Assembly: GCA_035546535.1 (NCBI GenBank)
Contig: DASZWQ010000040.1
Span: 1 to 64,000 of the forward strand
Direction: 5' to 3'
DNA: 64,000 nucleotides
Origin: Pirellulales bacterium
Lineage (GTDB): Bacteria; Planctomycetota; Planctomycetia; Pirellulales; JACPPG01
Below are positions 1-64,000 of the stretch, piece after piece (position 1 is the first letter of the stretch; each line of letters starts with the position of its first letter). Both the position numbers and the translations under genes were made by a program. The notes beneath the pieces are model-generated. The model saw only the letters and a list, made by a program, of their open reading frames with translations, did no database searches and had not been told where the DNA came from.

Positions 1-1961
1 TCCACCTCGCCCAGGATCATTCCTTGGTTAACGAGCTTGGTAAATGGTTCCGGCGTACTCACGAGCTTCAAGTCGTACAGCACCTTGTGCCAGAAGCGCG
101 AGTACAACAGGTGCAACACGGCATGCTCGGCACCGCCGACGTACAAGTCGACCGGCATCCACGCTTTTTCGAGCGCCGGGTCAACGAGCGCCTGGCTATT
201 TTTGGGATCGATGAAGCGCAAGTAGTACCAGCACGAGCCGGCCCATTGCGGCATGGTGTTCGTTTCGCGCTTGTACTTCACACCGTCGATGACCGGGTAT
301 AGCCAATCCTCCGGCGCCTCTTCCAGCGGCGGCTCCGGTCGACCATGCGGCTTGAAATGCTTCATCTCGGGCAGGTCGAGCGGCAGGTCTTTCTCGGCAA
401 GAGCACGAATCTGCCCGTTCGGCTGTCCGTCGGGCCCTAGCTCGTGCAAGATCGGAAACGGTTCGCCCCAGAAATGCTGCCGACTGAAGAGCCAATCGCG
501 CAGTTTGTAGTTCACTGCCGCGCGGCCGACACCCTGGGCGGCCAAATCGGCCGTGATCTTTTGCTTGAACTCCGCCGTCGGCAGGCCGTCGTAGGAGCCG
601 GAGTTGATCGCGGTGCCTTCTTCGGTGAACGGTGCATCGCCGGCCAGCACCGCTGCGCGATCGACCTCCTTGGCCTTGCCTGGATCGACGACGGCGACGA
701 CCGGAATGTCGAACTGCCTGGCAAATTCGAAATCGCGCGTGTCGTGTCCCGGCACCGCCATGATGGCGCCAGTGCCGTAGCCCATCAGGACATAGTCGGC
801 CACCCAAATCGGCACCGGCTTGTCGTTCACAGGATTGATGGCGAATGACCCGGTGAAAACGCCGGTCTTCGTCTTGGCCAGATCGGTGCGATCGAGATCG
901 CTCTTCCGCGCGGCCTGCTCTCGATAGGCTTGTACCGCCTCGCGCTGCGCCGTGGAGGTTAATCGCTCGACCTGCGGGTGCTCGGGCGCAATTACCATGT
1001 AAGTGGCGCCGAAGAGCGTATCGGGTCGCGTCGTGTAGATGCGCAGCACTTCGTCACCGGGCTTGCGCGGGAAGCCCGACGTCTTGCGCTCTGATTGCCA
1101 GGCCGTGAAAGCGGCCGGGGCCGCGGCAGTTGCCGTCGTGGCGTCGGCGATCCAGAAATCGACTTCGGCGCCCGCGCTACGGCCGATCCAGTTGCGCTGC
1201 AGGGCCTTGATTCCTTCGGGCCAGTCGACTTGCTCCAGATCTTTTTCCAATCGCTCGGCGTAGGCGGTAATGCGCAGCATCCATTGCCGCAAGGGAATGC
1301 GGACCACCGGATGGCCGCCGCGCTCGCTCACTCCGTCTTTGACCTCTTCGTTCGACAAGACTGTGCCCAGGTTCGGACACCAGTTCACCGGCGCTTCGAG
1401 CTGGTATGCCAAACGGTGTTCGTCGCGGTAGCGCCGCACGGCGATTTCGCCACCGGCTTCGACGTCCGATGGAATCGGCAGGTCGTCGATCGGCCGAGCC
1501 CGTTGCTGGTCGGCGTCGAACCAGCAGTTGAAGAGCTTCAAGAAAATCCACTGCGTCCAGCGGAAATAATCGGTGTCGGTCGTGCTGAGCTCGCGATCCC
1601 AGTCGTAGCTGAAGCCCAGCATTTGCAACTGGCGACGGAAGGTTCCTATGTTCTTTTCGGTCGTCGTACGTGGCGGCGTGCCGGTGCGAATGGCATGCTG
1701 CTCGGCGGGCAAGCCAAAGGCGTCCCAGCCCATGGGGTGCAACACGCTGCGTCCGCGCATGCGGTGGTAGCGGCAAACGATATCGGTAGCGGTGTACCCT
1801 TCGGGGTGGCCGACGTGCAGGCCGTCGCCGCTGGGGTAGGGGAACATGTCGAGCACGTAGATCTTCGGCCCGGCCGGCATGCGGGGCGCGGCGAAGGTTC
1901 GGTTAGCTTGCCAGTATTGCTGCCATTTCGGTTCGAGCGTGGCAGGGTTATATCGGGGCAT
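1..1961 (-). CDS. leuS: Leucyl-tRNA synthetase, class Ia (3' end beyond the window)
   Basis: Charges tRNA-Leu with leucine in the cytoplasm and edits mischarged products. Reading leftward from ATG at 1961 gives [17 protein letters not shown], a typical LeuRS start, then the class I HIGH-type signature as [16 protein letters not shown] near residues 37-52. The CP1 editing domain is recognisable from the [15 protein letters not shown] stretch (about residues 395-409), and the late catalytic motifs [12 protein letters not shown] and [15 protein letters not shown] follow. About 653 residues are visible; the KMSKS loop and the anticodon-binding and C-terminal domains lie outside the left edge. Divergently transcribed from the SH3b gene with a 329-base gap; no T-box-like leader was seen in that gap. 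The reading frame is intact throughout the visible part. Confidence 0.97.
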
Positions 1962-2290
1962 GGCGAGTATCTTTGTGCCGCACTGGCGGCGGAAAAAAGT
2001 GCCGGGAAGTGGCTGCCGCGGCGGGCGTCCGTGGCCATCGGAGGGCTGATTCTAATTGTTGGCTTGCGCGGCGGCAAACCCCGTCACCGTCGCGATTTGC
2101 CGCTGACGGCAGGCGGCCGAGCTGCCGCGGCACCGTCCGAGCATCGCGCGTCTCAGCTTATTGCGTTCACTAGCGACTGCTCTTGAGACGACGCGTCGAT
2201 TCGGCTACAAGTTCGGCCCCTTCTACCCGGTTTGTTTCAACCACGATTCCGTAGGCAACTCGCCCCGATTGGCCGGCGAGGAGGCTTTCG
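1962..2290. other. Intergenic region between divergent leuS and the SH3b gene
   Basis: This must hold the promoters of both leuS and the SH3b-domain gene. I could not pick out convincing -35/-10 pairs, a riboswitch or a terminator. A GGCGAGGAGG ribosome binding site sits at the right end, just before the ATG at 2291. Open frames crossing it look like antisense shadows of leuS. Confidence 0.5.
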
Positions 2291-3703
2291 ATGCCACTGC
2301 GACACCTTTTATCGGGGATTGTTTGCCTCGCGCTCGTTGGCCCTGGTTGGGCCGAAGAGTTCGACAGCGACGACGCCGATGTCGACTTTCCCTATCACGC
2401 CTTCGTCAATACCGACGATGTCTATGTGCGCAGCGGGCCGGGACAGAATTACTATCCCGTGCTCCGCTTGCAGCGCGGCGACCGCGTCGAGGTTTATCGA
2501 CACGACCCGGGTGGCTGGTACGCGATTCGCCCGCCGGCCGAATGCTTTAGCTGGGTGTCGGCGGAATACGTCGAGCCGGGCGAAGGAAAAATGGCCCGGG
2601 TCAAGGGGGAACGCGTCGTCGCCCGTGTCGGCAGCGCCTTCAGCGACATTCGCGACGTGATTCAGGTACGGCTCGACGAAAACGAACTGGTCGAGGTGCT
2701 CGAGGCCAAGCGGATCGGCACCGGGCCGGCCGCGCAGACGTGGTACAAGATTTCGCCCCCCGCGGGCGAGTTCCGCTGGGTTTCGGGCCAGTTCGTCTCC
2801 AGCCAGCGGCCTGAGCGCGAGGTCCGCAAGCGCGACGCACACAACAATCTGCTTATTGCCCGGCATGCGAAGCAGCACGAACAAGAGTTAGACGAGCGCA
2901 GCGCGGCGCGACACGATCGACGCCGCGACGCCGACGAGGATGACTCTGATGAGCCGCGGCGAGGACCGCAGGCACTCGCCATCAAGTACAACGGCGACGC
3001 GAACGAGCGCCTCGACGACGACCGCGACGTCGAGCGATCGAAGGTCTCGCACCGCACGACATCGCATCGCGTGCGCGATGAGGATCGCGACGAGCCAGTG
3101 GCCGAACGGCGCCGGCCGAGCCAGGCGTCGCGACGCGCGCCTTTGCCGCAAGGGGACGCCGGCTTGATGAAGGAGCTCGAAGAACTCGATTTCCAGCTTT
3201 CCGCCGAGGTGGCCAAGGAGCCGGCAAGTTGGAACCTGGCACCGCTGCGCGAGCGCAGCGACGTGTTGCTTTCGCGCAGTGATACGGCGCTCGATCGCGG
3301 CCGCGTGCGTCTGGTGCAGCGCAAGATCTCGCGCTTCGACGACATTAAGCAGCGGGCCGACAAGATCGCCATGGCCCAGCGGGCCACCGATTTGCGCAAC
3401 CAGGACGCTATTCATGCCTCGCTCGGCGGGTCGTTGGGTGTGCCCATGGACGAACGTTTCGACGGGGTCGGCAAGCTGACCCAGGTCTATCCGGCGCAGT
3501 CGGGCGTGGCCGGCTATGCCCTGGTCGACAAGGACGGCAAGGTGAAGCAATTCGTCACGGCGGCCCCGGGCGTGAATTTGCGTCCTTTCATCGGGCGCGA
3601 AGTAGGCGTGCAGGGAACGCTGGGCTACATGACCGACGCCCAGACCAGTCATCTGACGGCGAAACGCGTGGCCTTGATCGACGAAGGGCGCACGTTGCGA
3701 TAG
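2291..3703 (+). CDS. Secreted protein with two bacterial SH3 domains
   Basis: Probable periplasmic or surface protein that binds peptidoglycan or peptide ligands; the ligand is unknown. Residues 1-21 form a signal peptide ending GPGWA. Residues about 38-100 (NTDDVYVRSGPGQNYYPV, then GWYAIRPP and WVSAEYVEP) are a clear SH3b domain and residues about 107-172 a second one (WYKISPP, WVSGQFV). Residues about 180-295 are extremely Arg/Asp rich and likely disordered. The C-terminal 130 residues contain a conserved-looking beta region (LTQVYPAQSGVAGYALVDKDG) without a family I can name. A GAGGAGG ribosome binding site 7 bases upstream decides the ATG. Alone between divergent leuS and the downstream transporter; no stated role beyond cell-envelope binding can be supported. 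Confidence 0.88.
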   Translation: MPLRHLLSGIVCLALVGPGWAEEFDSDDADVDFPYHAFVNTDDVYVRSGPGQNYYPVLRLQRGDRVEVYRHDPGGWYAIRPPAECFSWVSAEYVEPGEGKMARVKGERVVARVGSAFSDIRDVIQVRLDENELVEVLEAKRIGTGPAAQTWYKISPPAGEFRWVSGQFVSSQRPEREVRKRDAHNNLLIARHAKQHEQELDERSAARHDRRRDADEDDSDEPRRGPQALAIKYNGDANERLDDDRDVERSKVSHRTTSHRVRDEDRDEPVAERRRPSQASRRAPLPQGDAGLMKELEELDFQLSAEVAKEPASWNLAPLRERSDVLLSRSDTALDRGRVRLVQRKISRFDDIKQRADKIAMAQRATDLRNQDAIHASLGGSLGVPMDERFDGVGKLTQVYPAQSGVAGYALVDKDGKVKQFVTAAPGVNLRPFIGREVGVQGTLGYMTDAQTSHLTAKRVALIDEGRTLR

Positions 3704-3838
3704 CCCGGCGCCGTGCCGGCGGCCGGTTGGCGCGAACTCGTGAGCCACTATATTGCTGGGCAGCCGGCGGCGCGCGGGGAGTCGCCGCACGCTCTCGTTC
3801 CTTTTCCTGCGCTTTTGGCGGAGCAATAGCAGAACGGC

Positions 3839-4786
3839 ATGAATTGGCAGGCGGGATTCACGTTGTTCGTGCTGGGCGGCGTGCTGGCGTCGCTGATCTT
3901 TACGGCCGTCGGCCCTGATCTTGCGCTGATCGGCGGACTGATCGTGCTCATGATGGCCGGCATTCTGACGCCGGCCCAAATGGTACACGGGCTGTCGAAC
4001 GAGGGCCTGGTCACGGTCGCCGTATTGTACGTCGTCAGCGCCGGCATGCGCGAGACCGGGGCCATCGATCTGATCGCCATGCGCGTGCTCGGCCGGCCCA
4101 AGACAACGGCCGCCGCGATCGCGCGACTCTTGATCCCGGTCACGGCCATTAGCGCGTTTGTCAACAATACACCGCTCGTGGCAATGTTGATTCCGGTCGT
4201 GAACGATTGGGCCAAACGGCAGCAGATCGCGGCTTCGAAGCTGATGATCCCGCTGAGCTATGCCGCGATTCTCGGCGGTACGTGCTCCTTGATTGGCACC
4301 AGCACCAACCTGGTTGTCGACGGCCTGTACATCAAATCGCAGGGCACAGGTCTGGCGATGTTCGAGGTCAGCAAGGTGGGCATTCCGGCGGCGATCGCCG
4401 GCTGTGCGTTCATTATGCTAACCGCCAAATGGTTGTTGCCCGACCGCCGGCCCGCGATCAGCCACAGCGACGATCCACGCAGCTACACGGCCGAAATGCT
4501 GGTAGCCGCCGATAGTCCGCTCGTTGGCAAATCGATCGAGGATGCCGGGCGTGTACCTGGCCGAAATCGACCGCGATGGCCTGGTGCTGCCGGCCGTTTC
4601 GCCTCAGGAGCGATTGCGCGAGAACGATCGGCTGGTGTTCGTGGGCATCGTGGAATCGGTCGTCGACTTGCAGAAGACGCGCGGGCTCGTGCCGGCCACG
4701 GACCAGGTCTTCAAGCTCGAGTCACCTCGCGATGTGCGCTGCTTGATCGAAGCCGTGGTGTCGAACACCTGCCCCCTGGTGGGTAA
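3839..4786 (+). CDS. SLC13-family transporter, N-terminal part of a frameshifted gene
   Basis: Membrane permease of the divalent anion/Na+ symporter (SLC13, CitMHS-like) family. Five or more hydrophobic helices fill residues 5-200, with the family hallmarks NNTP (ISAFVNNTPLVAML) and SLIGTSTNLVVDG, which form the ion and substrate site. A TrkA-C (RCK_C) domain begins at YTAEMLVAADSPLVGKSI. At 4541-4550 the frame is lost: residues after VGKSIEDAG are low-complexity Arg/Gly/Ala sequence, while the next frame continues the same domain as GVYLAEIDRDG. The natural product would be about 590 residues. Only the first ~236 residues here are meaningful. Either a real inactivating deletion or an assembly error; see the finding on this site. 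Confidence 0.8.
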   Translation: MNWQAGFTLFVLGGVLASLIFTAVGPDLALIGGLIVLMMAGILTPAQMVHGLSNEGLVTVAVLYVVSAGMRETGAIDLIAMRVLGRPKTTAAAIARLLIPVTAISAFVNNTPLVAMLIPVVNDWAKRQQIAASKLMIPLSYAAILGGTCSLIGTSTNLVVDGLYIKSQGTGLAMFEVSKVGIPAAIAGCAFIMLTAKWLLPDRRPAISHSDDPRSYTAEMLVAADSPLVGKSIEDAGRVPGRNRPRWPGAAGRFASGAIARERSAGVRGHRGIGRRLAEDARARAGHGPGLQARVTSRCALLDRSRGVEHLPPGG

Positions 4787-5588
4787 GACCATCCGCGACG
4801 GCAATTTCCGCACGGTTTACAACGCCGTAGTGGTTGCCGTGGCGCGCAACGGTGAGCGCATCAACAAAAAGATCGGTGACGTTGTTCTCTGGCCGGGCGA
4901 CACGCTCCTGGTAGAAGCCCATCCGTCGTTTGTCGATCAGCAGCGGAACAGCCGCGATTTCTTCCTGGTCAGCCAATTGGAGAACTCGAACCCGTTGCGG
5001 CACGAGCGGGCGTTTCTGGCCCTGGGCATCATGGCGGCGATGGTGACGCTGGCAGCGACCGGGATGTTGAGCATGCTGCAGGCGGCGCTGGTGGCCGCGG
5101 CGGCGATGCTCGTCACGCGCTGCTGCACGGCGGCCATCGCGCGGCGCACGATCGACTGGCCCATTCTGCTGGCGATCGCTGCTTCATTCGCCTTTGGCGA
5201 AGCCCTGGAAAACACCGGCGCCGCCAAGGCGCTAGCCGACGGGATGATCGGCGTGGCGCAGGGTAAACCATTCATCGCGCTGGCGATGTTTTATCTGGTC
5301 ACGTTGTTGTTGACCGAATTGATCACGAATAACGCTGCCGCGGCGCTCATGTTTCCCTTGGGGCTGGCAACGGCCTCGAATTTGAACGTGAACTTCATGC
5401 CGTTCGTCATCGCGACGATGATGGCGGCCTCGGCCGGCTTTGCGACGCCCATCGGTTATCAAACCAACTTGATGGTTTATGGACCGGGCGGTTACAGGTT
5501 TAACGATTACGTAAAGATTGGCGTGCCGCTGGATATTTTGATCATGATCGTGACCGTGGCGCTTAGTCCTTTCATCTGGCCGTTTTAG
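4524..5588 (+). CDS. SLC13-family transporter, C-terminal part of a frameshifted gene
   Basis: Continues the transporter that begins at 3839, in the +1 frame from about 4542. It holds the rest of the first TrkA-C domain (YLAEIDRDGLVLPAV, ERLRENDRLVFVG), a complete second one (CPLVGKTIRDGNFRTVYNAV to PGDTLLVEA), and then the second half of the permease with about six helices and the repeated family motif TELITNNAAAALMFP and GYQTNLMVYGPGGY. The nominal ATG at 4524 is in frame but its first six residues belong to the other frame's sequence, so independent translation is doubtful. Two regulatory TrkA-C domains between transporter halves is the normal arrangement in this SLC13 subgroup. Ends 292 bases before the MMPL gene. 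Confidence 0.8.
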   Translation: MANRSRMPGVYLAEIDRDGLVLPAVSPQERLRENDRLVFVGIVESVVDLQKTRGLVPATDQVFKLESPRDVRCLIEAVVSNTCPLVGKTIRDGNFRTVYNAVVVAVARNGERINKKIGDVVLWPGDTLLVEAHPSFVDQQRNSRDFFLVSQLENSNPLRHERAFLALGIMAAMVTLAATGMLSMLQAALVAAAAMLVTRCCTAAIARRTIDWPILLAIAASFAFGEALENTGAAKALADGMIGVAQGKPFIALAMFYLVTLLLTELITNNAAAALMFPLGLATASNLNVNFMPFVIATMMAASAGFATPIGYQTNLMVYGPGGYRFNDYVKIGVPLDILIMIVTVALSPFIWPF

Positions 5589-5880
5589 CGGGCGTGAGTG
5601 CGATCATCGCGGCGAATCGTCGCGGAATTCGTGGCAAATCGTATGCTGGCACTTGCGTGCAACGGGCCGCATCGGGCTGGACGCATGCGGCGTTTCCAGG
5701 TACCCTCGAAGGATTCGTGGTGCTACCAGGCTGCGCGCTTTGATGGCACCGCCGAGGACGGCTCGAATCTCGCATTGGTATCTCGAAAATGCGGACCGCT
5801 GTGGTGGCGCCCTGCGAGAGGCTGCTGCGGGCGCACCACGCATGGAAGCACTTCTTTGAACGCGATCCGGTTGCCGGCGA

Positions 5881-8340
5881 ATGACTAAACGCGATTTCTA
5901 CGCTCGCCATAGCCCTGCGATCTTGCTGATCGCCGTGTTCCTGCTGCCGATCTCGTTTGCCGGCGCGCGGCGCGCGCTGAACAGCAATCAGAATCGCGTC
6001 GAGCAATGGTTGCCGGATCAGTACGAAGAGACGCAGGTCTATCAAGAGTTCCGCAAGCATTTTCAGGGCGAAGAATTCGTCCTGGTCAGTTGGGACGGCT
6101 GTACGCTGGATGATGAGCGCTTGGCGCTTTTGTCGCGCAAGCTCGTGCCTGAGGAGGGCGACGAGGTGCCCGCCGAAGCGCGCTACTTTACCAAGGCCCT
6201 CTCCGGCCCCGCGATTATCGACACCCTCACCAAGCCGCCCATCAACATCACGCATTCCGAGGCGGTCGAGCGGCTGCGCGGCTCGCTCATCGGTCAGGAC
6301 GGCAAGCAGACGTGCCTGGTGCTGACCCTCTCGCCCGAGGGAAAGAAGAGCCTGCGCAAAACAATCGGCAAGATCTACAACACCGCCGAAAAAGAGTGCA
6401 ACATCAAGCACGATGCCCTGCACATGGGCGGACCCCCTTCGGACAACGTGGCCATCGACCTGGCCGGCGAGCAGAGCCTGGTGCGGCTGGCGTCGCTGGC
6501 GGGCTTCATCGGCCTGGCGATTTCCTGGTGGTGCTTGCGCAGCGTGAAGCTGGTCGCCATCGTGCTCAGCGCCGGCGTGTACAGTGCGATGGCCAGTCTG
6601 GCTTTCGTCTGGTACTCGGGCGGCGAGATGAACGCCATCGTGCTCACGATGCCATCGCTGGTCTACGTGGCGGCAATTTCCGGCGCCATCCACCTGGCGA
6701 ATTATTACCGCGATTCGATCCACGAAGGTGGGCTCGAAGGCGCGCCGATGCGGGCCATCAAGCACGCCTGGCTACCCTTGAGCCTCGCAACCGGCACCAC
6801 GGCCGTGGGTCTGTTGACGTTGTGCTATAGCGAGCTGGTGCCGATTCAGTTGTTCGGCTTTTACTCGGCCGTGGGCGTGGTGTTCAGCTTGCTCTTCCTC
6901 TTCTTCTTCATGCCGGCCGCCTTCGAGCGCTGGCCGCTGACGGATGAGGCGAGCGGCGAAGCGCAAGGCCCCGCGATTGATCCAGCGTTTTTTGGCAACT
7001 GGGGCAAGGTCGGCGACTGGATCATTGGGCACAACGGGATCATGACCGCCGCCGGTCTGGCCGTGATCGGCTTTTGTGCGCTCGGTATGTACCGGATGGA
7101 GACGAGCGTGCAACTGATGCGGCTCTTCTCGCCCAAGGCCAAGGTCGTGACCGACTATGAATGGCTGGAAGAACATCTCGGCAACCTGATCCCAATGGAA
7201 GTCGTGATCAATATCGATCCGCTCACCGCTCGGCTGAATTTCCTCGAACGGATGGAGCTGGTGCAACGGGTTCAGAAAGAGGTCGAGACGATTCCCGAGG
7301 TGGGTAAGAGCCTGTCGGCAGCTACGTTCTCGGCCAACCTGGGGCAGATCGATCAGCCGGACGTGCCCAAGCCGAAGAAGCGCCGCGGCCTGCGCGACAT
7401 TGTCGGTTCAGTCGCCGGTGTGCGCGACGAAAAGAAGCTTGCCGCCGACGTTCGCAATAAGAAGCTCGAAGAGCATCGCGACGAGTATCTGAATAGCGAC
7501 TACTTGCGCGAGAAGGATGGCCGCGAGATGTGGCGCGTCAGCGCCCGCGTCAGCGCTCTGAAGAACGTCGACTACGCGAAGTTCGTCGCCGACATCAAGG
7601 CCAAGGTCGAGCCGGTGCTCGACGACATGCGTGCCAAGCTGGGGCCGGATTCCGCCGCCGGTCTGGAAGCTACTTACACGGGTCTGGTGCCGCTGGTCTA
7701 CAAGGCCCAAAACTCGTTGCTCGATGGCCTGGTGACCGGATTCATCACCGACTTGATCTTGATTTTCGTGGCTATCGTGGTGGCCATGCGTTCGTTCACA
7801 TCGGGCATCATTCTCGCCGTGCCCAGTGTGTTTCCGCCGATCGTGGTCTTCGGTCTGATGGGCTGGCTGGGCATCGTCATCGATATCGGGACCGTGATGA
7901 CACCGAGCGTGGCCCTGGGCGTGTCGGTCGACGATATCGTCCATTTCATGCTGCAGTACCGCCGGGCGATTGCCGCGGGCGCCACGCAGCGTGAAGCGGT
8001 GAAGGCTGCCTATCACCATTGCGGCCGCGCGATGTACCAGAGTTGGGGCGTCATCGGTCTGGGCTTGAGCGTGTTCGCCTTGAGCCCCTTCACGCCGACC
8101 CAGCGTTTCGGCTGCATGACGATCGCGCTTTTGACCGCGACGTTGCTGGCGAACTTGCTGATTCTTCCCGCGATTCTCGCTGGTCCGCTGGGCACGCTGT
8201 TTGCCCGCGGTGCGCGGAAAAAAAAGCCCACGGCGGCCGAGGAGCCGCCACGGCAGACGCCGCCCGCCCCGAAGAGCCTTCGCCCGTTGGATGAATCGCC
8301 GCGCATCGAACCGACGCGGCGCCCGGTCAGCAGTAATTAG
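5881..8340 (+). CDS. MMPL/RND-superfamily exporter
   Basis: Large inner-membrane transporter of the RND superfamily (MMPL type), probably exporting lipid or hydrophobic molecules using the proton gradient; the cargo is unknown. One helix at residues 14-32, a periplasmic loop, a five- to six-helix block at about 197-355 (LAGFIGLAISWWCL to MPSLVYVAAISGAIHLANYY), a helix at about 385, a second periplasmic loop with a charged linker KPKKRRGLRD, and a last helix block at about 620-780. The late motif GVSVDDIVHFM is the conserved acidic signature of MMPL proteins. An in-frame stop at 5857-5859 limits upstream starts, so ATG 5881 is secure. The tail after residue 785 is Pro/Lys rich and probably cytoplasmic. 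Transcribed in the same direction as the transporter fragment but separated by 292 bases. Confidence 0.9.
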   Translation: MTKRDFYARHSPAILLIAVFLLPISFAGARRALNSNQNRVEQWLPDQYEETQVYQEFRKHFQGEEFVLVSWDGCTLDDERLALLSRKLVPEEGDEVPAEARYFTKALSGPAIIDTLTKPPINITHSEAVERLRGSLIGQDGKQTCLVLTLSPEGKKSLRKTIGKIYNTAEKECNIKHDALHMGGPPSDNVAIDLAGEQSLVRLASLAGFIGLAISWWCLRSVKLVAIVLSAGVYSAMASLAFVWYSGGEMNAIVLTMPSLVYVAAISGAIHLANYYRDSIHEGGLEGAPMRAIKHAWLPLSLATGTTAVGLLTLCYSELVPIQLFGFYSAVGVVFSLLFLFFFMPAAFERWPLTDEASGEAQGPAIDPAFFGNWGKVGDWIIGHNGIMTAAGLAVIGFCALGMYRMETSVQLMRLFSPKAKVVTDYEWLEEHLGNLIPMEVVINIDPLTARLNFLERMELVQRVQKEVETIPEVGKSLSAATFSANLGQIDQPDVPKPKKRRGLRDIVGSVAGVRDEKKLAADVRNKKLEEHRDEYLNSDYLREKDGREMWRVSARVSALKNVDYAKFVADIKAKVEPVLDDMRAKLGPDSAAGLEATYTGLVPLVYKAQNSLLDGLVTGFITDLILIFVAIVVAMRSFTSGIILAVPSVFPPIVVFGLMGWLGIVIDIGTVMTPSVALGVSVDDIVHFMLQYRRAIAAGATQREAVKAAYHHCGRAMYQSWGVIGLGLSVFALSPFTPTQRFGCMTIALLTATLLANLLILPAILAGPLGTLFARGARKKKPTAAEEPPRQTPPAPKSLRPLDESPRIEPTRRPVSSN

Positions 8341-8356
8341 AGCGCAGCATTTAGCC

Positions 8357-8384
8357 GGCAGAGGGCAGTAGGCAGCGGGCAGTG
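8357..8384. repeat. Tandem heptamer array, four GGCAGNN units
   Basis: Four consecutive 7-base units, GGCAGAG, GGCAGTA, GGCAGCG, GGCAGTG, lie just after the MMPL stop codon. A second array of a different but similar heptamer (GTCAGTA) lies at 11111-11138. Seven bases is not a coding period, and neither array is inside a gene. Confidence 0.7.
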
Positions 8385-8407
8385 AAGAGTCGTCGGTGAT
8401 CAGTGGC

Positions 8408-8463
8408 CGGTAGCCAGTAAATTCAACGGCTGACTTCCATCGAGTCCCGATCACTGGCTACCG
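8408..8463. repeat. Inverted repeat, 11-base arms
   Basis: CGGTAGCCAGT at 8408-8418 is matched by its reverse complement ACTGGCTACCG at 8453-8463, with a 34-base spacer. It sits between two convergent genes and could form a bidirectional termination structure, but there is no T-tract on either side. It may equally be part of the repeat-rich spacer that begins with the heptamer array at 8357. Confidence 0.45.
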
Positions 8464-8483
8464 AACTACCGACTACTGCCTGC

Positions 8484-9440
8484 TCAAATGGGCAGGGTCG
8501 TTCCACGTCCCTGTTCTTTGGCCAGTTGCACCAGCCGGGCCGCCATGGCGACGTCTTCGATCGCCAGGCCGACGGATTTGAAGATCGCCACGCCACCGTT
8601 GCGCGTGCGGCCGACGGCACGCCCGACGACGACCTGGGCCAGATCGACGGCCCGCGACCAATCGAAGATGCCTTTCTCGACGGCGTCGACAAAATCGCCC
8701 GCCTCGTGCCGGCAGGCCGCGACGCTGTCGCAGACGATCGTATCGGCGCGGCGCACGGTGGTGGCGTCGATCTCGGCGCGCGACAGGGCGTTGGCGCCTA
8801 CGGCGCAGACGACCGTTCCCTCGGCGAGCGCTGCGCCATCGAAGACAGGCGTCGAGCTGCTGGTGGCCGTGATCACGATCGGTAAATCTTCGGCGGCCTC
8901 GTGCGGGCGGTCGACGGCGATGATTTCTGCGTCGAGCTGCGCTTGCATCTTCTCGGCAAATCGTTCCCGCCGCTCTTCAGATCGGCTGTAAACGAACGCG
9001 CGGCGCAGCGGCAGCACCGCGGCCGCGGCCAAAAGCTGCGTTTCCGCCTGCCTGCCGACGCCGAACAGGCCCAGCTCATGCGCATCGGACGGGGCCATCG
9101 ATCGCAGGGCGACACCGGTCGTGGCGCCGGTGCGCAGCCGGCCCAGTTGATCCGCTTCGATCAGCGCTACAAGCGCGCCGGTGGCCTGATCGTACAGGCC
9201 GACGTGAAAACGGGCGGCGTTGCGCGTGGTGGTGTAGCACTTCCAGCCGACATAGCCCAGGTATCCGGCCGAGGCGATCATGCTGTGCAGGATGATGCCG
9301 GGCGCGCGAGCGCGCACCCGCGGAACATTTTCGGCTTCGGCCGTTACCAGGTGGCGAAACGCCTCCTCGACGATCGCGATCGAGTGCGGCATGTCGATCA
9401 GCGCCGTGACATCCGCTTCGGTAAGGTAGAGGACGCCCAT
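8484..9440 (-). CDS. Ornithine cyclodeaminase / mu-crystallin family enzyme
   Basis: Cytoplasmic NAD(P)-binding enzyme of 318 residues, normal for the family. The family includes ornithine cyclodeaminase, alanine dehydrogenase and imine reductases, so the substrate cannot be assigned. Visible marks: the start LYLTEADV, VGWKCYTT with the conserved Lys (about residue 68), RTGATTGVA, the dinucleotide fold GLFGVGRQAETQ (about 125-136), the TATSSSTPVF segment and the late CDSVAACRHEAGD. A strong GGAGGTC ribosome binding site lies 4-10 bases upstream of the ATG. It follows xylB on the same strand with a 130-base gap that contains its own TATAAT, so it need not share xylB's transcript. Confidence 0.92.
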   Translation of the reverse strand: MGVLYLTEADVTALIDMPHSIAIVEEAFRHLVTAEAENVPRVRARAPGIILHSMIASAGYLGYVGWKCYTTTRNAARFHVGLYDQATGALVALIEADQLGRLRTGATTGVALRSMAPSDAHELGLFGVGRQAETQLLAAAAVLPLRRAFVYSRSEERRERFAEKMQAQLDAEIIAVDRPHEAAEDLPIVITATSSSTPVFDGAALAEGTVVCAVGANALSRAEIDATTVRRADTIVCDSVAACRHEAGDFVDAVEKGIFDWSRAVDLAQVVVGRAVGRTRNGGVAIFKSVGLAIEDVAMAARLVQLAKEQGRGTTLPI

Positions 9441-9529
9441 GATCGACCTCCTGCGCGAAAACCTTGCCCGGCCTGACCCGCGAATCCTCGACCGCTCGGC
9501 GGCACTACGCCTCTCCGCGTGCCGCGAGC

Positions 9530-9535
9530 ATTATA
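9530..9535 (-). promoter_or_regulatory. Candidate -10 element (TATAAT) of the cyclodeaminase gene
   Basis: Reading the minus strand, a perfect TATAAT occurs 90 bases before the cyclodeaminase ATG. The -35 region at the normal distance is weak (AGCAGT at 17 bases), so this is a candidate only. It lies in the spacer after the xylB stop. Confidence 0.35.
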
Positions 9536-9570
9536 CGGCCGCGTAACGAACGACTGCTCGTCCGACGCCG

Positions 9571-11103
9571 TTATTCTTGCAAATCGGCGATGCGACGGAA
9601 ATCGTCGCGCAGCGAACGATACAACTGTTGATATTCGGGAAACGCCCGATCGTAGGTTTTCACACTCCCGCGCTGCGGCGCTGTGCTATCGACCACGCGG
9701 ATCGTGGCGGCGCATGCTTCGCGGATGTTCTTGAATGCTCCGGCGCCGACGGCCGCCAACAGCGCGACACCGTAAGCCGGTCCTTCTTCGGCGTTGATCG
9801 TGGCGACTTTCTGGCCGAAGACGTCGGCCTGAATCTGCCGCCACAGGGCGCTTTTCGAACCGCCGCCCGAGGCCCGAATCTCGCGCACCGGAATTTCCAA
9901 GCCGCGGATGATATCCAGGCAGTCGCGCAGCGAGTAGGCGACCCCTTCCATGATCGAGCGCAGCAGGTGGCCGCGCCGATGGGCCAGTGATAGCCCAATG
10001 AAACACCCGCGGGCGTGCGGATCGGCGTGCGGGGTGCGTTCGCCCGATAGATACGGCAAAAAGAACAAGCCGTCACTTCCGGCCGGGGCACTTTCGGCCT
10101 CCTGGTTCAAGATCTCGTACGAGTCGGCCGTCGGGGCATCGCCGGCCGCGCCGTTCATGTGGCACAGCTCGTTCTGAAACCATTGCAGCGAGCCGCCGGC
10201 AGCCAGCGTCACGCCCATGACGTGCCATTTGCCGCGAACGGCGTGGCAAAACGTGTGGATGCGTCCCTCCGGATCGATCTCGACCGTGTCGCTGTGGGCG
10301 AACATCACGCCCGAGGTGCCGATCGACGTCGAGACGATTCCCTTGGCCACGATACCGTTGCCGACCGCGCCGGCGGCGCAGTCACCGGCTCCGCCAACGA
10401 CCAGGCAATCGGTCGACAAGCCGAGTTCCTCGGCCGCCTGCGGCGTGAGCTTGCCCGTGACTTCTTCCGATTCGTAGCAGCGTGGCAGCAGGCTTTCGTC
10501 GAGTTCCAGCTTCGAGAGTAGCGCACTCGACCAGCGGCGCTTGGCGACGTCCAACAAAAGCGTGCCGCTGGCGTCGCTTACTTCGGTGGCGTACTCACCA
10601 GTCAGGCGGCGGCGGATCTCGTCTTTGGGCAGCAGTACCTTGTGCAGCTTGTCGAAATGGCGCGGTTCCTGATTTCGTAGCCACAGAATCTTCGGTGCCG
10701 TGAAGCCGGTCAGTGCCGGGTTGGCGACCATCTTGATTAACTTGCGGCGACCGCCGGCACGGTTTTCGATTTCGGCGCATTCGGCCGCCGTCCGCTGATC
10801 GTTCCACAACAGCGCGCGGCGGATCACGCGGTCGCGCTTATCGAGAAAGACCGAGCCGTGCATCTGGCCCGAAAGGCCAATGGCCGCAACGTCGGCCGGA
10901 CGGAGCTTGGCTTTCTTCATCACCGATTGAATGGCCGCGGTCGTGGCTTGCCACCAGTCGTTCGGGTCCTGCTCGCTCCAGGCAGGGCGAGGGTGATAGC
11001 AGGGGTACGTCTCCATGGCGCTGGCCAGGATCGTGCCCGACTCGTCGATGACGAGCGCCTTGGTTCCTGAAGTGCCAACATCGAGGCCGAGAAAATGACT
11101 CAT
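9571..11103 (-). CDS. xylB: Xylulokinase (FGGY carbohydrate kinase)
   Basis: Phosphorylates D-xylulose to xylulose 5-phosphate, feeding the pentose phosphate pathway; cytoplasmic. The 510-residue protein has the usual two ribonuclease-H-like halves: [17 protein letters not shown] at the N-terminus (phosphate 1 site), [12 protein letters not shown] (about residue 75), [15 protein letters not shown] (about 240) and the C-terminal [18 protein letters not shown] (about 420) adenosine site. These together fit XylB better than glycerol kinase. No xylose isomerase or transporter is nearby. ATG at 11103 follows a 7-base tandem repeat, so the promoter must overlap or lie upstream of that repeat. Downstream comes the cyclodeaminase gene after 130 bases. 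Confidence 0.93.
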
Positions 11104-11110
11104 GGGCGAA

Positions 11111-11138
11111 GTCAGTAGTCAGTAGTCAGTAGTCAGTA
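11111..11138. repeat. Tandem heptamer array, four GTCAGTA units
   Basis: Four exact copies of GTCAGTA followed by GTCG, starting 8 bases upstream of the xylB start codon (minus strand), where a ribosome binding site would normally sit. On the minus strand the unit reads TACTGAC. Similar to the GGCAGNN array at 8357. Confidence 0.8.
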
Positions 11139-11392
11139 GTCGTTCCGCGCTTGGTGGCCGATTGGACCCGGACCGCGACCTGGGAAGTGAGTATCGATTA
11201 GGGCGCAATCGAGCGCTGTGGCGAGATTCTAACCCGGGCAAGCGGCGAGCGACAACCGGGCACTTGGAGACTGAATGCATGTGAGCGCCTGGCGGGGCGG
11301 TACGTAACCACAGCGCCGAAAACTCGCGGGTAGCCGAGAGCGGGTTCGATCTCGCACTCCATGGGTACTCGCTGGCGACGTATCATTATGCA

Positions 11393-11986
11393 ATGATCGA
11401 AGGTAGTGTCGGAATCCACGTCATGAAAGCTCAAGGCGTCAGCTGGTTGCGTTCGCTCAAACTGAGCGAGACGATACGCGTTGATGTGCCGAGCTCGCCA
11501 GAGGCGGTCGCCGAGTGCTTGCGTTCGCATGTGCAAAAGCCGAGTTGGCGGGGCTCGCTGCTGGCCGCGCTCGCGCCTGCTGCGGCGGGACCATTTTGCA
11601 CATTTCAGGGACAGGTCGCCTTAAGCGGATTTGACCTGTGTCTGGTCCTGCCGGTTTCGGGATCCTTTTCCGTCCCCCGCATAAATGTACGCGGCGTGAT
11701 CGAGAGCACGTCCGCGGGCGCGTGCGTGACCGCGACAATCGAGCCGGCGCGAAGCGCTGGAGGGTTCGTCGTCGCATTAGCGATTGGACTGTTGACACTA
11801 TTCTGCGTCGCCTCTGCTTTCATCGGTGCGTATCGTGTTTTACTGTACTTAGCTGGCGCCCTGGCTTTGCTGGCGGTGTACTCGGCAGCCGTCCACGGCG
11901 TTTATCGGACGTTATTCTTGCACGAAGCGGAAGAGATTCACCGGCAATTGACATTTGCCCTCTCGCACAAACGTGGCGACTTGTAG
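11393..11986 (+). CDS. Small membrane protein of unknown function
   Basis: I do not recognise this 197-residue protein. Two long hydrophobic segments lie at about residues 122-146 (GGFVVALAIGLLTLFCVASAFIGA) and 148-168, preceded by a soluble N-terminal domain of about 115 residues and followed by a short charged tail (HEAEEIHRQLTFALSHKRG). The arrangement suggests a cytoplasmic-facing domain anchored by a helical hairpin. No clear ribosome binding site supports either ATG 11393 or the in-frame ATG at 11423, so the start is uncertain. Divergent from xylB and 70 bases upstream of the SDR gene, with which it could be cotranscribed. Confidence 0.6.
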   Translation: MIEGSVGIHVMKAQGVSWLRSLKLSETIRVDVPSSPEAVAECLRSHVQKPSWRGSLLAALAPAAAGPFCTFQGQVALSGFDLCLVLPVSGSFSVPRINVRGVIESTSAGACVTATIEPARSAGGFVVALAIGLLTLFCVASAFIGAYRVLLYLAGALALLAVYSAAVHGVYRTLFLHEAEEIHRQLTFALSHKRGDL

Positions 11987-12055
11987 CGGCGCCCATTACG
12001 TGTGTAAATTGAAGACCGAAGCAACGACGACGCATATCTATCTCGCATTGGCACG

Positions 12056-12832
12056 ATGACCGCCACACCTGTCTCGCTTGTCACCGGCGGTTCGCGCGGA
12101 ATTGGTCGTGCGATTGCCCTGGAACTGGCCCGGCTCGGGCACGTCGTGCTGGTCAACTACTTGCGGCGGCAGGATGCGGCCGATGAGGTCGTGGCCGCGA
12201 TCCATCGCGCGGGCGGGCATGCGATCGGCGTGCAGGGGGACGTCGCGCGTAGCGAGGATCGAGAATCGCTCATCGCTCGGGCCCTTGAGTTCGGGGGCCG
12301 ACTGGATGTGCTCGTCAACAATGCCGGAATCACCTCTCCCGGCCGAAATGATTTGCTGGAAGCAACCGAAGAGAACTGGGATCACGTACTGGGCACGAAC
12401 CTGAAGGGCCCGTTTTTCCTTGCGCAATTGGCGGCGCGACGCATGATCGAGCTCATTCGCGCTCGCGTGACGACCGGCGGAAAGATCATCAACATCTCGT
12501 CGATCTCGGCGTACGCCATGAGCACCGACCGGGCCGATTATTGCATCGCGAAGGCCGGTATGGCCGCCATGACCTGGCTCTTGGCCGAGCGGTTGGCGTC
12601 AGAGCAGATTCAGGTCTTCGAAATCTGCCCTGGTCTGATTGCCACCGACATGACAGCGCCGGTCCGCGAGAAATACGACAAGCAAATGGCCGCAGGGCTG
12701 GTGCCGCAGCGGCGCTGGGGGGAGCCCGAAGACGTCGCCCGCGCCGTGGGCGTCCTTGTCAGCGACGCACTGCCCTACAGCACGGGTGAGCGCATCAATG
12801 TCGACGGCGGCTTCCATATCCGACGGCTGTGA
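12056..12832 (+). CDS. Short-chain dehydrogenase/reductase, FabG-like
   Basis: Classical SDR of 258 residues, an NAD(P)H-dependent oxidoreductase in the cytoplasm. Visible: cofactor motif TGGSRGIGRA (residues 10-19), NNAG (about 88-91), catalytic Ser in NISSISAY and the YCIAK pair (Tyr and Lys, about 162-166), and the C-terminal NVDGGFHIRRL. The sequence resembles 3-oxoacyl-ACP reductases, but such similarity is common among sugar dehydrogenases as well, so the substrate is open. The next gene, a Gfo/Idh-like protein, follows in the same direction after 91 bases; a sugar or polyol oxidation role would fit that pairing but is inference. Confidence 0.9.
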   Translation: MTATPVSLVTGGSRGIGRAIALELARLGHVVLVNYLRRQDAADEVVAAIHRAGGHAIGVQGDVARSEDRESLIARALEFGGRLDVLVNNAGITSPGRNDLLEATEENWDHVLGTNLKGPFFLAQLAARRMIELIRARVTTGGKIINISSISAYAMSTDRADYCIAKAGMAAMTWLLAERLASEQIQVFEICPGLIATDMTAPVREKYDKQMAAGLVPQRRWGEPEDVARAVGVLVSDALPYSTGERINVDGGFHIRRL

Positions 12833-12923
12833 CGGACAATTGTCGGTAGCCGTTGTCGAGCAGCACGTGTCTTTGCCCCTTCGCGTGACGAGACTTCGTC
12901 ATCGACTGGCCCAGGAACTTCCG

Positions 12924-14087
12924 ATGAAATTTGCCCTGCTGGGAATGGACGCTGACGCCCTGGAGCTTGCCCAGGGCGTGGCCGCCAGTCGCGAGCACGT
13001 GCTGGCGAGCGCGTGCGACGTTGCGGGGGCCGAGGATCAGTTGCGAGCCTTGGCGCCGCGCGTGCAGTTCGTCGAATTTTGGGAAGCGCTGTTGGCCAGT
13101 GACATGGCCGACGCGGTGATCGTCAGCCGCGGCACAGATCCCGAGCTACGGGCCGAACAGTTGCGCAAGCTCGTGCAGGCGGGCGTGCCGCTCATCCTCA
13201 CGCATCCGGTCGATGATTCGATGCTCATCTGCTACGAACTCGATATGATCCGTGCTGAAACCGGCTGCGTCATGCTGCCGTACATCCCTTATCGCTGGCA
13301 TGAAGGGCTGAAACGGTTGGCCAGAATCGTCGGCGATGGTGCGGCGTCCCCCATTGGGACGGTCGAGCAAATTGTCATGGAACGTGCACTAGCCGATCGC
13401 GACCGGTCCCTGGTCGTGCGGCAATTTGCGGGCGATGTGGAACTGCTACGCATGGTGGCGGGCGAGCTGACAAGCGTGTCGGCCTTGGCGCCGGGTGGAA
13501 AGGAAGAGGCGGACTATGCCAATCTGGGCGTGCAACTGACTGGTCCGCGCGGCGTGCTGGCTCGCTGGAGCGTCAGTCCGGCCGATCACGCACCGGGCGC
13601 GACGATTCTCGCGCGCGGCGACAAAGGGAAGGCAACGCTCGTCTTGCCCGCGGCGGGCGAGGCGACCACGCTGGAGATCATTTCCGCAGGCCGGACAGTG
13701 CAGGAATCGTTCCCGGCCTGGGATCCGGCGTCTGCGGCAATTGCAGAATTTCAAAACGCAATTGCCGGTCGACCCTCCGCACCCACCTGGCCCGACGCGT
13801 GCCGCGACGTGGAGCTTTCCGAGGCGATTGCACGGAGCCTCGCCAAGGGACGCACGATCGAACTGCACGACGAAGAGCACTCCGAGCACGGCACGTTCAA
13901 GGGGACCATGACCTCCGTGGGATGCGGCCTGCTGTTGGCTTCCCTGGTCGTGCTGCTCGCCGCGGCCGCGCTGGCCAGCATTACGGGTATGCCATTTTTC
14001 GGCTACGCGCCGTATCTAATCCTCGGCGTACTGGGAATCTTCCTGGTGCTGCAATCGCTGAAGCTGGTTTTTCCGGACGATACGTAG
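12924..14087 (+). CDS. Gfo/Idh/MocA-like protein with C-terminal membrane anchor
   Basis: 387 residues from ATG 12924, chosen because CAGGAACT lies 7-14 bases upstream and the protein then begins MKFALLGMDADALEL like a Rossmann domain. Residues about 1-120 follow the Gfo/Idh/MocA layout (beta strand, ADAVIVSRG, then a helix and AGVPLILTHP). The glycine-rich GxGxxG loop is replaced by LLGMDADA and the catalytic EKP triplet by HPV, so dinucleotide binding or catalysis may be lost. The C-terminus adds two hydrophobic helices (about 335-358 and 364-382, GLLLASLVVLLAAAALA and YLILGVLGIFLVLQSL), unusual for this soluble family. Probably a membrane-tethered regulatory or degenerate oxidoreductase; function unknown. 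Confidence 0.72.
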   Translation: MKFALLGMDADALELAQGVAASREHVLASACDVAGAEDQLRALAPRVQFVEFWEALLASDMADAVIVSRGTDPELRAEQLRKLVQAGVPLILTHPVDDSMLICYELDMIRAETGCVMLPYIPYRWHEGLKRLARIVGDGAASPIGTVEQIVMERALADRDRSLVVRQFAGDVELLRMVAGELTSVSALAPGGKEEADYANLGVQLTGPRGVLARWSVSPADHAPGATILARGDKGKATLVLPAAGEATTLEIISAGRTVQESFPAWDPASAAIAEFQNAIAGRPSAPTWPDACRDVELSEAIARSLAKGRTIELHDEEHSEHGTFKGTMTSVGCGLLLASLVVLLAAAALASITGMPFFGYAPYLILGVLGIFLVLQSLKLVFPDDT

Positions 14088-14159
14088 GGTGCCCTGCGGC
14101 ACCACGAGGGCCAAGCTGGACGTTGCGCGGTTCCGTACCGCGGGTGACGCAGGGCACCC
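14087..14159. repeat. Inverted repeat, 12-base arms
   Basis: GGGTGCCCTGCG at 14087-14098, starting at the last base of the upstream stop codon, pairs with CGCAGGGCACCC at 14148-14159. The 49-base spacer would fold as a long loop. No T-run follows on the plus strand, so a terminator role for the Gfo/Idh-like gene is possible but not shown. Confidence 0.5.
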
Positions 14160-14187
14160 CACGGGGAAATCTCTGCAGTATTCGCGC

Positions 14188-14224
14188 AAAAAAAAGCGGC
14201 CAGACTCCCGTTGAGCCTGGCCGC
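14188..14224 (-). terminator. Intrinsic terminator of hppA
   Basis: On the minus strand, GCGGCCAG, a 13-base loop and CTGGCCGC (8-bp perfect stem, 14196-14224) are followed by eight T (plus-strand A run 14188-14195). It lies 31 bases beyond the hppA stop codon. This is a textbook Rho-independent terminator. Confidence 0.9.
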
Positions 14225-14255
14225 TGTTGTGACACCGTAAACAGCCTGGGCGTCC

Positions 14256-16754
14256 TTAGTGGGCAGCCGACTTCTGCGGAATTCGCATGGCGTAGAACGA
14301 ACGCCAAACAAAGACCAGCCCGATGGCGAGCATGACCGCTCCGACGACGCCGGTGTAGTCGGTGGTCGACTTCTCGATCGCCGCTTGCTTCATCTCGACG
14401 GCGATTTCCACCGCCAGCAAGCCGAACAGAGTCGAGAACTTGATGATCGGATTCAGGGCGACCGAGGTGGTGTCCTTGAACGGATCGCCCACCGTATCGC
14501 CGACGACGGTGGCGGCGTGCAGATCGGTCCCCTTCTCCCGCATATCGACTTCGACGTACTTCTTGGCGTTATCCCAGGCACCGCCGGTGTTGGCCATCGA
14601 AATGGCCTGAAACAAGCCGAACGCAGCGATGGCGATCAGGTAGGCGACGAAGAAGTTCGGGTTGAAGAAGGCAAAGGCCAGCGTCAGCGACATGAGGGCG
14701 ATGAAGATGTTCCACATGCCGGCCTGGGCGTACTGGGTGCAGATACGCACGACAGTCTTCGAATCGTTGATATCGGCCTCGGTCTTATTGAGGTCGAGGT
14801 TCTTCTTGATGAACTCGACGGCTCGGTAGGCACCCGTCGTAACGGCCTGCATCGAGGCGCCCGAGAACCAGAAGATCACCGTACCGCCGCAGATGAAGCC
14901 CAGCAGCACCGGAGCGTCGGTCAGGCTGATCTGAAGCAGTTTGGCGTGCCCGAGCATGAGGATGATCGAAAAGATCATCGTCGTGGCGCCCACGACGGCG
15001 GTGCCGATGAGCACCGGTTTGGCCGTGGCCTTGAACGTATTACCGGCCGAGTCGTTGGCCTCGAGATAATGCTTGCCCGCTTCGAAATCGGGGGTGAAGC
15101 CGAATTCGCCCTTGATCTTGTCCTTGATGCCGGGAATCGACTCGATCTGCGACAGTTCGAAAACGCTTTGGGCGTTGTCGGTCACGGGGCCATAGCTATC
15201 GACGGCGATCGTTACCGGGCCCATGCACAAGAAGCCGAAGGCCACGAGGCCGAAGGCGAAAATCGAGCCGACACCGATCGCTGGCAGCGATTCGCCGTAC
15301 AGCTTTACTTGCATGATGCTGTCCAAGCCTTGCTGGCTGACGAAGTAGGCCGTGCCCATCAGGCCGGCGATCAGCAGGCCCATCCAGAAGGCGCTGAAGT
15401 ACCCGGCGACCATGCCGGAGAGGATCGTCAGCGACGAGCCGCCTTCCTTCGAAGCGGTGACGATTTCGTGTACGTGCTTCGAGTGCGAGCTGGTGAAGAC
15501 CTTGGTGAATTCCGGGATCAACACCGCGGCCAGCGTTCCGCAACTGATGATCGAGGCCAGTTGCCACCATAGATTCGGCATGGCCTTTTCGCCGACGACC
15601 AGGTCGCCGATCAAGAGCCAGCTCATGAAGAACGAGGTCGAAATGCAGAGGATCGCCGCGATCCAGATCAAGCGGGTGAGCGGAACTTCGAAGTCGAATT
15701 CCTTCTTGCCGCGGTATTGGGCTTCGGAAATTTTCTGATTCACCAGGTACGAGATACCGGACATGAAATCCATCAAGAACCGCATGGCGAAAATCCACAC
15801 GATCAGCTTGGCCTGCAGGTCCGACTGCGTGGCCGGATCGAGGGCCAGCGTAATGAACGAAATCAAGGCCACGCCCGTCACGCCGTACGTTTCGAAACCG
15901 TCGGCCGTCGGGCCGACCGAGTCGCCGGCGTTGTCGCCCGTGCAGTCGGCGATCACGCCCGGGTTACGGGGATCGTCTTCCTTGACGTTGAAGACGATCT
16001 TCATCAGGTCCGAGCCGATGTCGGCGATCTTGGTGAAAATACCGCCGGCGATACGCAAGGCCGAAGCGCCCAGTGATTCGCCGATGGCGAAGCCCAAAAA
16101 GCAGATGCCCACGATCTCGCGGGGGACGAACAAAAGGATGATGACCATCATCACGAGTTCGAGCGAGATGAGGAACAAACCGATCGACATACCGGCTCGC
16201 AACGGAATATTGACCACGTCCCACGGTTCGCCGCGGAGCGACGCGAAGGCGGTGCGGGCGTTGGCGTACGTATTGACGCGGATGCCGTACCAGGCCACCC
16301 AGTACGAACCGGTGATACCTACCAAGGCAAAAGCCAGCACCATCAGGCCCGTGCCGACGCTCTTATGCTGCAGGCCGACGAAGTAATACATCATCGCCAC
16401 GGCGATGATGGCGAAGAGCATCATCAGGAACTTGCCCTGCTGGACCAGGTAGGTCTTGCAGGTCTGGAAGATGATTTCGGCCACGTCGAGCATCGACTGG
16501 TGAGCCGGCAAGTTCTTGATCTCGCGCCGCAAGTACAAGCTGATGCCTAACGTCCCGACGATGACGAACGAGCCGTAAAACAACAGATTCCAAGCCGTGA
16601 TGTCGTTTCCGGCAATTTTGAACGTGCCGGCATTCAAATCCGGGATGGCGAGGTCGGCTTCGCTCGCCAGGACAGTCGAGCTTAAGAGAACCAACACGAA
16701 CGAGGCGAGTGCCAGACGCATCGCAGTCGTGGGCAGGGTGCGCAACGATCTCAC
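14256..16754 (-). CDS. hppA: Membrane-bound ion-translocating pyrophosphatase
   Basis: Hydrolyses pyrophosphate and pumps H+ (or Na+) across the membrane; about 16 helices over 832 residues. An N-terminal signal-like helix ends before residue 30. The pyrophosphate-binding signature appears as KEDDPRNPGVIAD (about 258-270) followed by GDNAGDSVGPTADGFETY; the second acidic cluster is GDTVGDPFKDTTS near residue 757. These are looser than the canonical GDNVGD and AADLFETY forms. At the site that distinguishes K+-dependent from K+-independent enzymes the sequence is GNTFKATA (about 571-578): the Lys is typical of K+-independent H+ pumps, although the residue three later is Ala. Start is GTG 16754 with GGAGA upstream. 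Monocistronic, with a terminator at 14188-14224. Confidence 0.94.
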   Translation of the reverse strand: MRSLRTLPTTAMRLALASFVLVLLSSTVLASEADLAIPDLNAGTFKIAGNDITAWNLLFYGSFVIVGTLGISLYLRREIKNLPAHQSMLDVAEIIFQTCKTYLVQQGKFLMMLFAIIAVAMMYYFVGLQHKSVGTGLMVLAFALVGITGSYWVAWYGIRVNTYANARTAFASLRGEPWDVVNIPLRAGMSIGLFLISLELVMMVIILLFVPREIVGICFLGFAIGESLGASALRIAGGIFTKIADIGSDLMKIVFNVKEDDPRNPGVIADCTGDNAGDSVGPTADGFETYGVTGVALISFITLALDPATQSDLQAKLIVWIFAMRFLMDFMSGISYLVNQKISEAQYRGKKEFDFEVPLTRLIWIAAILCISTSFFMSWLLIGDLVVGEKAMPNLWWQLASIISCGTLAAVLIPEFTKVFTSSHSKHVHEIVTASKEGGSSLTILSGMVAGYFSAFWMGLLIAGLMGTAYFVSQQGLDSIMQVKLYGESLPAIGVGSIFAFGLVAFGFLCMGPVTIAVDSYGPVTDNAQSVFELSQIESIPGIKDKIKGEFGFTPDFEAGKHYLEANDSAGNTFKATAKPVLIGTAVVGATTMIFSIILMLGHAKLLQISLTDAPVLLGFICGGTVIFWFSGASMQAVTTGAYRAVEFIKKNLDLNKTEADINDSKTVVRICTQYAQAGMWNIFIALMSLTLAFAFFNPNFFVAYLIAIAAFGLFQAISMANTGGAWDNAKKYVEVDMREKGTDLHAATVVGDTVGDPFKDTTSVALNPIIKFSTLFGLLAVEIAVEMKQAAIEKSTTDYTGVVGAVMLAIGLVFVWRSFYAMRIPQKSAAH

Positions 16755-17318
16755 GGCTTGTCTCCGGTACGGTGTTTGACTCTTACTTATGCGGTGATTT
16801 AGTGCTCGTCGGGCCGCCGCAACTCAACACGGCGACACCGTTAACGATTTCTTTAGGACCCGCGGCCGCGCTCGAGATGCACCAGGCAACCGCGCTTCAA
16901 AAGGGTCTGATCGACTGGCCCCGCTGGCCCCGGATGAAATGCCCGGACAGCGGTACCATCCCCTGGCAGGCAAAAAGACTGCCCGCCCAAAGACCCCCTT
17001 GTATGGGCAGTAGTGTAACTATAGGTCCCCAAAGAGGGAAGGTGTGATTCGCGGGGCCGGTTTGGACGCTTCCGGCAGGCCACGAACCGCGCGATTTCAG
17101 CGTATCGGGGGCCAGCCCGTTTGGGGACGATGAGGTTCAATCCACCCGGATCGACGGTGCGCCGTTACCAGAGTTCCCAGGGGCCCGGTAAGGGCAGCGT
17201 TTTGTCCTGTTTGCTACCTTCCTGAACCCTTTCCCGGCGTCTTGCGTAAAATCACTTGACGCGAATATAGTTGATATATAAAACATATGGAAGGTGAAGC
17301 CGATAAGGAAGCAGAGCC
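16755..17318. other. Intergenic region between divergent hppA and marR
   Basis: The left half must hold the hppA promoter, which I could not pinpoint; the right end holds the marR promoter/operator (17256-17284). Between them I see no plausible gene: open frames here are short, Pro/Arg rich and unsupported by a ribosome binding site. No RNA structure stands out. Confidence 0.5.
17269..17282 (+). promoter_or_regulatory. Candidate MarR operator overlapping the marR promoter
   Basis: AGTTGATATATAAA lies 37 bases before the marR ATG and matches the reverse complement of the site before the pirin gene (AGTTGATATATCAA) at 13 of 14 positions. A TTGACG at 17256-17261 and TATAAA at 17277-17282 could be the -35 and -10 boxes, though the 15-base spacer is short. 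A repressor bound here would cover the -10 box, giving autoregulation. Confidence 0.6.
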
Positions 17319-17801
17319 ATGACCACCGCGCGATTGCAACGCGAGCTGAAAAAGAAGCGCCCCTTCGACGCGGTCGAGCAGGAGGTGGCGCTCGGCATCG
17401 TGCGCACGAGCGACCAATTACAGCATCGCTTTACGCGGTTGTTCCGCGACTTCGGACTGACGCCATCACAATACAATGTCCTGCGCATCCTGCGCGGCGA
17501 AGGGCAGCCGCTACCGATTCTGGAGATTGCCAGCCGCACGATCACCGTCGTGCCCGGGATCACCGGCCTGATCGATCGATTGGAAGAGGCGGGCCTGGTC
17601 AGCCGGCAGCGCTGCGCCGAAGACCGGCGCGTGATTTATGTGTCGTTGACTGCCAAGGCCGCCAAGCTGCTGGCCAGCATCGATCAACCGCTGTTGGATC
17701 TGCACAAGCGACTGCTGCGCGGCGTAGCGGCGGGGGAGCTACGCCAATTGGGTGACTTGCTGGAAAAGGTTCGTACGTCGATCGCGGGCGAGCCCGAGTA
17801 G
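17319..17801 (+). CDS. MarR-family transcriptional regulator
   Basis: 160-residue winged-helix dimer, probably a ligand- or oxidant-responsive repressor. Dimerisation helices flank the DNA-binding core: FRDFGLTPSQYNVLRIL (about 43-59), PILEIASRTITVVPGITGLIDRLEEAGLV with the recognition helix (about 66-94), and the wing SRQRCAEDRRVIYVSLT. Cys in the wing (about residue 98) could in principle sense oxidation, but an OhrR-type N-terminal Cys is absent. AAGGA 9 bases upstream of the ATG supports the start. The gene precedes pirin and doxX on the same strand; both marR and pirin have a TTGATATAT palindrome in front, so it likely represses itself and them. Confidence 0.9.
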   Translation: MTTARLQRELKKKRPFDAVEQEVALGIVRTSDQLQHRFTRLFRDFGLTPSQYNVLRILRGEGQPLPILEIASRTITVVPGITGLIDRLEEAGLVSRQRCAEDRRVIYVSLTAKAAKLLASIDQPLLDLHKRLLRGVAAGELRQLGDLLEKVRTSIAGEPE

Positions 17802-17867
17802 CGAACGTGCCTGATTTCGTCGGACGTGTCATTGGGGAGTGCGAAGAGGATCGGCTTAGGCTAATAC

Positions 17868-17879
17868 TTGATATATCAA
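17868..17879. promoter_or_regulatory. Perfect palindrome TTGATATATCAA before pirin: candidate MarR operator
   Basis: A 12-base perfect palindrome between marR and pirin, 72 bases before the pirin ATG. It is AT-rich in a GC-rich genome, the usual look of a MarR box, and its half and centre recur before marR at 17269. Its presence implies a separate regulated promoter for pirin-doxX. Confidence 0.65.
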
Positions 17880-17951
17880 CTATCGGCCGAATTCGACAGC
17901 TTGCCACGAGACCGTGCAAGGGCAGCGGGCAAAAAAGGAGGTCCATCCATC

Positions 17952-18650
17952 ATGTTTCAGGTAAGACGAGCGAACGAGCGAGGGCATTTCGATCACGGCT
18001 GGCTGAATACGTTCCACACGTTTTCCTTCGGCGACTACTACGATCCTGCGCATACGCAGTTCCGTGCCTTGCGCGTGATGAACGAAGACACCGTGGCGCC
18101 GGGGCAGGGGTTCGGTATGCACGGTCATCGCGACATGGAAATCGTCACCTACGTGCTGTCGGGCGCGCTTGAGCATCGAGACAGCCTCGGGAACGGCGAA
18201 GTGTTGCGCCCCGGCGAATTGCAGCGCATGGCCGCCGGCACCGGCATCCGCCACAGCGAGTTCAACCCCTCGGCGACCGAGCTGGTACACCTGTATCAGA
18301 TCTGGCTTTTGCCCGAGCGGACGGGCCTGACGCCGGGTTATGAGCAGAAGTCGTTCGCCGATGCGATGCGGCCGGGACAGTGGCTCCTGGTGGCGTCGCC
18401 CGACGCCGCGGACGGATCGTTGCACATCCGTCAGGACGCGCGGCTGTACCTCGCCCAGCTCGAAGCGGGGCAGCAACTGTCGCGCGAAATTCCAGCCGGA
18501 AGGCACGCCTGGCTGCAAGTGCTGCGCGGAGGCGTCAACGTCGGCGGCGCGTCCCTTGCGGCCGGTGACGGCGTGGCCGTGAGTAACGAACGACAAATCT
18601 CGCTGGCCAGCCAGGGGGCGAGCGAGGTGTTGCTGTTCGATCTGGCGTGA
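17952..18650 (+). CDS. Pirin-family protein (bicupin)
   Basis: Metal-dependent bicupin of 232 residues; some pirins are quercetin dioxygenases, others act as redox-sensitive regulators. The N-terminal cupin keeps the four metal ligands: MHGHRDMEI (two His, about residues 56 and 58) and GIRHSEFN (His and Glu, about 100 and 102). The start HFDHGWLNTFHTFSFGDYYDP is typical. AGGAGGT at 17936-17942, 9 bases before ATG 17952, fixes the start; an in-frame extension upstream would run through the operator and is unlikely. Followed after 67 bases by doxX. Context suggests a role in oxidant or aromatic-compound response under the MarR protein. Confidence 0.93.
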   Translation: MFQVRRANERGHFDHGWLNTFHTFSFGDYYDPAHTQFRALRVMNEDTVAPGQGFGMHGHRDMEIVTYVLSGALEHRDSLGNGEVLRPGELQRMAAGTGIRHSEFNPSATELVHLYQIWLLPERTGLTPGYEQKSFADAMRPGQWLLVASPDAADGSLHIRQDARLYLAQLEAGQQLSREIPAGRHAWLQVLRGGVNVGGASLAAGDGVAVSNERQISLASQGASEVLLFDLA

Positions 18651-18717
18651 CGTAACGACGCGGACCATCGCGACGGTTTTTCGGCTAACTACCTACAGCA
18701 CCAGAAGCGAGATTCTC

Positions 18718-19158
18718 ATGTCCAATCCTTTGCTACCCATCGTCAGCATCGCTGGTCGTGTCTTGTTGTGCACGATCTTCTTTATGAGCGCGGTCGGTAA
18801 CAAGATTCCCAACTTCAACGCTGTCGCCGAGTTGATGGGAAAAGTCGGCGTGCCCTCGCCCCAACTATTACTGGTGGGCGCGATCGTGTTTCTGATCGTG
18901 GGCAGTGTCTCGGTGGCATCTGGGTATCAGGCGCGTTTCGGCGCGGCGCTGCTATTGGTCTTCTTGGGGTTGGCCACGTACTACTTTCACGCCTTTTGGA
19001 AAGCGCCCGAGGCCGAGCAACAGGACTACATGATTCACTTCATGAAGAACCTGTCGATGAGCGGCGCGATGCTGTTCATCATGGCCAACGGCTCGGGTGC
19101 GGGCAGCCTGGACGCGGTTTTGGCGCGACGCAAGGCTACGGGCACCCGCGCGGCGTAA
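18718..19158 (+). CDS. DoxX-family membrane protein
   Basis: Four-helix inner-membrane protein of 146 residues: helices at about 8-28, 47-67, 72-93 and 113-131, with the DoxX hallmarks GRVLLCTIFFMSAVGNKIPNF (split here only for description) near the start and PSPQLLLVGAIVFLIVG in the second helix. DoxX proteins are linked to thiol stress and quinone/thiosulfate redox chemistry in other bacteria. It follows pirin by 67 bases and probably shares its transcript. A hairpin (AGCCGGCC/GGCCGGCT, 19179-19199) follows the stop after 20 bases. Confidence 0.9.
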   Translation: MSNPLLPIVSIAGRVLLCTIFFMSAVGNKIPNFNAVAELMGKVGVPSPQLLLVGAIVFLIVGSVSVASGYQARFGAALLLVFLGLATYYFHAFWKAPEAEQQDYMIHFMKNLSMSGAMLFIMANGSGAGSLDAVLARRKATGTRAA

Positions 19159-19178
19159 TTCCGACATACGCGCGCGGA

Positions 19179-19199
19179 AGCCGGCCTGGTTGGCCGGCT
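19179..19199 (+). terminator. Possible terminator after doxX
   Basis: AGCCGGCC and GGCCGGCT form an 8-bp perfect stem with a TGGTT loop, 20 bases after the doxX stop. There is no T-run (GCTGCTTCG follows), so intrinsic termination would be weak. Confidence 0.4.
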
Positions 19200-19242
19200 G
19201 CTGCTTCGAGCAATGCGCGCCGGCGCGGTTGACCGCGAAGCT

Positions 19243-19485
19243 TCAATACCGTCGCGGCGGTTTCACATGAACCGCCGCATGATGCGCCCTGAGATTCTCT
19301 TCCGCCGCTGCCGAGGCTGCCTCGGCAGCGGCGGCGATCAGAAGATCGGCATTGTGGCTACTGCACCCACCGCAAAACCAGCGTGCGCGAAATCCCGCCG
19401 AATGGGGCTTGATCGTGACCGTATAAGGGACCGAATCCAGCACGAGACGGCGCTGGATTCTTGGAGAACGGGTCTTATCGGGCAT
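19243..19485 (-). CDS. Small CxxC protein, hypothetical
   Basis: Reading from ATG 19485 gives an 80-residue protein: a basic start (MPDKTRSPRIQRR), a beta-like stretch VPYTVTIKPHSAGFRARWFC, a CGGCSSHN knuckle, then an Ala-rich helix ending LRAHHAAVH. The Cys pair (about 39 and 42) with two late His could bind zinc. A longer in-frame reading from 19689 exists, but its extra 68 residues look non-coding. No strong ribosome binding site was found, so the call rests on protein-like composition only. Convergent with doxX. Function unknown. Confidence 0.45.
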   Translation of the reverse strand: MPDKTRSPRIQRRLVLDSVPYTVTIKPHSAGFRARWFCGGCSSHNADLLIAAAAEAASAAAEENLRAHHAAVHVKPPRRY

Positions 19486-20163
19486 GAATGGTTTTGGCGG
19501 GGATAGAGGCGGCAAGAGAGCATCAGGCCTGGAACGGCGGAGAACGCGGCAGTCGATACACCACGCCCCCAAGCTTTCGAGTCTAGTCTCGATCAGCGCG
19601 ACTGGCGAGCACGCAAAGATGTCGCGGTCGTTCGCGCAAATGATCCGGATGCTTGCGGGCCCTGCAAACGGAAGACGAAGTATACCCATTGGGCACGAAG
19701 GATGTACCGTGCCGTGTGGGCCTGCTCAGTCGCCACGTGCGTATTCGGGCGACAACGAGGAGAAATCATCGTTGATCGCATTGACGCCGATGCCCCCGTG
19801 GCTAGAATGTGGCTAGTTGAGACCCAGTATCAATAGCTGGTCTCGGCTCTCTAGAGGTAGCTCGCTCGCCCCTCGCCAGCTCGCCACTCTCGCGACCAGC
19901 CAATCGCTGGTGGGTGAACAGAATCGCTGGCGCCCGAAGTCTTGGGCATTCCAAGGTTTGATCGTTGTGCCGGCGCCACACGATTCCTGCACGCGTGCTT
20001 GCCGTAGCGCGCTGGTCCTCACCCCCTCGGCGAAATCGCCACCTGTACCCGCCGCCGACGAGCCGTCGGCTTGCCGCCGCCAGCCTGGCCTGGGCTGGAT
20101 GATTGCGCCACGGCGCCAGCCCGCTTTTGCATCGTTGGACCTTTACTCTGGGGAGATGGATCT
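19486..20163. other. Gene-poor stretch upstream of the PEP-CTERM gene
   Basis: About 680 bases with no convincing gene. It contains one good hairpin, GAGACC(C)AG and CTGGTCTC with a 9-base loop (19819-19844, one bulged C). The right end carries a GGGGAG ribosome binding site (20152-20157) for the gene at 20164. Promoters for the genes on either side must lie here but I could not place them. Confidence 0.45.
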
Positions 20164-21111
20164 ATGCATTGCCGTTCCAGAAAAAACCTGAAAAGAGCCG
20201 GTCGCAACCTGCTTGTCGCTCTCTGCGGACTGGCGAGCATCGTTGTGAGCAGCGACGCCCGGGCGGCAACGCTCGTAAATCCGTCGTTTTTTGGTCAGGC
20301 GAACACCACGTATCAGGAGTGGGATGGGTTTACCAGCCCGACCGGCCCCAATCCGGCCACGAGTGTCAACAACGCCTACGGCACGCCCAATTGGCTCGAC
20401 ACAACGGCCGCGACCGATGGCGCGTTCATCATCGGGCCACCGCCGGGTTCTCACGTCTACTCGTTCAGCGGCATACTGAACCTACAGGCCACGATCCCGA
20501 ACCCGACGCTCTCGGCAGGCGCCACGACGACCATCGTGTTTCAGGCCGAAGTGCTTGGATCGCCGCTCGACCAGGCGCTCTTTGGCGTGAGCTTCGCGGG
20601 CCTGAGCGGCGATGCTCTGCTGCCGGCGCACATTACGGAAACCAATGAAGGGTCGGCCAGCAGCCCTTTCGGCACTGGCGGCGATTATTACTACCTCGTT
20701 GAATGGGATAACGTTCCCGCCGCGGCCAGCTATACGCTCGCCTACTCGGCGTCGGGCACTTCGTCGAGCCAGGTGTCGGCACGTATCGATACGCTGACAA
20801 CGGCGCCGACAATTGTTCTGGCTGGCGACGTCAACAACGACGGAATCGTTAACAGCCAGGATATCGCCCTGGTCAGTTCCTCGTGGTTGCAGGCTGGGCC
20901 GAATGTCGCCGGCGACGCCAATCACGATGGCATCGTCAACAGTCAGGATATCGCGCTGATTAGCTCGAACTGGCTACAAAGCACGGGCGGCGCGGCACGG
21001 GCCGCTGCCGTGCCCGAACCGGCGACGCTGGTTTTGCTGGGTGTTGGCCTGTTGGCCGTGTTTGCTGTTGCAATGCCGCGCGAGGTAAGGATGTCTTGGA
21101 CTGGCGGCTGA
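20164..21111 (+). CDS. Secreted PEP-CTERM protein with dockerin-like repeats
   Basis: Exported protein of 315 residues. A signal peptide (Arg/Lys-rich start, then [19 protein letters not shown]) ends near residue 36. Residues about 37-215 form an all-beta domain ([20 protein letters not shown]) that I cannot assign. Residues about 222-275 hold two calcium-loop dockerin type I repeats, [21 protein letters not shown] and [21 protein letters not shown] (the second nearly copies the first). The C-terminus has the sorting tail [15 protein letters not shown] plus a basic end, the PEP-CTERM signal processed by an exosortase. ATG 20164 is set by GGGGAG upstream. A dockerin implies a cohesin partner, none of which is in this window. 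Confidence 0.88.
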
Positions 21112-21163
21112 GCGGCGGAGCGCAGTCCGAATTGCAGGCAAACTGGTAGGCGCTGCAAACAAG

Positions 21164-21200
21164 AGGGAACGCCAAGAGTATCCCCGAGAGGGCTCGAACC
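21164..21200. repeat. Duplicated 3' end of tRNA-Arg with its flank
   Basis: The 37 bases here match 21285-21321 at 35 positions. That second copy covers the tRNA-Arg 3' flank, discriminator base, 3' acceptor strand and T-loop. The remainder of a tRNA is absent: the T-stem partner does not pair, and a hairpin (GGCAGAC/GTCTGCC) replaces the anticodon arm. It looks like a tRNA fragment left by integration or local duplication. Confidence 0.7.
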
Positions 21201-21299
21201 GGCAACCGAGCACGGCAGACTTAATGTCTGCCGAGCGCAGGGCGGCAGTCCGGATCGCTGGGGCGAGTTGGGTACCGCACGCAAAGGGAACACCAAAAG

Positions 21300-21373
21300 T
21301 ATCCCCGAGAGGGCTCGAACCTCTAACCTTCGGCTCCGGAGGCCGACGCTCTATCCAATTGAGCTACGGGGAC
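21300..21373 (-). tRNA. tRNA-Arg (anticodon CCG)
   Basis: On the minus strand the cloverleaf is complete: acceptor GTCCCCG with CGGGGAT (one G-T pair at the end), D-arm AGCTCAATTGGATAGAGC, anticodon arm TCGGC-CTCCGGA-GCCGA with anticodon CCG in a 7-base loop with T33, and T-arm AGAGG-TTCGAGC-CCTCT. The discriminator is A. The CCA end is not encoded; the DNA continues CTTTTGG. CCG reads CGG, a common Arg codon in this GC-rich sequence. Its 3' end is duplicated 121 bases downstream (21164-21200). Confidence 0.95.
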
Positions 21374-21529
21374 GTGTGCTGCGATCGTGGCCGGGGACGT
21401 GCATGATGGCAGTCCCGGTGGCTGCCAGTCGCCGACCGGCGATCCGCCATTCTAGGATTCGCACTGCGAAGCTGCAATCAGACCCCGCATGCCGACGCGG
21501 GCACGTTTAAGTGGCACCTTATCGAACGT

Positions 21530-24500
21530 TCACGGCGCTTTTGGCGCCACCGCCGATTTTCCGCTCGCCGGCGATTGCAAGCGCGCACCCGCAGTGACCA
21601 GCTCATTGAAGCGGTCGACCGGTTCGTGCGCCGCCCAGGCGATGCCGCGCAGCAAGACCGTGCGAAACAGCGGATCGTCGAACGACCAGGCAAAATGTCC
21701 CGGTATCGACACGAACACGCGTCCTTTGCCTTGCTCCACGGTCCAGAATAGCGGCTGGGATTGCCCCTCTTCGACGCCGCTACCCAGTAGCCGCAAGCGC
21801 GCTTGCTCGCCCACCAGGTTCCAATAGCTCTCGTCGTGCAAGTTCAGATGGTGCAAGTTGCGCGCGATCGGGTGATCGGCGCCCGGCCTTAAATCGATCG
21901 ATAATTCGCCGTGGCGAAAGCGCGACATGCCGCCGCGCCAGGCCAGCCCGATGCGCTCGGCAAACCCCGGCGCATCGTCGCCGCCGTCGACCGCGTAATG
22001 GATGTAGACCAGCCCACCACCGCGCGCCAGATACGCATCGAGGTCTTTGGCCCGTTCGGGAGTAAACCGTCCTTGTTGATAGAAGACCATGACGTCGGCC
22101 ACGGCCAGTTGGTCGGGCGAGGGCCAATGGTCGGCCGTGGTCACGTGCGTTTGATCGGCCAGCGACAAAAGCTCGCGCCACACTTTCTGCCACGCAGGGT
22201 AGTCGTGCTCGCCGGGCCCGTGATCCTTGGGGCCGGATACCAGTACGATGTCAAGCGGTCGTGCGTTGGCAGCCTCGACGGGAGCATCCGCAAGTACCGC
22301 GCGGACTTCGGCCATCGTTCGCGCCGCCGGCGGCGTTCCCTTTCCATAGTCGGGCATGTGCGGACCGGGCACGAGCAAAAACGTCAGCAGGTCGCGCAGC
22401 TTCTCGGGCCCCAGCTTGCGCGGAATGTCCTGCGGCATGATCGAAGTTGGCGAAGGCTGTACGTCCTCGATCTCGGTCCGGGAAATCGTCGTCTCCTTGC
22501 CGTCCTGGCTGCCGACGATCACCGAATCGCCTTGCGAGCGAATCGTTCCGGTCAGCAGCCGCCCGTCGCCGAGCACAATCGCGTGCGCCACGAAGTCGGG
22601 GTTGATCGCAAAGCTGGGTTCGGTAATGTCGCGCAGTACGGACGCGTAATCTCGCGCGACGAGATTCGAAAGATCAGGTCCGATCGAGCCTCCTTCGCCG
22701 CGCACCTGGTGGCACTTGCTGCACGCCGCCTCATCGCTGAAGAAGATCTGCCGGCCGCGCAGCCAGTGACCGTCGCGCAGCTCGGGCAGGTCGCGATTGT
22801 CGACGAGCGCTGCCGGCTCGCGCTGGTGCCGTGCCCAGGGGAGAAGAATTCTCCTGAGTGGCAAGGCCCGCTCACGCGGATCCTCGTTCGTGGCCCAGCT
22901 CATCAGAAAATCCGGGGCCGTGTCGCTCGCGTCGACGTGCAAGCGAAGCTCGATCTTATGCGTGGCGCCCGGATGATCGGGCGGCACGGCAACGCGCGCC
23001 GTGAAGCGGCTATTCGCATCGCGCTTCGACGAGATGGAAAGACTGTCGAGCGTGCCGTCGAAGCGGGCCGAGGAAGAGCAAACGAGCATCACCATTTCCG
23101 CCGGCCACTCGTGATCGAGCTTGGCGCCAGGTTGCACGGCCGGACGGAGCATGTCGCGCAAATCAAGTTGTGCGCTTAGTAGCAAGGTTCCCGGCTGCCG
23201 GCAAAATCGCCACAGGTCATCATGGATCGCGCTCTTGCACGTCAAGGTGCGCGATACGGCGAGATCGCAATGCGGTAGCCATCCCCGCCAGGTGCGATTG
23301 GCGCTGGCGGATTCATAACGCGCGTCGACGCCTGAGAGATTATATGCCAAATCGACATCGTGGATTTGCGGAATGTCGCCGGGCTTCGCGGTTTCGTCGC
23401 GCGCGCCTCCAAGGCCGGGGAGCGTGACCGCGTAGCTACCGGACTCGGCGTGAGGCGCTGTGGAAAGCAGGATGTTCCGCCGGTCGGCCGTTAGCTGTAA
23501 GCCCAAGACCGGCAAATCGTGGCGTCCCGCGCGCCGCTGCATGGCCACCACCGCATAGCCGGGGCGCAGTGATTCGAATCGGTCGCCGGGCGTAACAAAG
23601 GGGCCGAAGTCGATGGACGTTTTTGAGGTCAGCTCCCGCGCCTGGGCGGGCGGGACCTCGCGATCGAAGGCGATCCACACTTCGCGCTCGGTTTGCGGCC
23701 AAATCTGCACGGGTTGTGGCATGTCGCGATCGACGTAGCGAATCTGAAACAGTTTGCCCTTGCCGCTCGGGCCGCTTCCCCAATCGGGTCCACCGCTGTG
23801 CGCCGCTACAACCAGCGCACCGGTCGGCGAGACGCAAGCGTCGGCCGGCAGCTTCTGCATGGCGCCGATTTGTTGGTTCTGCGCTACGTAGCCGGAGGCC
23901 GTCTTGATGAGCTTGGTGCGATAGAGCTTGCCGCGCGAATAGCCGGTCACCAGCGCGTCGGATTCCCACCAGGTGGGGCCGAAAGCGGGGCCGCCGCTCG
24001 TCGGTTCATTAAAGTTCAGCCCGCACGTCGATTGATGCTGCGGCGCGTAATCCATCACGCTCGGCTCGTCGATGACACTGGGCAAATGCCGTGGGTGCCG
24101 CGGCGGAAAACCGTAATGGCGGCCGCGCTCGACGTGCAACAGCTCGTCGAAGGGATTGCCGTTGGCCAGCCAGGTAGCGCCTTCTTGATCAGTGCAAAAC
24201 AAGTCGTTCAGGCGATTCAGGCGGATGGCCACGGGAAAGCGAATCCCCGTGGCGAAGACGTCGCGCTTCTGAAAATCGGGCGACACGTGCAGGATCGCGC
24301 CACGTTCCGAGAGAACGTCGTAGGCGGCCTTGCCGTCGGCGGCGACGACATAGGCGTTCGTGAAATCCTGGCAGCCGAGTCCCATCCACAGGCTGCCATC
24401 GCGACGGTCGAATGCCATGCCCAAGGCGTCGACTCCGTGTGCCGTTTCGGTCCAGCCGTCGGCAACCGTGATCTCGCGATCGGCTCGATCGTCGGCATCG

Positions 24501-25735
24501 GTGTCGACGACAAGCAGGCACCTGGCTTTCGATGCGAGAAATACGCCGCGTCCCGCTGGGTATTTCGCGGGCGTCAGATCCATGCCGACCGGCGCGCGAA
24601 TGCGGCCGCGGTTTTCCCAGAACAGCTTTGTATGATCTTCCAACCCATCGCCATCGGTGTCGGTGAGCAAATGGATATTGCCGTCATAACCCAAGGTGAC
24701 CAGCGCGCCATCACCGCGGTAGAGCACATTGTTGACGTTGGGCAGGTCGACCGGCAGCTCGCGCACCGCGAAGCCTGGCACGAGCATCTGCACCGCCGGT
24801 GGATTCGCGACTTGCGCGAGCGGTTTGAAGCCGGCCTGCGCGGGCGGTGCATCGACGGCGCGGCCAACCCCATATTTGGCCGTCAGGTACTTGCCGACTT
24901 CTGCTCGTTCCTGATCGGCGAGAACGCGGTCGTAGACCAGCACCTCGGCGATCTCGCCCGTGAAGAAACCTTGCGTGTGCGGCGCCTCGCCGTTGCCATA
25001 ATAGCGCGCGCCGAGCGTGAGCTGGTCCATCGCAATACGGCCGGCCGTGCGATCGCGCTGACCGGCTGGCTGACCATCGACGTACAGCTTCGTGCCAGCG
25101 GTGCCGACGGCCGACGTGACGCACAGGTGGGTGATCTGCAAGAGCGGCGTGCGCGCGGCTTTCAAGTCCCGCGCGCCGCCGAAGCCGGCGCCTTCGACGT
25201 TGACGGCGTCGAATCCGTCGGTTGCCACGGGTCCTAGGTCGATTGTGATGCCCGAGACGTAATCGTTGACGCCTGCGCCGTTGGTGGCCAACAGGCCGGG
25301 AAAGCCACCGTCGCTCGAATACGGCGCCGCCACGAGGAATACGGTGAGCCCATCGAAAAAGCTCCCGAGGCGATCGTGGGCAAGATATGTCGTCACGCCG
25401 TCGAACGACGCGGTGGCGAGTTTGTCGATAGCCCGATATTTCGGTCGCGCGGCAGGTTGATCCTGGATCAAATGATTCGCGCGCCCCGAGCCATCGCGGA
25501 GAACGTCGATACCGTCGCCGTCGGCGACTGGTTTCACGCCGGCTTGCTCTCGGGCACGGTTTTGCGCGGAGAGGTCCAACCACACGACCAGGCCATCCTG
25601 CACTTTCAACGTGGGATCGACCCACGGCTCGACGGCGCCTGACGTGGCGGACCAAACACCTGTGAACATCAGCGCCATCACGGGCGCCAAGAGTCGCGGT
25701 CGCAAAGTGACGAAAAAGTCAGCAAGTTTCTCCAT
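21530..25735 (-). CDS. LamG / heme-binding propeller / cytochrome c / ThuA-like fusion protein
   Basis: Secreted 1401-residue protein. Signal peptide (MALMFTGVWSATSGA, about 19-33). Residues ~45-288: LamG-like sandwich (GLVVWLDL, TKLYVDGQPAGQRD, GEIAEVLVYDRVL). Residues ~315-670: PVC-type beta-propeller of the membrane-bound dehydrogenase family (FAVRELPVDLPNVN, DTDGDGLEDHTKLF, GLNFNEPTSGG). Residues ~680-980: beta-rich linker. Residues ~990-1100: planctomycete-type cytochrome c with CSKCH heme site and a possible Met ligand in SIMPQDIP. Residues ~1160-1380: ThuA-like domain (DIVLVSGPKDHG, GGGLVYIHYAVDGGDD, IPGHFAWSFDDPLFR). Probably oxidises a sugar or alcohol and passes electrons to heme; the ThuA domain suggests carbohydrate. 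ATG 25735 lacks a strong ribosome binding site. Stands alone between tRNA-Arg and a long spacer. Confidence 0.88.
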   Translation of the reverse strand: MEKLADFFVTLRPRLLAPVMALMFTGVWSATSGAVEPWVDPTLKVQDGLVVWLDLSAQNRAREQAGVKPVADGDGIDVLRDGSGRANHLIQDQPAARPKYRAIDKLATASFDGVTTYLAHDRLGSFFDGLTVFLVAAPYSSDGGFPGLLATNGAGVNDYVSGITIDLGPVATDGFDAVNVEGAGFGGARDLKAARTPLLQITHLCVTSAVGTAGTKLYVDGQPAGQRDRTAGRIAMDQLTLGARYYGNGEAPHTQGFFTGEIAEVLVYDRVLADQERAEVGKYLTAKYGVGRAVDAPPAQAGFKPLAQVANPPAVQMLVPGFAVRELPVDLPNVNNVLYRGDGALVTLGYDGNIHLLTDTDGDGLEDHTKLFWENRGRIRAPVGMDLTPAKYPAGRGVFLASKARCLLVVDTDADDRADREITVADGWTETAHGVDALGMAFDRRDGSLWMGLGCQDFTNAYVVAADGKAAYDVLSERGAILHVSPDFQKRDVFATGIRFPVAIRLNRLNDLFCTDQEGATWLANGNPFDELLHVERGRHYGFPPRHPRHLPSVIDEPSVMDYAPQHQSTCGLNFNEPTSGGPAFGPTWWESDALVTGYSRGKLYRTKLIKTASGYVAQNQQIGAMQKLPADACVSPTGALVVAAHSGGPDWGSGPSGKGKLFQIRYVDRDMPQPVQIWPQTEREVWIAFDREVPPAQARELTSKTSIDFGPFVTPGDRFESLRPGYAVVAMQRRAGRHDLPVLGLQLTADRRNILLSTAPHAESGSYAVTLPGLGGARDETAKPGDIPQIHDVDLAYNLSGVDARYESASANRTWRGWLPHCDLAVSRTLTCKSAIHDDLWRFCRQPGTLLLSAQLDLRDMLRPAVQPGAKLDHEWPAEMVMLVCSSSARFDGTLDSLSISSKRDANSRFTARVAVPPDHPGATHKIELRLHVDASDTAPDFLMSWATNEDPRERALPLRRILLPWARHQREPAALVDNRDLPELRDGHWLRGRQIFFSDEAACSKCHQVRGEGGSIGPDLSNLVARDYASVLRDITEPSFAINPDFVAHAIVLGDGRLLTGTIRSQGDSVIVGSQDGKETTISRTEIEDVQPSPTSIMPQDIPRKLGPEKLRDLLTFLLVPGPHMPDYGKGTPPAARTMAEVRAVLADAPVEAANARPLDIVLVSGPKDHGPGEHDYPAWQKVWRELLSLADQTHVTTADHWPSPDQLAVADVMVFYQQGRFTPERAKDLDAYLARGGGLVYIHYAVDGGDDAPGFAERIGLAWRGGMSRFRHGELSIDLRPGADHPIARNLHHLNLHDESYWNLVGEQARLRLLGSGVEEGQSQPLFWTVEQGKGRVFVSIPGHFAWSFDDPLFRTVLLRGIAWAAHEPVDRFNELVTAGARLQSPASGKSAVAPKAP

Positions 25736-26370
25736 GAGGAATATTCTAACTGATCCCGTGCGAGGCAGTTGTTCATGTCGCCCCCATCACGCCCGCGCCG
25801 CCGCTGGCCCAATTCGGGTCGCGAAAAGATGTTCGACGAAAAAAAAGGCATGCCAAGCGGCCAGAATCGCGATTTTTGCCGACGCGGTTTCTCGACTTAG
25901 GGCCAACGGCCCGCGCCGGAAGTCATGATTATTTCTTGAACTAAAAAGAATCGCGACAAAATCCGCTGGGGGGTCGAAAAACTTTCGCTTGTGGCGACAT
26001 TGGGTGGTTGGCGCCGCGGATTGGTTTAGTAATCTCGACCAACGACATGAGAAAGCAGGAGTCCGTTCCGGTGAATACCCCATAGGGTGAATGATGGGGC
26101 ACCGGAAAGCGGACCGTGAACGGAATCGATTAGGAACAGAAATAGCCAGGAATAAGGACCGCTTCTGTCGTGACGGTTGCGCTTGTGCGCAACGGTTTGC
26201 GCGCGGTCTTGGATGGGCGTGCTTGTACATCGGCCAAAGTGGGCCGGTGGCGCGGCTGTCCTCATAGTGGTGTGCTTCGCCGTCGTTGCTTAGCCCGGGA
26301 GGGAATCCCTCCTGCTGAGGAACTTCGGGAGCGGCGAAGTTTCCCGCATTTTCGACAGGGAGGACCCTAG
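25736..26370. other. Long spacer and 5' leader of the CAP-domain gene
   Basis: 635 bases with no convincing gene; a long minus-strand open frame here is Arg/Pro/Ser rich and unsupported. Structures seen: GTTGCGC/GCGCAAC (26176-26193, loop TTGT), then two tandem hairpins close to the CAP gene, GGAGGG/CCCTCC (26298-26312, loop AAT) and AACTTCG/CGAAGTT (26321-26341). GGGAGGACC (26359-26366) is the ribosome binding site for ATG 26371. Confidence 0.5.
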
Positions 26371-26787
26371 ATGTACAACGAGATGTTGTTGTTGGCACTG
26401 ATGTGGAACATGGCGCCGACCGACAAGCTACTGACCACGCCAGGCGTGGTGCTGATGCACCCGGTAGAGGAGCGGATCGTCGCCAAGACGAATGCCGAGC
26501 GCAAGCGTCACGGCCTGCCTCCTTTGCAGGTTGACGGCAAGCTCGTTCGCTCAGCCCGCAAGCACACGGCCTGGATGAGTCGCTCGCACACTTTGCAGCA
26601 TACGAGCGCCGCGGTGGGGGAGAATATCGCGATGGGGCAGCAGTCGAGCACCGAAGCCGTGCGGTCGTGGATGAATTCCTCGGGACATCGGGCAAATATT
26701 CTCAATTCGTCGTATCGGAAGATCGGCGTCGCGGCCTATACGGCTAGCGATGGCACCGTGTTCTGGTGCCAGCAATTCTTGCGCTGA
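26371..26787 (+). CDS. CAP-domain (SCP/PR-1-like) protein
   Basis: 138 residues, nearly all one CAP domain. Conserved marks in order: the NAERKRHGLPPLQVDGKL helix (about residues 40-57), His in TLQHTS, Glu in VGENIAMG, and WMNSSGHRANIL with the second metal-site His (about 100-111). The usual role of secreted CAP proteins in bacteria is poorly known. The N-terminus (MYNEMLLLALMWNMAP) is only weakly hydrophobic and short for a signal peptide, so export is uncertain. GGGAGGACC upstream fixes the ATG. The leader contains two hairpins (26298-26341). Convergent with the TadG-like gene. Confidence 0.9.
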   Translation: MYNEMLLLALMWNMAPTDKLLTTPGVVLMHPVEERIVAKTNAERKRHGLPPLQVDGKLVRSARKHTAWMSRSHTLQHTSAAVGENIAMGQQSSTEAVRSWMNSSGHRANILNSSYRKIGVAAYTASDGTVFWCQQFLR

Positions 26788-26820
26788 TCATCGGCGTCTC
26801 ACCCAGATATTTGGGAGCGC

Positions 26821-26848
26821 AAAGAAAAGAGCCGCGTAAGCGCGGCTC
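26821..26848 (-). terminator. Intrinsic terminator of the TadG-like gene
   Basis: On the minus strand GAGCCGCG-CTTA-CGCGGCTC (8-bp stem) is followed by TTTTCTTT. It lies 135 bases beyond the TadG-like stop, after further hairpins at 26862-26970. On the plus strand it could also shield the CAP gene, but that side has no T-run. Confidence 0.65.
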
Positions 26849-26861
26849 GACCAATCACGCG

Positions 26862-26902
26862 CGGCCGGAGCGAGCGGGCCCACGACAGGCTCGCTCCGGC
26901 CG
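26862..26902. repeat. Inverted repeat, 14-base arms
   Basis: CGGCCGGAGCGAGC (26862-26875) is the exact reverse complement of GCTCGCTCCGGCCG (26889-26902), with a 13-base loop. It is followed by another dyad built on GCCGGCG/CGCCGGC near 26940-26970. Lies between convergent genes; no T-run adjoins it. Confidence 0.6.
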
Positions 26903-26982
26903 ACCTGTGCTCGCCCGAGCGCGCGAAGCGCGGGCGATGCCGGCGACACCGCACGCAGGGTGCGCCGGCTCGGGTGAATCGA

Positions 26983-28668
26983 CTACTGCACGATCTTCAA
27001 CGGGCGATTGTCGGCCACTTGCTTCCACACGGCGTTGAGCTGCGTGGAGTATTGCGCGGCCGTCTGACCGCCGGGAATGTCGAAGTACACACCATTGGTG
27101 ATCGAGGCCACCTGACTCATCAGCGCCGTATCGGCCAAGGCGCCCATGCTGATCGTGACGACAGGAATATTGGCCTGAGCGGCGGCGTAGGCTTCCTGCA
27201 CGACCAGGTTCTTGGCATTCGTGGTTGAGCCGGGCAGGTTTGCCACGCCGTCGGTCATCAGCACCATCATCTTGAAGGCGTTGGTGCGTGAGTTGTTCTG
27301 CAGTTGCAAACGCGCGGTCTGCATGCCGTTGTAGATGTTGGTGCCGCCGATGTAGTGGCCTGCCTGGCGTGCCGCCACGATGGTCGACAGCGAACTGTAC
27401 TGAGCCGTGAGCGGACTTTCCAGCACGGCCGTGTTATCCGAATAGGTATAGATCGACAGGCCGATGCGGTCGTCTTCGTTAGCGGCCGCGATGTAGGCCA
27501 TGAAGTTGGCCACCGAATCCTTCAGGGCGCTAACCGGCTGCTCATGCACGTTGCAGAGGTTCGGCGTTTGCTGATGGGTATACCGGCTGGCTTGCAAGTA
27601 GTTTAGCCACGTCATGTAGCCGTACATGTTCGCGTAGCCGGCGTTTTTTACGTAACTGTCCGACTGAACATAGCTGAAGTAATTAGCCCAACTGTCACCC
27701 GAGTAGGGGTACGAAACGTTCGTCAGGCCGAAAACTTTTTGCAATGTCGTGGCGTCCCCCTGGAATCGTTCGCCCGCGCCCGACGGGTTGCCGCTATCGT
27801 TGGTTCCTGATTTGACCCAGGCGATGCTGACCGTCTTGTTGGCGTTCGAACCGGTGCCCTTGAAGGTGCCGCTGGTGCCGCTGGACGAGAACGTCTGCGT
27901 GCTGCCGTCGGTGAATTGCAACTTGACTTGCGTAATGGACTTTGTCGAAGTGACCTGCACGCCATTGCTCTGAATCGTGGTGTTGATCTGGGCCATGTTG
28001 CCGTTGGTCGGCGTCATGCCCTGGATCGTGGCGTACTGCGGCGTGAATTGCAGGGTGCCGTAGACGGGGCTGCCGAGATCGGTATAAATCTGCTGCAAGC
28101 AGCTTTGTATATACGGCAAGCCCAACAGGTTCATGTTGTAGAACTGGCTGTCGTAGCACATCGATGCTGAGAAATCGAGCACCAACATGATGTCGCGCGG
28201 CTGGTGCATGGCCACGGCCTGCGCGCTGAGATTGACCGAGTTCTTGTTGAGCACGCGGCCGAAGAACAACGGCTCGTTGTTATCGAGTAGCGTGACACGA
28301 ATGGCCGACGGCGTATTGCTGGAAACCGTGAAGGAATTGCTCGATGCGTTCCAACTGCCGTATTCGACAGTCATGTTGCCGGAATCGACCGTCCGGTTCG
28401 CCACGGTGTTCAGTGCGAGATAGTCTTGGGCGGCCGAGAGGGCAGCGTCGTTGCCGTTGACCAAGGCCTTGGCGGCGGCCAAGGCCGAAGCGTCGCACGC
28501 CCGCTGCAGTTCGGCCTGGGTCTTTGCGATGTAGCCGACATCGACGCTGAAGGCCACCATGCCCAACATGGCCACCATGAAAATGGCGGCAAGAATCGTG
28601 ATCGTCCCGGGGCGTCGCATCCGAAATTTCTGAGTCCAGCGCACCGCGGCCCGCTGCAAGCTGCGCAT
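26983..28668 (-). CDS. TadG-like von Willebrand factor A domain protein
   Basis: 561 residues from ATG 28668, chosen for the AGGTGG ribosome binding site 5-10 bases upstream; an in-frame ATG at 28749 has none. Residues about 18-47 are RRPGTITILAAIFMVAMLGM and the following SVDVGYI, the TadG/TadE-type membrane anchor; the basic run before it suggests the bulk is extracytoplasmic. QAELQRACDASALAAAKALV (about 50-70) is the conserved helix of TadG-like proteins. A vWA domain starts about residue 158 with the metal-site motif DFSASM and resumes at VLMTDGVAN (about 470), interrupted by a long Ser/Thr/Asn-rich insertion. TadG proteins belong to Flp pilus systems, but no other tad genes are in view; it may act in surface adhesion. 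Confidence 0.85.
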   Translation of the reverse strand: MRSLQRAAVRWTQKFRMRRPGTITILAAIFMVAMLGMVAFSVDVGYIAKTQAELQRACDASALAAAKALVNGNDAALSAAQDYLALNTVANRTVDSGNMTVEYGSWNASSNSFTVSSNTPSAIRVTLLDNNEPLFFGRVLNKNSVNLSAQAVAMHQPRDIMLVLDFSASMCYDSQFYNMNLLGLPYIQSCLQQIYTDLGSPVYGTLQFTPQYATIQGMTPTNGNMAQINTTIQSNGVQVTSTKSITQVKLQFTDGSTQTFSSSGTSGTFKGTGSNANKTVSIAWVKSGTNDSGNPSGAGERFQGDATTLQKVFGLTNVSYPYSGDSWANYFSYVQSDSYVKNAGYANMYGYMTWLNYLQASRYTHQQTPNLCNVHEQPVSALKDSVANFMAYIAAANEDDRIGLSIYTYSDNTAVLESPLTAQYSSLSTIVAARQAGHYIGGTNIYNGMQTARLQLQNNSRTNAFKMMVLMTDGVANLPGSTTNAKNLVVQEAYAAAQANIPVVTISMGALADTALMSQVASITNGVYFDIPGGQTAAQYSTQLNAVWKQVADNRPLKIVQ

Positions 28669-28781
28669 GATCCACCTGCCTTCTCTTGAGTCGAATCTAG
28701 ATGTGTTTAGGCGTCGGTGATCGACGTCGATTGGTTCTAGCTTTGGCAACTAAAACATATGTCAACTTTGTCAGGGATGGC

Positions 28782-28794
28782 GGCCAAATTGGCC
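28782..28794. promoter_or_regulatory. Palindrome GGCCAA-A-TTGGCC in a divergent promoter region
   Basis: Six-base arms around one central A, midway between the divergent TadG-like and ATP-grasp genes. It could be an operator serving either gene; no recognised regulator site matches it and the evidence is the symmetry and position only. Confidence 0.3.
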
Positions 28795-28868
28795 ATTTGC
28801 CGACCCGTCTGCGCGATCCGCGCGCTCACTTGTCGCTCAGGCGCCGATCGAGGATGATTTTTCGCATC

Positions 28869-30041
28869 ATGATGTCGTCCTCACTCCTCATCTTGGGAGC
28901 CAGCAGCCGTGCCGCGGCCTTTTCAGCCCTCGCCGGCGGCTTGTCGCCTGTGTCGATCGATCTTTTCGCCGATGCCGATCTAGCGGCCCGCTGCCCCGTG
29001 AGCGTTGCGCGCGATTACCCGGCGGGCCTGGTTGCCGCGGCCCGAAACGCGACCGATGGGCCCTGGATGTATACCGGCGGCCTGGAGAATCGCCCCGATC
29101 TGGTCGAGCAGATATCGGCCCACCGCGCGTTGTATGGCAATCCAGGAGACGTGCTACGGCGGGTACGCGATCCTTGGAGCGTCCGGCACGCTTTGGTCGC
29201 GGCCGGACTCATGGTGCCTGACTTGCAACGCGCGCCACACCGACTGGAGTTCCATGGTCGATGGTTGCGAAAACCTCTGCGATCGAGCGGCGGGGGAGGC
29301 ATTGGTTTCTGGACGAGCGCGGCGATCGAGCCACGCCCGCAGGACGACGGCCATTATTTCCAGCAGTACATCGAGGGGCGGGCCTGCGCGGCAATCTATT
29401 TGGCCGCCGCGCGGCACGCGCGGCTGGTAGGAACGACCGAACAGATCCTGCTGGCTAATGATGACGGTTCGCCGGGCTTTCGCTACGCCGGCTCCATTGG
29501 TCCGCTGCCGGCCGATGCCCGGCGCGATCAGGCGCTTGCGCATTTGGGGCAGGTACTGGCCGAAGAGTTTCGGCTTCGCGGGCTATTCGGCGTGGATTTC
29601 ATCGACGACGGCCACGATGTCTGGCCCGTCGAGGTGAATCCTCGCTACACGGCGTCGGTGGAAGTCCTGGAACGAAGCCTTGGATTTTCAGCCGTCGGGG
29701 AGCACGTCGTGGCGTGCCGAGACGGCCAACTCCCTGGTGCAGAGGCCCTCCATCGCGGCACCACGAGATGGCAGGCAAAGCAAATCCTGTATGCCGATGG
29801 TGATGCGATGATCAGCGACGCATTCACGGCCGATGCCCTTGCTGCCAACCGAGGCGCCACGTTGCCGGCCGTGGCCGATATTCCGCGCCCTGGCACGACC
29901 GTCAAAACCGGCCAACCGGTAATGACCATCTTTGCGGGGGCCGAAACGCGCGAGGTCGCCATGGACCATCTCGCCGAGCGAGCGCTCTTCTGGCGGGAGC
30001 GGCTCGCGCTCTGTCACACGGCGCCGGCAGTACTGTCGTAA
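28869..30041 (+). CDS. ATP-grasp superfamily protein
   Basis: Predicted ATP-dependent ligase of 390 residues resembling the COG2232 type of ATP-grasp carboligases. Visible: SSLLILGASSRAAAFSALAGG (start of the preATP-grasp fold), a KPLRSSGGGGIGFW loop (ATP lid, about 137-150), FQQYIEGRACAAIYLAA, and the metal-binding end VEVNPRYTASVEVLERS (about 257-273). The substrate is unknown. Relatives can occur with tetrahydromethanopterin C1 genes in planctomycetes, but none of those is in this window. Start is ATG 28869 or 28872: GAGGATG at 28849-28855 is spaced suitably for 28869. Divergent from the TadG-like gene. Confidence 0.82.
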   Translation: MMSSSLLILGASSRAAAFSALAGGLSPVSIDLFADADLAARCPVSVARDYPAGLVAAARNATDGPWMYTGGLENRPDLVEQISAHRALYGNPGDVLRRVRDPWSVRHALVAAGLMVPDLQRAPHRLEFHGRWLRKPLRSSGGGGIGFWTSAAIEPRPQDDGHYFQQYIEGRACAAIYLAAARHARLVGTTEQILLANDDGSPGFRYAGSIGPLPADARRDQALAHLGQVLAEEFRLRGLFGVDFIDDGHDVWPVEVNPRYTASVEVLERSLGFSAVGEHVVACRDGQLPGAEALHRGTTRWQAKQILYADGDAMISDAFTADALAANRGATLPAVADIPRPGTTVKTGQPVMTIFAGAETREVAMDHLAERALFWRERLALCHTAPAVLS

Positions 30042-30080
30042 GACAGAATTGCGCGATCCGATGACGATGCTGCGGCACCC

Positions 30081-30704
30081 TTACGGCAGCTCGCGGACTT
30101 CAATGTCCTTGAACCACACGCGCATTTTCGGGCCGACGTGTAGTTGCAGGGCGATGATTCCGTCGGTGGCCCCTTCTTCACTCTTTTCGGTGTAATCGAC
30201 TGTGGTGAAGCCGTTGAGGACCTGCGTGATGTGCGGGCCATCGGCGGTGATGACGTACTCGTTCCAATCGTCTTTCTTCACGTGCTTGGAGACTTCGTCC
30301 GCCTCGACGTTGGCCAGGATGCCGCGCCCTCCCTCCTCATAGAGGATGCCCATGAACATTTTTTCCGCGATGTCGGCCTGGTATCCCTTCACGACGTGAT
30401 CGGGAAACGACTTGCTGCGGTATTGAATGCCGGAGTTGCCGTTGCGGAGCTTGAATTTGACCTTGAGGACGAAATTCTTATAGGTCTTCTCGGTGGCGAG
30501 AAAGGAGTTGTGCTGTAAGGTTGCATCGTCGGTGGTGCCGACGATGGCGCCGTCGGCAACGCTCCACAGTTTTTCGTCGCCTTTCCAGCCGCGGAGCGTG
30601 CGGCCGTCGAACAGGGGCTTGAAACCTTCTTCGGCCAGGGCCGGCGCTGCGGCGGCAAACAAAACGACGATCGCAATGAGGATAAACTGGCGGCGGGCAA
30701 ACAT
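30081..30704 (-). CDS. DUF1080 (3-keto-disaccharide hydrolase-like) secreted protein
   Basis: 207 residues from ATG 30704, set by GGAGTG 6-11 bases upstream; this leaves a clean signal peptide (MFARRQFILIAIVVLFAAAAPALA). The mature part is one DUF1080 jelly-roll: FKPLFDGRTLRGWKGDE, WSVADGAIVG, FVLKVKFKLRNGNSGIQYRS, GYQADI, and the end ITADGPHITQVLNG with IALQLHVGPKMRVWFKDIEVRELP. Members act on 3-keto sugars or bind glycans; planctomycetes carry many copies. Probably periplasmic. Convergent with the ATP-grasp gene; same strand as the acyltransferase 86 bases upstream. Confidence 0.92.
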   Translation of the reverse strand: MFARRQFILIAIVVLFAAAAPALAEEGFKPLFDGRTLRGWKGDEKLWSVADGAIVGTTDDATLQHNSFLATEKTYKNFVLKVKFKLRNGNSGIQYRSKSFPDHVVKGYQADIAEKMFMGILYEEGGRGILANVEADEVSKHVKKDDWNEYVITADGPHITQVLNGFTTVDYTEKSEEGATDGIIALQLHVGPKMRVWFKDIEVRELP

Positions 30705-30790
30705 GGTGTCACTCCGGGCGCTTTTGGCGAAATTCTGGATAATCGACGGATTGGCCCACAATCGTAACCCAAAGACTTGCGCTGGGCCAC

Positions 30791-31576
30791 TTACACGCTT
30801 TCCAACTCGGCGGCCGTACGCCAGCGGCGGCCGGCCAACTCGGGCTGGTAATTCTCGACTCCGGCCAGCCGCGCCATCTCGATGAGGAAGCGTCGCGTCA
30901 ATTCGGCGAGCACCTCTTTGTCGTTTTCGCGGCCGTAGAATTCCGAAATATCGATTGGCTTTCCGATCCGCAGTCGGGCCTTCGCGGGCAAGAAAAATGC
31001 TCCCATCGAGGTGCCGTCGTTCGGCGCACCCGTGAGGTAGCAGGGCACGACCGGCACGCGGGCCCGCAGCGCAATCAGCGCCGCCCCGGGACGGCCGGGC
31101 AAAAGCAGACGGTCCGTATCGTTGATGCGCCCTTCGGGAAACAGGCCCACCAGGTCGCCTTGCGAGGCGTAGCGAATCGCCAGTTTCGTGGCCGCGGTAT
31201 CAACGCCGCGGCGATTCACGGGAATTGCCTGCATGGTTTTGAAGAACCACGACATCGCCGGGTGACTGGTATACTCCTTGGCCACCATCCAATGCACGAT
31301 GCGGTTGGTGGCCAACGCGACGAACGAGGGATCGATCGGACCGAGGTGATTGCAGACGATCACCGCCCCCTGGCCCGCAGGAATGTCGAGCGTGCCCGTG
31401 ACTCTGGCCCGCCAGAGAACGCGCGCCATGACATAATTGAACGGGTAAAACCAGGGGAATTGCGCGAGCGTATAGCGCGTGCGCTTGTAGACGGTGATGC
31501 ACCAGGCCACGAGCGCAATCGCCACTGCGGCGATCACGAAAATGGCCAGCCAGTTTGTCGCCGTTGCTGACATCAT
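30791..31576 (-). CDS. plsC: 1-acyl-sn-glycerol-3-phosphate acyltransferase (PlsC family)
   Basis: Transfers an acyl chain to lysophosphatidate or a related lipid at the inner membrane. An N-terminal helix (WLAIFVIAAVAIALVAWCI, residues 9-27) anchors it. The catalytic motif is CNHLGPIDPSFV (NHxxxxD, about residues 74-80), followed by AIPVNRRG (about 117), FPEGRI (about 143-148) and the VPVVPCYLTG block. Length of 261 is usual. Two adjacent ATGs (31576 and 31573) begin the gene and no clear ribosome binding site separates them. PlsC-like proteins also acylate other lipids, so the exact substrate is inferred. Followed by the DUF1080 gene on the same strand. Confidence 0.9.
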   Translation of the reverse strand: MMSATATNWLAIFVIAAVAIALVAWCITVYKRTRYTLAQFPWFYPFNYVMARVLWRARVTGTLDIPAGQGAVIVCNHLGPIDPSFVALATNRIVHWMVAKEYTSHPAMSWFFKTMQAIPVNRRGVDTAATKLAIRYASQGDLVGLFPEGRINDTDRLLLPGRPGAALIALRARVPVVPCYLTGAPNDGTSMGAFFLPAKARLRIGKPIDISEFYGRENDKEVLAELTRRFLIEMARLAGVENYQPELAGRRWRTAAELESV

Positions 31577-31857
31577 CGATTATGGCGATGCGCGACCTGA
31601 TTGCGGGCGCACCTTGACCTTCTATGAAATTCGTTGATCGACTCGCGGTCACAGGGAAGCCCTGTTCCCGCGGCGCGAGAGCCGAAGAGCGGGCGGCCGG
31701 CCTCGCGAATGTTCCCCCGCCGGTCCGCGACCGTCTCACAAACTATAACTTGCCGAGGGCAGCGGCGCAAGAACCATCGAATTCGGCGGGATCGGCCACG
31801 CCCGGCTGCCGGGAATCTTGAGGAAAACGCTCGGAAAACGCGAAAGGAGGGATGTCC

Positions 31858-32340
31858 ATGCTGTTGGGAGTTGTGAGCGACACGCACGGACATGTCGATT
31901 ACACGCGAGAAGCGGTGCGGATGCTCGAGGGTTTCGCGCCCGCCGCCGTCATCCATTGCGGAGATATCGGTTCGCCGGAGATCGTGCCCTTGTTTGCCGC
32001 CTGGCCCACGCATTTCGTGCTGGGCAACGTGGACGAAGGGGCCGACGAAATCGAGGAGGCGATCGCCGCAGCCGGCCAGACCAATCATGGAATGTTCGGC
32101 CAATTGTCACTCAGTGGCTGCCGGATCGCCTTTCTGCACGGTCATGACACCCAGCGGCTACGCGAAACGATCCGTAGTGGCGCGTGGGACCTGGTCTGCT
32201 CGGGCCATACTCACAAGCGCGATCTGCGGCGGGAAAAAAAGACCGTCGTTCTCAATCCAGGCGCACTTTATCGCGCAACGCCACACTCCTTGGCCATCGT
32301 CGATCTGGCGACGCTCGACGTGACCAGTGTGACCTTGTGA
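31858..32340 (+). CDS. YfcE/MJ0936-type metallophosphoesterase
   Basis: 160-residue calcineurin-like phosphodiesterase with all metal-binding motifs in order: LLGVVSDTHGH (residues 2-12), IHCGDIG (about 35-41), LGNVDE (about 58-63), FLHGHD (about 97) and SGHTHK (about 122-127). Such enzymes cleave phosphodiesters in vitro; the physiological substrate is unknown. AAAGGAGGG at 31843-31851 decides the start: it abuts an ATG at 31852 but is correctly spaced for ATG 31858. Convergent with rimI with 16 bases between stops. Confidence 0.93.
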   Translation: MLLGVVSDTHGHVDYTREAVRMLEGFAPAAVIHCGDIGSPEIVPLFAAWPTHFVLGNVDEGADEIEEAIAAAGQTNHGMFGQLSLSGCRIAFLHGHDTQRLRETIRSGAWDLVCSGHTHKRDLRREKKTVVLNPGALYRATPHSLAIVDLATLDVTSVTL

Positions 32341-32356
32341 GCCGCGCGAGTCTCGT

Positions 32357-32878
32357 TTACCCGGCGCGGCGAGTGATCTGGCTGAACGGGACTACGTCCG
32401 GTACTTCGGCCATGCGGTAGCGGTACTGCATGACATAGGCATCCTCGGGCGTGTCCTCGTAGAAGCCACGCAAGACGGAGACGGCTCGGAAGTTTAAGGC
32501 GCGGAAGAACAGCTGTGCGTCGAGATTCGTCTCGCGAACTTCGAGCAACAGCCGGCTGCGCCGCTGCTGCGACAATTTGCCGGTCAGCTTCGCGACCATT
32601 TGCCGGCCCACGCCCTGGCGGCGATACTGCTCGGCCACGGCGAAATTCAGCACGTGCAGGCGCGTTTTGTGCAGTTCGTAGATCATGAAGCCTACGACCT
32701 GATCATCGCAATCGGCCACCATGCCGATGCAATTGCGCTGCCGCAACTGGCGCAGAAAATCGTCCTCCGACCAGGGAAACTCGAAGCTCTGTCTCTCGAT
32801 CGCGAGCACTTCCGGCATATCGCGGCGAATCATCCACCGGATGTGAGCGCGGAGCTCTTGCCGTTGATCCGAACTCAT
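32357..32878 (-). CDS. rimI: Ribosomal protein S18 alanine N-acetyltransferase
   Basis: GNAT-fold enzyme that acetylates the N-terminal Ala of ribosomal protein S18. The 173-residue protein opens IRWMIRRDMPEVLAIERQSF, contains the acetyl-CoA loop VAEQYRRQGVGRQMV (about residues 80-94), the LLEVRETNLDAQLFFRAL helix characteristic of RimI, and FRAVSVLRGFYEDTPEDAYVM near the end. A strong AAGGAGG site precedes the ATG. The C-terminal 25 residues extend beyond the usual end. Not next to tsaB or tsaD, its common neighbours elsewhere. Confidence 0.92.
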   Translation of the reverse strand: MSSDQRQELRAHIRWMIRRDMPEVLAIERQSFEFPWSEDDFLRQLRQRNCIGMVADCDDQVVGFMIYELHKTRLHVLNFAVAEQYRRQGVGRQMVAKLTGKLSQQRRSRLLLEVRETNLDAQLFFRALNFRAVSVLRGFYEDTPEDAYVMQYRYRMAEVPDVVPFSQITRRAG

Positions 32879-33119
32879 TCTCGACGGCCTCCTTCCTTGT
32901 CGGCCCGATGCCGCGCGATGAAGCTTTCAAGCAGCTCGCACCCGCGGCTCAATTCCAATGAGGGGCGTAAACTAACAAATGGTCATCCGTGTGCCTAGAC
33001 GAGTGATGCGCCGAGAGGAGGCGCGCGATGGGCGAGTCGGCCCCCATGCGGAAAAGACGCGTCCCCCGCGGAACACCTGTTCAGTATGCCGATGCCACTG
33101 TTTGGCTGTCGAACGTGGC

Positions 33120-36100
33120 TTACGCCGATGGCTCGCCGGCCGACAACTCCGGACGCTGCGGCAAACTTTTCGCAAGCATCGGCCAATAGCCGGCGCTCAC
33201 GCTCGTGAGGGCTATCAGGGCTCCGATCCAGGCGGGAGTTAGCCAGATGCTGGCCGCCAGCCCCGCCGCGATCCCCGCGATGACAAATCCCGGCGCCGTT
33301 GGCGCGGCAAGCCGCGAATAAGGCGCGCGAGCCGCGACGATCGCAGCGAGGACTAGAATTAGCGCGGCCAACCAGCGCCCTAGAATTGCCGACTTTCCAG
33401 CGGACGGGAATTGGACGGTGATCTGCGGTGCGTTGCCGGCGAAGGCAAAACGCGTTGCCATGCTATCAGCGGCCGCGGTGGGTGCCTCGAATCCAGGGGC
33501 GAACTCGCGCTCGACTGTGGTCAGAGGGGGCAAGTCTGAGCTTTCCTCGATCGTCGCCGAGCCCTGGGCCCCGGTGTCGTAAATGTGCCAAGTCGTTTCC
33601 GCGAAGTCGATCCCGTCCAAAAAGGGCGCCGTCAATACGACGCTGCCGCCACCTGTCGTGGCAGGCAATTCGCTCGCGAAGATAACCTCGACCGTGTGCC
33701 GCTGGTCGCTGGCGGGAAGCTTGATGGTGCAGGTGCGGTTCGAAGTGGCAGGAGTCCGCAGACGGCCAGCGACGCGCAGTTCGAGAATGTGCATTGCGTC
33801 GGGCCAGCGGAGATGACAAATCCGCTCGCCTGGGTCATCGAGGGTGAATCTTGCTACGCCGTGATTATTGCTCCCCGCGTTGTAGAACCACTGGATTTCG
33901 GCCATCGACTGTGCCGTTCCTGAGACCGGGTCTCCGACCGCTGGCCAGGCCGCGGCATCCGCCTCGACCACGCGAAACACCTGCGCTCCACCGGGCGGAG
34001 CGCTTCTTGCCAGATCCTCGGGCAGCCGATCTGCTTGCATTGCGCGAGTTTTCCAATGCAATCGCTCGGTTCCCCACTTCGTCGGCAGCATCACGAAGAC
34101 TTGATCATCCGCATCACCGGACAGCGTCGGGATAGCGAGCGGTCGATCTTTTTCCAACTCGAGCCGGCAGCGCAGCGTAAACTGGAGATCACCCGTCGCC
34201 GGCGTCTTTGGTCGAATCACGAGGCGACGAATGCTGTCGGCGCCGTTGACCACTTCGAGGGCGGCAGGAGGTGCAATTTCGAAGGGACCGGCCCAAGCCG
34301 CCGGCAAATCGATCGCGATGGAATCGACAATACCATCTTCGACGACCGCATGATAATCGAGCGCTCCGCGCGCGCCGGCGCTATCGCGGTCAAGCGTTGT
34401 CAACAACGTGGCCCGCGCGCGTGGGGTATTCGGCGAAATGCGAATCGTGGCGCTGTAATCATTCTGGCTGGCGCGCAGTACTGCGAACGTCGGCCCCGGC
34501 AATGGCGATTCGTCAGGTCGCAGGTGATTTGCTGCGAATAGCCCCTGCTGATCTGCCAGCGCGATTTGCACCGTTGGCTGGCGCTGGAGGGTGATCATGG
34601 TTTCCCACTGCGTTGCGGATTCGAGCTTGATCCGCGGCAGCGGCCACGACCCGTCGAGCGGCGCTGGCAGCCAGCCCTCGATCGAGAGTAGCTGGCGACC
34701 CGTCACCGGCCCCGAGAGAAAGACCGAGATCATACCCAATTCGTCACGTGTCCAGCGGCTGACGCGATCGATACCCTCCTGCACGAGCGAAACCCTCTCC
34801 ACTTCCAGGTCGGCAGGGGCGCGGACAAGGTGTTGCAGGGTATAGCCGGAAACGTTTGGCGGAACGTCGCCGCCGGATATCTCGGCGACGAAGCGCACAA
34901 GCGCCCGGCCCTGACCGACGCTCAGCGAGAGCCGCTGTTGGGCCAAGACCGAGGAGTTACGCGGCCGTGTGGAGAGCGTCCATGGTTCGTCGGGATCGAG
35001 TTGAATCACCGATTGCGGCGGTGTGGGAGCTCCGCCCCAATGCGCCAGGAATTCGCCGACATTCATGACGGACTTGGCTTCCGGCGGCGGTACGCTGAAT
35101 TCCAGGGCAGGCTCGACCGAGATGGCCAGCACCCGTTTGCCAACGTGCAACCCCTGCGGCTCGATGCGCGGTAGAGACAACTGACCGATGCCTGAACTGC
35201 CAACCAGCAGGAACGAAACGGGCACCGTCGCGTGATCCGTGACGGGGCGCGCTAACTCGACGCGCACGGTTTGCGGGTCGCCGGCGACTGGCTGCACACT
35301 GGCGACGGTCCCGGAGCGGTCGACAACCGGTAGGGCCCGCAGTCGCGGATCTACCGAAAGCCATAGTTCGGACAGAGGGGCCTTCAACCCTTTGAGATCG
35401 AGCCGCGCGTGCATGATGACCGAGGCCGGCTGCACTTGCAGCCATAGCCAGGTTTCGGCATCACCGGCGACGTTCGTGGTGCGCGGCTGGCGCGTGCGTG
35501 CCCAACGCACGGTCAAGCGGTCGGTCGCGCCGAGCTCCGCGACGAAGGTTCGGCCATCCTCCGAGAGTGCGGAGACTCCCAGGGCCGACGGAACGTCGAC
35601 CGAGGAAAGATTTGCGGGAAGTTGAACAATCACGGTCGCATGCGGCACAGGCGGTATTGCCATATCGAGCGCGCCGGCGGTCGCGTCGCCGCGCTGCATG
35701 CGCAGGGAAAGGTTCAGCTGGTACATGCCCGGCTCATCGAAACGGCAATAGAATCCGTCCTCATCGATGTCCCACTCCAATTCGATTTCGCGCCCCTCGC
35801 GCGAAGCCACTGGGCCAGGCCGTACGCCCAGCAGCGGCAGTCGAAATACAACGTCGCTGCCTAACGCAAGTACGTCGTACTGTACGCGAACGTCGGTGGC
35901 TATGTAGCCCTCATTGAGGCCGTCACGGGCGAGCGATAATTGGTATCTGGCCGCGCGAATCAGCCACCCCCCGCTCTTACCCGTCGCGCGGGCGACGAGG
36001 CGTTGCAATTCGTCGTAAAGGTGCTCCGGCACCTGGTACTTGCCGTCTGTTGGCTGCTCCTGATCATCGACCGGAATAAAGACACGATAAACATCGTCGG

Positions 36101-39100
36101 TACTATCCTCACGAGGCGCCGTCTTGGATTCCTGTTGCCCTGCGGCGCGAGATGGCAGCAGGCCAAGTCCGGCGAGAGTCACGATCGCCAGCAGCAGGGG
36201 CAGGGCGGTCGCCAACGGTCGGGTGCTGGCTTTACTCGGGCTCGAGCTGACCTCGCGCCGTGGTGGCGGCGCTAGCCATCGCCAGGCGATCGCCGCGGCA
36301 ATCCCCCACAAGCTGCCTGTGGCCAACGGTGCCCAACCTTCGGGAAAAAGCAGCGCGGCAGCCGCCGCGATGCTCAGCCAGGCCGCGAGAACGTTCCAGC
36401 GTCGCACGAAATGAAGGCAAATCGCCAGCGCCAAGACGCACGCCACGGCGCGGCCCGCGCTGCGGCTTGCTGGATAAATGATCTGCGCCACGGGCGGTGA
36501 ACTTCCCTCGGCGTGAATGATGTATGGAATTGCCGCGCCCAGATCACCGGCGAGTGGTTGGGTATCCTCGATAGCCCGAGTAGGTTCTTGTCCCTGTTGT
36601 GCCCAGATCGTGGCGCTCGGGTACTCTTCGTCCTCAATCGTTCGGGTGACGATTGTTGAAAGCAGCGGCCCGCTGTCGAGCATCCCTAGCTGATCAGGCT
36701 CGATCCAGCGCAGCTCGTCGCGATGGAGCGATGCGGCTTCGCGGCTGGTCAGTAAGACGGCGTCGGGCGAAAACAATAGGGCGACGTCGTTTTGCGCCAG
36801 CAGACTGCTGGCTGGCCTGCCGGCGAGATCCGCGGCCGATGGCACGAGTTGCGATCGCGGACCAATACCCTTTGCTGCCAGTGCTGCGGCATCGATCCGC
36901 AGTACAGCGCCCGATTGCTGCGACGATTCCGCCGCAGCGGCGAGCAAGCTCGCCCAAGTCGGGGCGACGAGCGCTTGTGCTTGCGATCTTGCCAACTCTT
37001 CGAAGCGCATGGCATAGGAAGCGGCCGCGTCATCGCCCGCGAGACGCGATCCGAGAGCGCTCCAGTTCTTGGAGGAAAAGGGCGCAAAACGCAGGGTCGT
37101 TTTGCTTCGGCCCAGCGGACCGAATAGTCGCTCACTCCAGGAGAGGCCGGTGACCGCCGGTTTGGCGCTCCCCGCGGCGACTTCTCCCAAGGCGAATCCC
37201 GTCGGAAGCCAGAGGACCCAATCACTGGAGACGACAGGCATATCGATCGTCGCCACGGGTGCCGTTAACGGCATGTTTTTCAGACCCGCCATTGCCGGTC
37301 CACGATATTCGACGCTGAGCGTGACGTGGTTGGCGTCGGAGGGTAAGTCGACGCGGACCTGCGCTCCACTGGCCGATTCCGACCGACCGTCCCGCCAGAA
37401 TAGCGTGATCTCGCAGCGCTCGGGAACGGTGACTGTGACGGAGCTCTGACCCGAGTTCTGCAAACGGAAGGTGCTCGTGTGCCAGGAATTGCCCGCCACG
37501 TCGTAGTGCGACTCGGTGCGTCGATGCCAAACGATGCCTGCGGTCTTGAGGCCGAGAGAGCCGTGCTGGCGGGTGACGACGATCTTGTCCGCAGGTTCCG
37601 CGCGGTTGTACTGAAACACGCCTCTCGTGCCGGGCATGCCGGGATCATCCGACACGGCCAGTGGCGTCAGGCCCGATGCTTCGACGGAAATGCTGACGTC
37701 GGCCGCGGCATCCACGGTGACTTGCGCCTGCTGCGTGACTGCATCTGGCAGATTGACGAGCCCCACCGCAATTTGATCGGCGAAGGGAGTCACACGTTCG
37801 CAATGGATTTCGAACCCGGCCGATTGCGGTCGCGCGAGAAGAATCTCCCAGGTTTCGCCCTCGTCAGACACCTCTGGGACGGCGCTTACCACCCGACGGG
37901 CCACGAGCGCCGCTTGACCCTCACCCGCGAGTTCGAATCGCGGCGGCTCCGGACGAGACGCGCTGAATCGCACCAGTACGCGCGACACGGGATCATCGTC
38001 GGGCTGGCAACGGAGCGAGCACGATTCGCTGACACCCGCCTCGTTCACTTGCGCGGTTATCGCGATCTTAGCGGCGAAGGCTGGACGCTCGTCGACGATC
38101 TTCGCGCTGAAGCGACTCGCCAGCGGATCGAAGCGGTACACGGGGTGCTTCGGAGCTTCCTGGAAGATGTTTTGCAGCGCTGTCAGGGGGACATCACCAG
38201 TGATACGAACCAGATTTTCGACCTCCGCCAGTGCGATAGCCCTTCCCGGAGCGGGCTGCAGCGATAACCACTGCTCGTCGATGTCGACATTGCGAAATCG
38301 CACGACCTCCAACTCGCCGGCCGGCCACGTTTCCCGGTTCGATGCGGCGCGATGTGCGCGGATCATGAGCTTGACGGGAGAGTCGGTCGGCAGCGGACGC
38401 GAAAAGCGAATCGTAAGCTCTGGCACCTCCTCTTCCGTATTGACGTGCCAACCATCGAGAGCGTCGCGGGGCTCGGCGTCCACCGCGTCGATCAGCCATG
38501 CGGAGCCAACGTCGGCCACGAGCGACAAACATCGCCCGCGCACGCCTTGGGCCATGGCCACGAGCTGCGCTTTGGCCAGATCATCATCAAGTTCCAGGAG
38601 CAGTCCTGTCGAAAGCCGCGTCCGAGGCTTCTCGCGCGCCAGGTCGAGTTCTACCGTGCTCGTTGCTGAGAACCACTGGATCTCGAACGACTCGCCGCGA
38701 TTAGGCTCAGGCAGCGACGAGTATTTCGTCTGCCGGCAGTCGCGCGTGGCAAGACGTTGCGCCACCAGCGGCTCATGCACCAGCACCGTGCAGGTCCCTT
38801 CCTGCCAGGTGCAGTCGGCGGCGCGTATCCGTGGCAGCGGCGCCGATTTCCCCGCCGGCAAAGGCCCGATCGCTGACAGTCGCAGTGGACGATCCGAACC
38901 AGACAGGGCGTCGGGCAGGTTCAATAAGATGCGCGACGATTCTTGACCATTGGCGGCCAGCGTCGTGAAGGGGACCTCGCTTTCTCCCAGTCGAGCCAAA
39001 ACCAGTTGCAAGCCAGGATCGAGAACCACTTCCAGCTGATGGACCGGTGTGGAGTGAACGTCTAGCTTCCAAACGGCCGCCAGATCCACTCCACGCGGCG

Positions 39101-39887
39101 ACAGGTTGTAGACCGCCGACTCGCGCATCAGGACCTTGGGTTGGCCGGGAACCGCGGCCGCCTGGAGCGGAAGCCGTAGCGATAGTTCACTCGCGCCGCC
39201 GAGCAGGAGCCGATAGACATGCCGGTCGGCTTGTTCTTCGACGAGCGATGCGACGCCCGAGCCCGCCGTCGGAACGACGCCGGGAGGCACGGTCAACAGG
39301 AGCGTGGAGAGTGCCGCACGCGGCAACTCGAAACGAAAGGCAAGTTGCCCATCATTGTCATGACGACCTCGCAGCGACCACGTTCCCGTCACGGTGCCGG
39401 CGCGGTCGGCGATGAGCGTCGCCTCACCGTCTTCATCCAAGCCGAGTTCGACAGGTTGCGGCGAGTCGCTCCAGCGGGTCTTGCCCAGCGCGAGGTTCAA
39501 CGGCGAAAGATTCACGGGCGCCGCGGACGAAACCGTCCGTTCAACTTCCCACGCGAACGTCCCTTGCAGGCGGTCGATGCCATCGAATTGTGCCGTGTAA
39601 TCGGCCTGCTCCAGGCAGGCGGGGGCCGGACGGTCGCCGCTTTCCTCCTGTGCGGCTTTGACCAGGCGCTCGAATTCCGGACCGTCGACAGGCACGTAGC
39701 GCGCGGTACCACGCGGCCAGTCTTGCACGCGCTCGGCCGGTGCATAAACCCGGCGAAACCGTAGCGTCCCCGCCGCCGCAGCGGGCGGCTGTTCCCGCGG
39801 TGAAGATTCGCCGGGCTGCGCGCCAATGGCGCTAGCAGCCGATAGCGACACCACGGCCCAGAGAATTGACGCTGGTCCGTGACGCAT
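33120..39887 (-). CDS. Giant envelope protein made of two fused copies of one architecture
   Basis: 2255 residues, family not recognised. ATG 39887 overlaps the upstream stop (TGATG) and starts a signal peptide (ILWAVVSLSAASAIGAQ). Two copies follow. Copy 1: N-module ~40-230 (VPVDGPEFERLV, FELPRAALSTLLLTVP), beta-rich body, C-module ~795-900 (STFRLQNSG, RVDLPSDANHVTLSVEY, WVLWLPTG), membrane helices ~1139-1212. A second signal-peptide-like stretch follows (~1224-1249, ATALPLLLAIVTLAGLGLL then SRAAG). Copy 2: N-module ~1266-1470 (VPEHLYDELQRLV), body, C-module ~1993-2105 (ARFTLDDPG, QRHTVEVIF, TTWHIYD), last helices ~2166-2233. No enzymatic motif seen. Presumably periplasmic with membrane anchors, acting with the paralogous gene upstream. 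Confidence 0.88.
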   Translation of the reverse strand: MRHGPASILWAVVSLSAASAIGAQPGESSPREQPPAAAAGTLRFRRVYAPAERVQDWPRGTARYVPVDGPEFERLVKAAQEESGDRPAPACLEQADYTAQFDGIDRLQGTFAWEVERTVSSAAPVNLSPLNLALGKTRWSDSPQPVELGLDEDGEATLIADRAGTVTGTWSLRGRHDNDGQLAFRFELPRAALSTLLLTVPPGVVPTAGSGVASLVEEQADRHVYRLLLGGASELSLRLPLQAAAVPGQPKVLMRESAVYNLSPRGVDLAAVWKLDVHSTPVHQLEVVLDPGLQLVLARLGESEVPFTTLAANGQESSRILLNLPDALSGSDRPLRLSAIGPLPAGKSAPLPRIRAADCTWQEGTCTVLVHEPLVAQRLATRDCRQTKYSSLPEPNRGESFEIQWFSATSTVELDLAREKPRTRLSTGLLLELDDDLAKAQLVAMAQGVRGRCLSLVADVGSAWLIDAVDAEPRDALDGWHVNTEEEVPELTIRFSRPLPTDSPVKLMIRAHRAASNRETWPAGELEVVRFRNVDIDEQWLSLQPAPGRAIALAEVENLVRITGDVPLTALQNIFQEAPKHPVYRFDPLASRFSAKIVDERPAFAAKIAITAQVNEAGVSESCSLRCQPDDDPVSRVLVRFSASRPEPPRFELAGEGQAALVARRVVSAVPEVSDEGETWEILLARPQSAGFEIHCERVTPFADQIAVGLVNLPDAVTQQAQVTVDAAADVSISVEASGLTPLAVSDDPGMPGTRGVFQYNRAEPADKIVVTRQHGSLGLKTAGIVWHRRTESHYDVAGNSWHTSTFRLQNSGQSSVTVTVPERCEITLFWRDGRSESASGAQVRVDLPSDANHVTLSVEYRGPAMAGLKNMPLTAPVATIDMPVVSSDWVLWLPTGFALGEVAAGSAKPAVTGLSWSERLFGPLGRSKTTLRFAPFSSKNWSALGSRLAGDDAAASYAMRFEELARSQAQALVAPTWASLLAAAAESSQQSGAVLRIDAAALAAKGIGPRSQLVPSAADLAGRPASSLLAQNDVALLFSPDAVLLTSREAASLHRDELRWIEPDQLGMLDSGPLLSTIVTRTIEDEEYPSATIWAQQGQEPTRAIEDTQPLAGDLGAAIPYIIHAEGSSPPVAQIIYPASRSAGRAVACVLALAICLHFVRRWNVLAAWLSIAAAAALLFPEGWAPLATGSLWGIAAAIAWRWLAPPPRREVSSSPSKASTRPLATALPLLLAIVTLAGLGLLPSRAAGQQESKTAPREDSTDDVYRVFIPVDDQEQPTDGKYQVPEHLYDELQRLVARATGKSGGWLIRAARYQLSLARDGLNEGYIATDVRVQYDVLALGSDVVFRLPLLGVRPGPVASREGREIELEWDIDEDGFYCRFDEPGMYQLNLSLRMQRGDATAGALDMAIPPVPHATVIVQLPANLSSVDVPSALGVSALSEDGRTFVAELGATDRLTVRWARTRQPRTTNVAGDAETWLWLQVQPASVIMHARLDLKGLKAPLSELWLSVDPRLRALPVVDRSGTVASVQPVAGDPQTVRVELARPVTDHATVPVSFLLVGSSGIGQLSLPRIEPQGLHVGKRVLAISVEPALEFSVPPPEAKSVMNVGEFLAHWGGAPTPPQSVIQLDPDEPWTLSTRPRNSSVLAQQRLSLSVGQGRALVRFVAEISGGDVPPNVSGYTLQHLVRAPADLEVERVSLVQEGIDRVSRWTRDELGMISVFLSGPVTGRQLLSIEGWLPAPLDGSWPLPRIKLESATQWETMITLQRQPTVQIALADQQGLFAANHLRPDESPLPGPTFAVLRASQNDYSATIRISPNTPRARATLLTTLDRDSAGARGALDYHAVVEDGIVDSIAIDLPAAWAGPFEIAPPAALEVVNGADSIRRLVIRPKTPATGDLQFTLRCRLELEKDRPLAIPTLSGDADDQVFVMLPTKWGTERLHWKTRAMQADRLPEDLARSAPPGGAQVFRVVEADAAAWPAVGDPVSGTAQSMAEIQWFYNAGSNNHGVARFTLDDPGERICHLRWPDAMHILELRVAGRLRTPATSNRTCTIKLPASDQRHTVEVIFASELPATTGGGSVVLTAPFLDGIDFAETTWHIYDTGAQGSATIEESSDLPPLTTVEREFAPGFEAPTAAADSMATRFAFAGNAPQITVQFPSAGKSAILGRWLAALILVLAAIVAARAPYSRLAAPTAPGFVIAGIAAGLAASIWLTPAWIGALIALTSVSAGYWPMLAKSLPQRPELSAGEPSA

Positions 39888-42800
39888 CACGATTCCCCTG
39901 ACGGAGCGGTCGTTTGAGGAACGCGCGGAATGGGCTCGCCGCTGCTCGACGATGCCTGCACGCGAAGATGCGTCCTCGTCGAGCCAGGCTCGTGTATGGA
40001 ACTGGGGCTGGTACGAATGACCAGGGGAGCCCGTCGCCGGGCGTGCAGATATCGCTCGAGGGCGGCCGCCAAAAGGACCAGACAGGCTCCGACCGCGGCA
40101 AACTGCGCCAGCACCAGTGCCAGATCGGGGTAGAGCATGGCCACGCCCATCAGCAGTACTCCGCCGACGAACAACAGGACAGGCTTTCGGAGGATCGAGA
40201 AATTCAAAAGCAACAGACCGATCAGGAGCACGCCTCCGGCGCCGCAGGCGATGAGGGCCGTCCGGCTCGCCACGCGAATGTCGAGGCTCGTAACGGGCCC
40301 AACCGCGGCAAGCACGTAGCGGTTCGTTTGCTCGGGAAGAGGGGGACCGGCGGTCGTATGGGTCCAGCTTTCCAGATCCTCTTGTTCCACGAGCGGGCGA
40401 CGCGTCCACAGTCCTCTGTCAAACTGCCACTGGAACGCGCCGCTCAAATCCGCGGGCCAGGCGATCAAATGCTCGTCGCGCGGCAGGACGATCTGCCAGT
40501 AGCTCTGTCGTACCCAGGGGCCTCCCTGCAGGCTCGGCGGCTGGAGCTGAAGCCTGCCCGTCTCAACGGAACGCGTGCCAAAGCGATAACTGACATCCAG
40601 CACGTGGTCGCCGTCCGTCGTGCCAAGGTCAATGTTCAACGAATCGCGCGTCGCAAGCTGCGGCCGGACTACGCTGCCGTCCAGGACCAATTGGGCCTCG
40701 GAGGCGATGGCGCCTGCGGGCAATTGCATCGTTACCTGAGGTCCGCCCCCGGCGAGTTCGAATACGGCGCGGTCCCAGCGCTCTCCTTCAGCCAGACGCG
40801 TCTGGATCCAAGCACGCTTCACGATGAGGGGCGCGACGGCAGGTGTCGTTTCAAGGGATACGACAAGATGTACTTCGGTATTCGGCAGAGGGCTTGTCAG
40901 CCGCAAGGCAACGGGCTGCTGCTTGTCGCGTGTCTGCGGCTCGACATTCCACCCATTCTCGCGTTGTTCGACCCTCATGTGTGCGGGCGCTATCACTGAC
41001 AATTCGTTCGCGCGAAGCTCCGTCACGGCCGGCATGACCAGCGGCACGTCGATGGGCAATTCCCGGCCGGCGGCGACAGGTTCGACGTGCAGCGGATAGC
41101 GCACGGCGACGTGACAATCGCCTTGTCGCTTCTCGGGCAGCAACAGTCGAAACCGAACTGTACGTTCGACGCTTGCTTCGCGATCGTCGCGCGTCGGAGT
41201 CACCGGCTGTCCGTCCAATTCCCACGCGATGCGATCCACCGTGGCTAGCCAGCTGGGCACGTCGAACAGCAGCTCTTCAAGCGGATCGTTGGTGATCGCG
41301 TAGTTGATCACTTCTTCGACCGCGAATTCCTTTTCGTCAATCGTGAGACGGCTGGTGACATCAGCTACCACCGATCGAGATTCGACTTGCAGATCGGCGG
41401 CGAAGCGCAGCTCGTCCGTTTGTCCACGAAAGGTCAACGTGGCATTTTCGCTATCCGGCGCCGCGGGCGGGATTTGGCCGCGCACCCGCGTCAGGCCGAC
41501 AAGGTCGCCTTCGCGAACCGTGAGCGAGACGTCCGCCGACGGAGTGACGCTGATCTGAGCCGGCGCGATCGCGTCGGCGCTTGCACGCGGCAATTCGAAG
41601 GCAACCCGGGTCGCGTCGGCAGAAAGGTCACGATGGCAGCGCAGGATGAGCTCGATTTCGCCAGTCGTCGGCTGTAGCAAGGGAATCCGCAGCGGCTTAT
41701 CGGCCTCGACCGCGACACGATCGACGTCGAATGAGCTGCGTGGCGTGATGTCGTCAAGATCCCAGCCCGACAACGCGACTTCCATAGCAAAAGCCTTGGC
41801 GCCGCGCACCTGGTAAAGCAAACGCGCTTCGAGCCGCACCTGGCGACTATCCACATCCACGTTGTACCGTGGTTCGACCGACAGATGAGTCTTCAGCGGT
41901 GTCAGTTGGCCGGTCATCGAGAAGGGGACGCCAAAGTATTCGAACGACGCCAGGACGCCGTCACGGTCGAGTTCCGTGGGCACTTCGTCGACCTGTCGGG
42001 CGTGGCGAAGCTCCTTCCAATTCGTTTGCCAACCGTCGGCAACCCGCACCACGACGAAGCCCGACTGCCGTGCGGCCCCCACTAATTCGACGCCCGTTAA
42101 TTGGAAATCTCGCTCGCCGGATTTCTCATCGAGCGGCTGATCGAGAGAAAAGCGTAGGACGGCGGGAGTCGACGCCTTGTCTCGCAGGCGGACCTCGAAC
42201 AACTGCGTGCCATCCTCGCCGGCAGGAACCGCTTCGATTTGATAACTATTTTGACCGGCTCCGGTCAGTTGGACGCCGGTAGGAATCCGCAGGCGGAACG
42301 TGTCGAGCTTGCTGCCAAAGGTGCGCACCGTTAACTGAACGTCCGTGTGAATTCCTGCCGGATCTATGCGCGTGGTCAGGATGCCGGACGCGTCAAGCGG
42401 AGTAACGGCCTCGGCGGCCGCGTTCTCCTTGTGCCATGCGATGGCGAAATCGCGCTCCATGCCCAGCACTTTGAACTCGGTGCCGTTCTTCGTCGCCGTA
42501 GTCCTGTCGAGGATCCCGCCGCCGTCGCGCACCGTGGCAGCCGCATTGGCCTCAGGCACGATAAGAGTCAACTCGGATACGGCCGCTCGCGGTAATCCCA
42601 GCTTCAATTCCGTCCGTTCGGCCAATTTCATCAGCGGTACGGCTATTTCGAGCGTCAGGCGATGCGGTTCGTCTCCATCGCCACGCAGCCAAAGAACGTG
42701 CTCCTTGGCGGCCTGATCGAATTCGACGCGCGACTCGCCGGGGCCCTGGTAGCGCGGCTTGGCACGCAGGACCGCTTCGCCCAGACGCAGGGGAATACGT

Positions 42801-43189
42801 GCCCAGCCGGGTTGGTTGACGCCGAGAGTCAGCTCGATCGACAGATCGGCGTGCCGGTCACCGGCCTGGCCGCGTGCGACAAGCCGGTCGAGCTGATAGC
42901 GGGGCGGTTGCTGGCCGAGCCCTAACTGGGCCCGCTGGTTCATGAAGCGTTCGAAGTCCTCCAGGGTGAAGCCGAGGACCGCTTGGAGAAGCCCACCATC
43001 TTTATTTCGCAGAAAGAGGACGGGGGGCTGAGCTTCCTTGACGCCCCCTTCGGCCGCTTGGGGGGCAGTTTCGCTGGCGGCCGCCCGGCGCGGCGTATCC
43101 TGCGGTTGCGCGGCCGAGGATTGCTGAGCAAGCCCCGCGGCCAGCAAGCAGCCCCCGAGCGCAATGGTTCGGATCCAAGGGATTAGCAA
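39887..43189 (-). CDS. Large envelope protein, single-copy paralogue of the following fused gene
   Basis: 1100 residues, family not recognised. Starts at TTG 43189 with AGGA 12-15 bases upstream; no ATG is available before residue 80 and the sequence from TTG reads as a signal peptide (MLIPWIRTIALGGCLLAAGLA). N-module at ~55-215 (TLEDFERFMNQRA, LGLPRAAVSELTLIVPEA), a beta-rich body with many short VxL strands, C-module at ~810-930 (VFELAGGGPQVTMQLP, HVLDVSYRF, YWQIVLP), then three or four helices at ~976-1050 (ALIACGAGGVLLIGLLLL, PVLLFVGGVLLMGVAM) and a Ser/Pro-rich tail, likely cytoplasmic. Each module has counterparts in both halves of the next gene. The TGATG overlap implies translational coupling and equimolar synthesis. 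Confidence 0.88.
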   Translation of the reverse strand: MLIPWIRTIALGGCLLAAGLAQQSSAAQPQDTPRRAAASETAPQAAEGGVKEAQPPVLFLRNKDGGLLQAVLGFTLEDFERFMNQRAQLGLGQQPPRYQLDRLVARGQAGDRHADLSIELTLGVNQPGWARIPLRLGEAVLRAKPRYQGPGESRVEFDQAAKEHVLWLRGDGDEPHRLTLEIAVPLMKLAERTELKLGLPRAAVSELTLIVPEANAAATVRDGGGILDRTTATKNGTEFKVLGMERDFAIAWHKENAAAEAVTPLDASGILTTRIDPAGIHTDVQLTVRTFGSKLDTFRLRIPTGVQLTGAGQNSYQIEAVPAGEDGTQLFEVRLRDKASTPAVLRFSLDQPLDEKSGERDFQLTGVELVGAARQSGFVVVRVADGWQTNWKELRHARQVDEVPTELDRDGVLASFEYFGVPFSMTGQLTPLKTHLSVEPRYNVDVDSRQVRLEARLLYQVRGAKAFAMEVALSGWDLDDITPRSSFDVDRVAVEADKPLRIPLLQPTTGEIELILRCHRDLSADATRVAFELPRASADAIAPAQISVTPSADVSLTVREGDLVGLTRVRGQIPPAAPDSENATLTFRGQTDELRFAADLQVESRSVVADVTSRLTIDEKEFAVEEVINYAITNDPLEELLFDVPSWLATVDRIAWELDGQPVTPTRDDREASVERTVRFRLLLPEKRQGDCHVAVRYPLHVEPVAAGRELPIDVPLVMPAVTELRANELSVIAPAHMRVEQRENGWNVEPQTRDKQQPVALRLTSPLPNTEVHLVVSLETTPAVAPLIVKRAWIQTRLAEGERWDRAVFELAGGGPQVTMQLPAGAIASEAQLVLDGSVVRPQLATRDSLNIDLGTTDGDHVLDVSYRFGTRSVETGRLQLQPPSLQGGPWVRQSYWQIVLPRDEHLIAWPADLSGAFQWQFDRGLWTRRPLVEQEDLESWTHTTAGPPLPEQTNRYVLAAVGPVTSLDIRVASRTALIACGAGGVLLIGLLLLNFSILRKPVLLFVGGVLLMGVAMLYPDLALVLAQFAAVGACLVLLAAALERYLHARRRAPLVIRTSPSSIHEPGSTRTHLRVQASSSSGEPIPRVPQTTAPSGES

Positions 43190-43390
43190 GACGAAGCTTT
43201 CCTACAGCAGCGCAGCCGACTGAAGTCAGTAACTGCCCGTTACCGCCGGCCACGACCAGAAGGGATTATGTCGAAGACTGCTGTTCGTATCTGGTTTAGT
43301 GTACCTAGCCGCGGGAGCAGCTTGAAGCAAAGAATCGCTAGGCGTAACTCCTTTTGGGGTAAAGACCTGTCCGGCCGCAAAAAGGAGGGA

Positions 43391-44185
43391 CTATTTCCCT
43401 GGCCCTGCCGTGGCTAGCACCTGGCAAAGCTCGCGATGCAATTGCCGGGTTGCGGCCGCAACGAAGCTGGCCTCCAGGACGTTGAAATCGCCCCCGCCGG
43501 GCCCAGTCAGGATTCCCCCGGCCTCGCGGACGATGAGCGCTCCGGCGGCTACGTCCCACGGTTTGGTGTCGTAGGACCAGAACGCGTCGAAACGCCCAGC
43601 CGCGACAGAGCACAGATTCAAAGCCGACGAGCCCGTGCGCCGGGTGGCCCGGCACCTGGGAAGAACCTCCAGGAATCGTTGGACTTCGGTCGCATTCCTG
43701 TTCGCCCGCGGTGGAAAGCTCGTAGCGACAACGGCTTGCGAGAGATCCGTCGTGCGGCTGGCTTTGAGCGGCTCGCGATTCAAAAAGGCTCCCTCGCCCG
43801 CCGCCGCCAGGTAACAAGCGTCGTAAACCGGAGCGTATACGACCCCCACGACGAGCTTGCCATTCTGCTCAAGACCGATCGAAACGGCATATTCGGGAAT
43901 GCCGTGTACGAAATTGGTCGTGCCGTCCAGGGGATCAACGATCCATCGCAAGCCGTCGGGGCCTGGCGGGATCGATTCATTCTCTTCACCGAGAAACCCG
44001 TGGCCGGGAAACTCGGCCAGGATTGTGTCGCGGATCGTGCGCTGCGAGGCGACATCGGCCTCGGTGACGAGGTCGGCTGGTTTCTTTTCTCGGGCTTCGA
44101 CTCGACCGGCGTGTTCCCGTAACACCTGCCCGCCAGCGCGGGCGGCGCGCTCGCAGATCTTTCCGAACTCAGCAATTAAGGCCAT
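43391..44185 (-). CDS. Inositol monophosphatase family protein
   Basis: Mg2+-dependent phosphatase of 264 residues, acting on myo-inositol 1-phosphate or a related sugar phosphate in the cytoplasm. Metal-site motifs are complete: GEENES (Glu, about 66-71), WIVDPLDGTTNF (about 81-92) and KPWDVAAGALIVREAGG (about 208-224). Length and order are normal for IMPase; a CysQ-type 3'-nucleotidase function is less likely but not excluded. It lies upstream of the giant envelope genes on the same strand with a 201-base gap, so cotranscription is uncertain. Confidence 0.92.
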   Translation of the reverse strand: MALIAEFGKICERAARAGGQVLREHAGRVEAREKKPADLVTEADVASQRTIRDTILAEFPGHGFLGEENESIPPGPDGLRWIVDPLDGTTNFVHGIPEYAVSIGLEQNGKLVVGVVYAPVYDACYLAAAGEGAFLNREPLKASRTTDLSQAVVATSFPPRANRNATEVQRFLEVLPRCRATRRTGSSALNLCSVAAGRFDAFWSYDTKPWDVAAGALIVREAGGILTGPGGGDFNVLEASFVAAATRQLHRELCQVLATAGPGK

Positions 44186-44450
44186 TTTGTGGGTCCAAAA
44201 ATCCTGTCCGTGGATACGGTCGGATTATAGGTGGGGGCTCTTTGCAGACCAACCGGCGGCGGGGCTGGGTTGGTCCGGGGTGCCCACATCCTTCCCCCCG
44301 CAACGGTCACATCTTTAGCCGACGAATAAATTTCAAACAAAAGTGTGGACAGCCGGCGCCAAGTTGGTAATATCAGGGCGGCTGAGATGAGGACGTTCGA
44401 TCGAAGGCACGTCAGTCGTCAGGCCAGTGCGGTTCATCGTGTGAATTCAT

Positions 44451-44456
44451 TATAAT
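44451..44456 (+). promoter_or_regulatory. Perfect -10 box (TATAAT)
   Basis: TATAAT in an AT-rich pocket, with TGCGGT as the weak -35 match at 17 bases. Transcription would start near 44463, only about 30 bases before the terminator stem at 44492. Confidence 0.55.
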
Positions 44457-44462
44457 AGCGTT

Positions 44463-44531
44463 CGTATTCGACGGCCTCTTCTCTGTTCCGGCCCCGCCGT
44501 TCCGCCTCGCAGCGAGCGGCGGGGTTTTTTT
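44463..44531 (+). ncRNA. Candidate small RNA or attenuated leader (about 69 nt)
   Basis: Transcription from the TATAAT at 44451 would give a roughly 69-base RNA ending in the intrinsic terminator at 44492-44531. It is either a free small RNA or the attenuated leader of the gene starting at 44546. No known RNA family is recognised and the size is set by predicted start and end only. Confidence 0.35.
44492..44531 (+). terminator. Strong intrinsic terminator
   Basis: CCCCGCCG (44492-44499) and CGGCGGGG (44517-44524) form an 8-bp stem with a 17-base loop, directly followed by seven T and then ATTTT. It lies 15 bases before the GTG of the next gene and has no protein gene upstream on its strand. 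Confidence 0.85.
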
Positions 44532-44545
44532 ATTTTCACGCCAAC

Positions 44546-45238
44546 GTGACACGATCTGAAGTTTGGCGTCTCGAAGGGGCAATCGCCCATCTCTCGCTCA
44601 GTGGCCTCGCGGCGGCCATCGATCTTGCGCGTCCGGGGTTGGGGCTGCACGCACTGCAATGGCGCGGCGCGCCGCTTGCTTCTACGCAGTTGTTGGCGGT
44701 TCGATTCCTCGGCGCTCTGGAATCCGAAGAGTTGGTCATCGCCGATTCGTTCGTGCGCGGGCCTGATCTGGTCGTCACGTACGCGCAGACGCCCGCGCGG
44801 CCTGTGCGGTTGCAAGTTTATTGGCGCGCGCTGGAAGAGGAGTTTGCAGGACAGAGCGCGGTCGGAGTTGATTTGCAAGTGTCGGTGCAAACAAACTTGC
44901 TCGCGTCGCGCCCTGCGCTAACGATGTGCAGTCGCACGCCGTGCGAGACACCCTGGAGCATTGAGAAGGCGCGAGATCATACGGTTTGCTTTCGGTGCGT
45001 GCTCGCAGGCCCTACGTACGTCGAGATAGTGCATCCGTCGGATGTAGAACAGGAAGAGCTGTCCAAGGAATGCGACGCGTGGGTCGTGTCACACGAGCTG
45101 TTCGCAAGCTCTCTGGAGAAGGGCGTCATTCTGCGGGCTCGTGCTCGCGGGCTGTTCGTCGCGGACGCCACTGAAGGCTCGCTGGTTTCGTCGATGTGCG
45201 ACCGCTTTTTGTCGGCACCGCTGCCGCTCACGACCTGA
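44546..45238 (+). CDS. Hypothetical protein
   Basis: 230 residues from GTG 44546 (MTRSEVWRLEGAIAHLSL). I do not recognise it. The composition is globular and soluble, with alternating beta strands (LHALQWRG, LQVYWRAL, VGVDLQVSVQTN) and six Cys, and no signal peptide or membrane helix. The region RARARGLFVADATE near the end resembles a beta-sandwich closing strand; a sugar-mutarotase-like fold is conceivable but unproven. An intrinsic terminator ends only 15 bases before the start codon, leaving no room for a normal promoter after it, so expression probably depends on read-through or on the TATAAT at 44451. The next gene is 131 bases downstream. Confidence 0.65.
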   Translation: MTRSEVWRLEGAIAHLSLSGLAAAIDLARPGLGLHALQWRGAPLASTQLLAVRFLGALESEELVIADSFVRGPDLVVTYAQTPARPVRLQVYWRALEEEFAGQSAVGVDLQVSVQTNLLASRPALTMCSRTPCETPWSIEKARDHTVCFRCVLAGPTYVEIVHPSDVEQEELSKECDAWVVSHELFASSLEKGVILRARARGLFVADATEGSLVSSMCDRFLSAPLPLTT

Positions 45239-45369
45239 GTACGAAGCGGTACCTGCCGGCCTGGATTTCGTCTTGGCCGACTTGGGCCGATTGACCATTG
45301 CTGCGGCGCGCCCTATCGTTGTTCGCAGCGGCCTTAGCCCCGGCCACGACCGAATTTGGGAGTTTTTCG

Positions 45370-45972
45370 ATGCTTCGCACCTTGAGCACGATAATAGCCT
45401 GCCTCGTCGCCACTGCTGCCTCGGCTGGTGAATTCAATGGCGTGTTGAACATCGGCGATTCCGCCCCGGCCTGGACTGACTTGCCCGGCACGGATGGAAA
45501 ATCGCATTCCCTGGCAGATTTAAAGGACAAGAAGACCGTGGTCGTTGTCTTTACTTGTAATAGTTGTCCGGTCGCCCGCGATTACGAAGACCGCATCATG
45601 GCACTCGCGAAACAAAATCCTCAGGATGTGGCCGTGGTGGCCATCAACGTGAACCGCGGTGCCGAGGACTCGTTGGCGAAGATGACCGAGCGCGCCCAGG
45701 AGCGTGGGTTCCCGTACCTGTACCTGGCCGACGAAACTCAGAACATCGGCCGCGCTTATGGTGCGAGCGCCACGCCCGATTTTTTCGTGCTGTCGCCGGA
45801 TCGCAAGATCGTCTACATGGGTTCGCTCGACGACAATAACGACGCGGCGTCGGCCAAGGTCAACTACGTCGCCGATGCGGTGCGGGCCGCGCTCGCCGGC
45901 ACCAAGGCGGCGACCGGCGAGACGTTCGCCCGCGGTTGTGGCATTCGCTACGCGCGGCAGCGCAGTAAGTAG
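45370..45972 (+). CDS. Thioredoxin-like (AhpC/TSA-type) exported protein
   Basis: 200 residues from ATG 45370 (TTGGGAG upstream). A signal peptide (LSTIIACLVATAASA) directs it to the periplasm. Residues about 25-175 form a redoxin fold with the active site TCNSCPVARDYED (CxxC, about residues 62-65), then VAVVAINVNRG and ASATPDFFVLSPDRKIVYMGS, the cis-Pro loop being ATPDFF. Peroxiredoxin-like proteins of this sort are frequent in planctomycetes; whether it reduces peroxides or disulfides is open. A glutathione-peroxidase-like gene follows on the same strand after 57 bases, suggesting a shared oxidative-stress or thiol role. Confidence 0.88.
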   Translation: MLRTLSTIIACLVATAASAGEFNGVLNIGDSAPAWTDLPGTDGKSHSLADLKDKKTVVVVFTCNSCPVARDYEDRIMALAKQNPQDVAVVAINVNRGAEDSLAKMTERAQERGFPYLYLADETQNIGRAYGASATPDFFVLSPDRKIVYMGSLDDNNDAASAKVNYVADAVRAALAGTKAATGETFARGCGIRYARQRSK

Positions 45973-46029
45973 TTGCCGTCTTTCGGGCCGGGACGTTTGA
46001 CAGGTCAAACGCGGTGTGTGACATCCGTC

Positions 46030-46509
46030 ATGAGCACAATTTACGACATTCCTCTCACCACGATCGATGGCCAGGCAGAATCGCTGACGGGCTACCGTGG
46101 CCAGGTGCTGCTGATCGTCAATGTTGCCAGTCGCTGCAGTTTTACGCCGCAATACGCCGGGCTCGAAGCGCTCTATCGCCGCCATAAGGATCAGGGGTTC
46201 GCGGTGCTCGGTTTTCCCTGTGACCAGTTCTTGCATCAGGAACCAGGCAGCGAGGCCGAGATTCAGGGCTTTTGCTCAAGCACCTACGACGTGACGTTCC
46301 CGATGTTCGCCAAAGTGAAAGTCAACGGTCCGCAGGCCCATCCACTTTATCAATACCTGAAAAGAGCGAAGCGTGGCCTGCTGGGCACCCAAAGCATCAA
46401 GTGGAACTTCGGCAAGTTCCTGATCGATCGGGCCGGCAATGTCGTGCGGCGGTATTCGATGTTCGCGACACCTGAGCGCGTCGAGCACGACGTGGCTGCC
46501 CTGCTATGA
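46030..46509 (+). CDS. Glutathione peroxidase family protein (Cys type)
   Basis: 159-residue thiol peroxidase; bacterial members usually use thioredoxin as donor. The start STIYDIPLTTIDGQ is typical. Catalytic Cys lies in NVASRCSFTPQY (about 36), Gln in LGFPCDQFLHQEPGS (about 71), and Trp/Asn in IKWNFGKFLID (about 127-129). Position 36 is Cys, not selenocysteine. The start is ATG 46030; a longer reading from 45973 has no ribosome binding site and no homologous look. Overlaps the 3' end of the convergent DapA-family gene by 6 bases. Confidence 0.93.
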   Translation: MSTIYDIPLTTIDGQAESLTGYRGQVLLIVNVASRCSFTPQYAGLEALYRRHKDQGFAVLGFPCDQFLHQEPGSEAEIQGFCSSTYDVTFPMFAKVKVNGPQAHPLYQYLKRAKRGLLGTQSIKWNFGKFLIDRAGNVVRRYSMFATPERVEHDVAALL

Positions 46510-47430
46510 GGCGGTCGCCGTTTCGCTCACCGCCTCGCAGACCAATTCGAAAAGCCGATCGACCTCGCGGCGCGTTTCCTCATCAAGGCGAAAGGCGACG
46601 GGTCCACGGACGACCGTGTTCTTGAAAATCCCTTGCTTGACGAGCAGGTATTTCTCCACGGCCAAGAACCCGTCGAGGCCGGTTTGCAACTGCACGAGCG
46701 CGCCGATCGGCAGCGACAGCCGATAAATGTTCGATTCCTTACCGCGCACCAGGGCTTGCCAGAGCGCGACCATGGCGCGGATCAATTCCGCGCCCGGCAT
46801 GGTGCCCACGATGCCGCGGTGATAGCTGTCGACCAGGGCCACACCGCCGCTTCCCTCAAAGACGCGCGCCCGGCCGTGCGTGGCTTCGCGTAGCGCCGTC
46901 AGATTGGGGCCCAGCGGCGCGGCCTCGGGCTTGAACATCACCCGCTCGGGCCCGAATTCGTCGAATAACTGGGCCTGTGTGACGATGGGCAATGGGCGAC
47001 CGACATAGCCACTGGCATCCTGCACGATGACGGGAATCTGCACGGCGCGCAGCAAGGCGCGGTAGTACTCGAGCAGCTCATCGGTGAGCGCGGCCGTGGC
47101 AATTGGCGGAATCGCCATAAGCGCCGTGGCGCCGCACTGCTCGGCATGCCGGGCAAGCGCAGTTGCCGCGTGCCGGCTTTCGGCCCCAACGCTGATGACG
47201 GCCGCCCCGCGTCCGGCCGCGGCCTGGCAGACGTGCTCGGCCATTTGCCGGCGCTCGATTGTCGAGAGCCGCAAAGTTTCCGAAACCATGGCCATGACGA
47301 CGCCGCTGGCCCCGGCCGTTAGCAGCCAGTCGATTTCACGGTGCAGGGTGTCAAAATCGATCGACTCGTCCTCGAAATAGGGCGTCTGCACGACGGGCAG
47401 CACGCCGGACAATTTCGCGGTGTCACTCAT
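46504..47430 (-). CDS. Dihydrodipicolinate synthase/N-acetylneuraminate lyase family protein
   Basis: 308-residue TIM-barrel aldolase of the DapA/NanA family. The start GVLPVVQTPYFEDESIDFDTL is characteristic; the Schiff-base Lys is probably that in RVMFKPEA (about residue 167). The usual YN-containing motif is replaced by VIVQDASGYVG, so substrate differs from DapA. Start ATG 47430 is supported by GAGGAAG; an in-frame extension to 47532 is not. This is probably a sugar-acid or keto-acid lyase, not the lysine-pathway enzyme. Divergent from the M19 dipeptidase gene; stop codon overlaps the glutathione-peroxidase gene. Confidence 0.87.
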   Translation of the reverse strand: MSDTAKLSGVLPVVQTPYFEDESIDFDTLHREIDWLLTAGASGVVMAMVSETLRLSTIERRQMAEHVCQAAAGRGAAVISVGAESRHAATALARHAEQCGATALMAIPPIATAALTDELLEYYRALLRAVQIPVIVQDASGYVGRPLPIVTQAQLFDEFGPERVMFKPEAAPLGPNLTALREATHGRARVFEGSGGVALVDSYHRGIVGTMPGAELIRAMVALWQALVRGKESNIYRLSLPIGALVQLQTGLDGFLAVEKYLLVKQGIFKNTVVRGPVAFRLDEETRREVDRLFELVCEAVSETATAS

Positions 47431-47558
47431 GCTTCCTCGCTTGTGGTGAAATCGCGTGGTAACCGCGCGCAGGCCATTCAAATCCGGTTGACGATCCTTC
47501 ACAATAGCCGCAATCGCCAACCCTACAAACAACCAACACCGAGGGTTCCTGACGCCGC

Positions 47559-48647
47559 ATGCGACTCATTTTCGACTCCCACCTCGATCTTGCCTGGAAC
47601 GCGCTGGCTTATAACCGCGATCAGACGGAAACGGTCGACGAGATCAACGCCCGAGAGCAAGGCATGGATCCCGCCGGCGGCCGCGGCCATGCCACGACCA
47701 GCCTGCCCGAGATGCGCAGCGGACGCGTGGCCGTCTGCCTGGGCACGCTTTTGGCCCGGGCCAAGCGTCACGTGCAGCCGGCGGCCGGGCATCGGCGCAT
47801 CGATCTCGATTACGGCACGCAATCGATCGCCTACGCGATCGCGCAGGGGCAACTCGCCTATTATCGGTTGCTCGAAGCGCAGGGCGAAATGCAAATGATC
47901 GGCACGCGGCGCGAGCTCGACGCGCATTGGAAGCGGTGGGAAGCCGATCCCACGGCCCGATTGCCGATCGGCAATATCCTGGCCATGGAAGGGGCCGACC
48001 CGATCGTCGATCCGGCGCAGGTCGACGAGTGGTTCGCCGCCGGCTTGCGGAGCGTCATGCTCTCGCACTATGGGCCAAGCCATTATTCCGTGGGCACCGG
48101 CGACAATGGTCCGCTTACGCCGCGCGGCATCGCCATGCTGAAAGAATTCGAGCGGGTCGGCATGATCCTCGATGTGACGCACCTGTCGGATCAGAGCTTC
48201 TTCCAGGCACTGGACCACTTTGCCGGCCCGGTGATGGCCAGCCACAACAATTGCCGCGCCCTGGTGCCGGGCGATCGTCAGTTTTCCGACGAGCAATTGC
48301 GGCTAATCATCGAGCGCGGCGCGGTGATCGGCGTGGTGTGCGACGCCTGGATGCTCACGCCGGGCTGGAAAATCGGCGTCACGCGCCCTGAACGGCTGAC
48401 GACGGCGGCGCTGGCCGATCAAATCGACCATATTTGCCAGCTGGCGGGCAATGCCGAACACGCCGCGATCGGTAGCGACCTGGATGGCGGGTTCGGCACC
48501 GAGCAAACGCCCGGCGACCTGCGAACGATCGCGGATTTGCAAAAGCTCGCGCCGCTCCTGACCGAGCGTGGATTTTCCGACAGCGATATCAACGGGATCT
48601 TTCACGGCAACTGGTTGCGGTTCTTCCGCCGCTGGCTGCCCGCATAG
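47559..48647 (+). CDS. Membrane dipeptidase (peptidase M19) family
   Basis: Zinc-dependent dipeptidase of 362 residues in the amidohydrolase-like fold. Metal-binding motifs: FDSHLDLAWN (His and Asp at the start), NILAMEGADP (Glu, about 144-153), DVTHLSD (His, about 206-212), SHNNCRA (His, about 227-233) and IGSDLDGG (Asp, about 308-315). These fit renal-dipeptidase-like enzymes; no signal peptide is present, so it is probably cytoplasmic. Divergent from the DapA-family gene. Weak ribosome binding site (GAGGG 12 bases upstream). Confidence 0.93.
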   Translation: MRLIFDSHLDLAWNALAYNRDQTETVDEINAREQGMDPAGGRGHATTSLPEMRSGRVAVCLGTLLARAKRHVQPAAGHRRIDLDYGTQSIAYAIAQGQLAYYRLLEAQGEMQMIGTRRELDAHWKRWEADPTARLPIGNILAMEGADPIVDPAQVDEWFAAGLRSVMLSHYGPSHYSVGTGDNGPLTPRGIAMLKEFERVGMILDVTHLSDQSFFQALDHFAGPVMASHNNCRALVPGDRQFSDEQLRLIIERGAVIGVVCDAWMLTPGWKIGVTRPERLTTAALADQIDHICQLAGNAEHAAIGSDLDGGFGTEQTPGDLRTIADLQKLAPLLTERGFSDSDINGIFHGNWLRFFRRWLPA

Positions 48648-48682
48648 CAGAAGAGCAGAGGCGCGCCGATGCTGGCACGACT

Positions 48683-49825
48683 CTATCGCACGATGCCCGT
48701 CGCGACGCTAAAACCCCCGAAGCCGATGTTGCCGAGCGACGTATCAACGGGTGTGTTGTCGATCGTGCCGGCGTTCAGCCACAATTGTCCTTCGAAGCCG
48801 CCGCGCACGAAGAATTGCCCACCGCGCTTCAGCGGCTTTTGCCATTGCGGGCCGGTGGCAATTTCGAGGATGCCGAGCGTGTCGCCGCTAAGCTTGAAAT
48901 TGGCGCCCGCAAACGTCGGAATGACGATGTCCGTTCCGGCCTGGAAGTTGTAGCTACGGTCGCCGAAGAGGATCGAGCCGCGCGTGTTCGTGTACCAGCT
49001 AAACTGCTTGGAATTGAAAAGCGAACGATTCAGGTTGACGCCGCCGGTCAGACCGATGCCGTTGAAGGCCTGGCTTAGCTGATAATTCGCCAGCGTTCCC
49101 AGGATGTTGAACGTTTCGGACTGGCGAATCTCGCCGTAGCGAAAGCCGCCGAAGAACAACATGCGCCAACGGCGGTAATCGACCTGCTGGGTCGCTTCCC
49201 AGTCGAACGTGCGGAAGCGCATGGCGCCGCCGAACGTTGTCAATCCAATCGGGTCAAGGAACTCGGTGTCCGAGCTGTGGCGGAATTCCCAGTATTGAAC
49301 GCGGAAGCCCAGCCCGGATCGCGTGACGTACCCAAGCCAGAACCGCGGGGCGGTATCGAATTGGAAACTATTGTGGACGTTGAAATTAACGATCGCCGTG
49401 GGGGGGAGTATTCCCACTTGCGCGAGGACACTGGCCGATGCGCCGGGCAGGTCGCCGTTGGTGGCCGTCGGGTGTAAGAACAACAGCTCGCTGCCGAAGA
49501 CCACGCCGCATTGCCGGCAGCCGGTGTTGAGAAAATCCTGGCCCACCAGAGCCGGCCGGCAATTCCACGCGGGGAGCTTCCAGCCGGGCAAACAGCCGCC
49601 GGCAGTCTGTTCTTCACCTTGCGCGTCCGGGGGCAGCGCGGGCACGTCGTAGGTCGACGTCAGCCGGGCCTGGGCAGGTCGCTGCATGCTAGCAACCTGC
49701 TGCTCCAGCTCGGTCAAACGCCGCTGAATGTCGCTCTCGGGTGCGTCCTGCGCACGTCCTGTCGCTGTGGGAAACAGGCACGACACGACTGCCAAAAAAC
49801 AAAAGCGCGCGGCGCGAGACTGCAT
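48683..49825 (-). CDS. Outer-membrane beta-barrel protein (Lpg1974-like)
   Basis: 380 residues from ATG 49825, with GGAGGAG about 12 bases upstream. A signal peptide (MQSRAARFCFLAVVSCLF to ATGRA) is followed by a short coiled-coil (SDIQRRLTELEQQVASMQR, about 31-50) and a Pro-rich linker. Residues about 100-380 are a barrel: alternating amphipathic strands such as FGSELLFLHPTA, PRFWLGYVTRSGLGFRVQYWEF, WRMLFFGGFRYGEI and ILEIATGPQW. The fold resembles pore-forming Lpg1974-type proteins, common in planctomycetes; specificity unknown. Convergent with the dipeptidase gene (35 bases between stops). Confidence 0.8.
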   Translation of the reverse strand: MQSRAARFCFLAVVSCLFPTATGRAQDAPESDIQRRLTELEQQVASMQRPAQARLTSTYDVPALPPDAQGEEQTAGGCLPGWKLPAWNCRPALVGQDFLNTGCRQCGVVFGSELLFLHPTATNGDLPGASASVLAQVGILPPTAIVNFNVHNSFQFDTAPRFWLGYVTRSGLGFRVQYWEFRHSSDTEFLDPIGLTTFGGAMRFRTFDWEATQQVDYRRWRMLFFGGFRYGEIRQSETFNILGTLANYQLSQAFNGIGLTGGVNLNRSLFNSKQFSWYTNTRGSILFGDRSYNFQAGTDIVIPTFAGANFKLSGDTLGILEIATGPQWQKPLKRGGQFFVRGGFEGQLWLNAGTIDNTPVDTSLGNIGFGGFSVATGIVR

Positions 49826-50268
49826 TGACCGAGGCTCCTCCGTGAGCGATTGCGCGTGGCGGTATGGCGCCACACGGGGGACTGAATCCATTCCATCGGG
49901 GAATCGGCCATTGCCTTTGCAAGGTTGCGACGTACGGACTCGCACCGCACGGCCCTCACGTCCGTCATCCTTTCCGAGTTCGGCAAATGCGATCCTTTCG
50001 TCGGACGCGCAATAAAAGGGCAGAACGAATGCAAAGTCGCCCTGCACGTTCGCGGGTTTTTCAGCACGTCGAAACCACTGCGCAGCAGGGCGCTGGCATT
50101 TTCTCGCCGAATCCCTTAGCTTGAACCGCACGAGGCGCGGGCGACTGGCCGGCAAGATTTGCGGCTTGTAAGGTCCGTAGCGCTCGGGGTGACCGCGACG
50201 GGAGTCGCGATCGGTACGGTGCCGCGGAGTCGTCCGCGGCGTTTGACGGAGCATTCCTCTCGGCACGG
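49826..50268. other. Intergenic region between divergent barrel gene and rmuC
   Basis: 443 bases with promoters for both neighbours, not pinpointed. A good hairpin, GCCGCGGA/TCCGCGGC (50221-50240, loop GTCG), lies 29 bases before the rmuC ATG. No gene is visible. Confidence 0.45.
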
Positions 50269-51810
50269 ATGGTTATGGAGAGCATTCTTTCGCTGGCGCT
50301 CTTGTTCGTCGGCCTGATCTTGGGGGCGGCAGTCGCCTGGTTTGTCGCCCGCTTGCGCACGAGCCATGCGCAGCTACTGGCGCGCGGCGCGGCCGATGCC
50401 GAAATCGCCTCGCTTACTGAACGAGCGCGACAGCGCGAACAGTCGATCGACGAGCTGCGCCGGACGGCCGCCGAGCGCGAACAAGAATTGAACGCAACGC
50501 GCGGGCTGGTCGGTCAATGGCAAAACAAGTGTACGCAGCTCACGACACTGCTTGAGGAAGAACGCCGTCAGACGCGTGAGAAGTTGGCGCTGGTGGACGA
50601 TGCCCAGCGCAAGCTGACCGAATCGTTCAAGGCGCTATCGGCCGAGGCACTGCGGAGCAACAACCAGTCGTTTCTCGACCTCGCGCGCACCAGCCTGGAA
50701 AAATTTCAGGAGTCGGCGAAGGGAGACCTCGAGAAGCGCCAGCAAGCAATCGTCGAGCTGGTGAAACCGGTCCGCGAATCGCTCGATAAAGTCGACGGCA
50801 AAATCCAGGAGTTGGAAAAGGCACGCGAGGGGGCGTATCAGGGGCTGACCGAGCAGGTGAAATCGCTCTTCGACTCGCAAAAGGACCTGCGCAGCGAGAC
50901 GGCGAACCTGGTCAAAGCACTGCGGGCGCCGGTCGTGCGTGGCCGCTGGGGTGAGATTCAACTGCGCCGCGTGGTGGAAATCGCCGGCATGCTCGACCAT
51001 TGCGATTTTTACGAGCAGCAGTCGACCGAGGGAGAAACAGGACGCTTGCGTCCCGACCTTGTCGTGCGCCTGCCGGGCGGAAAGTCGATTGTCGTCGATT
51101 CGAAGACGCCGCTAGCGGCCTATTTGGAAGCTGTCGACGCCGCGGACGACGACTTGCGCAAGACACGCTTGCAGGATCACGCACGACAGGTGCGTCAGCA
51201 TCTGAACGATCTGGGCAAGAAGTCGTACTTCGAGCAATTTGACCATGCCCCCGAGTTTGTCGTGCTGTTCCTGCCGGGCGAGGCGTTCTTTAGTGCTGCG
51301 CTCGAGCACGATCCGGCCCTGATCGAGGTGGGCGTCGAGCAGCGTGTGATCATTGCTACGCCCACGACCTTGATATCACTGCTGCGCGCCGTGTTCTACG
51401 GTTGGCGGCAGGAGCGGCTGGCCGACAATGCGCGGCAGATCAGCCAACTGGGCGCCGAGCTTTACAAGCGCGTGTCGGATATGGCGGGGCATCTGACGAA
51501 GCTGGGCAAGAATCTTGGCGCCGCGGCCAAGTCCTATAATGAAGCGATCGGCTCCTTGGAAACGCGCGTGCTGGTGACGACGCGCAAGTTTCGCGACCTG
51601 CAAGCAGCCGCGGGCGCCGACGATTTGGACGTGCTGGCTCCCATCGAAGTCGCCACCCGATCGCCGCAGGCCCCCGAGCTGTGCGGCGATGACGATTCGG
51701 TCATTCTCTCCCTGCCCCGGGCCGACAGGGTCGATGCGGCACACGCCACTTCTGATGTCGCCAGCAGCAGTGGCAAAAGACCGCTGCCGGCTGCCGAAGA
51801 GCGCCGCTAG
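50269..51810 (+). CDS. rmuC: DNA recombination protein RmuC
   Basis: 513-residue protein proposed to limit rearrangements at inverted repeats, perhaps as a nuclease-like factor. An N-terminal helix (ILSLALLFVGLILGAAVAWFV, residues 5-25) tethers it to the membrane. Residues about 30-200 are a long coiled coil. The RmuC domain spans about 215-420: RGRWGEIQLRRVVEIAGML, VVRLPGGKSIVVDSKTPLAAY, PEFVVLFLPGEAFFSAAL and VIIATPTTLISLLRAVFYGW, all diagnostic. The Ser/Asp-rich C-terminal 75 residues are likely disordered. Start ATG 50269 or the next Met at 50275. A hairpin lies 29 bases upstream. Confidence 0.95.
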   Translation: MVMESILSLALLFVGLILGAAVAWFVARLRTSHAQLLARGAADAEIASLTERARQREQSIDELRRTAAEREQELNATRGLVGQWQNKCTQLTTLLEEERRQTREKLALVDDAQRKLTESFKALSAEALRSNNQSFLDLARTSLEKFQESAKGDLEKRQQAIVELVKPVRESLDKVDGKIQELEKAREGAYQGLTEQVKSLFDSQKDLRSETANLVKALRAPVVRGRWGEIQLRRVVEIAGMLDHCDFYEQQSTEGETGRLRPDLVVRLPGGKSIVVDSKTPLAAYLEAVDAADDDLRKTRLQDHARQVRQHLNDLGKKSYFEQFDHAPEFVVLFLPGEAFFSAALEHDPALIEVGVEQRVIIATPTTLISLLRAVFYGWRQERLADNARQISQLGAELYKRVSDMAGHLTKLGKNLGAAAKSYNEAIGSLETRVLVTTRKFRDLQAAAGADDLDVLAPIEVATRSPQAPELCGDDDSVILSLPRADRVDAAHATSDVASSSGKRPLPAAEERR

Positions 51811-52148
51811 CCGCGGTAACTCAATTGCGGCGAGGGATGGCCGGGGCATGCTTATGCGCTTCGCTAAAAAGCATGGTACCCCTGCGCAGCTAGCACTGCG
51901 GGCATTCATCCAACCCCCGGCGTTTTCATGCGCCGCGGTAATCTCGGGGGCGCTGGCGGCGGGCGAAAGGCGCCCGCAAAGTTTGTGCAGTTTCTTCGAT
52001 CGCTGATTCCCCGGCCAGTTTCGCGCTGAGTTTGCGGATTATAACGGAAAGTCTCAACCGGCAACTTATGCCATGACGATGGACCATACCGCATCTGACG
52101 ATTGTGACGGTCAGTGGACCGTCCATTGGTTCGAGGGGGGGTCCGAGT
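51811..52148. other. Intergenic region upstream of the autotransporter-like gene
   Basis: 338 bases without a gene. It contains TATAAC at 52037 (possible -10 but no matching -35), a hairpin GACGGTC/GACCGTC (52106-52123, loop AGTG), and the purine-rich AGGGGGGG ribosome binding site before GTG 52149. Confidence 0.4.
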
Positions 52149-55100
52149 GTGAAGGCAATCCAGCTTGTCACCATGTTGCTGCGCCCCCGGCCTGCCACGG
52201 CCGGGCCGCAAACCGCCGAAGAACATCGCGGCCACGATGCGCGCCCGGCATTGCTACGCCTGGTCGTGTTTTCACTGGCCATGGCGCTGTGCTCGGTTTT
52301 CACGACTGCGGCGCGCGGGCAAACAATCGTCACCGATACGGGCGCTCCCACGTCGAGTTTCATGGCGCCTTTGAGCATGCCGGGGCTGCAACCGTTCTGG
52401 CTCGGCTACGTCGGCGCCGACCGCGGCCTCGGTTTCCAGGGGCAGTACTTCTCGGCCGGCGGATTATTTCCGATCACGACCGACATGATGGACGGAACGT
52501 GGTTCGTCGACGGCCGAGCGCACGTCAGCACCAACTACGGAAACTTCTTCAGCAACATAGGCATCGGCCGGCGGCAATACGTCGATTTCTTGAATTCAAT
52601 CGCCGGCATCAGCGGCTGGTACGATTACGACGGCGACGCTTATCAGAATTACGGCTTCCGCTACAACCAGTTGGGCGTCAGTGCGGAATTGTTCAATCCA
52701 GTTTGCGATTTCCGCTTCAACGGCTACTTCCCGATCGGCAACACCGCCCACGTGCTCAATCAGTTCCAGCAGAATTACCTGCTGTACGTGAACGGCATCG
52801 ACACCGCCTTGCAAGGGGCCGACACCAAGTTCAGCGTGCGGCCGGCGATTCTCGGCCCGCTGAATGGCTATATCGATCTGGGCGGCTATTGGTTCCACTC
52901 ACCGGCCGTTCAAGGCTTCGGTGGTTTCTCGACCGGCTTCGGCGTTCAGCCGCTGCCGGGTTTGGCCGTCAACATGGAAGTCAACCATGACGAAGTGTTC
53001 GGCACCACCGGATTCGTCCGCGTGGCCTTCGGCTTGCGTGGCTCGCCGGGCAACACCCGGCTCGGCACACGCCTGTTGGAGCCGACCCGCCGTAACGATC
53101 ACATCGTGCGCTTTAATCAGCAGCCCGAGATCGCTACGAATCCCAATACCGGCACGGCTTACAACGTGATCCACGTCGACAATGCGGCCGCGGCAGGGGG
53201 TAACGGCACCGCTGAGCATCCGTTTAATACGCTATCCGCGGCGCAAGCCGCCTCGGCCGTCAACGACATTATCTACGTGCACCGCGGCAACGGCACGACG
53301 GCCGGTTACGACACGGGCATCGTGCTGAAGAACAACCAGATGTTGCTCGGCAGCGGGAACAGCTACGTCATCCAGACGACCGAGGTCGGGCCGTTCCTGC
53401 TCAAAGCGATTAGTCAGTCCGGACCGGATATCTCGAATCCGAATGGCGCCGGCATCACGCTGGCCAACAACGACCGCGTGGGCGGCATCACGATCAGCAC
53501 GGCCGACGTCGGCATCCTCGGCAATAATTTCACGAATACGATTCTCGAGCAGAACACCGTCTTCGGCGGTTTGATCGATGGGATTCAGCTCAATAACGCC
53601 GCCGGCACGATCGACATCTTCAACAACTCGATCCAGCAAAACGCTCAGGACGGTATCCACTTAGTCGGCGGAACAGCGACCTTTGACGTCGCCGGAAATA
53701 CCGTCGACAGCAACGTCCGCAATGGCATCTTCTTCGATAACGCCCACGGCACGGCGACGGTCGACGACAACACGCTGGGCTCAAACGGCCGCGGCAACTG
53801 GGGCGGCGTGCAAATTGCCCAGACGTCAGGCGAGATGGACGCCGAGATCAAGAACAACACGATTCAGTACAACACCGAAGGCATCTATATCAACGCCGCC
53901 GGCACCGGTACCGTGGTTAACGCGAATATCCACGACAATCCGCAGATCTCGCATCAGCAGGGCGACGGCATCCAGATTTCGTCGATCACCGGAGCTACGG
54001 CCGACTTCAACATCCACAATAACCCGAACATAAGCTTCAACGGTTTCCCGGAGGGAATCGGCGTGGGACGCACCACGGCCGGCGGCGCAGGCATCCGCCT
54101 ATACACGTCTGACGCTGTCATGGGTGGCATCATTGCCAACAATAGTATCGTCGGCAACGCCGGCACCGGCGAGATACCTATCTCTGAGGCTTCCGGTATT
54201 CACGGTCTGTTCTCGGGAGATAGCGTTACGTCGTTCATCATTACCAATAACATCGTCGATGGCCAGGGGACTTACCCTGCCAACAACTCGCCCGCCGGCG
54301 AAGGTGTTTGGTTGGATTACGAGGTCACGAATTCCATCGTGCAGAACGTCCTCGTTACGAACAACCAGATTATCAACAGCAGGGCAGAAGGATTCTGTTT
54401 GACCACGGGCTTCTTCAATACCAGCCCCGGTCCGGTCACGGCCGTCGTCGATGCGACATTTGACAACAACATCTTCGCAAACAACTTCTTCTCCGGCGTG
54501 CGCATCAAGGAATTCGGTATCGGTTCGATGCGCGTGACGTTTACCAACAACCACATCACGAACAACGTCAGCCCGAACAGCCCCAATCAAGGATCACCGA
54601 TCTTCGGCAACGACGCAGGCTTGTCGATCGATCTCGAACACGGCAGTCTCTCCGGCTTTATCTCGAACAATGTCATCGATGCCAACGGCTTGACGCCGAA
54701 TTCCTTGGGCGGAACGCCACGCGCGACCAATATCAGCGGCATTGCCGCCACCGTAAACAACGACGCCCGGATGGGTTTGCAAATCACGGGCAACGAGATC
54801 GATGGCAACCAACAGTTCGGCATCAGCCTGACGGACAACAACATATCGAACCCGGGCCCGACCGGATCGGCAACGATGGGCGTGATCATTCGCGACAACA
54901 TGCTCATGGAAAATGGCGGCAACGCGGGCGTTCAGGCGCTGACGCCGAACATCGGCGTCCCGCCGGGGCCGAACGTTTCGCTGCTCGCCATCGAACTTAC
55001 GCACAACGAATCGTCGCAGCAGTACCTGTTCGTGAATCAGCAAGGGGTCACGCCCAATACGGCCAAAATCAACTATGCCGATGGTGGCTTGAACACCGGA

Positions 55101-55193
55101 ACCATTCGCACGACGGGAAGCGTCGGTACCGTAACGGCCGTTACGGTTCCGGCCGCCGATCTCCTGATCGCTCCGCTATTACTGTTCCCGTAA
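52149..55193 (+). CDS. Inverse-autotransporter-like barrel with beta-helix passenger
   Basis: 1014 residues from GTG 52149, preferred over in-frame GTG 52104 because a G-rich ribosome binding site lies 8-15 bases upstream. A long signal peptide (VVFSLAMALCSVFTTAARG) ends near residue 57. Residues ~70-310 resemble the intimin/invasin beta-domain (WFVDGRAHVSTNYGNF, IGIGRRQYVDFLN, LFNPVCDFRFNGYFPIG), which inserts in the outer membrane. A short linker then leads to a right-handed parallel beta-helix (~345-990): SLSxN-like turns repeat as NNTIQYNTEGIYI, NNSIVGNAG, NNQIINSRAEG, NNIFANNFFSGV. Such helices often bind or cut polysaccharide, but no catalytic acid cluster was evident. No LysM domain. 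Likely a surface adhesin. Confidence 0.8.
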   Translation: MKAIQLVTMLLRPRPATAGPQTAEEHRGHDARPALLRLVVFSLAMALCSVFTTAARGQTIVTDTGAPTSSFMAPLSMPGLQPFWLGYVGADRGLGFQGQYFSAGGLFPITTDMMDGTWFVDGRAHVSTNYGNFFSNIGIGRRQYVDFLNSIAGISGWYDYDGDAYQNYGFRYNQLGVSAELFNPVCDFRFNGYFPIGNTAHVLNQFQQNYLLYVNGIDTALQGADTKFSVRPAILGPLNGYIDLGGYWFHSPAVQGFGGFSTGFGVQPLPGLAVNMEVNHDEVFGTTGFVRVAFGLRGSPGNTRLGTRLLEPTRRNDHIVRFNQQPEIATNPNTGTAYNVIHVDNAAAAGGNGTAEHPFNTLSAAQAASAVNDIIYVHRGNGTTAGYDTGIVLKNNQMLLGSGNSYVIQTTEVGPFLLKAISQSGPDISNPNGAGITLANNDRVGGITISTADVGILGNNFTNTILEQNTVFGGLIDGIQLNNAAGTIDIFNNSIQQNAQDGIHLVGGTATFDVAGNTVDSNVRNGIFFDNAHGTATVDDNTLGSNGRGNWGGVQIAQTSGEMDAEIKNNTIQYNTEGIYINAAGTGTVVNANIHDNPQISHQQGDGIQISSITGATADFNIHNNPNISFNGFPEGIGVGRTTAGGAGIRLYTSDAVMGGIIANNSIVGNAGTGEIPISEASGIHGLFSGDSVTSFIITNNIVDGQGTYPANNSPAGEGVWLDYEVTNSIVQNVLVTNNQIINSRAEGFCLTTGFFNTSPGPVTAVVDATFDNNIFANNFFSGVRIKEFGIGSMRVTFTNNHITNNVSPNSPNQGSPIFGNDAGLSIDLEHGSLSGFISNNVIDANGLTPNSLGGTPRATNISGIAATVNNDARMGLQITGNEIDGNQQFGISLTDNNISNPGPTGSATMGVIIRDNMLMENGGNAGVQALTPNIGVPPGPNVSLLAIELTHNESSQQYLFVNQQGVTPNTAKINYADGGLNTGTIRTTGSVGTVTAVTVPAADLLIAPLLLFP

Positions 55194-55244
55194 GTGGCAG
55201 GACGGCGGCGTTTGATCGGCGACCGTGATAAGCGAGCGACTTAT

Positions 55245-56663
55245 TCAGCGTCGTGCAGGCTGCTCGAAATTTGTCCGCACGGCCTCGGGGACAGACGGCC
55301 TCGGACCGGTGGAACCGCCGGGCCGATTGCCTCCGGATGGCGACAGCTTGCCGCGAACCAGCGCCACGATCGAATCGGCGTTTCGCGTCAGATCGCTTTT
55401 TTCGCCTGCCGCCGCGCGATGCTGCGCGGCGCCTCGCTCGGCCAGCGGCAGAGCCTCCGCATAGCGCCCCTGATTGCCGTACAGGATGGCCAGGCGGACC
55501 AGGGATTCGGCCGTTTCCGGATGCTTGTCGCCGAACTGGCCGGTAACGATGGCCAGATCGGCGCGGAGAATCGTTTCGGCTTCTTGGTAGTCGCGCTGGG
55601 CCATGCGCGCGAGGCCTAACGCCACGCGTGCCCGCCTCGTCGCCGCATGCGCCGGGCCCGCGTTCTTTTCCAAACTGGCGAGGGCCTCGCGCAGGGGGGC
55701 CTCGGCTTGCGCGTAATCGCCAGCCGCGTACCACGCGCGACCGAGATTCAAGCATGCTTCGCCAACCAGCGGATGGTCATCTCCCAAAGCCTGGCGCCAT
55801 ACATCGGCGGCACGCGAGAAGTGTTCGGCGGCCTGCTGATAATCGCCGGTCTCCAGATAGAACAGGGCCAGATTGTTGAGTTGACCGGCGTATTCCGCGT
55901 GCGACTCGCCCCACACCTTCTCGGCAGCGGCAACGGACTGACGCAAAAGCGGCGCCGCTTCCTGCGGGCGACCCGCGGCCAGTAATACGCGCCCCAGGGC
56001 ACTGGCGGTCGCGATCGTCTCGGGATGCTCGGGTGTGAACGCCCGTTCGCGGATTGCGAGCGCCTGGCGGAACAATTTCTCGGCTTCTACCACATCTCCT
56101 ACGGCCTGCCGCCAGCGTGCTTCCTGATCCAAAAGATTGGCAACGCCATAGGTGTCAGCGCCCCAGATCTTTGTCGCCATAGTGCGCGCTTGAACGATTG
56201 CCGTTAGGGCCTCGTCGCGCTTCCCTTCGGCCCACAGATCGTTGGCGGCGCGCGTTCGGTTTTCCGCAGCTTCGTTGGCCGCGCGCTGCGCAGGCGAGAA
56301 TCGGGCCAGGCTTTCCTCGCGCCCCAATGCCAGTTGCGCGCTGCGCACCTGCCACGATTCCTGGCCGTAGGTCTCGGTAAACAACTGGAGCATTTCGCGC
56401 CGCGCTGCGACGGCCTGCGCGTCGTAGCCGCGGCGGCGGTGCCCCTCGATTTCGCGCGCCAGCTGGGCGGCACGCCGGTCGGCTTCGTTAACACGATCAG
56501 AGCGCTCGGCCGGCTGTTGTTCACCAGCTTGGCCGAGACGATCACTTCCGATCTCCGCGGATTGCGCGGCGGCATCGGCGGTCGTTTGCGGCGACGTGCG
56601 CGAGCAACCGCCAAATACCAAAACCATGCACGCGACGATGCAGTGCGATAGATAACGAGCCAT
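55245..56663 (-). CDS. TPR-repeat lipoprotein
   Basis: 472 residues. The N-terminus (HCIVACMVLVFGGCSRTS) is a lipoprotein signal with the lipidated Cys at about residue 20. From about residue 145 to 420 tandem TPR/kinesin-light-chain-type repeats follow at roughly 42-residue spacing, e.g. LLDQEARWRQAVGDVVEAE, LNNLALFYLETGDYQQAAE, CLNLGRAWYAAGDYAQAEA and LVRLAILYGNQGRYAEALP, each with the H-PETA or DHPLVG joint between repeats. TPR domains serve protein-protein contact; the partner is unknown. The C-terminus is Pro/Gly rich. Convergent with the autotransporter-like gene. Confidence 0.88.
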   Translation of the reverse strand: MARYLSHCIVACMVLVFGGCSRTSPQTTADAAAQSAEIGSDRLGQAGEQQPAERSDRVNEADRRAAQLAREIEGHRRRGYDAQAVAARREMLQLFTETYGQESWQVRSAQLALGREESLARFSPAQRAANEAAENRTRAANDLWAEGKRDEALTAIVQARTMATKIWGADTYGVANLLDQEARWRQAVGDVVEAEKLFRQALAIRERAFTPEHPETIATASALGRVLLAAGRPQEAAPLLRQSVAAAEKVWGESHAEYAGQLNNLALFYLETGDYQQAAEHFSRAADVWRQALGDDHPLVGEACLNLGRAWYAAGDYAQAEAPLREALASLEKNAGPAHAATRRARVALGLARMAQRDYQEAETILRADLAIVTGQFGDKHPETAESLVRLAILYGNQGRYAEALPLAERGAAQHRAAAGEKSDLTRNADSIVALVRGKLSPSGGNRPGGSTGPRPSVPEAVRTNFEQPARR

Positions 56664-57281
56664 CGATCGGGACCCCGGAAAGGGCGTGGGATGAGGCTGA
56701 GGATTAGAGCAAATGCGGGGCCTGGCGAGAATGTCATTTCCGCCCTGTTTGACGCTACCGCTCGTCGATTTCTGTGGGTACGTCGGAGCCTGAGCGAGCC
56801 GCGACCCCTGCGATCAGCAAAGGGTTTGTCAATGGGCGATGTCGACGCGGTTTCGGACAGGCGGCCGGTTGCTGCTATCCAGGCCGAGAGTTTTCCTTGG
56901 CGTCCGACCGTCACGCGCCCGGCGCCTGCACGAGATCTTCCAACTCCTGATCGCGCGAGGATCCGGGGTTTTCACTCCATGCGAACAGAACTGGCCCGCG
57001 ACCCCATCACGACGCGCCGGATGGCCAGGTGGCGTAGAGCGCACGCGTGGTGAGCCGGCGAGTCGTTTGCCGGACGGCGATTAAGTGCTTGTAAGGATTG
57101 CGACCGATTTCGTCGCTTCATGCTCGCGACGGCTTGCGACGCTGTAATGCTGTCGAAGAAGTAACCGCGATGCGCGTCATGAAACCCATGACTTTTGCCG
57201 ACGCGTGGGGTTAATTACATCAAGGGGCTCGCGCGAGCCTGCCCGATGCCAGAGGTCACACAGTTGAAGGGGAGCACGAAG
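56664..57281. other. Gene-poor stretch with a palindrome before the secreted His/Asn-rich protein
   Basis: 618 bases with no convincing gene. GGCTCGCGCGAGCC (57226-57239), a 14-base perfect palindrome, lies 42 bases before ATG 57282 and could be an operator or a leader hairpin. AGGGGAG supplies the ribosome binding site. Confidence 0.5.
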
Positions 57282-58076
57282 ATGAAAATGAACAATGTGT
57301 CCGCATTGATCGCGGCAGTGACTTTGGTAGCAGCGACTTCGGTAGGTGCCAGTGCGTCCCACGCGCAAGTGCATCACAACATGCACACCGCCAATCAGGC
57401 GTTCGCCGGTGGCATGCCGCAGGGCATGAACGGTGTTCCCATGAACTACGCACACATGACGGGGGGCAACGGATTCCAACATGCCTATCGTTACGGTAGT
57501 CCGCCATTTAGCGGAGCCGCAGGTGGGCAGGCGGTGGCTCCGAACAACAATGCGCAGTTCTTGCCTGTCACCCCGCACCACAACTTCACGCAGGGCACAG
57601 GACACGGCCTGGTTAACTCCGGTGCGCTCATACCAAGCACGCCTGTCGTCGGATCGAATGCCTCGGCGCTGGCGACGGTGCGGCAGGAAGTTCGCACTGA
57701 CAAGATGGCGGTTCGCAACGATATGGCCACGGGCAACAACGGGCGTTTGGCCCAGGACGAGGCCCGCTTGCAAGCCGACCGACGCTTGGAACGGCAACTC
57801 GAGGGCCAAGGCGCCGGCGCATGGAATACGGGGGCCGGCGTTCGAAGCTCGGCCATCGGCGGGTTCAATCAGAACCGGCTGCCTTTCGTTCAAACGAGCG
57901 GCGCATCTGGCGCGAACGTTCTTACCGCGCGTGATCTTCGCCGGCAGAATTACGCCGCCCTGCACGCCAATTACAAGAACCGCAACACGCCCACGGACCT
58001 CGTGAAGGTGCATTCGCAGAACACCGACCGCGTCGAGACCGGTGGAATGCAACGTGCTCACACGAATGCCCACTGA
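57282..58076 (+). CDS. Secreted low-complexity protein of unknown function
   Basis: 264 residues from ATG 57282 (second in-frame ATG at 57288), preceded by AGGGGAG. A signal peptide (NVSALIAAVTLVAATSVGASASHA) is clear. The mature N-terminal 100 residues are rich in His, Met, Asn and Gly (VHHNMHTANQAFAGGMPQGMN). Residues about 127-170 form a charged helix with the repeat-like text ATVRQEVRTDKMAVRNDMATGN and LAQDEARLQADRRLERQLEG. No known domain. Many His and Met could bind copper or other metals, but this is a guess from composition. Neighbours give no clue. Confidence 0.75.
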   Translation: MKMNNVSALIAAVTLVAATSVGASASHAQVHHNMHTANQAFAGGMPQGMNGVPMNYAHMTGGNGFQHAYRYGSPPFSGAAGGQAVAPNNNAQFLPVTPHHNFTQGTGHGLVNSGALIPSTPVVGSNASALATVRQEVRTDKMAVRNDMATGNNGRLAQDEARLQADRRLERQLEGQGAGAWNTGAGVRSSAIGGFNQNRLPFVQTSGASGANVLTARDLRRQNYAALHANYKNRNTPTDLVKVHSQNTDRVETGGMQRAHTNAH

Positions 58077-58258
58077 TCCGCAAGCACTCCGGCCGAAGTG
58101 AAACTTTGGTCGGCGTCCCGGAAGTTTCGACCGCTCCTGTTTTTTCACTACTTGCGACGCCGCGCCGGTCGACTCACAATACGAATTCCCTCGGCAGGGG
58201 CGCCTTGTGAGGGGCCGGCGATTCTTTCCCTTTAATCCGAGTCGGGGCGGCGCGGCGG

Positions 58259-59803
58259 ATGCTCGCAAAACTGCGAACCTTTTCGTTGGTCGGAATCGAA
58301 GCGGTTCCGGTCGAAGTCGAGGTCGATGTCTCGGATGGCGCACTCCCGAAAACGGTCCTCGTCGGGCTGCCCGAGGCGGCCGTTAAGGAAAGTACGCATC
58401 GCGTCGAACGGGCCCTGGTGAACTCGGGCTATCTGCGGCCGCAGAATCGCATTGTCATTAATCTGGCCCCGGCCGAGTTGCCCAAGCAGGCCGCGTCGTT
58501 CGATTTGCCGATCACGCTCGGCATTCTGGCCGGTAGCGGGCAACTGGATGGTGCGAATGAGCGCTTCGCCCGCTATGCGGTGGTGGGCGAGTTGGCGCTC
58601 GATGGCACGACGCGTCCCACGCGCGGCGCGCTGTCGATTGCCATGGCCGCCGCCCGCGAATCGGGCCTTCAGGGCTTGCTCGTGCCCAGTGCCAGCGCCG
58701 CTGAAGCCGCGGTCGTCGAAGATTTGGAGGTGATTGCCATTTCCAGCCTGGCCCAGGCCGTGGCATTTCTCACGGGGCAAATCGATATCGAACCGACACC
58801 GCCTAGGGTCGACGAATGGTTCAGTGCGCTTGCCCATTACGAGGTCGATTTTGCCGACGTTCGCGGCCAGGAGATGGCGAAACGCGCGATAACGATCGCG
58901 GCCGGAGGCGCTCATAATCTGCTGATGCTTGGCCCACCAGGTTCGGGTAAGACAATGCTTGCCAAGCGCCTGCCCACGATCCTGCCCGACTTGTCGGCCG
59001 GCGAATCGATCGAAACCAGCCGGATTTACAGTGCGATGGGCCTATTGCCGGCCGGGCAACCGCTCTTGGCGGTGCGCCCCTTTCGCAGCCCGCACCATAC
59101 GGTGAGTGATGCAGGCCTCGTTGGCGGTGGTTCGACACCGACGCCGGGCGAGATCAGCTTGGCGCACAATGGCGTCCTGTTTCTCGATGAATTGCCCGAG
59201 TTCAATCGGCGCACCTTGGAGGTGCTGCGTCAACCACTGGAAGACGGCTCGATCACGATCAGCCGCGCGCTGAACAGCTCGCGTTTTCCGGCGAACTTCA
59301 TTCTCATTGCGGCGTTGAATCCCTGTCCGTGCGGATTTCGGAATGATCCTCGCCGCGAGTGCCACTGCACGGTGCCGCAAGTCGAGCGCTACATGGCGAA
59401 GATCAGCGGGCCACTGTTAGATCGCATCGATCTTCACCTGGAGGTGCCTGCCGTGCCGTTTCGTGAATTGTCCGCGGCCGCTCCAGGGACGACGAGCGAG
59501 GCCATGCGCTCGCAGGTGGTTGCCGCCCGCGCGCGGCAGCAGCAGCGCTTCGCGGGCAGCAAGACGCGCGCCAATGCCCATATGTCGCACCGGCAGATTC
59601 GCACGCACTGCGTGCTCGACGCGGCGGGCATGAATCTACTCAAGGCCTCGATGAGCGAATTGGGCCTGTCAGCGCGTGCCCACGACAAGATCCTGCGCGT
59701 GGCCCGCACGATCGCCGACCTCGACGACGCCGATGCGATTAGCGCCGTGCATCTCAGCGAGGCGATCAACTATCGGATGCTCGATCGCAATCTGTGGACG
59801 TGA
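58259..59803 (+). CDS. comM: YifB/ComM-family Mg-chelatase-like AAA ATPase
   Basis: 514-residue AAA+ protein; ComM is a branch-migration helicase in natural transformation, other members are uncharacterised. Residues ~1-170: Lon-protease-like S5 fold (VEVDVSDGALPKTVLVGLP, VKESTHRVERALVNSGY). Walker A GPPGSGKTMLAKRL lies at ~222-235, Walker B as VLFLDELPEFNRRTLEVL at ~305, and the Cys-rich CPCGFRNDPRRECHC insert (~357-371) is the family's zinc-like signature. The C-terminal helical domain ends SARAHDKILRVARTIADLDD and LSEAINYR. All expected parts are intact. Transcribed with the sialidase-like gene 40 bases downstream, though a functional link is not evident. Confidence 0.95.
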   Translation: MLAKLRTFSLVGIEAVPVEVEVDVSDGALPKTVLVGLPEAAVKESTHRVERALVNSGYLRPQNRIVINLAPAELPKQAASFDLPITLGILAGSGQLDGANERFARYAVVGELALDGTTRPTRGALSIAMAAARESGLQGLLVPSASAAEAAVVEDLEVIAISSLAQAVAFLTGQIDIEPTPPRVDEWFSALAHYEVDFADVRGQEMAKRAITIAAGGAHNLLMLGPPGSGKTMLAKRLPTILPDLSAGESIETSRIYSAMGLLPAGQPLLAVRPFRSPHHTVSDAGLVGGGSTPTPGEISLAHNGVLFLDELPEFNRRTLEVLRQPLEDGSITISRALNSSRFPANFILIAALNPCPCGFRNDPRRECHCTVPQVERYMAKISGPLLDRIDLHLEVPAVPFRELSAAAPGTTSEAMRSQVVAARARQQQRFAGSKTRANAHMSHRQIRTHCVLDAAGMNLLKASMSELGLSARAHDKILRVARTIADLDDADAISAVHLSEAINYRMLDRNLWT

Positions 59804-59842
59804 AGGGGCGCGTTACGGCCGGGTGCTTCTGTGGGAAGTGAC

Positions 59843-61123
59843 ATGACGAGAGTTTTCATGCGAGGTCCTTGTTCCGGGCCGTGTGCCTTCGCGTTGATGC
59901 ACCGGCTATTGCCGACGCTACTGCTGTGCTGCGGGGTTGCGGCGGCCAGGGCCGACGACGGATGGATCGAAAAACAAGACTTGTTTCGCGCCGGCGAAGG
60001 CGGCTATCAGCTTTATCACATCCCTGGTCTGGCCGTGACGGCCAAGGGGACCGTGCTCGCCTGGTGCGAAGCGCGGCGCGGGCGTAGCGACTGGGGGGAC
60101 ATCGATATTCTCTTGCGCCGCTCAACCGACCACGGCAAAACATGGTCCGAGCCGCGCAAGGTTGCCGACGTGCCGGGCACGAAGGCGAAGAATCCTGTCG
60201 CACTGGCCCTGAAAGGCGTCAAGGCCTCCGACGTAACGTACAACAATCCCGTGTTCATCGCCGACCGCGACGGCGGCGTGACGCTCTTGTTCTGCCTCGA
60301 GTATTGCCGCTGCTTCGTCGCACGCAGCAATGACGAAGGCGTTACTTGGAGCGAACCGCGCGAAATTACGGACCTCTTCGAATCATTCCGGCCGAAGTAT
60401 CCGTGGAAAGTTCTGGCGACCGGCCCGGATCATGGCATTCAGTTGAGTAGCGGTCGACTGCTCGTGCCTGTTTGGCTGTCGACGGCCACGGGCGGCAATG
60501 CCCATCGACCCTCGGTCGTCGCTACGATCTACAGCGACGATTTGGGCCGCACGTGGCAAGCGGGCGAGATTGCCGTTCCAAACACGGACGAATGGATCAA
60601 TCCGAACGAAACGACCGCCGTCGAGCTTGCCGACGGACGGGTGATGCTCAACACGCGCAACGAATCGCCGCGGCATCGACGCTTAGTGACGATTGGGCCC
60701 GACGGCGCGACCGGCTGGTCGACGCCGCGCTTTGACGCGGCGCTCGTCGAACCGATCTGCATGGGAAGCCTGCTGCGACTGTCGACGGAGAAAACTGGCG
60801 GCCGCAACCGGCTGCTGTTCGTGAATCCCGACAATCTTTCGCGGGCCGACGGTAAGGAAGCCGAGGGCAAGAGCCGCGATCGCCGCAACCTTACGGTGCG
60901 CCTGAGCTACGACGAAGGCGAGACATGGCCGGTCGCGAGATCGGTCGAACCTTCCTGGAGCGCGTACAGCGATCTTGCGCTAGCGGCTGACGGCACGATC
61001 CTCTGCTTCTATGGTCGCAGTGACAAAAGCGACTTCGCGGGCAGTCATCTGTGCCTCGCGCGGTTCGATCTCGAGTGGCTGAGCGATGGTCGCGATCGGC
61101 TTTCTGTTAAGAGTTCGCAATGA
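59843..61123 (+). CDS. BNR-repeat sialidase-like exported protein
   Basis: 426 residues from ATG 59843; later in-frame Met residues (e.g. 59897) would also leave a signal peptide (LLPTLLLCCGVAAARA). A six-bladed propeller is inferred from four Asp boxes: RRSTDHGKTWSEP, RSNDEGVTWSEP, YSDDLGRTWQAG and LSYDEGETWPVA. The arginine-containing motif near the start is YHIPGL, a variant of the sialidase RIP triad, and WCEARRG supplies the next acidic/Arg pair. True sialidase activity or another exo-glycosidase on host or algal glycans is possible; only the fold is safe. Probably periplasmic or secreted. Confidence 0.87.
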   Translation: MTRVFMRGPCSGPCAFALMHRLLPTLLLCCGVAAARADDGWIEKQDLFRAGEGGYQLYHIPGLAVTAKGTVLAWCEARRGRSDWGDIDILLRRSTDHGKTWSEPRKVADVPGTKAKNPVALALKGVKASDVTYNNPVFIADRDGGVTLLFCLEYCRCFVARSNDEGVTWSEPREITDLFESFRPKYPWKVLATGPDHGIQLSSGRLLVPVWLSTATGGNAHRPSVVATIYSDDLGRTWQAGEIAVPNTDEWINPNETTAVELADGRVMLNTRNESPRHRRLVTIGPDGATGWSTPRFDAALVEPICMGSLLRLSTEKTGGRNRLLFVNPDNLSRADGKEAEGKSRDRRNLTVRLSYDEGETWPVARSVEPSWSAYSDLALAADGTILCFYGRSDKSDFAGSHLCLARFDLEWLSDGRDRLSVKSSQ

Positions 61124-61312
61124 TTAGCCGGCGAAGGGTCGGCCCTTGAGCGCATCCTCGAATTATTAGATGCTAGGTGGAGATTCGGAACAAGAACGGT
61201 GGCGGCGGGTGGATCGAGGTCGCGCGTGCGATCAGCCGTAGTGCGTGCGGTTGATACGCCCCGGATACTGCGGCCTTCGATGCGCTTTGCGGGACGGGAA
61301 CGAGAATTGAGG

Positions 61313-61612
61313 ATGATCGATCCAACGCACTTGCACGACCTGTGCTGCGAATTGCGCGTGCTGCTGGAAGCGGAACTTGCCGCTGGCAACCGCGTGGCCG
61401 AGACGAGCCGGGGGTGGCCACTGCCCGACTCGATCTGGGTGTTGCTGGTCGCGCCGTTTCACAACACGCCCGAACAACTCCCTCCGGGCGTGCGGCTGGT
61501 GGACGTCAATGATCCCCACTGGTGGAAGCAGGAGTACAAGCACCTGGCCAGCGGGTCGGTGCTGGCCTGCCGCTACGTTGGCTTGGAGTTTTTTCAAACG
61601 GCTGGCGGCTGA
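61313..61612 (+). CDS. Small conserved hypothetical protein
   Basis: 99 residues from ATG 61313, preferred because the protein then starts MIDPTHLHDLCCELRVLL with a clear helix, while the longer in-frame start at 61199 adds Arg-rich sequence. Distinctive text: WVLLVAPFHNTPEQLPPGV and DVNDPHWWKQEYKH, then VLACRYVGLEFF. No domain is recognised; it is soluble. Convergent with the hybrid kinase, 24 bases between stops. Confidence 0.6.
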   Translation: MIDPTHLHDLCCELRVLLEAELAAGNRVAETSRGWPLPDSIWVLLVAPFHNTPEQLPPGVRLVDVNDPHWWKQEYKHLASGSVLACRYVGLEFFQTAGG

Positions 61613-61636
61613 TCGCTGTCCGGCAGATTTGAGTCT

Positions 61637-63601
61637 TCAGGTCGAAGAAGCGGCCTGAGCCGCGCAGTACTCGGCGATCAGGCTGATCAGCCGTTGCCGT
61701 TGGATGGGCTTGGTCGTGTAGTCGTTGCAGCCCGCGGCCAGGCATTTGGTATCATCGCCCGCCATGGCATGCGCGGTGAGGGCCACGATGGGCGCCTTGT
61801 AGCCGGCGGCCCTCAGTCGTCGCGTGGCCTCGTAACCGTCGAGGATCGGCATCTGCATATCCATCAGCACGCAATCGAAGGGCTTTCCCTCACGGAGCGC
61901 CGCTAGCGCCAGATCGACGGCCGTTTGACCATTATCGGCGACCGTGACCTGTGCCCCGGCGTGCTTCAGCACGAAGGAAATCAGCCGCTGGTTGTCGGGG
62001 CCGTCTTCGGCCAGCAAAACGTGTCCGGCGAGCTGCACCTCGCGGTCGGCCGTAGGCCGTGCGCGCGTAGAGGAGGCTTCGAAGGGTCCGCTTAGCATCG
62101 GTACTCCCTCGAGATTGCCGGCGGAGACTTCCAACCGAAACGTGCTGCCCGAGCCCAGCTTGCTTGTGACCGACAGATCGCCGTCGAGCATCTCGGCAAA
62201 TCGCTTGCTGATCGAAAGGCCCAAGCCTGTGCCGCCAAAGCGGCGTGTCGTGCTGGCATCGGCCTGCGTGAACGGCTTGAACAGACGGGCCACTTGCGCG
62301 TCGGTCATACCCAAACCGGTATCGACGACGTCGATGCACAGCCGCGGTTGGGGCGCGCGGCGCAGCTTGACGATCAAACGTACGCGGCCGATCTCAGTGA
62401 ACTTGATCGCGTTGCCGATCAGGTTGATGAGGATCTGGCGCAAGCGGGTCGGATCGGTTTCGATCATTTCCGGGATCGGCCCCACGTACTCGACGTCCAG
62501 CGGCAATCCCTTCGAGGCGGCCCGCACGCGCATCAAGCTGGCTACGTCTGCGATTACGGATAGCGTCTGGCAGCGAATGCGCTCCAATTGCAGCTTGCCG
62601 GCCTCGATCTTCGAGAGATCGAGAATGTCGTTGACCAATTCCAGCAGATAAGCGCCGTTGCGCTTGATGGTCGTGATGGCGTCCAACTGCTCGGGCTCGC
62701 GCAAGCTTTCGCCCAGCACGTCCGCGAACCCAAGGATGGCGGTCATGGGCGTGCGAATCTCGTGGCTCATGTTGGCCAGAAATTCGCTCTTCGCGCGGTT
62801 TGCTTGCTCGGCCGCTTGATTGGCGCGCTTCAGATCGTCGGCCTGGGAAGATAGCACCCGCGCCTGCTCCTGCAGCGTCCGTTGCGCAGCTTCCATTTCG
62901 TTGGCATAGGCCTGCAACTCGCCGGTGCGATCGCGAACCTTGGTTTCGATCAGGTGGTTCGTGTGCCGCAACCGCGCTTGTTGTAGCGCACTACCCCAAA
63001 GCGTGCGCAAACCGAAATGGATCCAGATCACGAGGAAGATGTCTTCGAACAGGATCCAGCCGCCATGCTCGATCGCGCGCCAGTTGCTGGCCGATGTGCT
63101 GCCGAAGACCGACTGGGGCCAGTAATAGCCGCGCGCCAGGTGATCGGCGATCGCCAGCGCCGTCGCCGTCGCCAGCACGCGCAGGTCCAAGTACCAGGTC
63201 AGGAAAGCCAATGACCCGAAGATATGAAAATGCGTCTCGATACGTCCGGTCGTCAGGTGGATCAACAGCGCCGACCAGGAAATCTGCGACACGGCCACGA
63301 CTTGCCGGGTTAACTCGCTGCCGGGCTGTTTCCACATCAGGCCAAGAGGAAAAAACGTGAACAGTAATCCAAGCAGCGATGCCGCCCACACGTGTGGGTG
63401 AATTCGGCTGTCGACGCCGGCCCAGGTGTACGGCGAGATCCATACTGCCGTGGCCACGGCCGCGATCCATTGCAAGGTGAGCAGGACAGCAAACACGCGG
63501 TCGGTGCGCTTCCGGATCGAAAACAGCTCATCGGCAAGGATTCTCTTCGCGCGCTCCGTGATGAGCGCCCGATCTTCCAAGCATACGGATTCCTGAAGCA
63601 T
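61637..63601 (-). CDS. Hybrid sensor histidine kinase/response regulator
   Basis: 654 residues. About six membrane helices over residues 38-215 (FAVLLTLQWIAAVATAVWI, WAASLLGLLFTFFPLGLMW, VLATATALAIADHLARGY), a MASE-like sensor region whose ligand is unknown; then a coiled coil (~220-270). HisKA with the phospho-accepting His in MSHEIRTPMTAILGFADVL (~His 278), HATPase with N, G1 and G2 boxes (NLIGNAIKFTE ~397, DTGLGM ~430, GGTGLGLSISKR ~457). The receiver domain (~525-645) has LLAEDGPDNQRL, the phosphorylated Asp in VLMDMQMPILDG (~579) and ALTAHAM. No output domain, so it likely signals through a phosphorelay partner outside the window. Start ATG 63601. Confidence 0.94.
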   Translation of the reverse strand: MLQESVCLEDRALITERAKRILADELFSIRKRTDRVFAVLLTLQWIAAVATAVWISPYTWAGVDSRIHPHVWAASLLGLLFTFFPLGLMWKQPGSELTRQVVAVSQISWSALLIHLTTGRIETHFHIFGSLAFLTWYLDLRVLATATALAIADHLARGYYWPQSVFGSTSASNWRAIEHGGWILFEDIFLVIWIHFGLRTLWGSALQQARLRHTNHLIETKVRDRTGELQAYANEMEAAQRTLQEQARVLSSQADDLKRANQAAEQANRAKSEFLANMSHEIRTPMTAILGFADVLGESLREPEQLDAITTIKRNGAYLLELVNDILDLSKIEAGKLQLERIRCQTLSVIADVASLMRVRAASKGLPLDVEYVGPIPEMIETDPTRLRQILINLIGNAIKFTEIGRVRLIVKLRRAPQPRLCIDVVDTGLGMTDAQVARLFKPFTQADASTTRRFGGTGLGLSISKRFAEMLDGDLSVTSKLGSGSTFRLEVSAGNLEGVPMLSGPFEASSTRARPTADREVQLAGHVLLAEDGPDNQRLISFVLKHAGAQVTVADNGQTAVDLALAALREGKPFDCVLMDMQMPILDGYEATRRLRAAGYKAPIVALTAHAMAGDDTKCLAAGCNDYTTKPIQRQRLISLIAEYCAAQAASST

Positions 63602-63892
63602 TACCGATCACTCCCCGTGCGGCTGACAATTGGAGGGTCGCACCTGGCGCGTTGCCCGAGATCGCCCATGGACAAATTGGCGAGCAAGCGATGCGACGCC
63701 AAAAGTGTGGCGCCGGCGGCACTTTCTGCGGCCTTGGAGATATACGTCACCGGCGGAGTGCGACATGCCACAGGTATGACGCCGCCTTAGACATCGAAGC
63801 GATTAATCAGGTCGTAACGGACCTGCGGCGGCGTCGCCGTGCCAAACGTCCCTCGGAATGGTGGTCTGGCAGCGAGAGGCGAAGGCCCGCCG

Positions 63893-64000
63893 TCACGCGT
63901 GCCCCACCAGGTGGATCGCCGGCGCTTTGATCAGCGCGACGACGCGATCGCCGACTTGCAGATTCAGTTCGTCGCAGGCCGGCCGGGTGATGAGCGCGGT
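63893..64000 (-). CDS. TOBE-domain (molybdate-binding type) protein, C-terminal 35 residues
   Basis: A minus-strand gene enters from the right edge and stops at 63893. The visible residues end with LNLQVGDRVVALIKAP and AIHLVG, the conserved half of a TOBE/Mop domain, as found in molybdate-binding proteins such as ModE, Mop or the ATPase ModC. Which of these it is cannot be told from the fragment. It is upstream of the histidine kinase on the same strand with a 291-base gap. Confidence 0.75.
   Translation of the reverse strand, partial: TALITRPACDELNLQVGDRVVALIKAPAIHLVGHA

Follow-up and report, generated by a model that had tools for sequence, protein, structure and literature searches.

A conserved planctomycete gene pair encoding three paralogous envelope modules of predicted tandem beta-domains

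The window, which here means the whole stretch of DNA that was analysed (64,000 nucleotides from a Pirellulales bacterium, contig DASZWQ010000040.1), carries two adjacent reverse-strand genes, A and B. Gene A encodes a single large ectodomain followed by membrane helices, and gene B encodes two such modules, B1 and B2, fused in one polypeptide (Table 1). An earlier note on this DNA gave coordinates for both genes, which are exact, and described a TGATG coupling between them, which is seen at 39889-39885 with the A nucleotide common to both genes. The B protein begins with a signal peptide, followed by B1, a membrane cluster, a second signal- or anchor-like helix, B2, and the C-terminal helices. 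The signal peptides and the membrane helices after each module are present as had been described, and the layout of both proteins is broadly kept in relatives, for A in a set of 41 homologues.

Table 1. Genes, modules and domains of the A-B locus, with positions in the window.
Feature	Position	Strand	Description	Basis or match
Gene A	39887..43189	-	1100 aa, TTG start; signal peptide, then ~5 beta-domains in tandem, a membrane part of three helices and a short tail	ORF
Gene B	33120..39887	-	2255 aa, ATG start; modules B1 and B2 fused	ORF
TGATG	39885..39889	-	A stop and B start overlap by one base	
A beta-domain 1 (res 95-258)	42416..42907	-	predicted M1-aminopeptidase N-domain fold	E 4e-6 vs domain 3
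A beta-domain 2 (res 259-420)	41930..42415	-		E 5e-7 vs domain 3
A beta-domain 3 (res 421-582)	41444..41929	-		E 4e-11 vs domain 4
A beta-domain 4 (res 583-782)	40844..41443	-	together with domain 5, similar in predicted fold to luminal Ost1/ribophorin I	
A beta-domain 5 (res 783-975)	40265..40843	-	C-module of the earlier note (DG turn, YWQIVLP)	
A three transmembrane helices (res 976-1053)	40031..40264	-		homologue topology, AlphaFold model
Module B1, tandem beta-domains (res 20-922)	37122..39830	-		profile match to A, AlphaFold model
B1 alpha/beta insert (res 925-1115)	36543..37115	-	W978, D999, W1095 conserved	
B middle transmembrane cluster (res 1143-1203)	36279..36461	-		homologue topology, AlphaFold model
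B second signal/anchor-like helix before B2 (res ~1225-1243)	36159..36215	-		homologue topology
Module B2 ectodomain (res 1246-2160)	33408..36152	-		profile matches to B1 and A
B C-terminal transmembrane helices (res 2167-2235)	33183..33389	-		homologue topology
Inositol-monophosphatase-family gene	43391..44185	-	upstream of A	PF00459, E 2e-74

The relationship of the three modules was addressed with query-anchored profiles built from 41 A, 34 B1, and 34 B2 sequences, taken from the orthologous region of 40 genomes, all within the order Pirellulales, with the transmembrane parts left out. Similarity was significant in every profile-profile pair: A matched B1 at E 4e-35 over 835 columns, A matched B2 at E 3e-32 over 809 columns, and B1 matched B2 at E 5e-36 over 844 columns, while the reversed-profile controls for the same three pairs gave E values of 0.06-0.4. 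The earlier note had proposed that one architecture is present three times, and these matches are stronger than what it claimed. For its N-module, FELPRAALSTLLLTVP of B1 aligns with LGLPRAAVSELTLIVPEA of A, and for its C-module, WVLWLPTG (B1) aligns with YWQIVLP (A) and TTWHIYD (B2). The N-module motif, described as common to all three, is recognisable in A and B1 but degenerate in B2 (LDMAIPPVPHATVIVQLP), where the equivalence comes through the profile alone. Because the matches extend over more than 800 columns against poor reversed controls, with the motifs in register, A, B1, and B2 are, as judged from profile comparison, full-length paralogues, and the triplication spans the whole ectodomain. 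A second level of repetition is found within A. When its ectodomain was divided into five pieces and these were compared pairwise, domains 4 and 5 matched at E 1e-7, and the pairs 3 and 4, 2 and 3, and 1 and 3 matched at the values in Table 1; at the level of sequence, the ectodomain is thus a row of about five homologous tandem beta-domains.

As to phylogenetic spread, gene A proved to be conserved order-, class-, and phylum-wide. It was found in 132 of the 147 sampled Pirellulales genomes, mostly as a single copy. At class level 94 of 119 sampled genomes had it, one family carrying several copies, and at phylum level 59 of 199. Both genes were recognised in 67 loci, and in 65 of these B follows A in the same orientation; of the 65 pairs, 41 have an overlap of 4 or 1 bases between the stop of A and the start of B, and 58 are no more than 30 bp apart. 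A search of named genome contigs with a single protein returned no match, and an alignment of 21 diverse rows held no stretch conserved enough to search with. With an alignment of closer relatives, 22 loci were found in named contigs, 21 of them labelled planctomycetes. One contig with both A and B (L074, JABMRB010001437.1) belongs to a MAG labelled Candidatus Nealsonbacteria, and it is most likely a mis-binned planctomycete contig.

At two loci (L108 and L111) the three modules are three separate genes, which in L108 are consecutive and have A, B1, and B2 as their best profiles, in that order. A and B1 are fused into a single reading frame at L089 (6083-12007 of JAISJZ010000126.1, apparently a contig from a MAG of termite-gut or similar type). 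Some distant genomes have single genes with two modules, and at L127 four modules are distributed over three genes. A single two-module gene with an unusually long hydrophobic middle region (~200 residues) occurs at L128, L132, L136, and L140, and in a tree of 74 modules those of these four loci make up separate groups. That tree distinguishes two versions of the system, version I comprising Pirellulales and close families, and version II comprising other classes and the second copy in one family. Within version I, A, B1, and B2 are strongly separated (bootstrap 0.995-1.0); within version II, A and B1 are strongly separated and B2 is monophyletic except for L117 and L134. Across the two versions the three modules do not separate well at this divergence, so the tree fits a single triplication as well as a repeated one. 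The second and third genes of L108 and L111 are placed inside the B1 and B2 groups, which is what secondary splitting would produce. One genome, of one family of the class, has the complete A-B system twice, in diverged versions (L099 and L100).

The neighbourhood of the pair differs between the class of the window and more distant planctomycetes. In most Planctomycetia loci an inositol-monophosphatase-family gene precedes A (a same-strand neighbour in 26 loci), and in the window a RimI-like acetyltransferase gene follows B; 18 loci have a conserved downstream neighbour. For the inositol-monophosphatase-family and RimI-like genes a functional link was considered and set aside, as the arrangement looks like lineage synteny instead. 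For the transport structure suggested in the earlier note nothing was found in support, no ATPase, channel, or outer-membrane partner being conserved beside the pair. Outside the class, nine loci (L109, L115, L117, L122, L128, L132, L134, L136, and L140) have a same-strand gene for a vWF_A/VWA/YfbK_C protein immediately before the module, with a zf-HC2 or anti-sigma-like N-terminus recognised in four of the nine proteins (L109, L115, L117, and L134). An ECF sigma factor gene precedes the vWA gene in all seven loci where the contig reaches that far (L109, L115, L117, L128, L134, L136, and L140), and L123 has a divergently oriented sigma and zf-HC2-VIT-VWA pair. Outside Planctomycetia, co-expression of A and B with these two genes, for an ECF sigma factor and a membrane-bound anti-sigma/vWA protein of YfbK type, is probable. 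No such neighbours adjoin the pair in the window or in any Planctomycetia locus examined; YfbK-type proteins are found in the window's genome and in many relatives, but elsewhere on the genome.

This gene order raises the question of whether A and B are mainly a surface receptor, that is, the part of an ECF sigma/anti-sigma pathway that senses conditions outside the cytoplasm, in which case any structural role would be secondary and the Planctomycetia partners would have been relocated in the genome. The immediate, same-strand succession of sigma factor, vWA/anti-sigma-type protein, A, and B in seven loci of several families is what such a receptor would lead one to expect. However, the succession is missing from every Planctomycetia locus examined, several relatives that have A are without a YfbK-type protein, and the linked gene could merely be the regulator of the operon. 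We consider a primarily signalling role unlikely, though it is the likeliest of the alternatives considered.

Structure prediction gave beta-rich models with the expected membrane helices for both A (mean pLDDT 77.5, pTM 0.38) and B1 (mean pLDDT 77.8, pTM 0.35); since these pTM values are low, relative domain placement and the overall rod shape are unreliable in both. The two models have a common architecture and identical best structural matches, so that agreement of fold is seen for A and B1, and the fold of B2 rests on its profile match. Residues 604-977 of the A model match the luminal part of Ost1/ribophorin I with Z 13.8-15.1 over ~300 residues (rmsd 14-15 Å), and the B1 model, mostly through residues 69-400, matches it with Z 14.3-15.8 over ~300 residues (rmsd 7-8 Å in most rows), the high rmsd being as expected if the hinge between the two domains differs. 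The other recurrent match is to the N-terminal beta-domain of M1 aminopeptidases, which A domain 1 resembles with Z 12-13 at 3.0-3.6 Å over ~155 residues and B1 with Z up to 14.8; overall, single A and B1 domains match it at 2.9-3.7 Å over ~152-166 residues with Z 12-15. A fold of the ribophorin-I/M1-N-terminal type is thus predicted by computation for A and B1. B1 differs from A in an alpha/beta insert of ~190 residues placed ahead of its last two strands. Of 33 relatives, 10 have only a short insert or none at all. The three conserved residues of the insert (Table 1) are kept where it is present, and it had no match in Pfam or PDB searches. From its sequence pattern an STN-like domain had been suspected, but the STN profile gave no match at the window locus.

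Searches for a sequence family were negative throughout. Neither A nor the halves of B had a match in Pfam, NCBIfam, or PDB sequences, 21 A homologues had none in Pfam, and the Ribophorin_I profile (PF04597) found nothing over cut-off in 99 genomes of the class and nothing at the A/B locus. The statement in the earlier note that no known family is recognised consequently stands for sequence, but the fold can be recognised. The resemblance to ribophorin I is one of fold only, because the Ribophorin_I profile does not detect A or B (and an HExxH motif is likewise absent from both), and the likeness to ribophorin I and the M1 N-terminal beta-domain seen in the models is best described as one of shape. 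In the open-access full-text literature we found no described system matching A/B, although a description elsewhere is possible.

Ribophorin I, or Ost1 (PF04597), is a subunit of the eukaryotic oligosaccharyltransferase, which acts in protein glycosylation. By analogy, the array could hold or chaperone exported polypeptides or glycoproteins near a translocon or glycosyltransferase. Ost1/ribophorin I is the top structural match of both modelled modules, involves two consecutive domains, and in A falls on the membrane-proximal ones. On the other hand, neither the Ribophorin_I profile nor a Pfam search of the A homologues supports the analogy, three transmembrane helices are found where Ost1 has one, M1 peptidases have the fold too, and the conserved neighbours of the pair include no glycosyltransferase or Sec gene. 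Handling of exported polypeptides in this manner is possible, and less supported than a scaffold or sensor role; we regard it as rather improbable. OST1 has been reported from eukaryotes and from TACK and Asgard archaea (PMC11417166). A bolder version, which we see as a long shot, would make A/B an ancient bacterial membrane complex of ~15 ribophorin-I-like domains, in three paralogous modules, that shares ancestry with OST1 and handles exported polypeptides or organises the periplasm. If this were true, it would provide a bacterial source for a domain arrangement whose only reports to date concern the translocon-glycosylation machinery of archaea and eukaryotes. A protease-related or protease-trapping device, either an inactive relative of M1 aminopeptidases or something like alpha-2-macroglobulin, is very improbable: it draws on the M1 N-domain match and on long Foldseek matches to alpha-2-macroglobulins and related proteins, but A and B have no HExxH, no peptidase or macroglobulin Pfam family matched A, B, or the 21 A homologues, and the long matches have TM-scores of 0.05-0.15 (0.05-0.09 for macroglobulins). 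These macroglobulin matches, together with integrin matches, were judged to reflect a generic tandem-beta arrangement, with TM-scores up to 0.15.

The reading that we favour, with a probability of about 0.5, is that A and B form one co-inherited envelope hetero-complex, a non-catalytic, inner-membrane-anchored periplasmic scaffold or ligand-binding sensor. Paralogy, domain repeats, topology, conserved gene order, splits, and a fusion are established by computation, and the proposal of three paralogous envelope proteins in one operon has held up in the profiles, the topology, the gene pair, the split and fused versions, and the two structure models. Each of A, B1, and B2 would be exported by way of a signal or anchor sequence, would project ~900 residues in about five tandem beta-domains into the periplasm, and would be anchored to the inner membrane through a short bundle of transmembrane helices. 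Working together is the usual case for paralogues whose genes fuse and split repeatedly while their order stays constant. From the near-constant A-B pairing, the overlapping stops and starts, and the fused and split versions, we infer that the three modules most likely assemble into a single hetero-complex of ~15 beta-domains. Since the array is long and repetitive, lacks a catalytic signature, and in other classes lies in an apparent ECF sigma/anti-sigma-vWA operon, its most likely role in the planctomycete periplasm is that of an elongated scaffold or a sensor that binds ligands. Outside Planctomycetia, where the gene order is observed, the anti-sigma/vWA (YfbK-type) protein and the ECF sigma factor might then relay envelope conditions to transcription. 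Against the favoured complex count the absence of the sigma/vWA linkage in the window's class, the lack of YfbK proteins in some relatives that have A, and the low pTM of the models, and a fold common to binding and structural domains does not by itself show the function of A and B.

Nearly all Pirellulales genomes tested, and genomes of other classes of the phylum, retain this coding sequence of about 10 kb, with no Pfam or NCBIfam family to describe it. A and B point to a large unstudied part of the planctomycete envelope and are a target for learning how such envelopes are built. The gene pair, its natural splits and fusion, and the sigma linkage make its role testable in tractable species such as Planctopirus limnophila. 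The predicted link to the ribophorin I fold bears on the origin of that subunit's domains, so far as a likeness of shape.

Compared with known systems, the A/B family is unnamed by sequence and recognisable by fold, and its assembly and function would be as proposed above. In nine distant planctomycete loci A and B lie immediately downstream of a vWA gene of the kind known from ECF sigma/zf-HC2 anti-sigma/vWA (YfbK_C, PF12034) pairs, but they themselves contain neither vWA nor anti-sigma domains. M1 family metallopeptidases include leukotriene A4 hydrolase, ERAP1, and aminopeptidase N. Their N-terminal beta-domain has the fold predicted for single A and B1 domains, whereas A and B are without the catalytic domain or HExxH and instead form tandem arrays with membrane bundles. 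Ost1 has two such domains in one protein and a single membrane-spanning helix, whereas A and B have about five domains per module in three modules, with three transmembrane helices after the A ectodomain and after B1. In addition, A and B are without a PF04597 match, and no oligosaccharyltransferase context was found, with no STT3 among the conserved neighbours of the pair. What the A and B1 models have in common with ribophorin I/Ost1 is a series of tandem luminal or periplasmic beta-domains, predicted to be of that fold, beside a membrane anchor.
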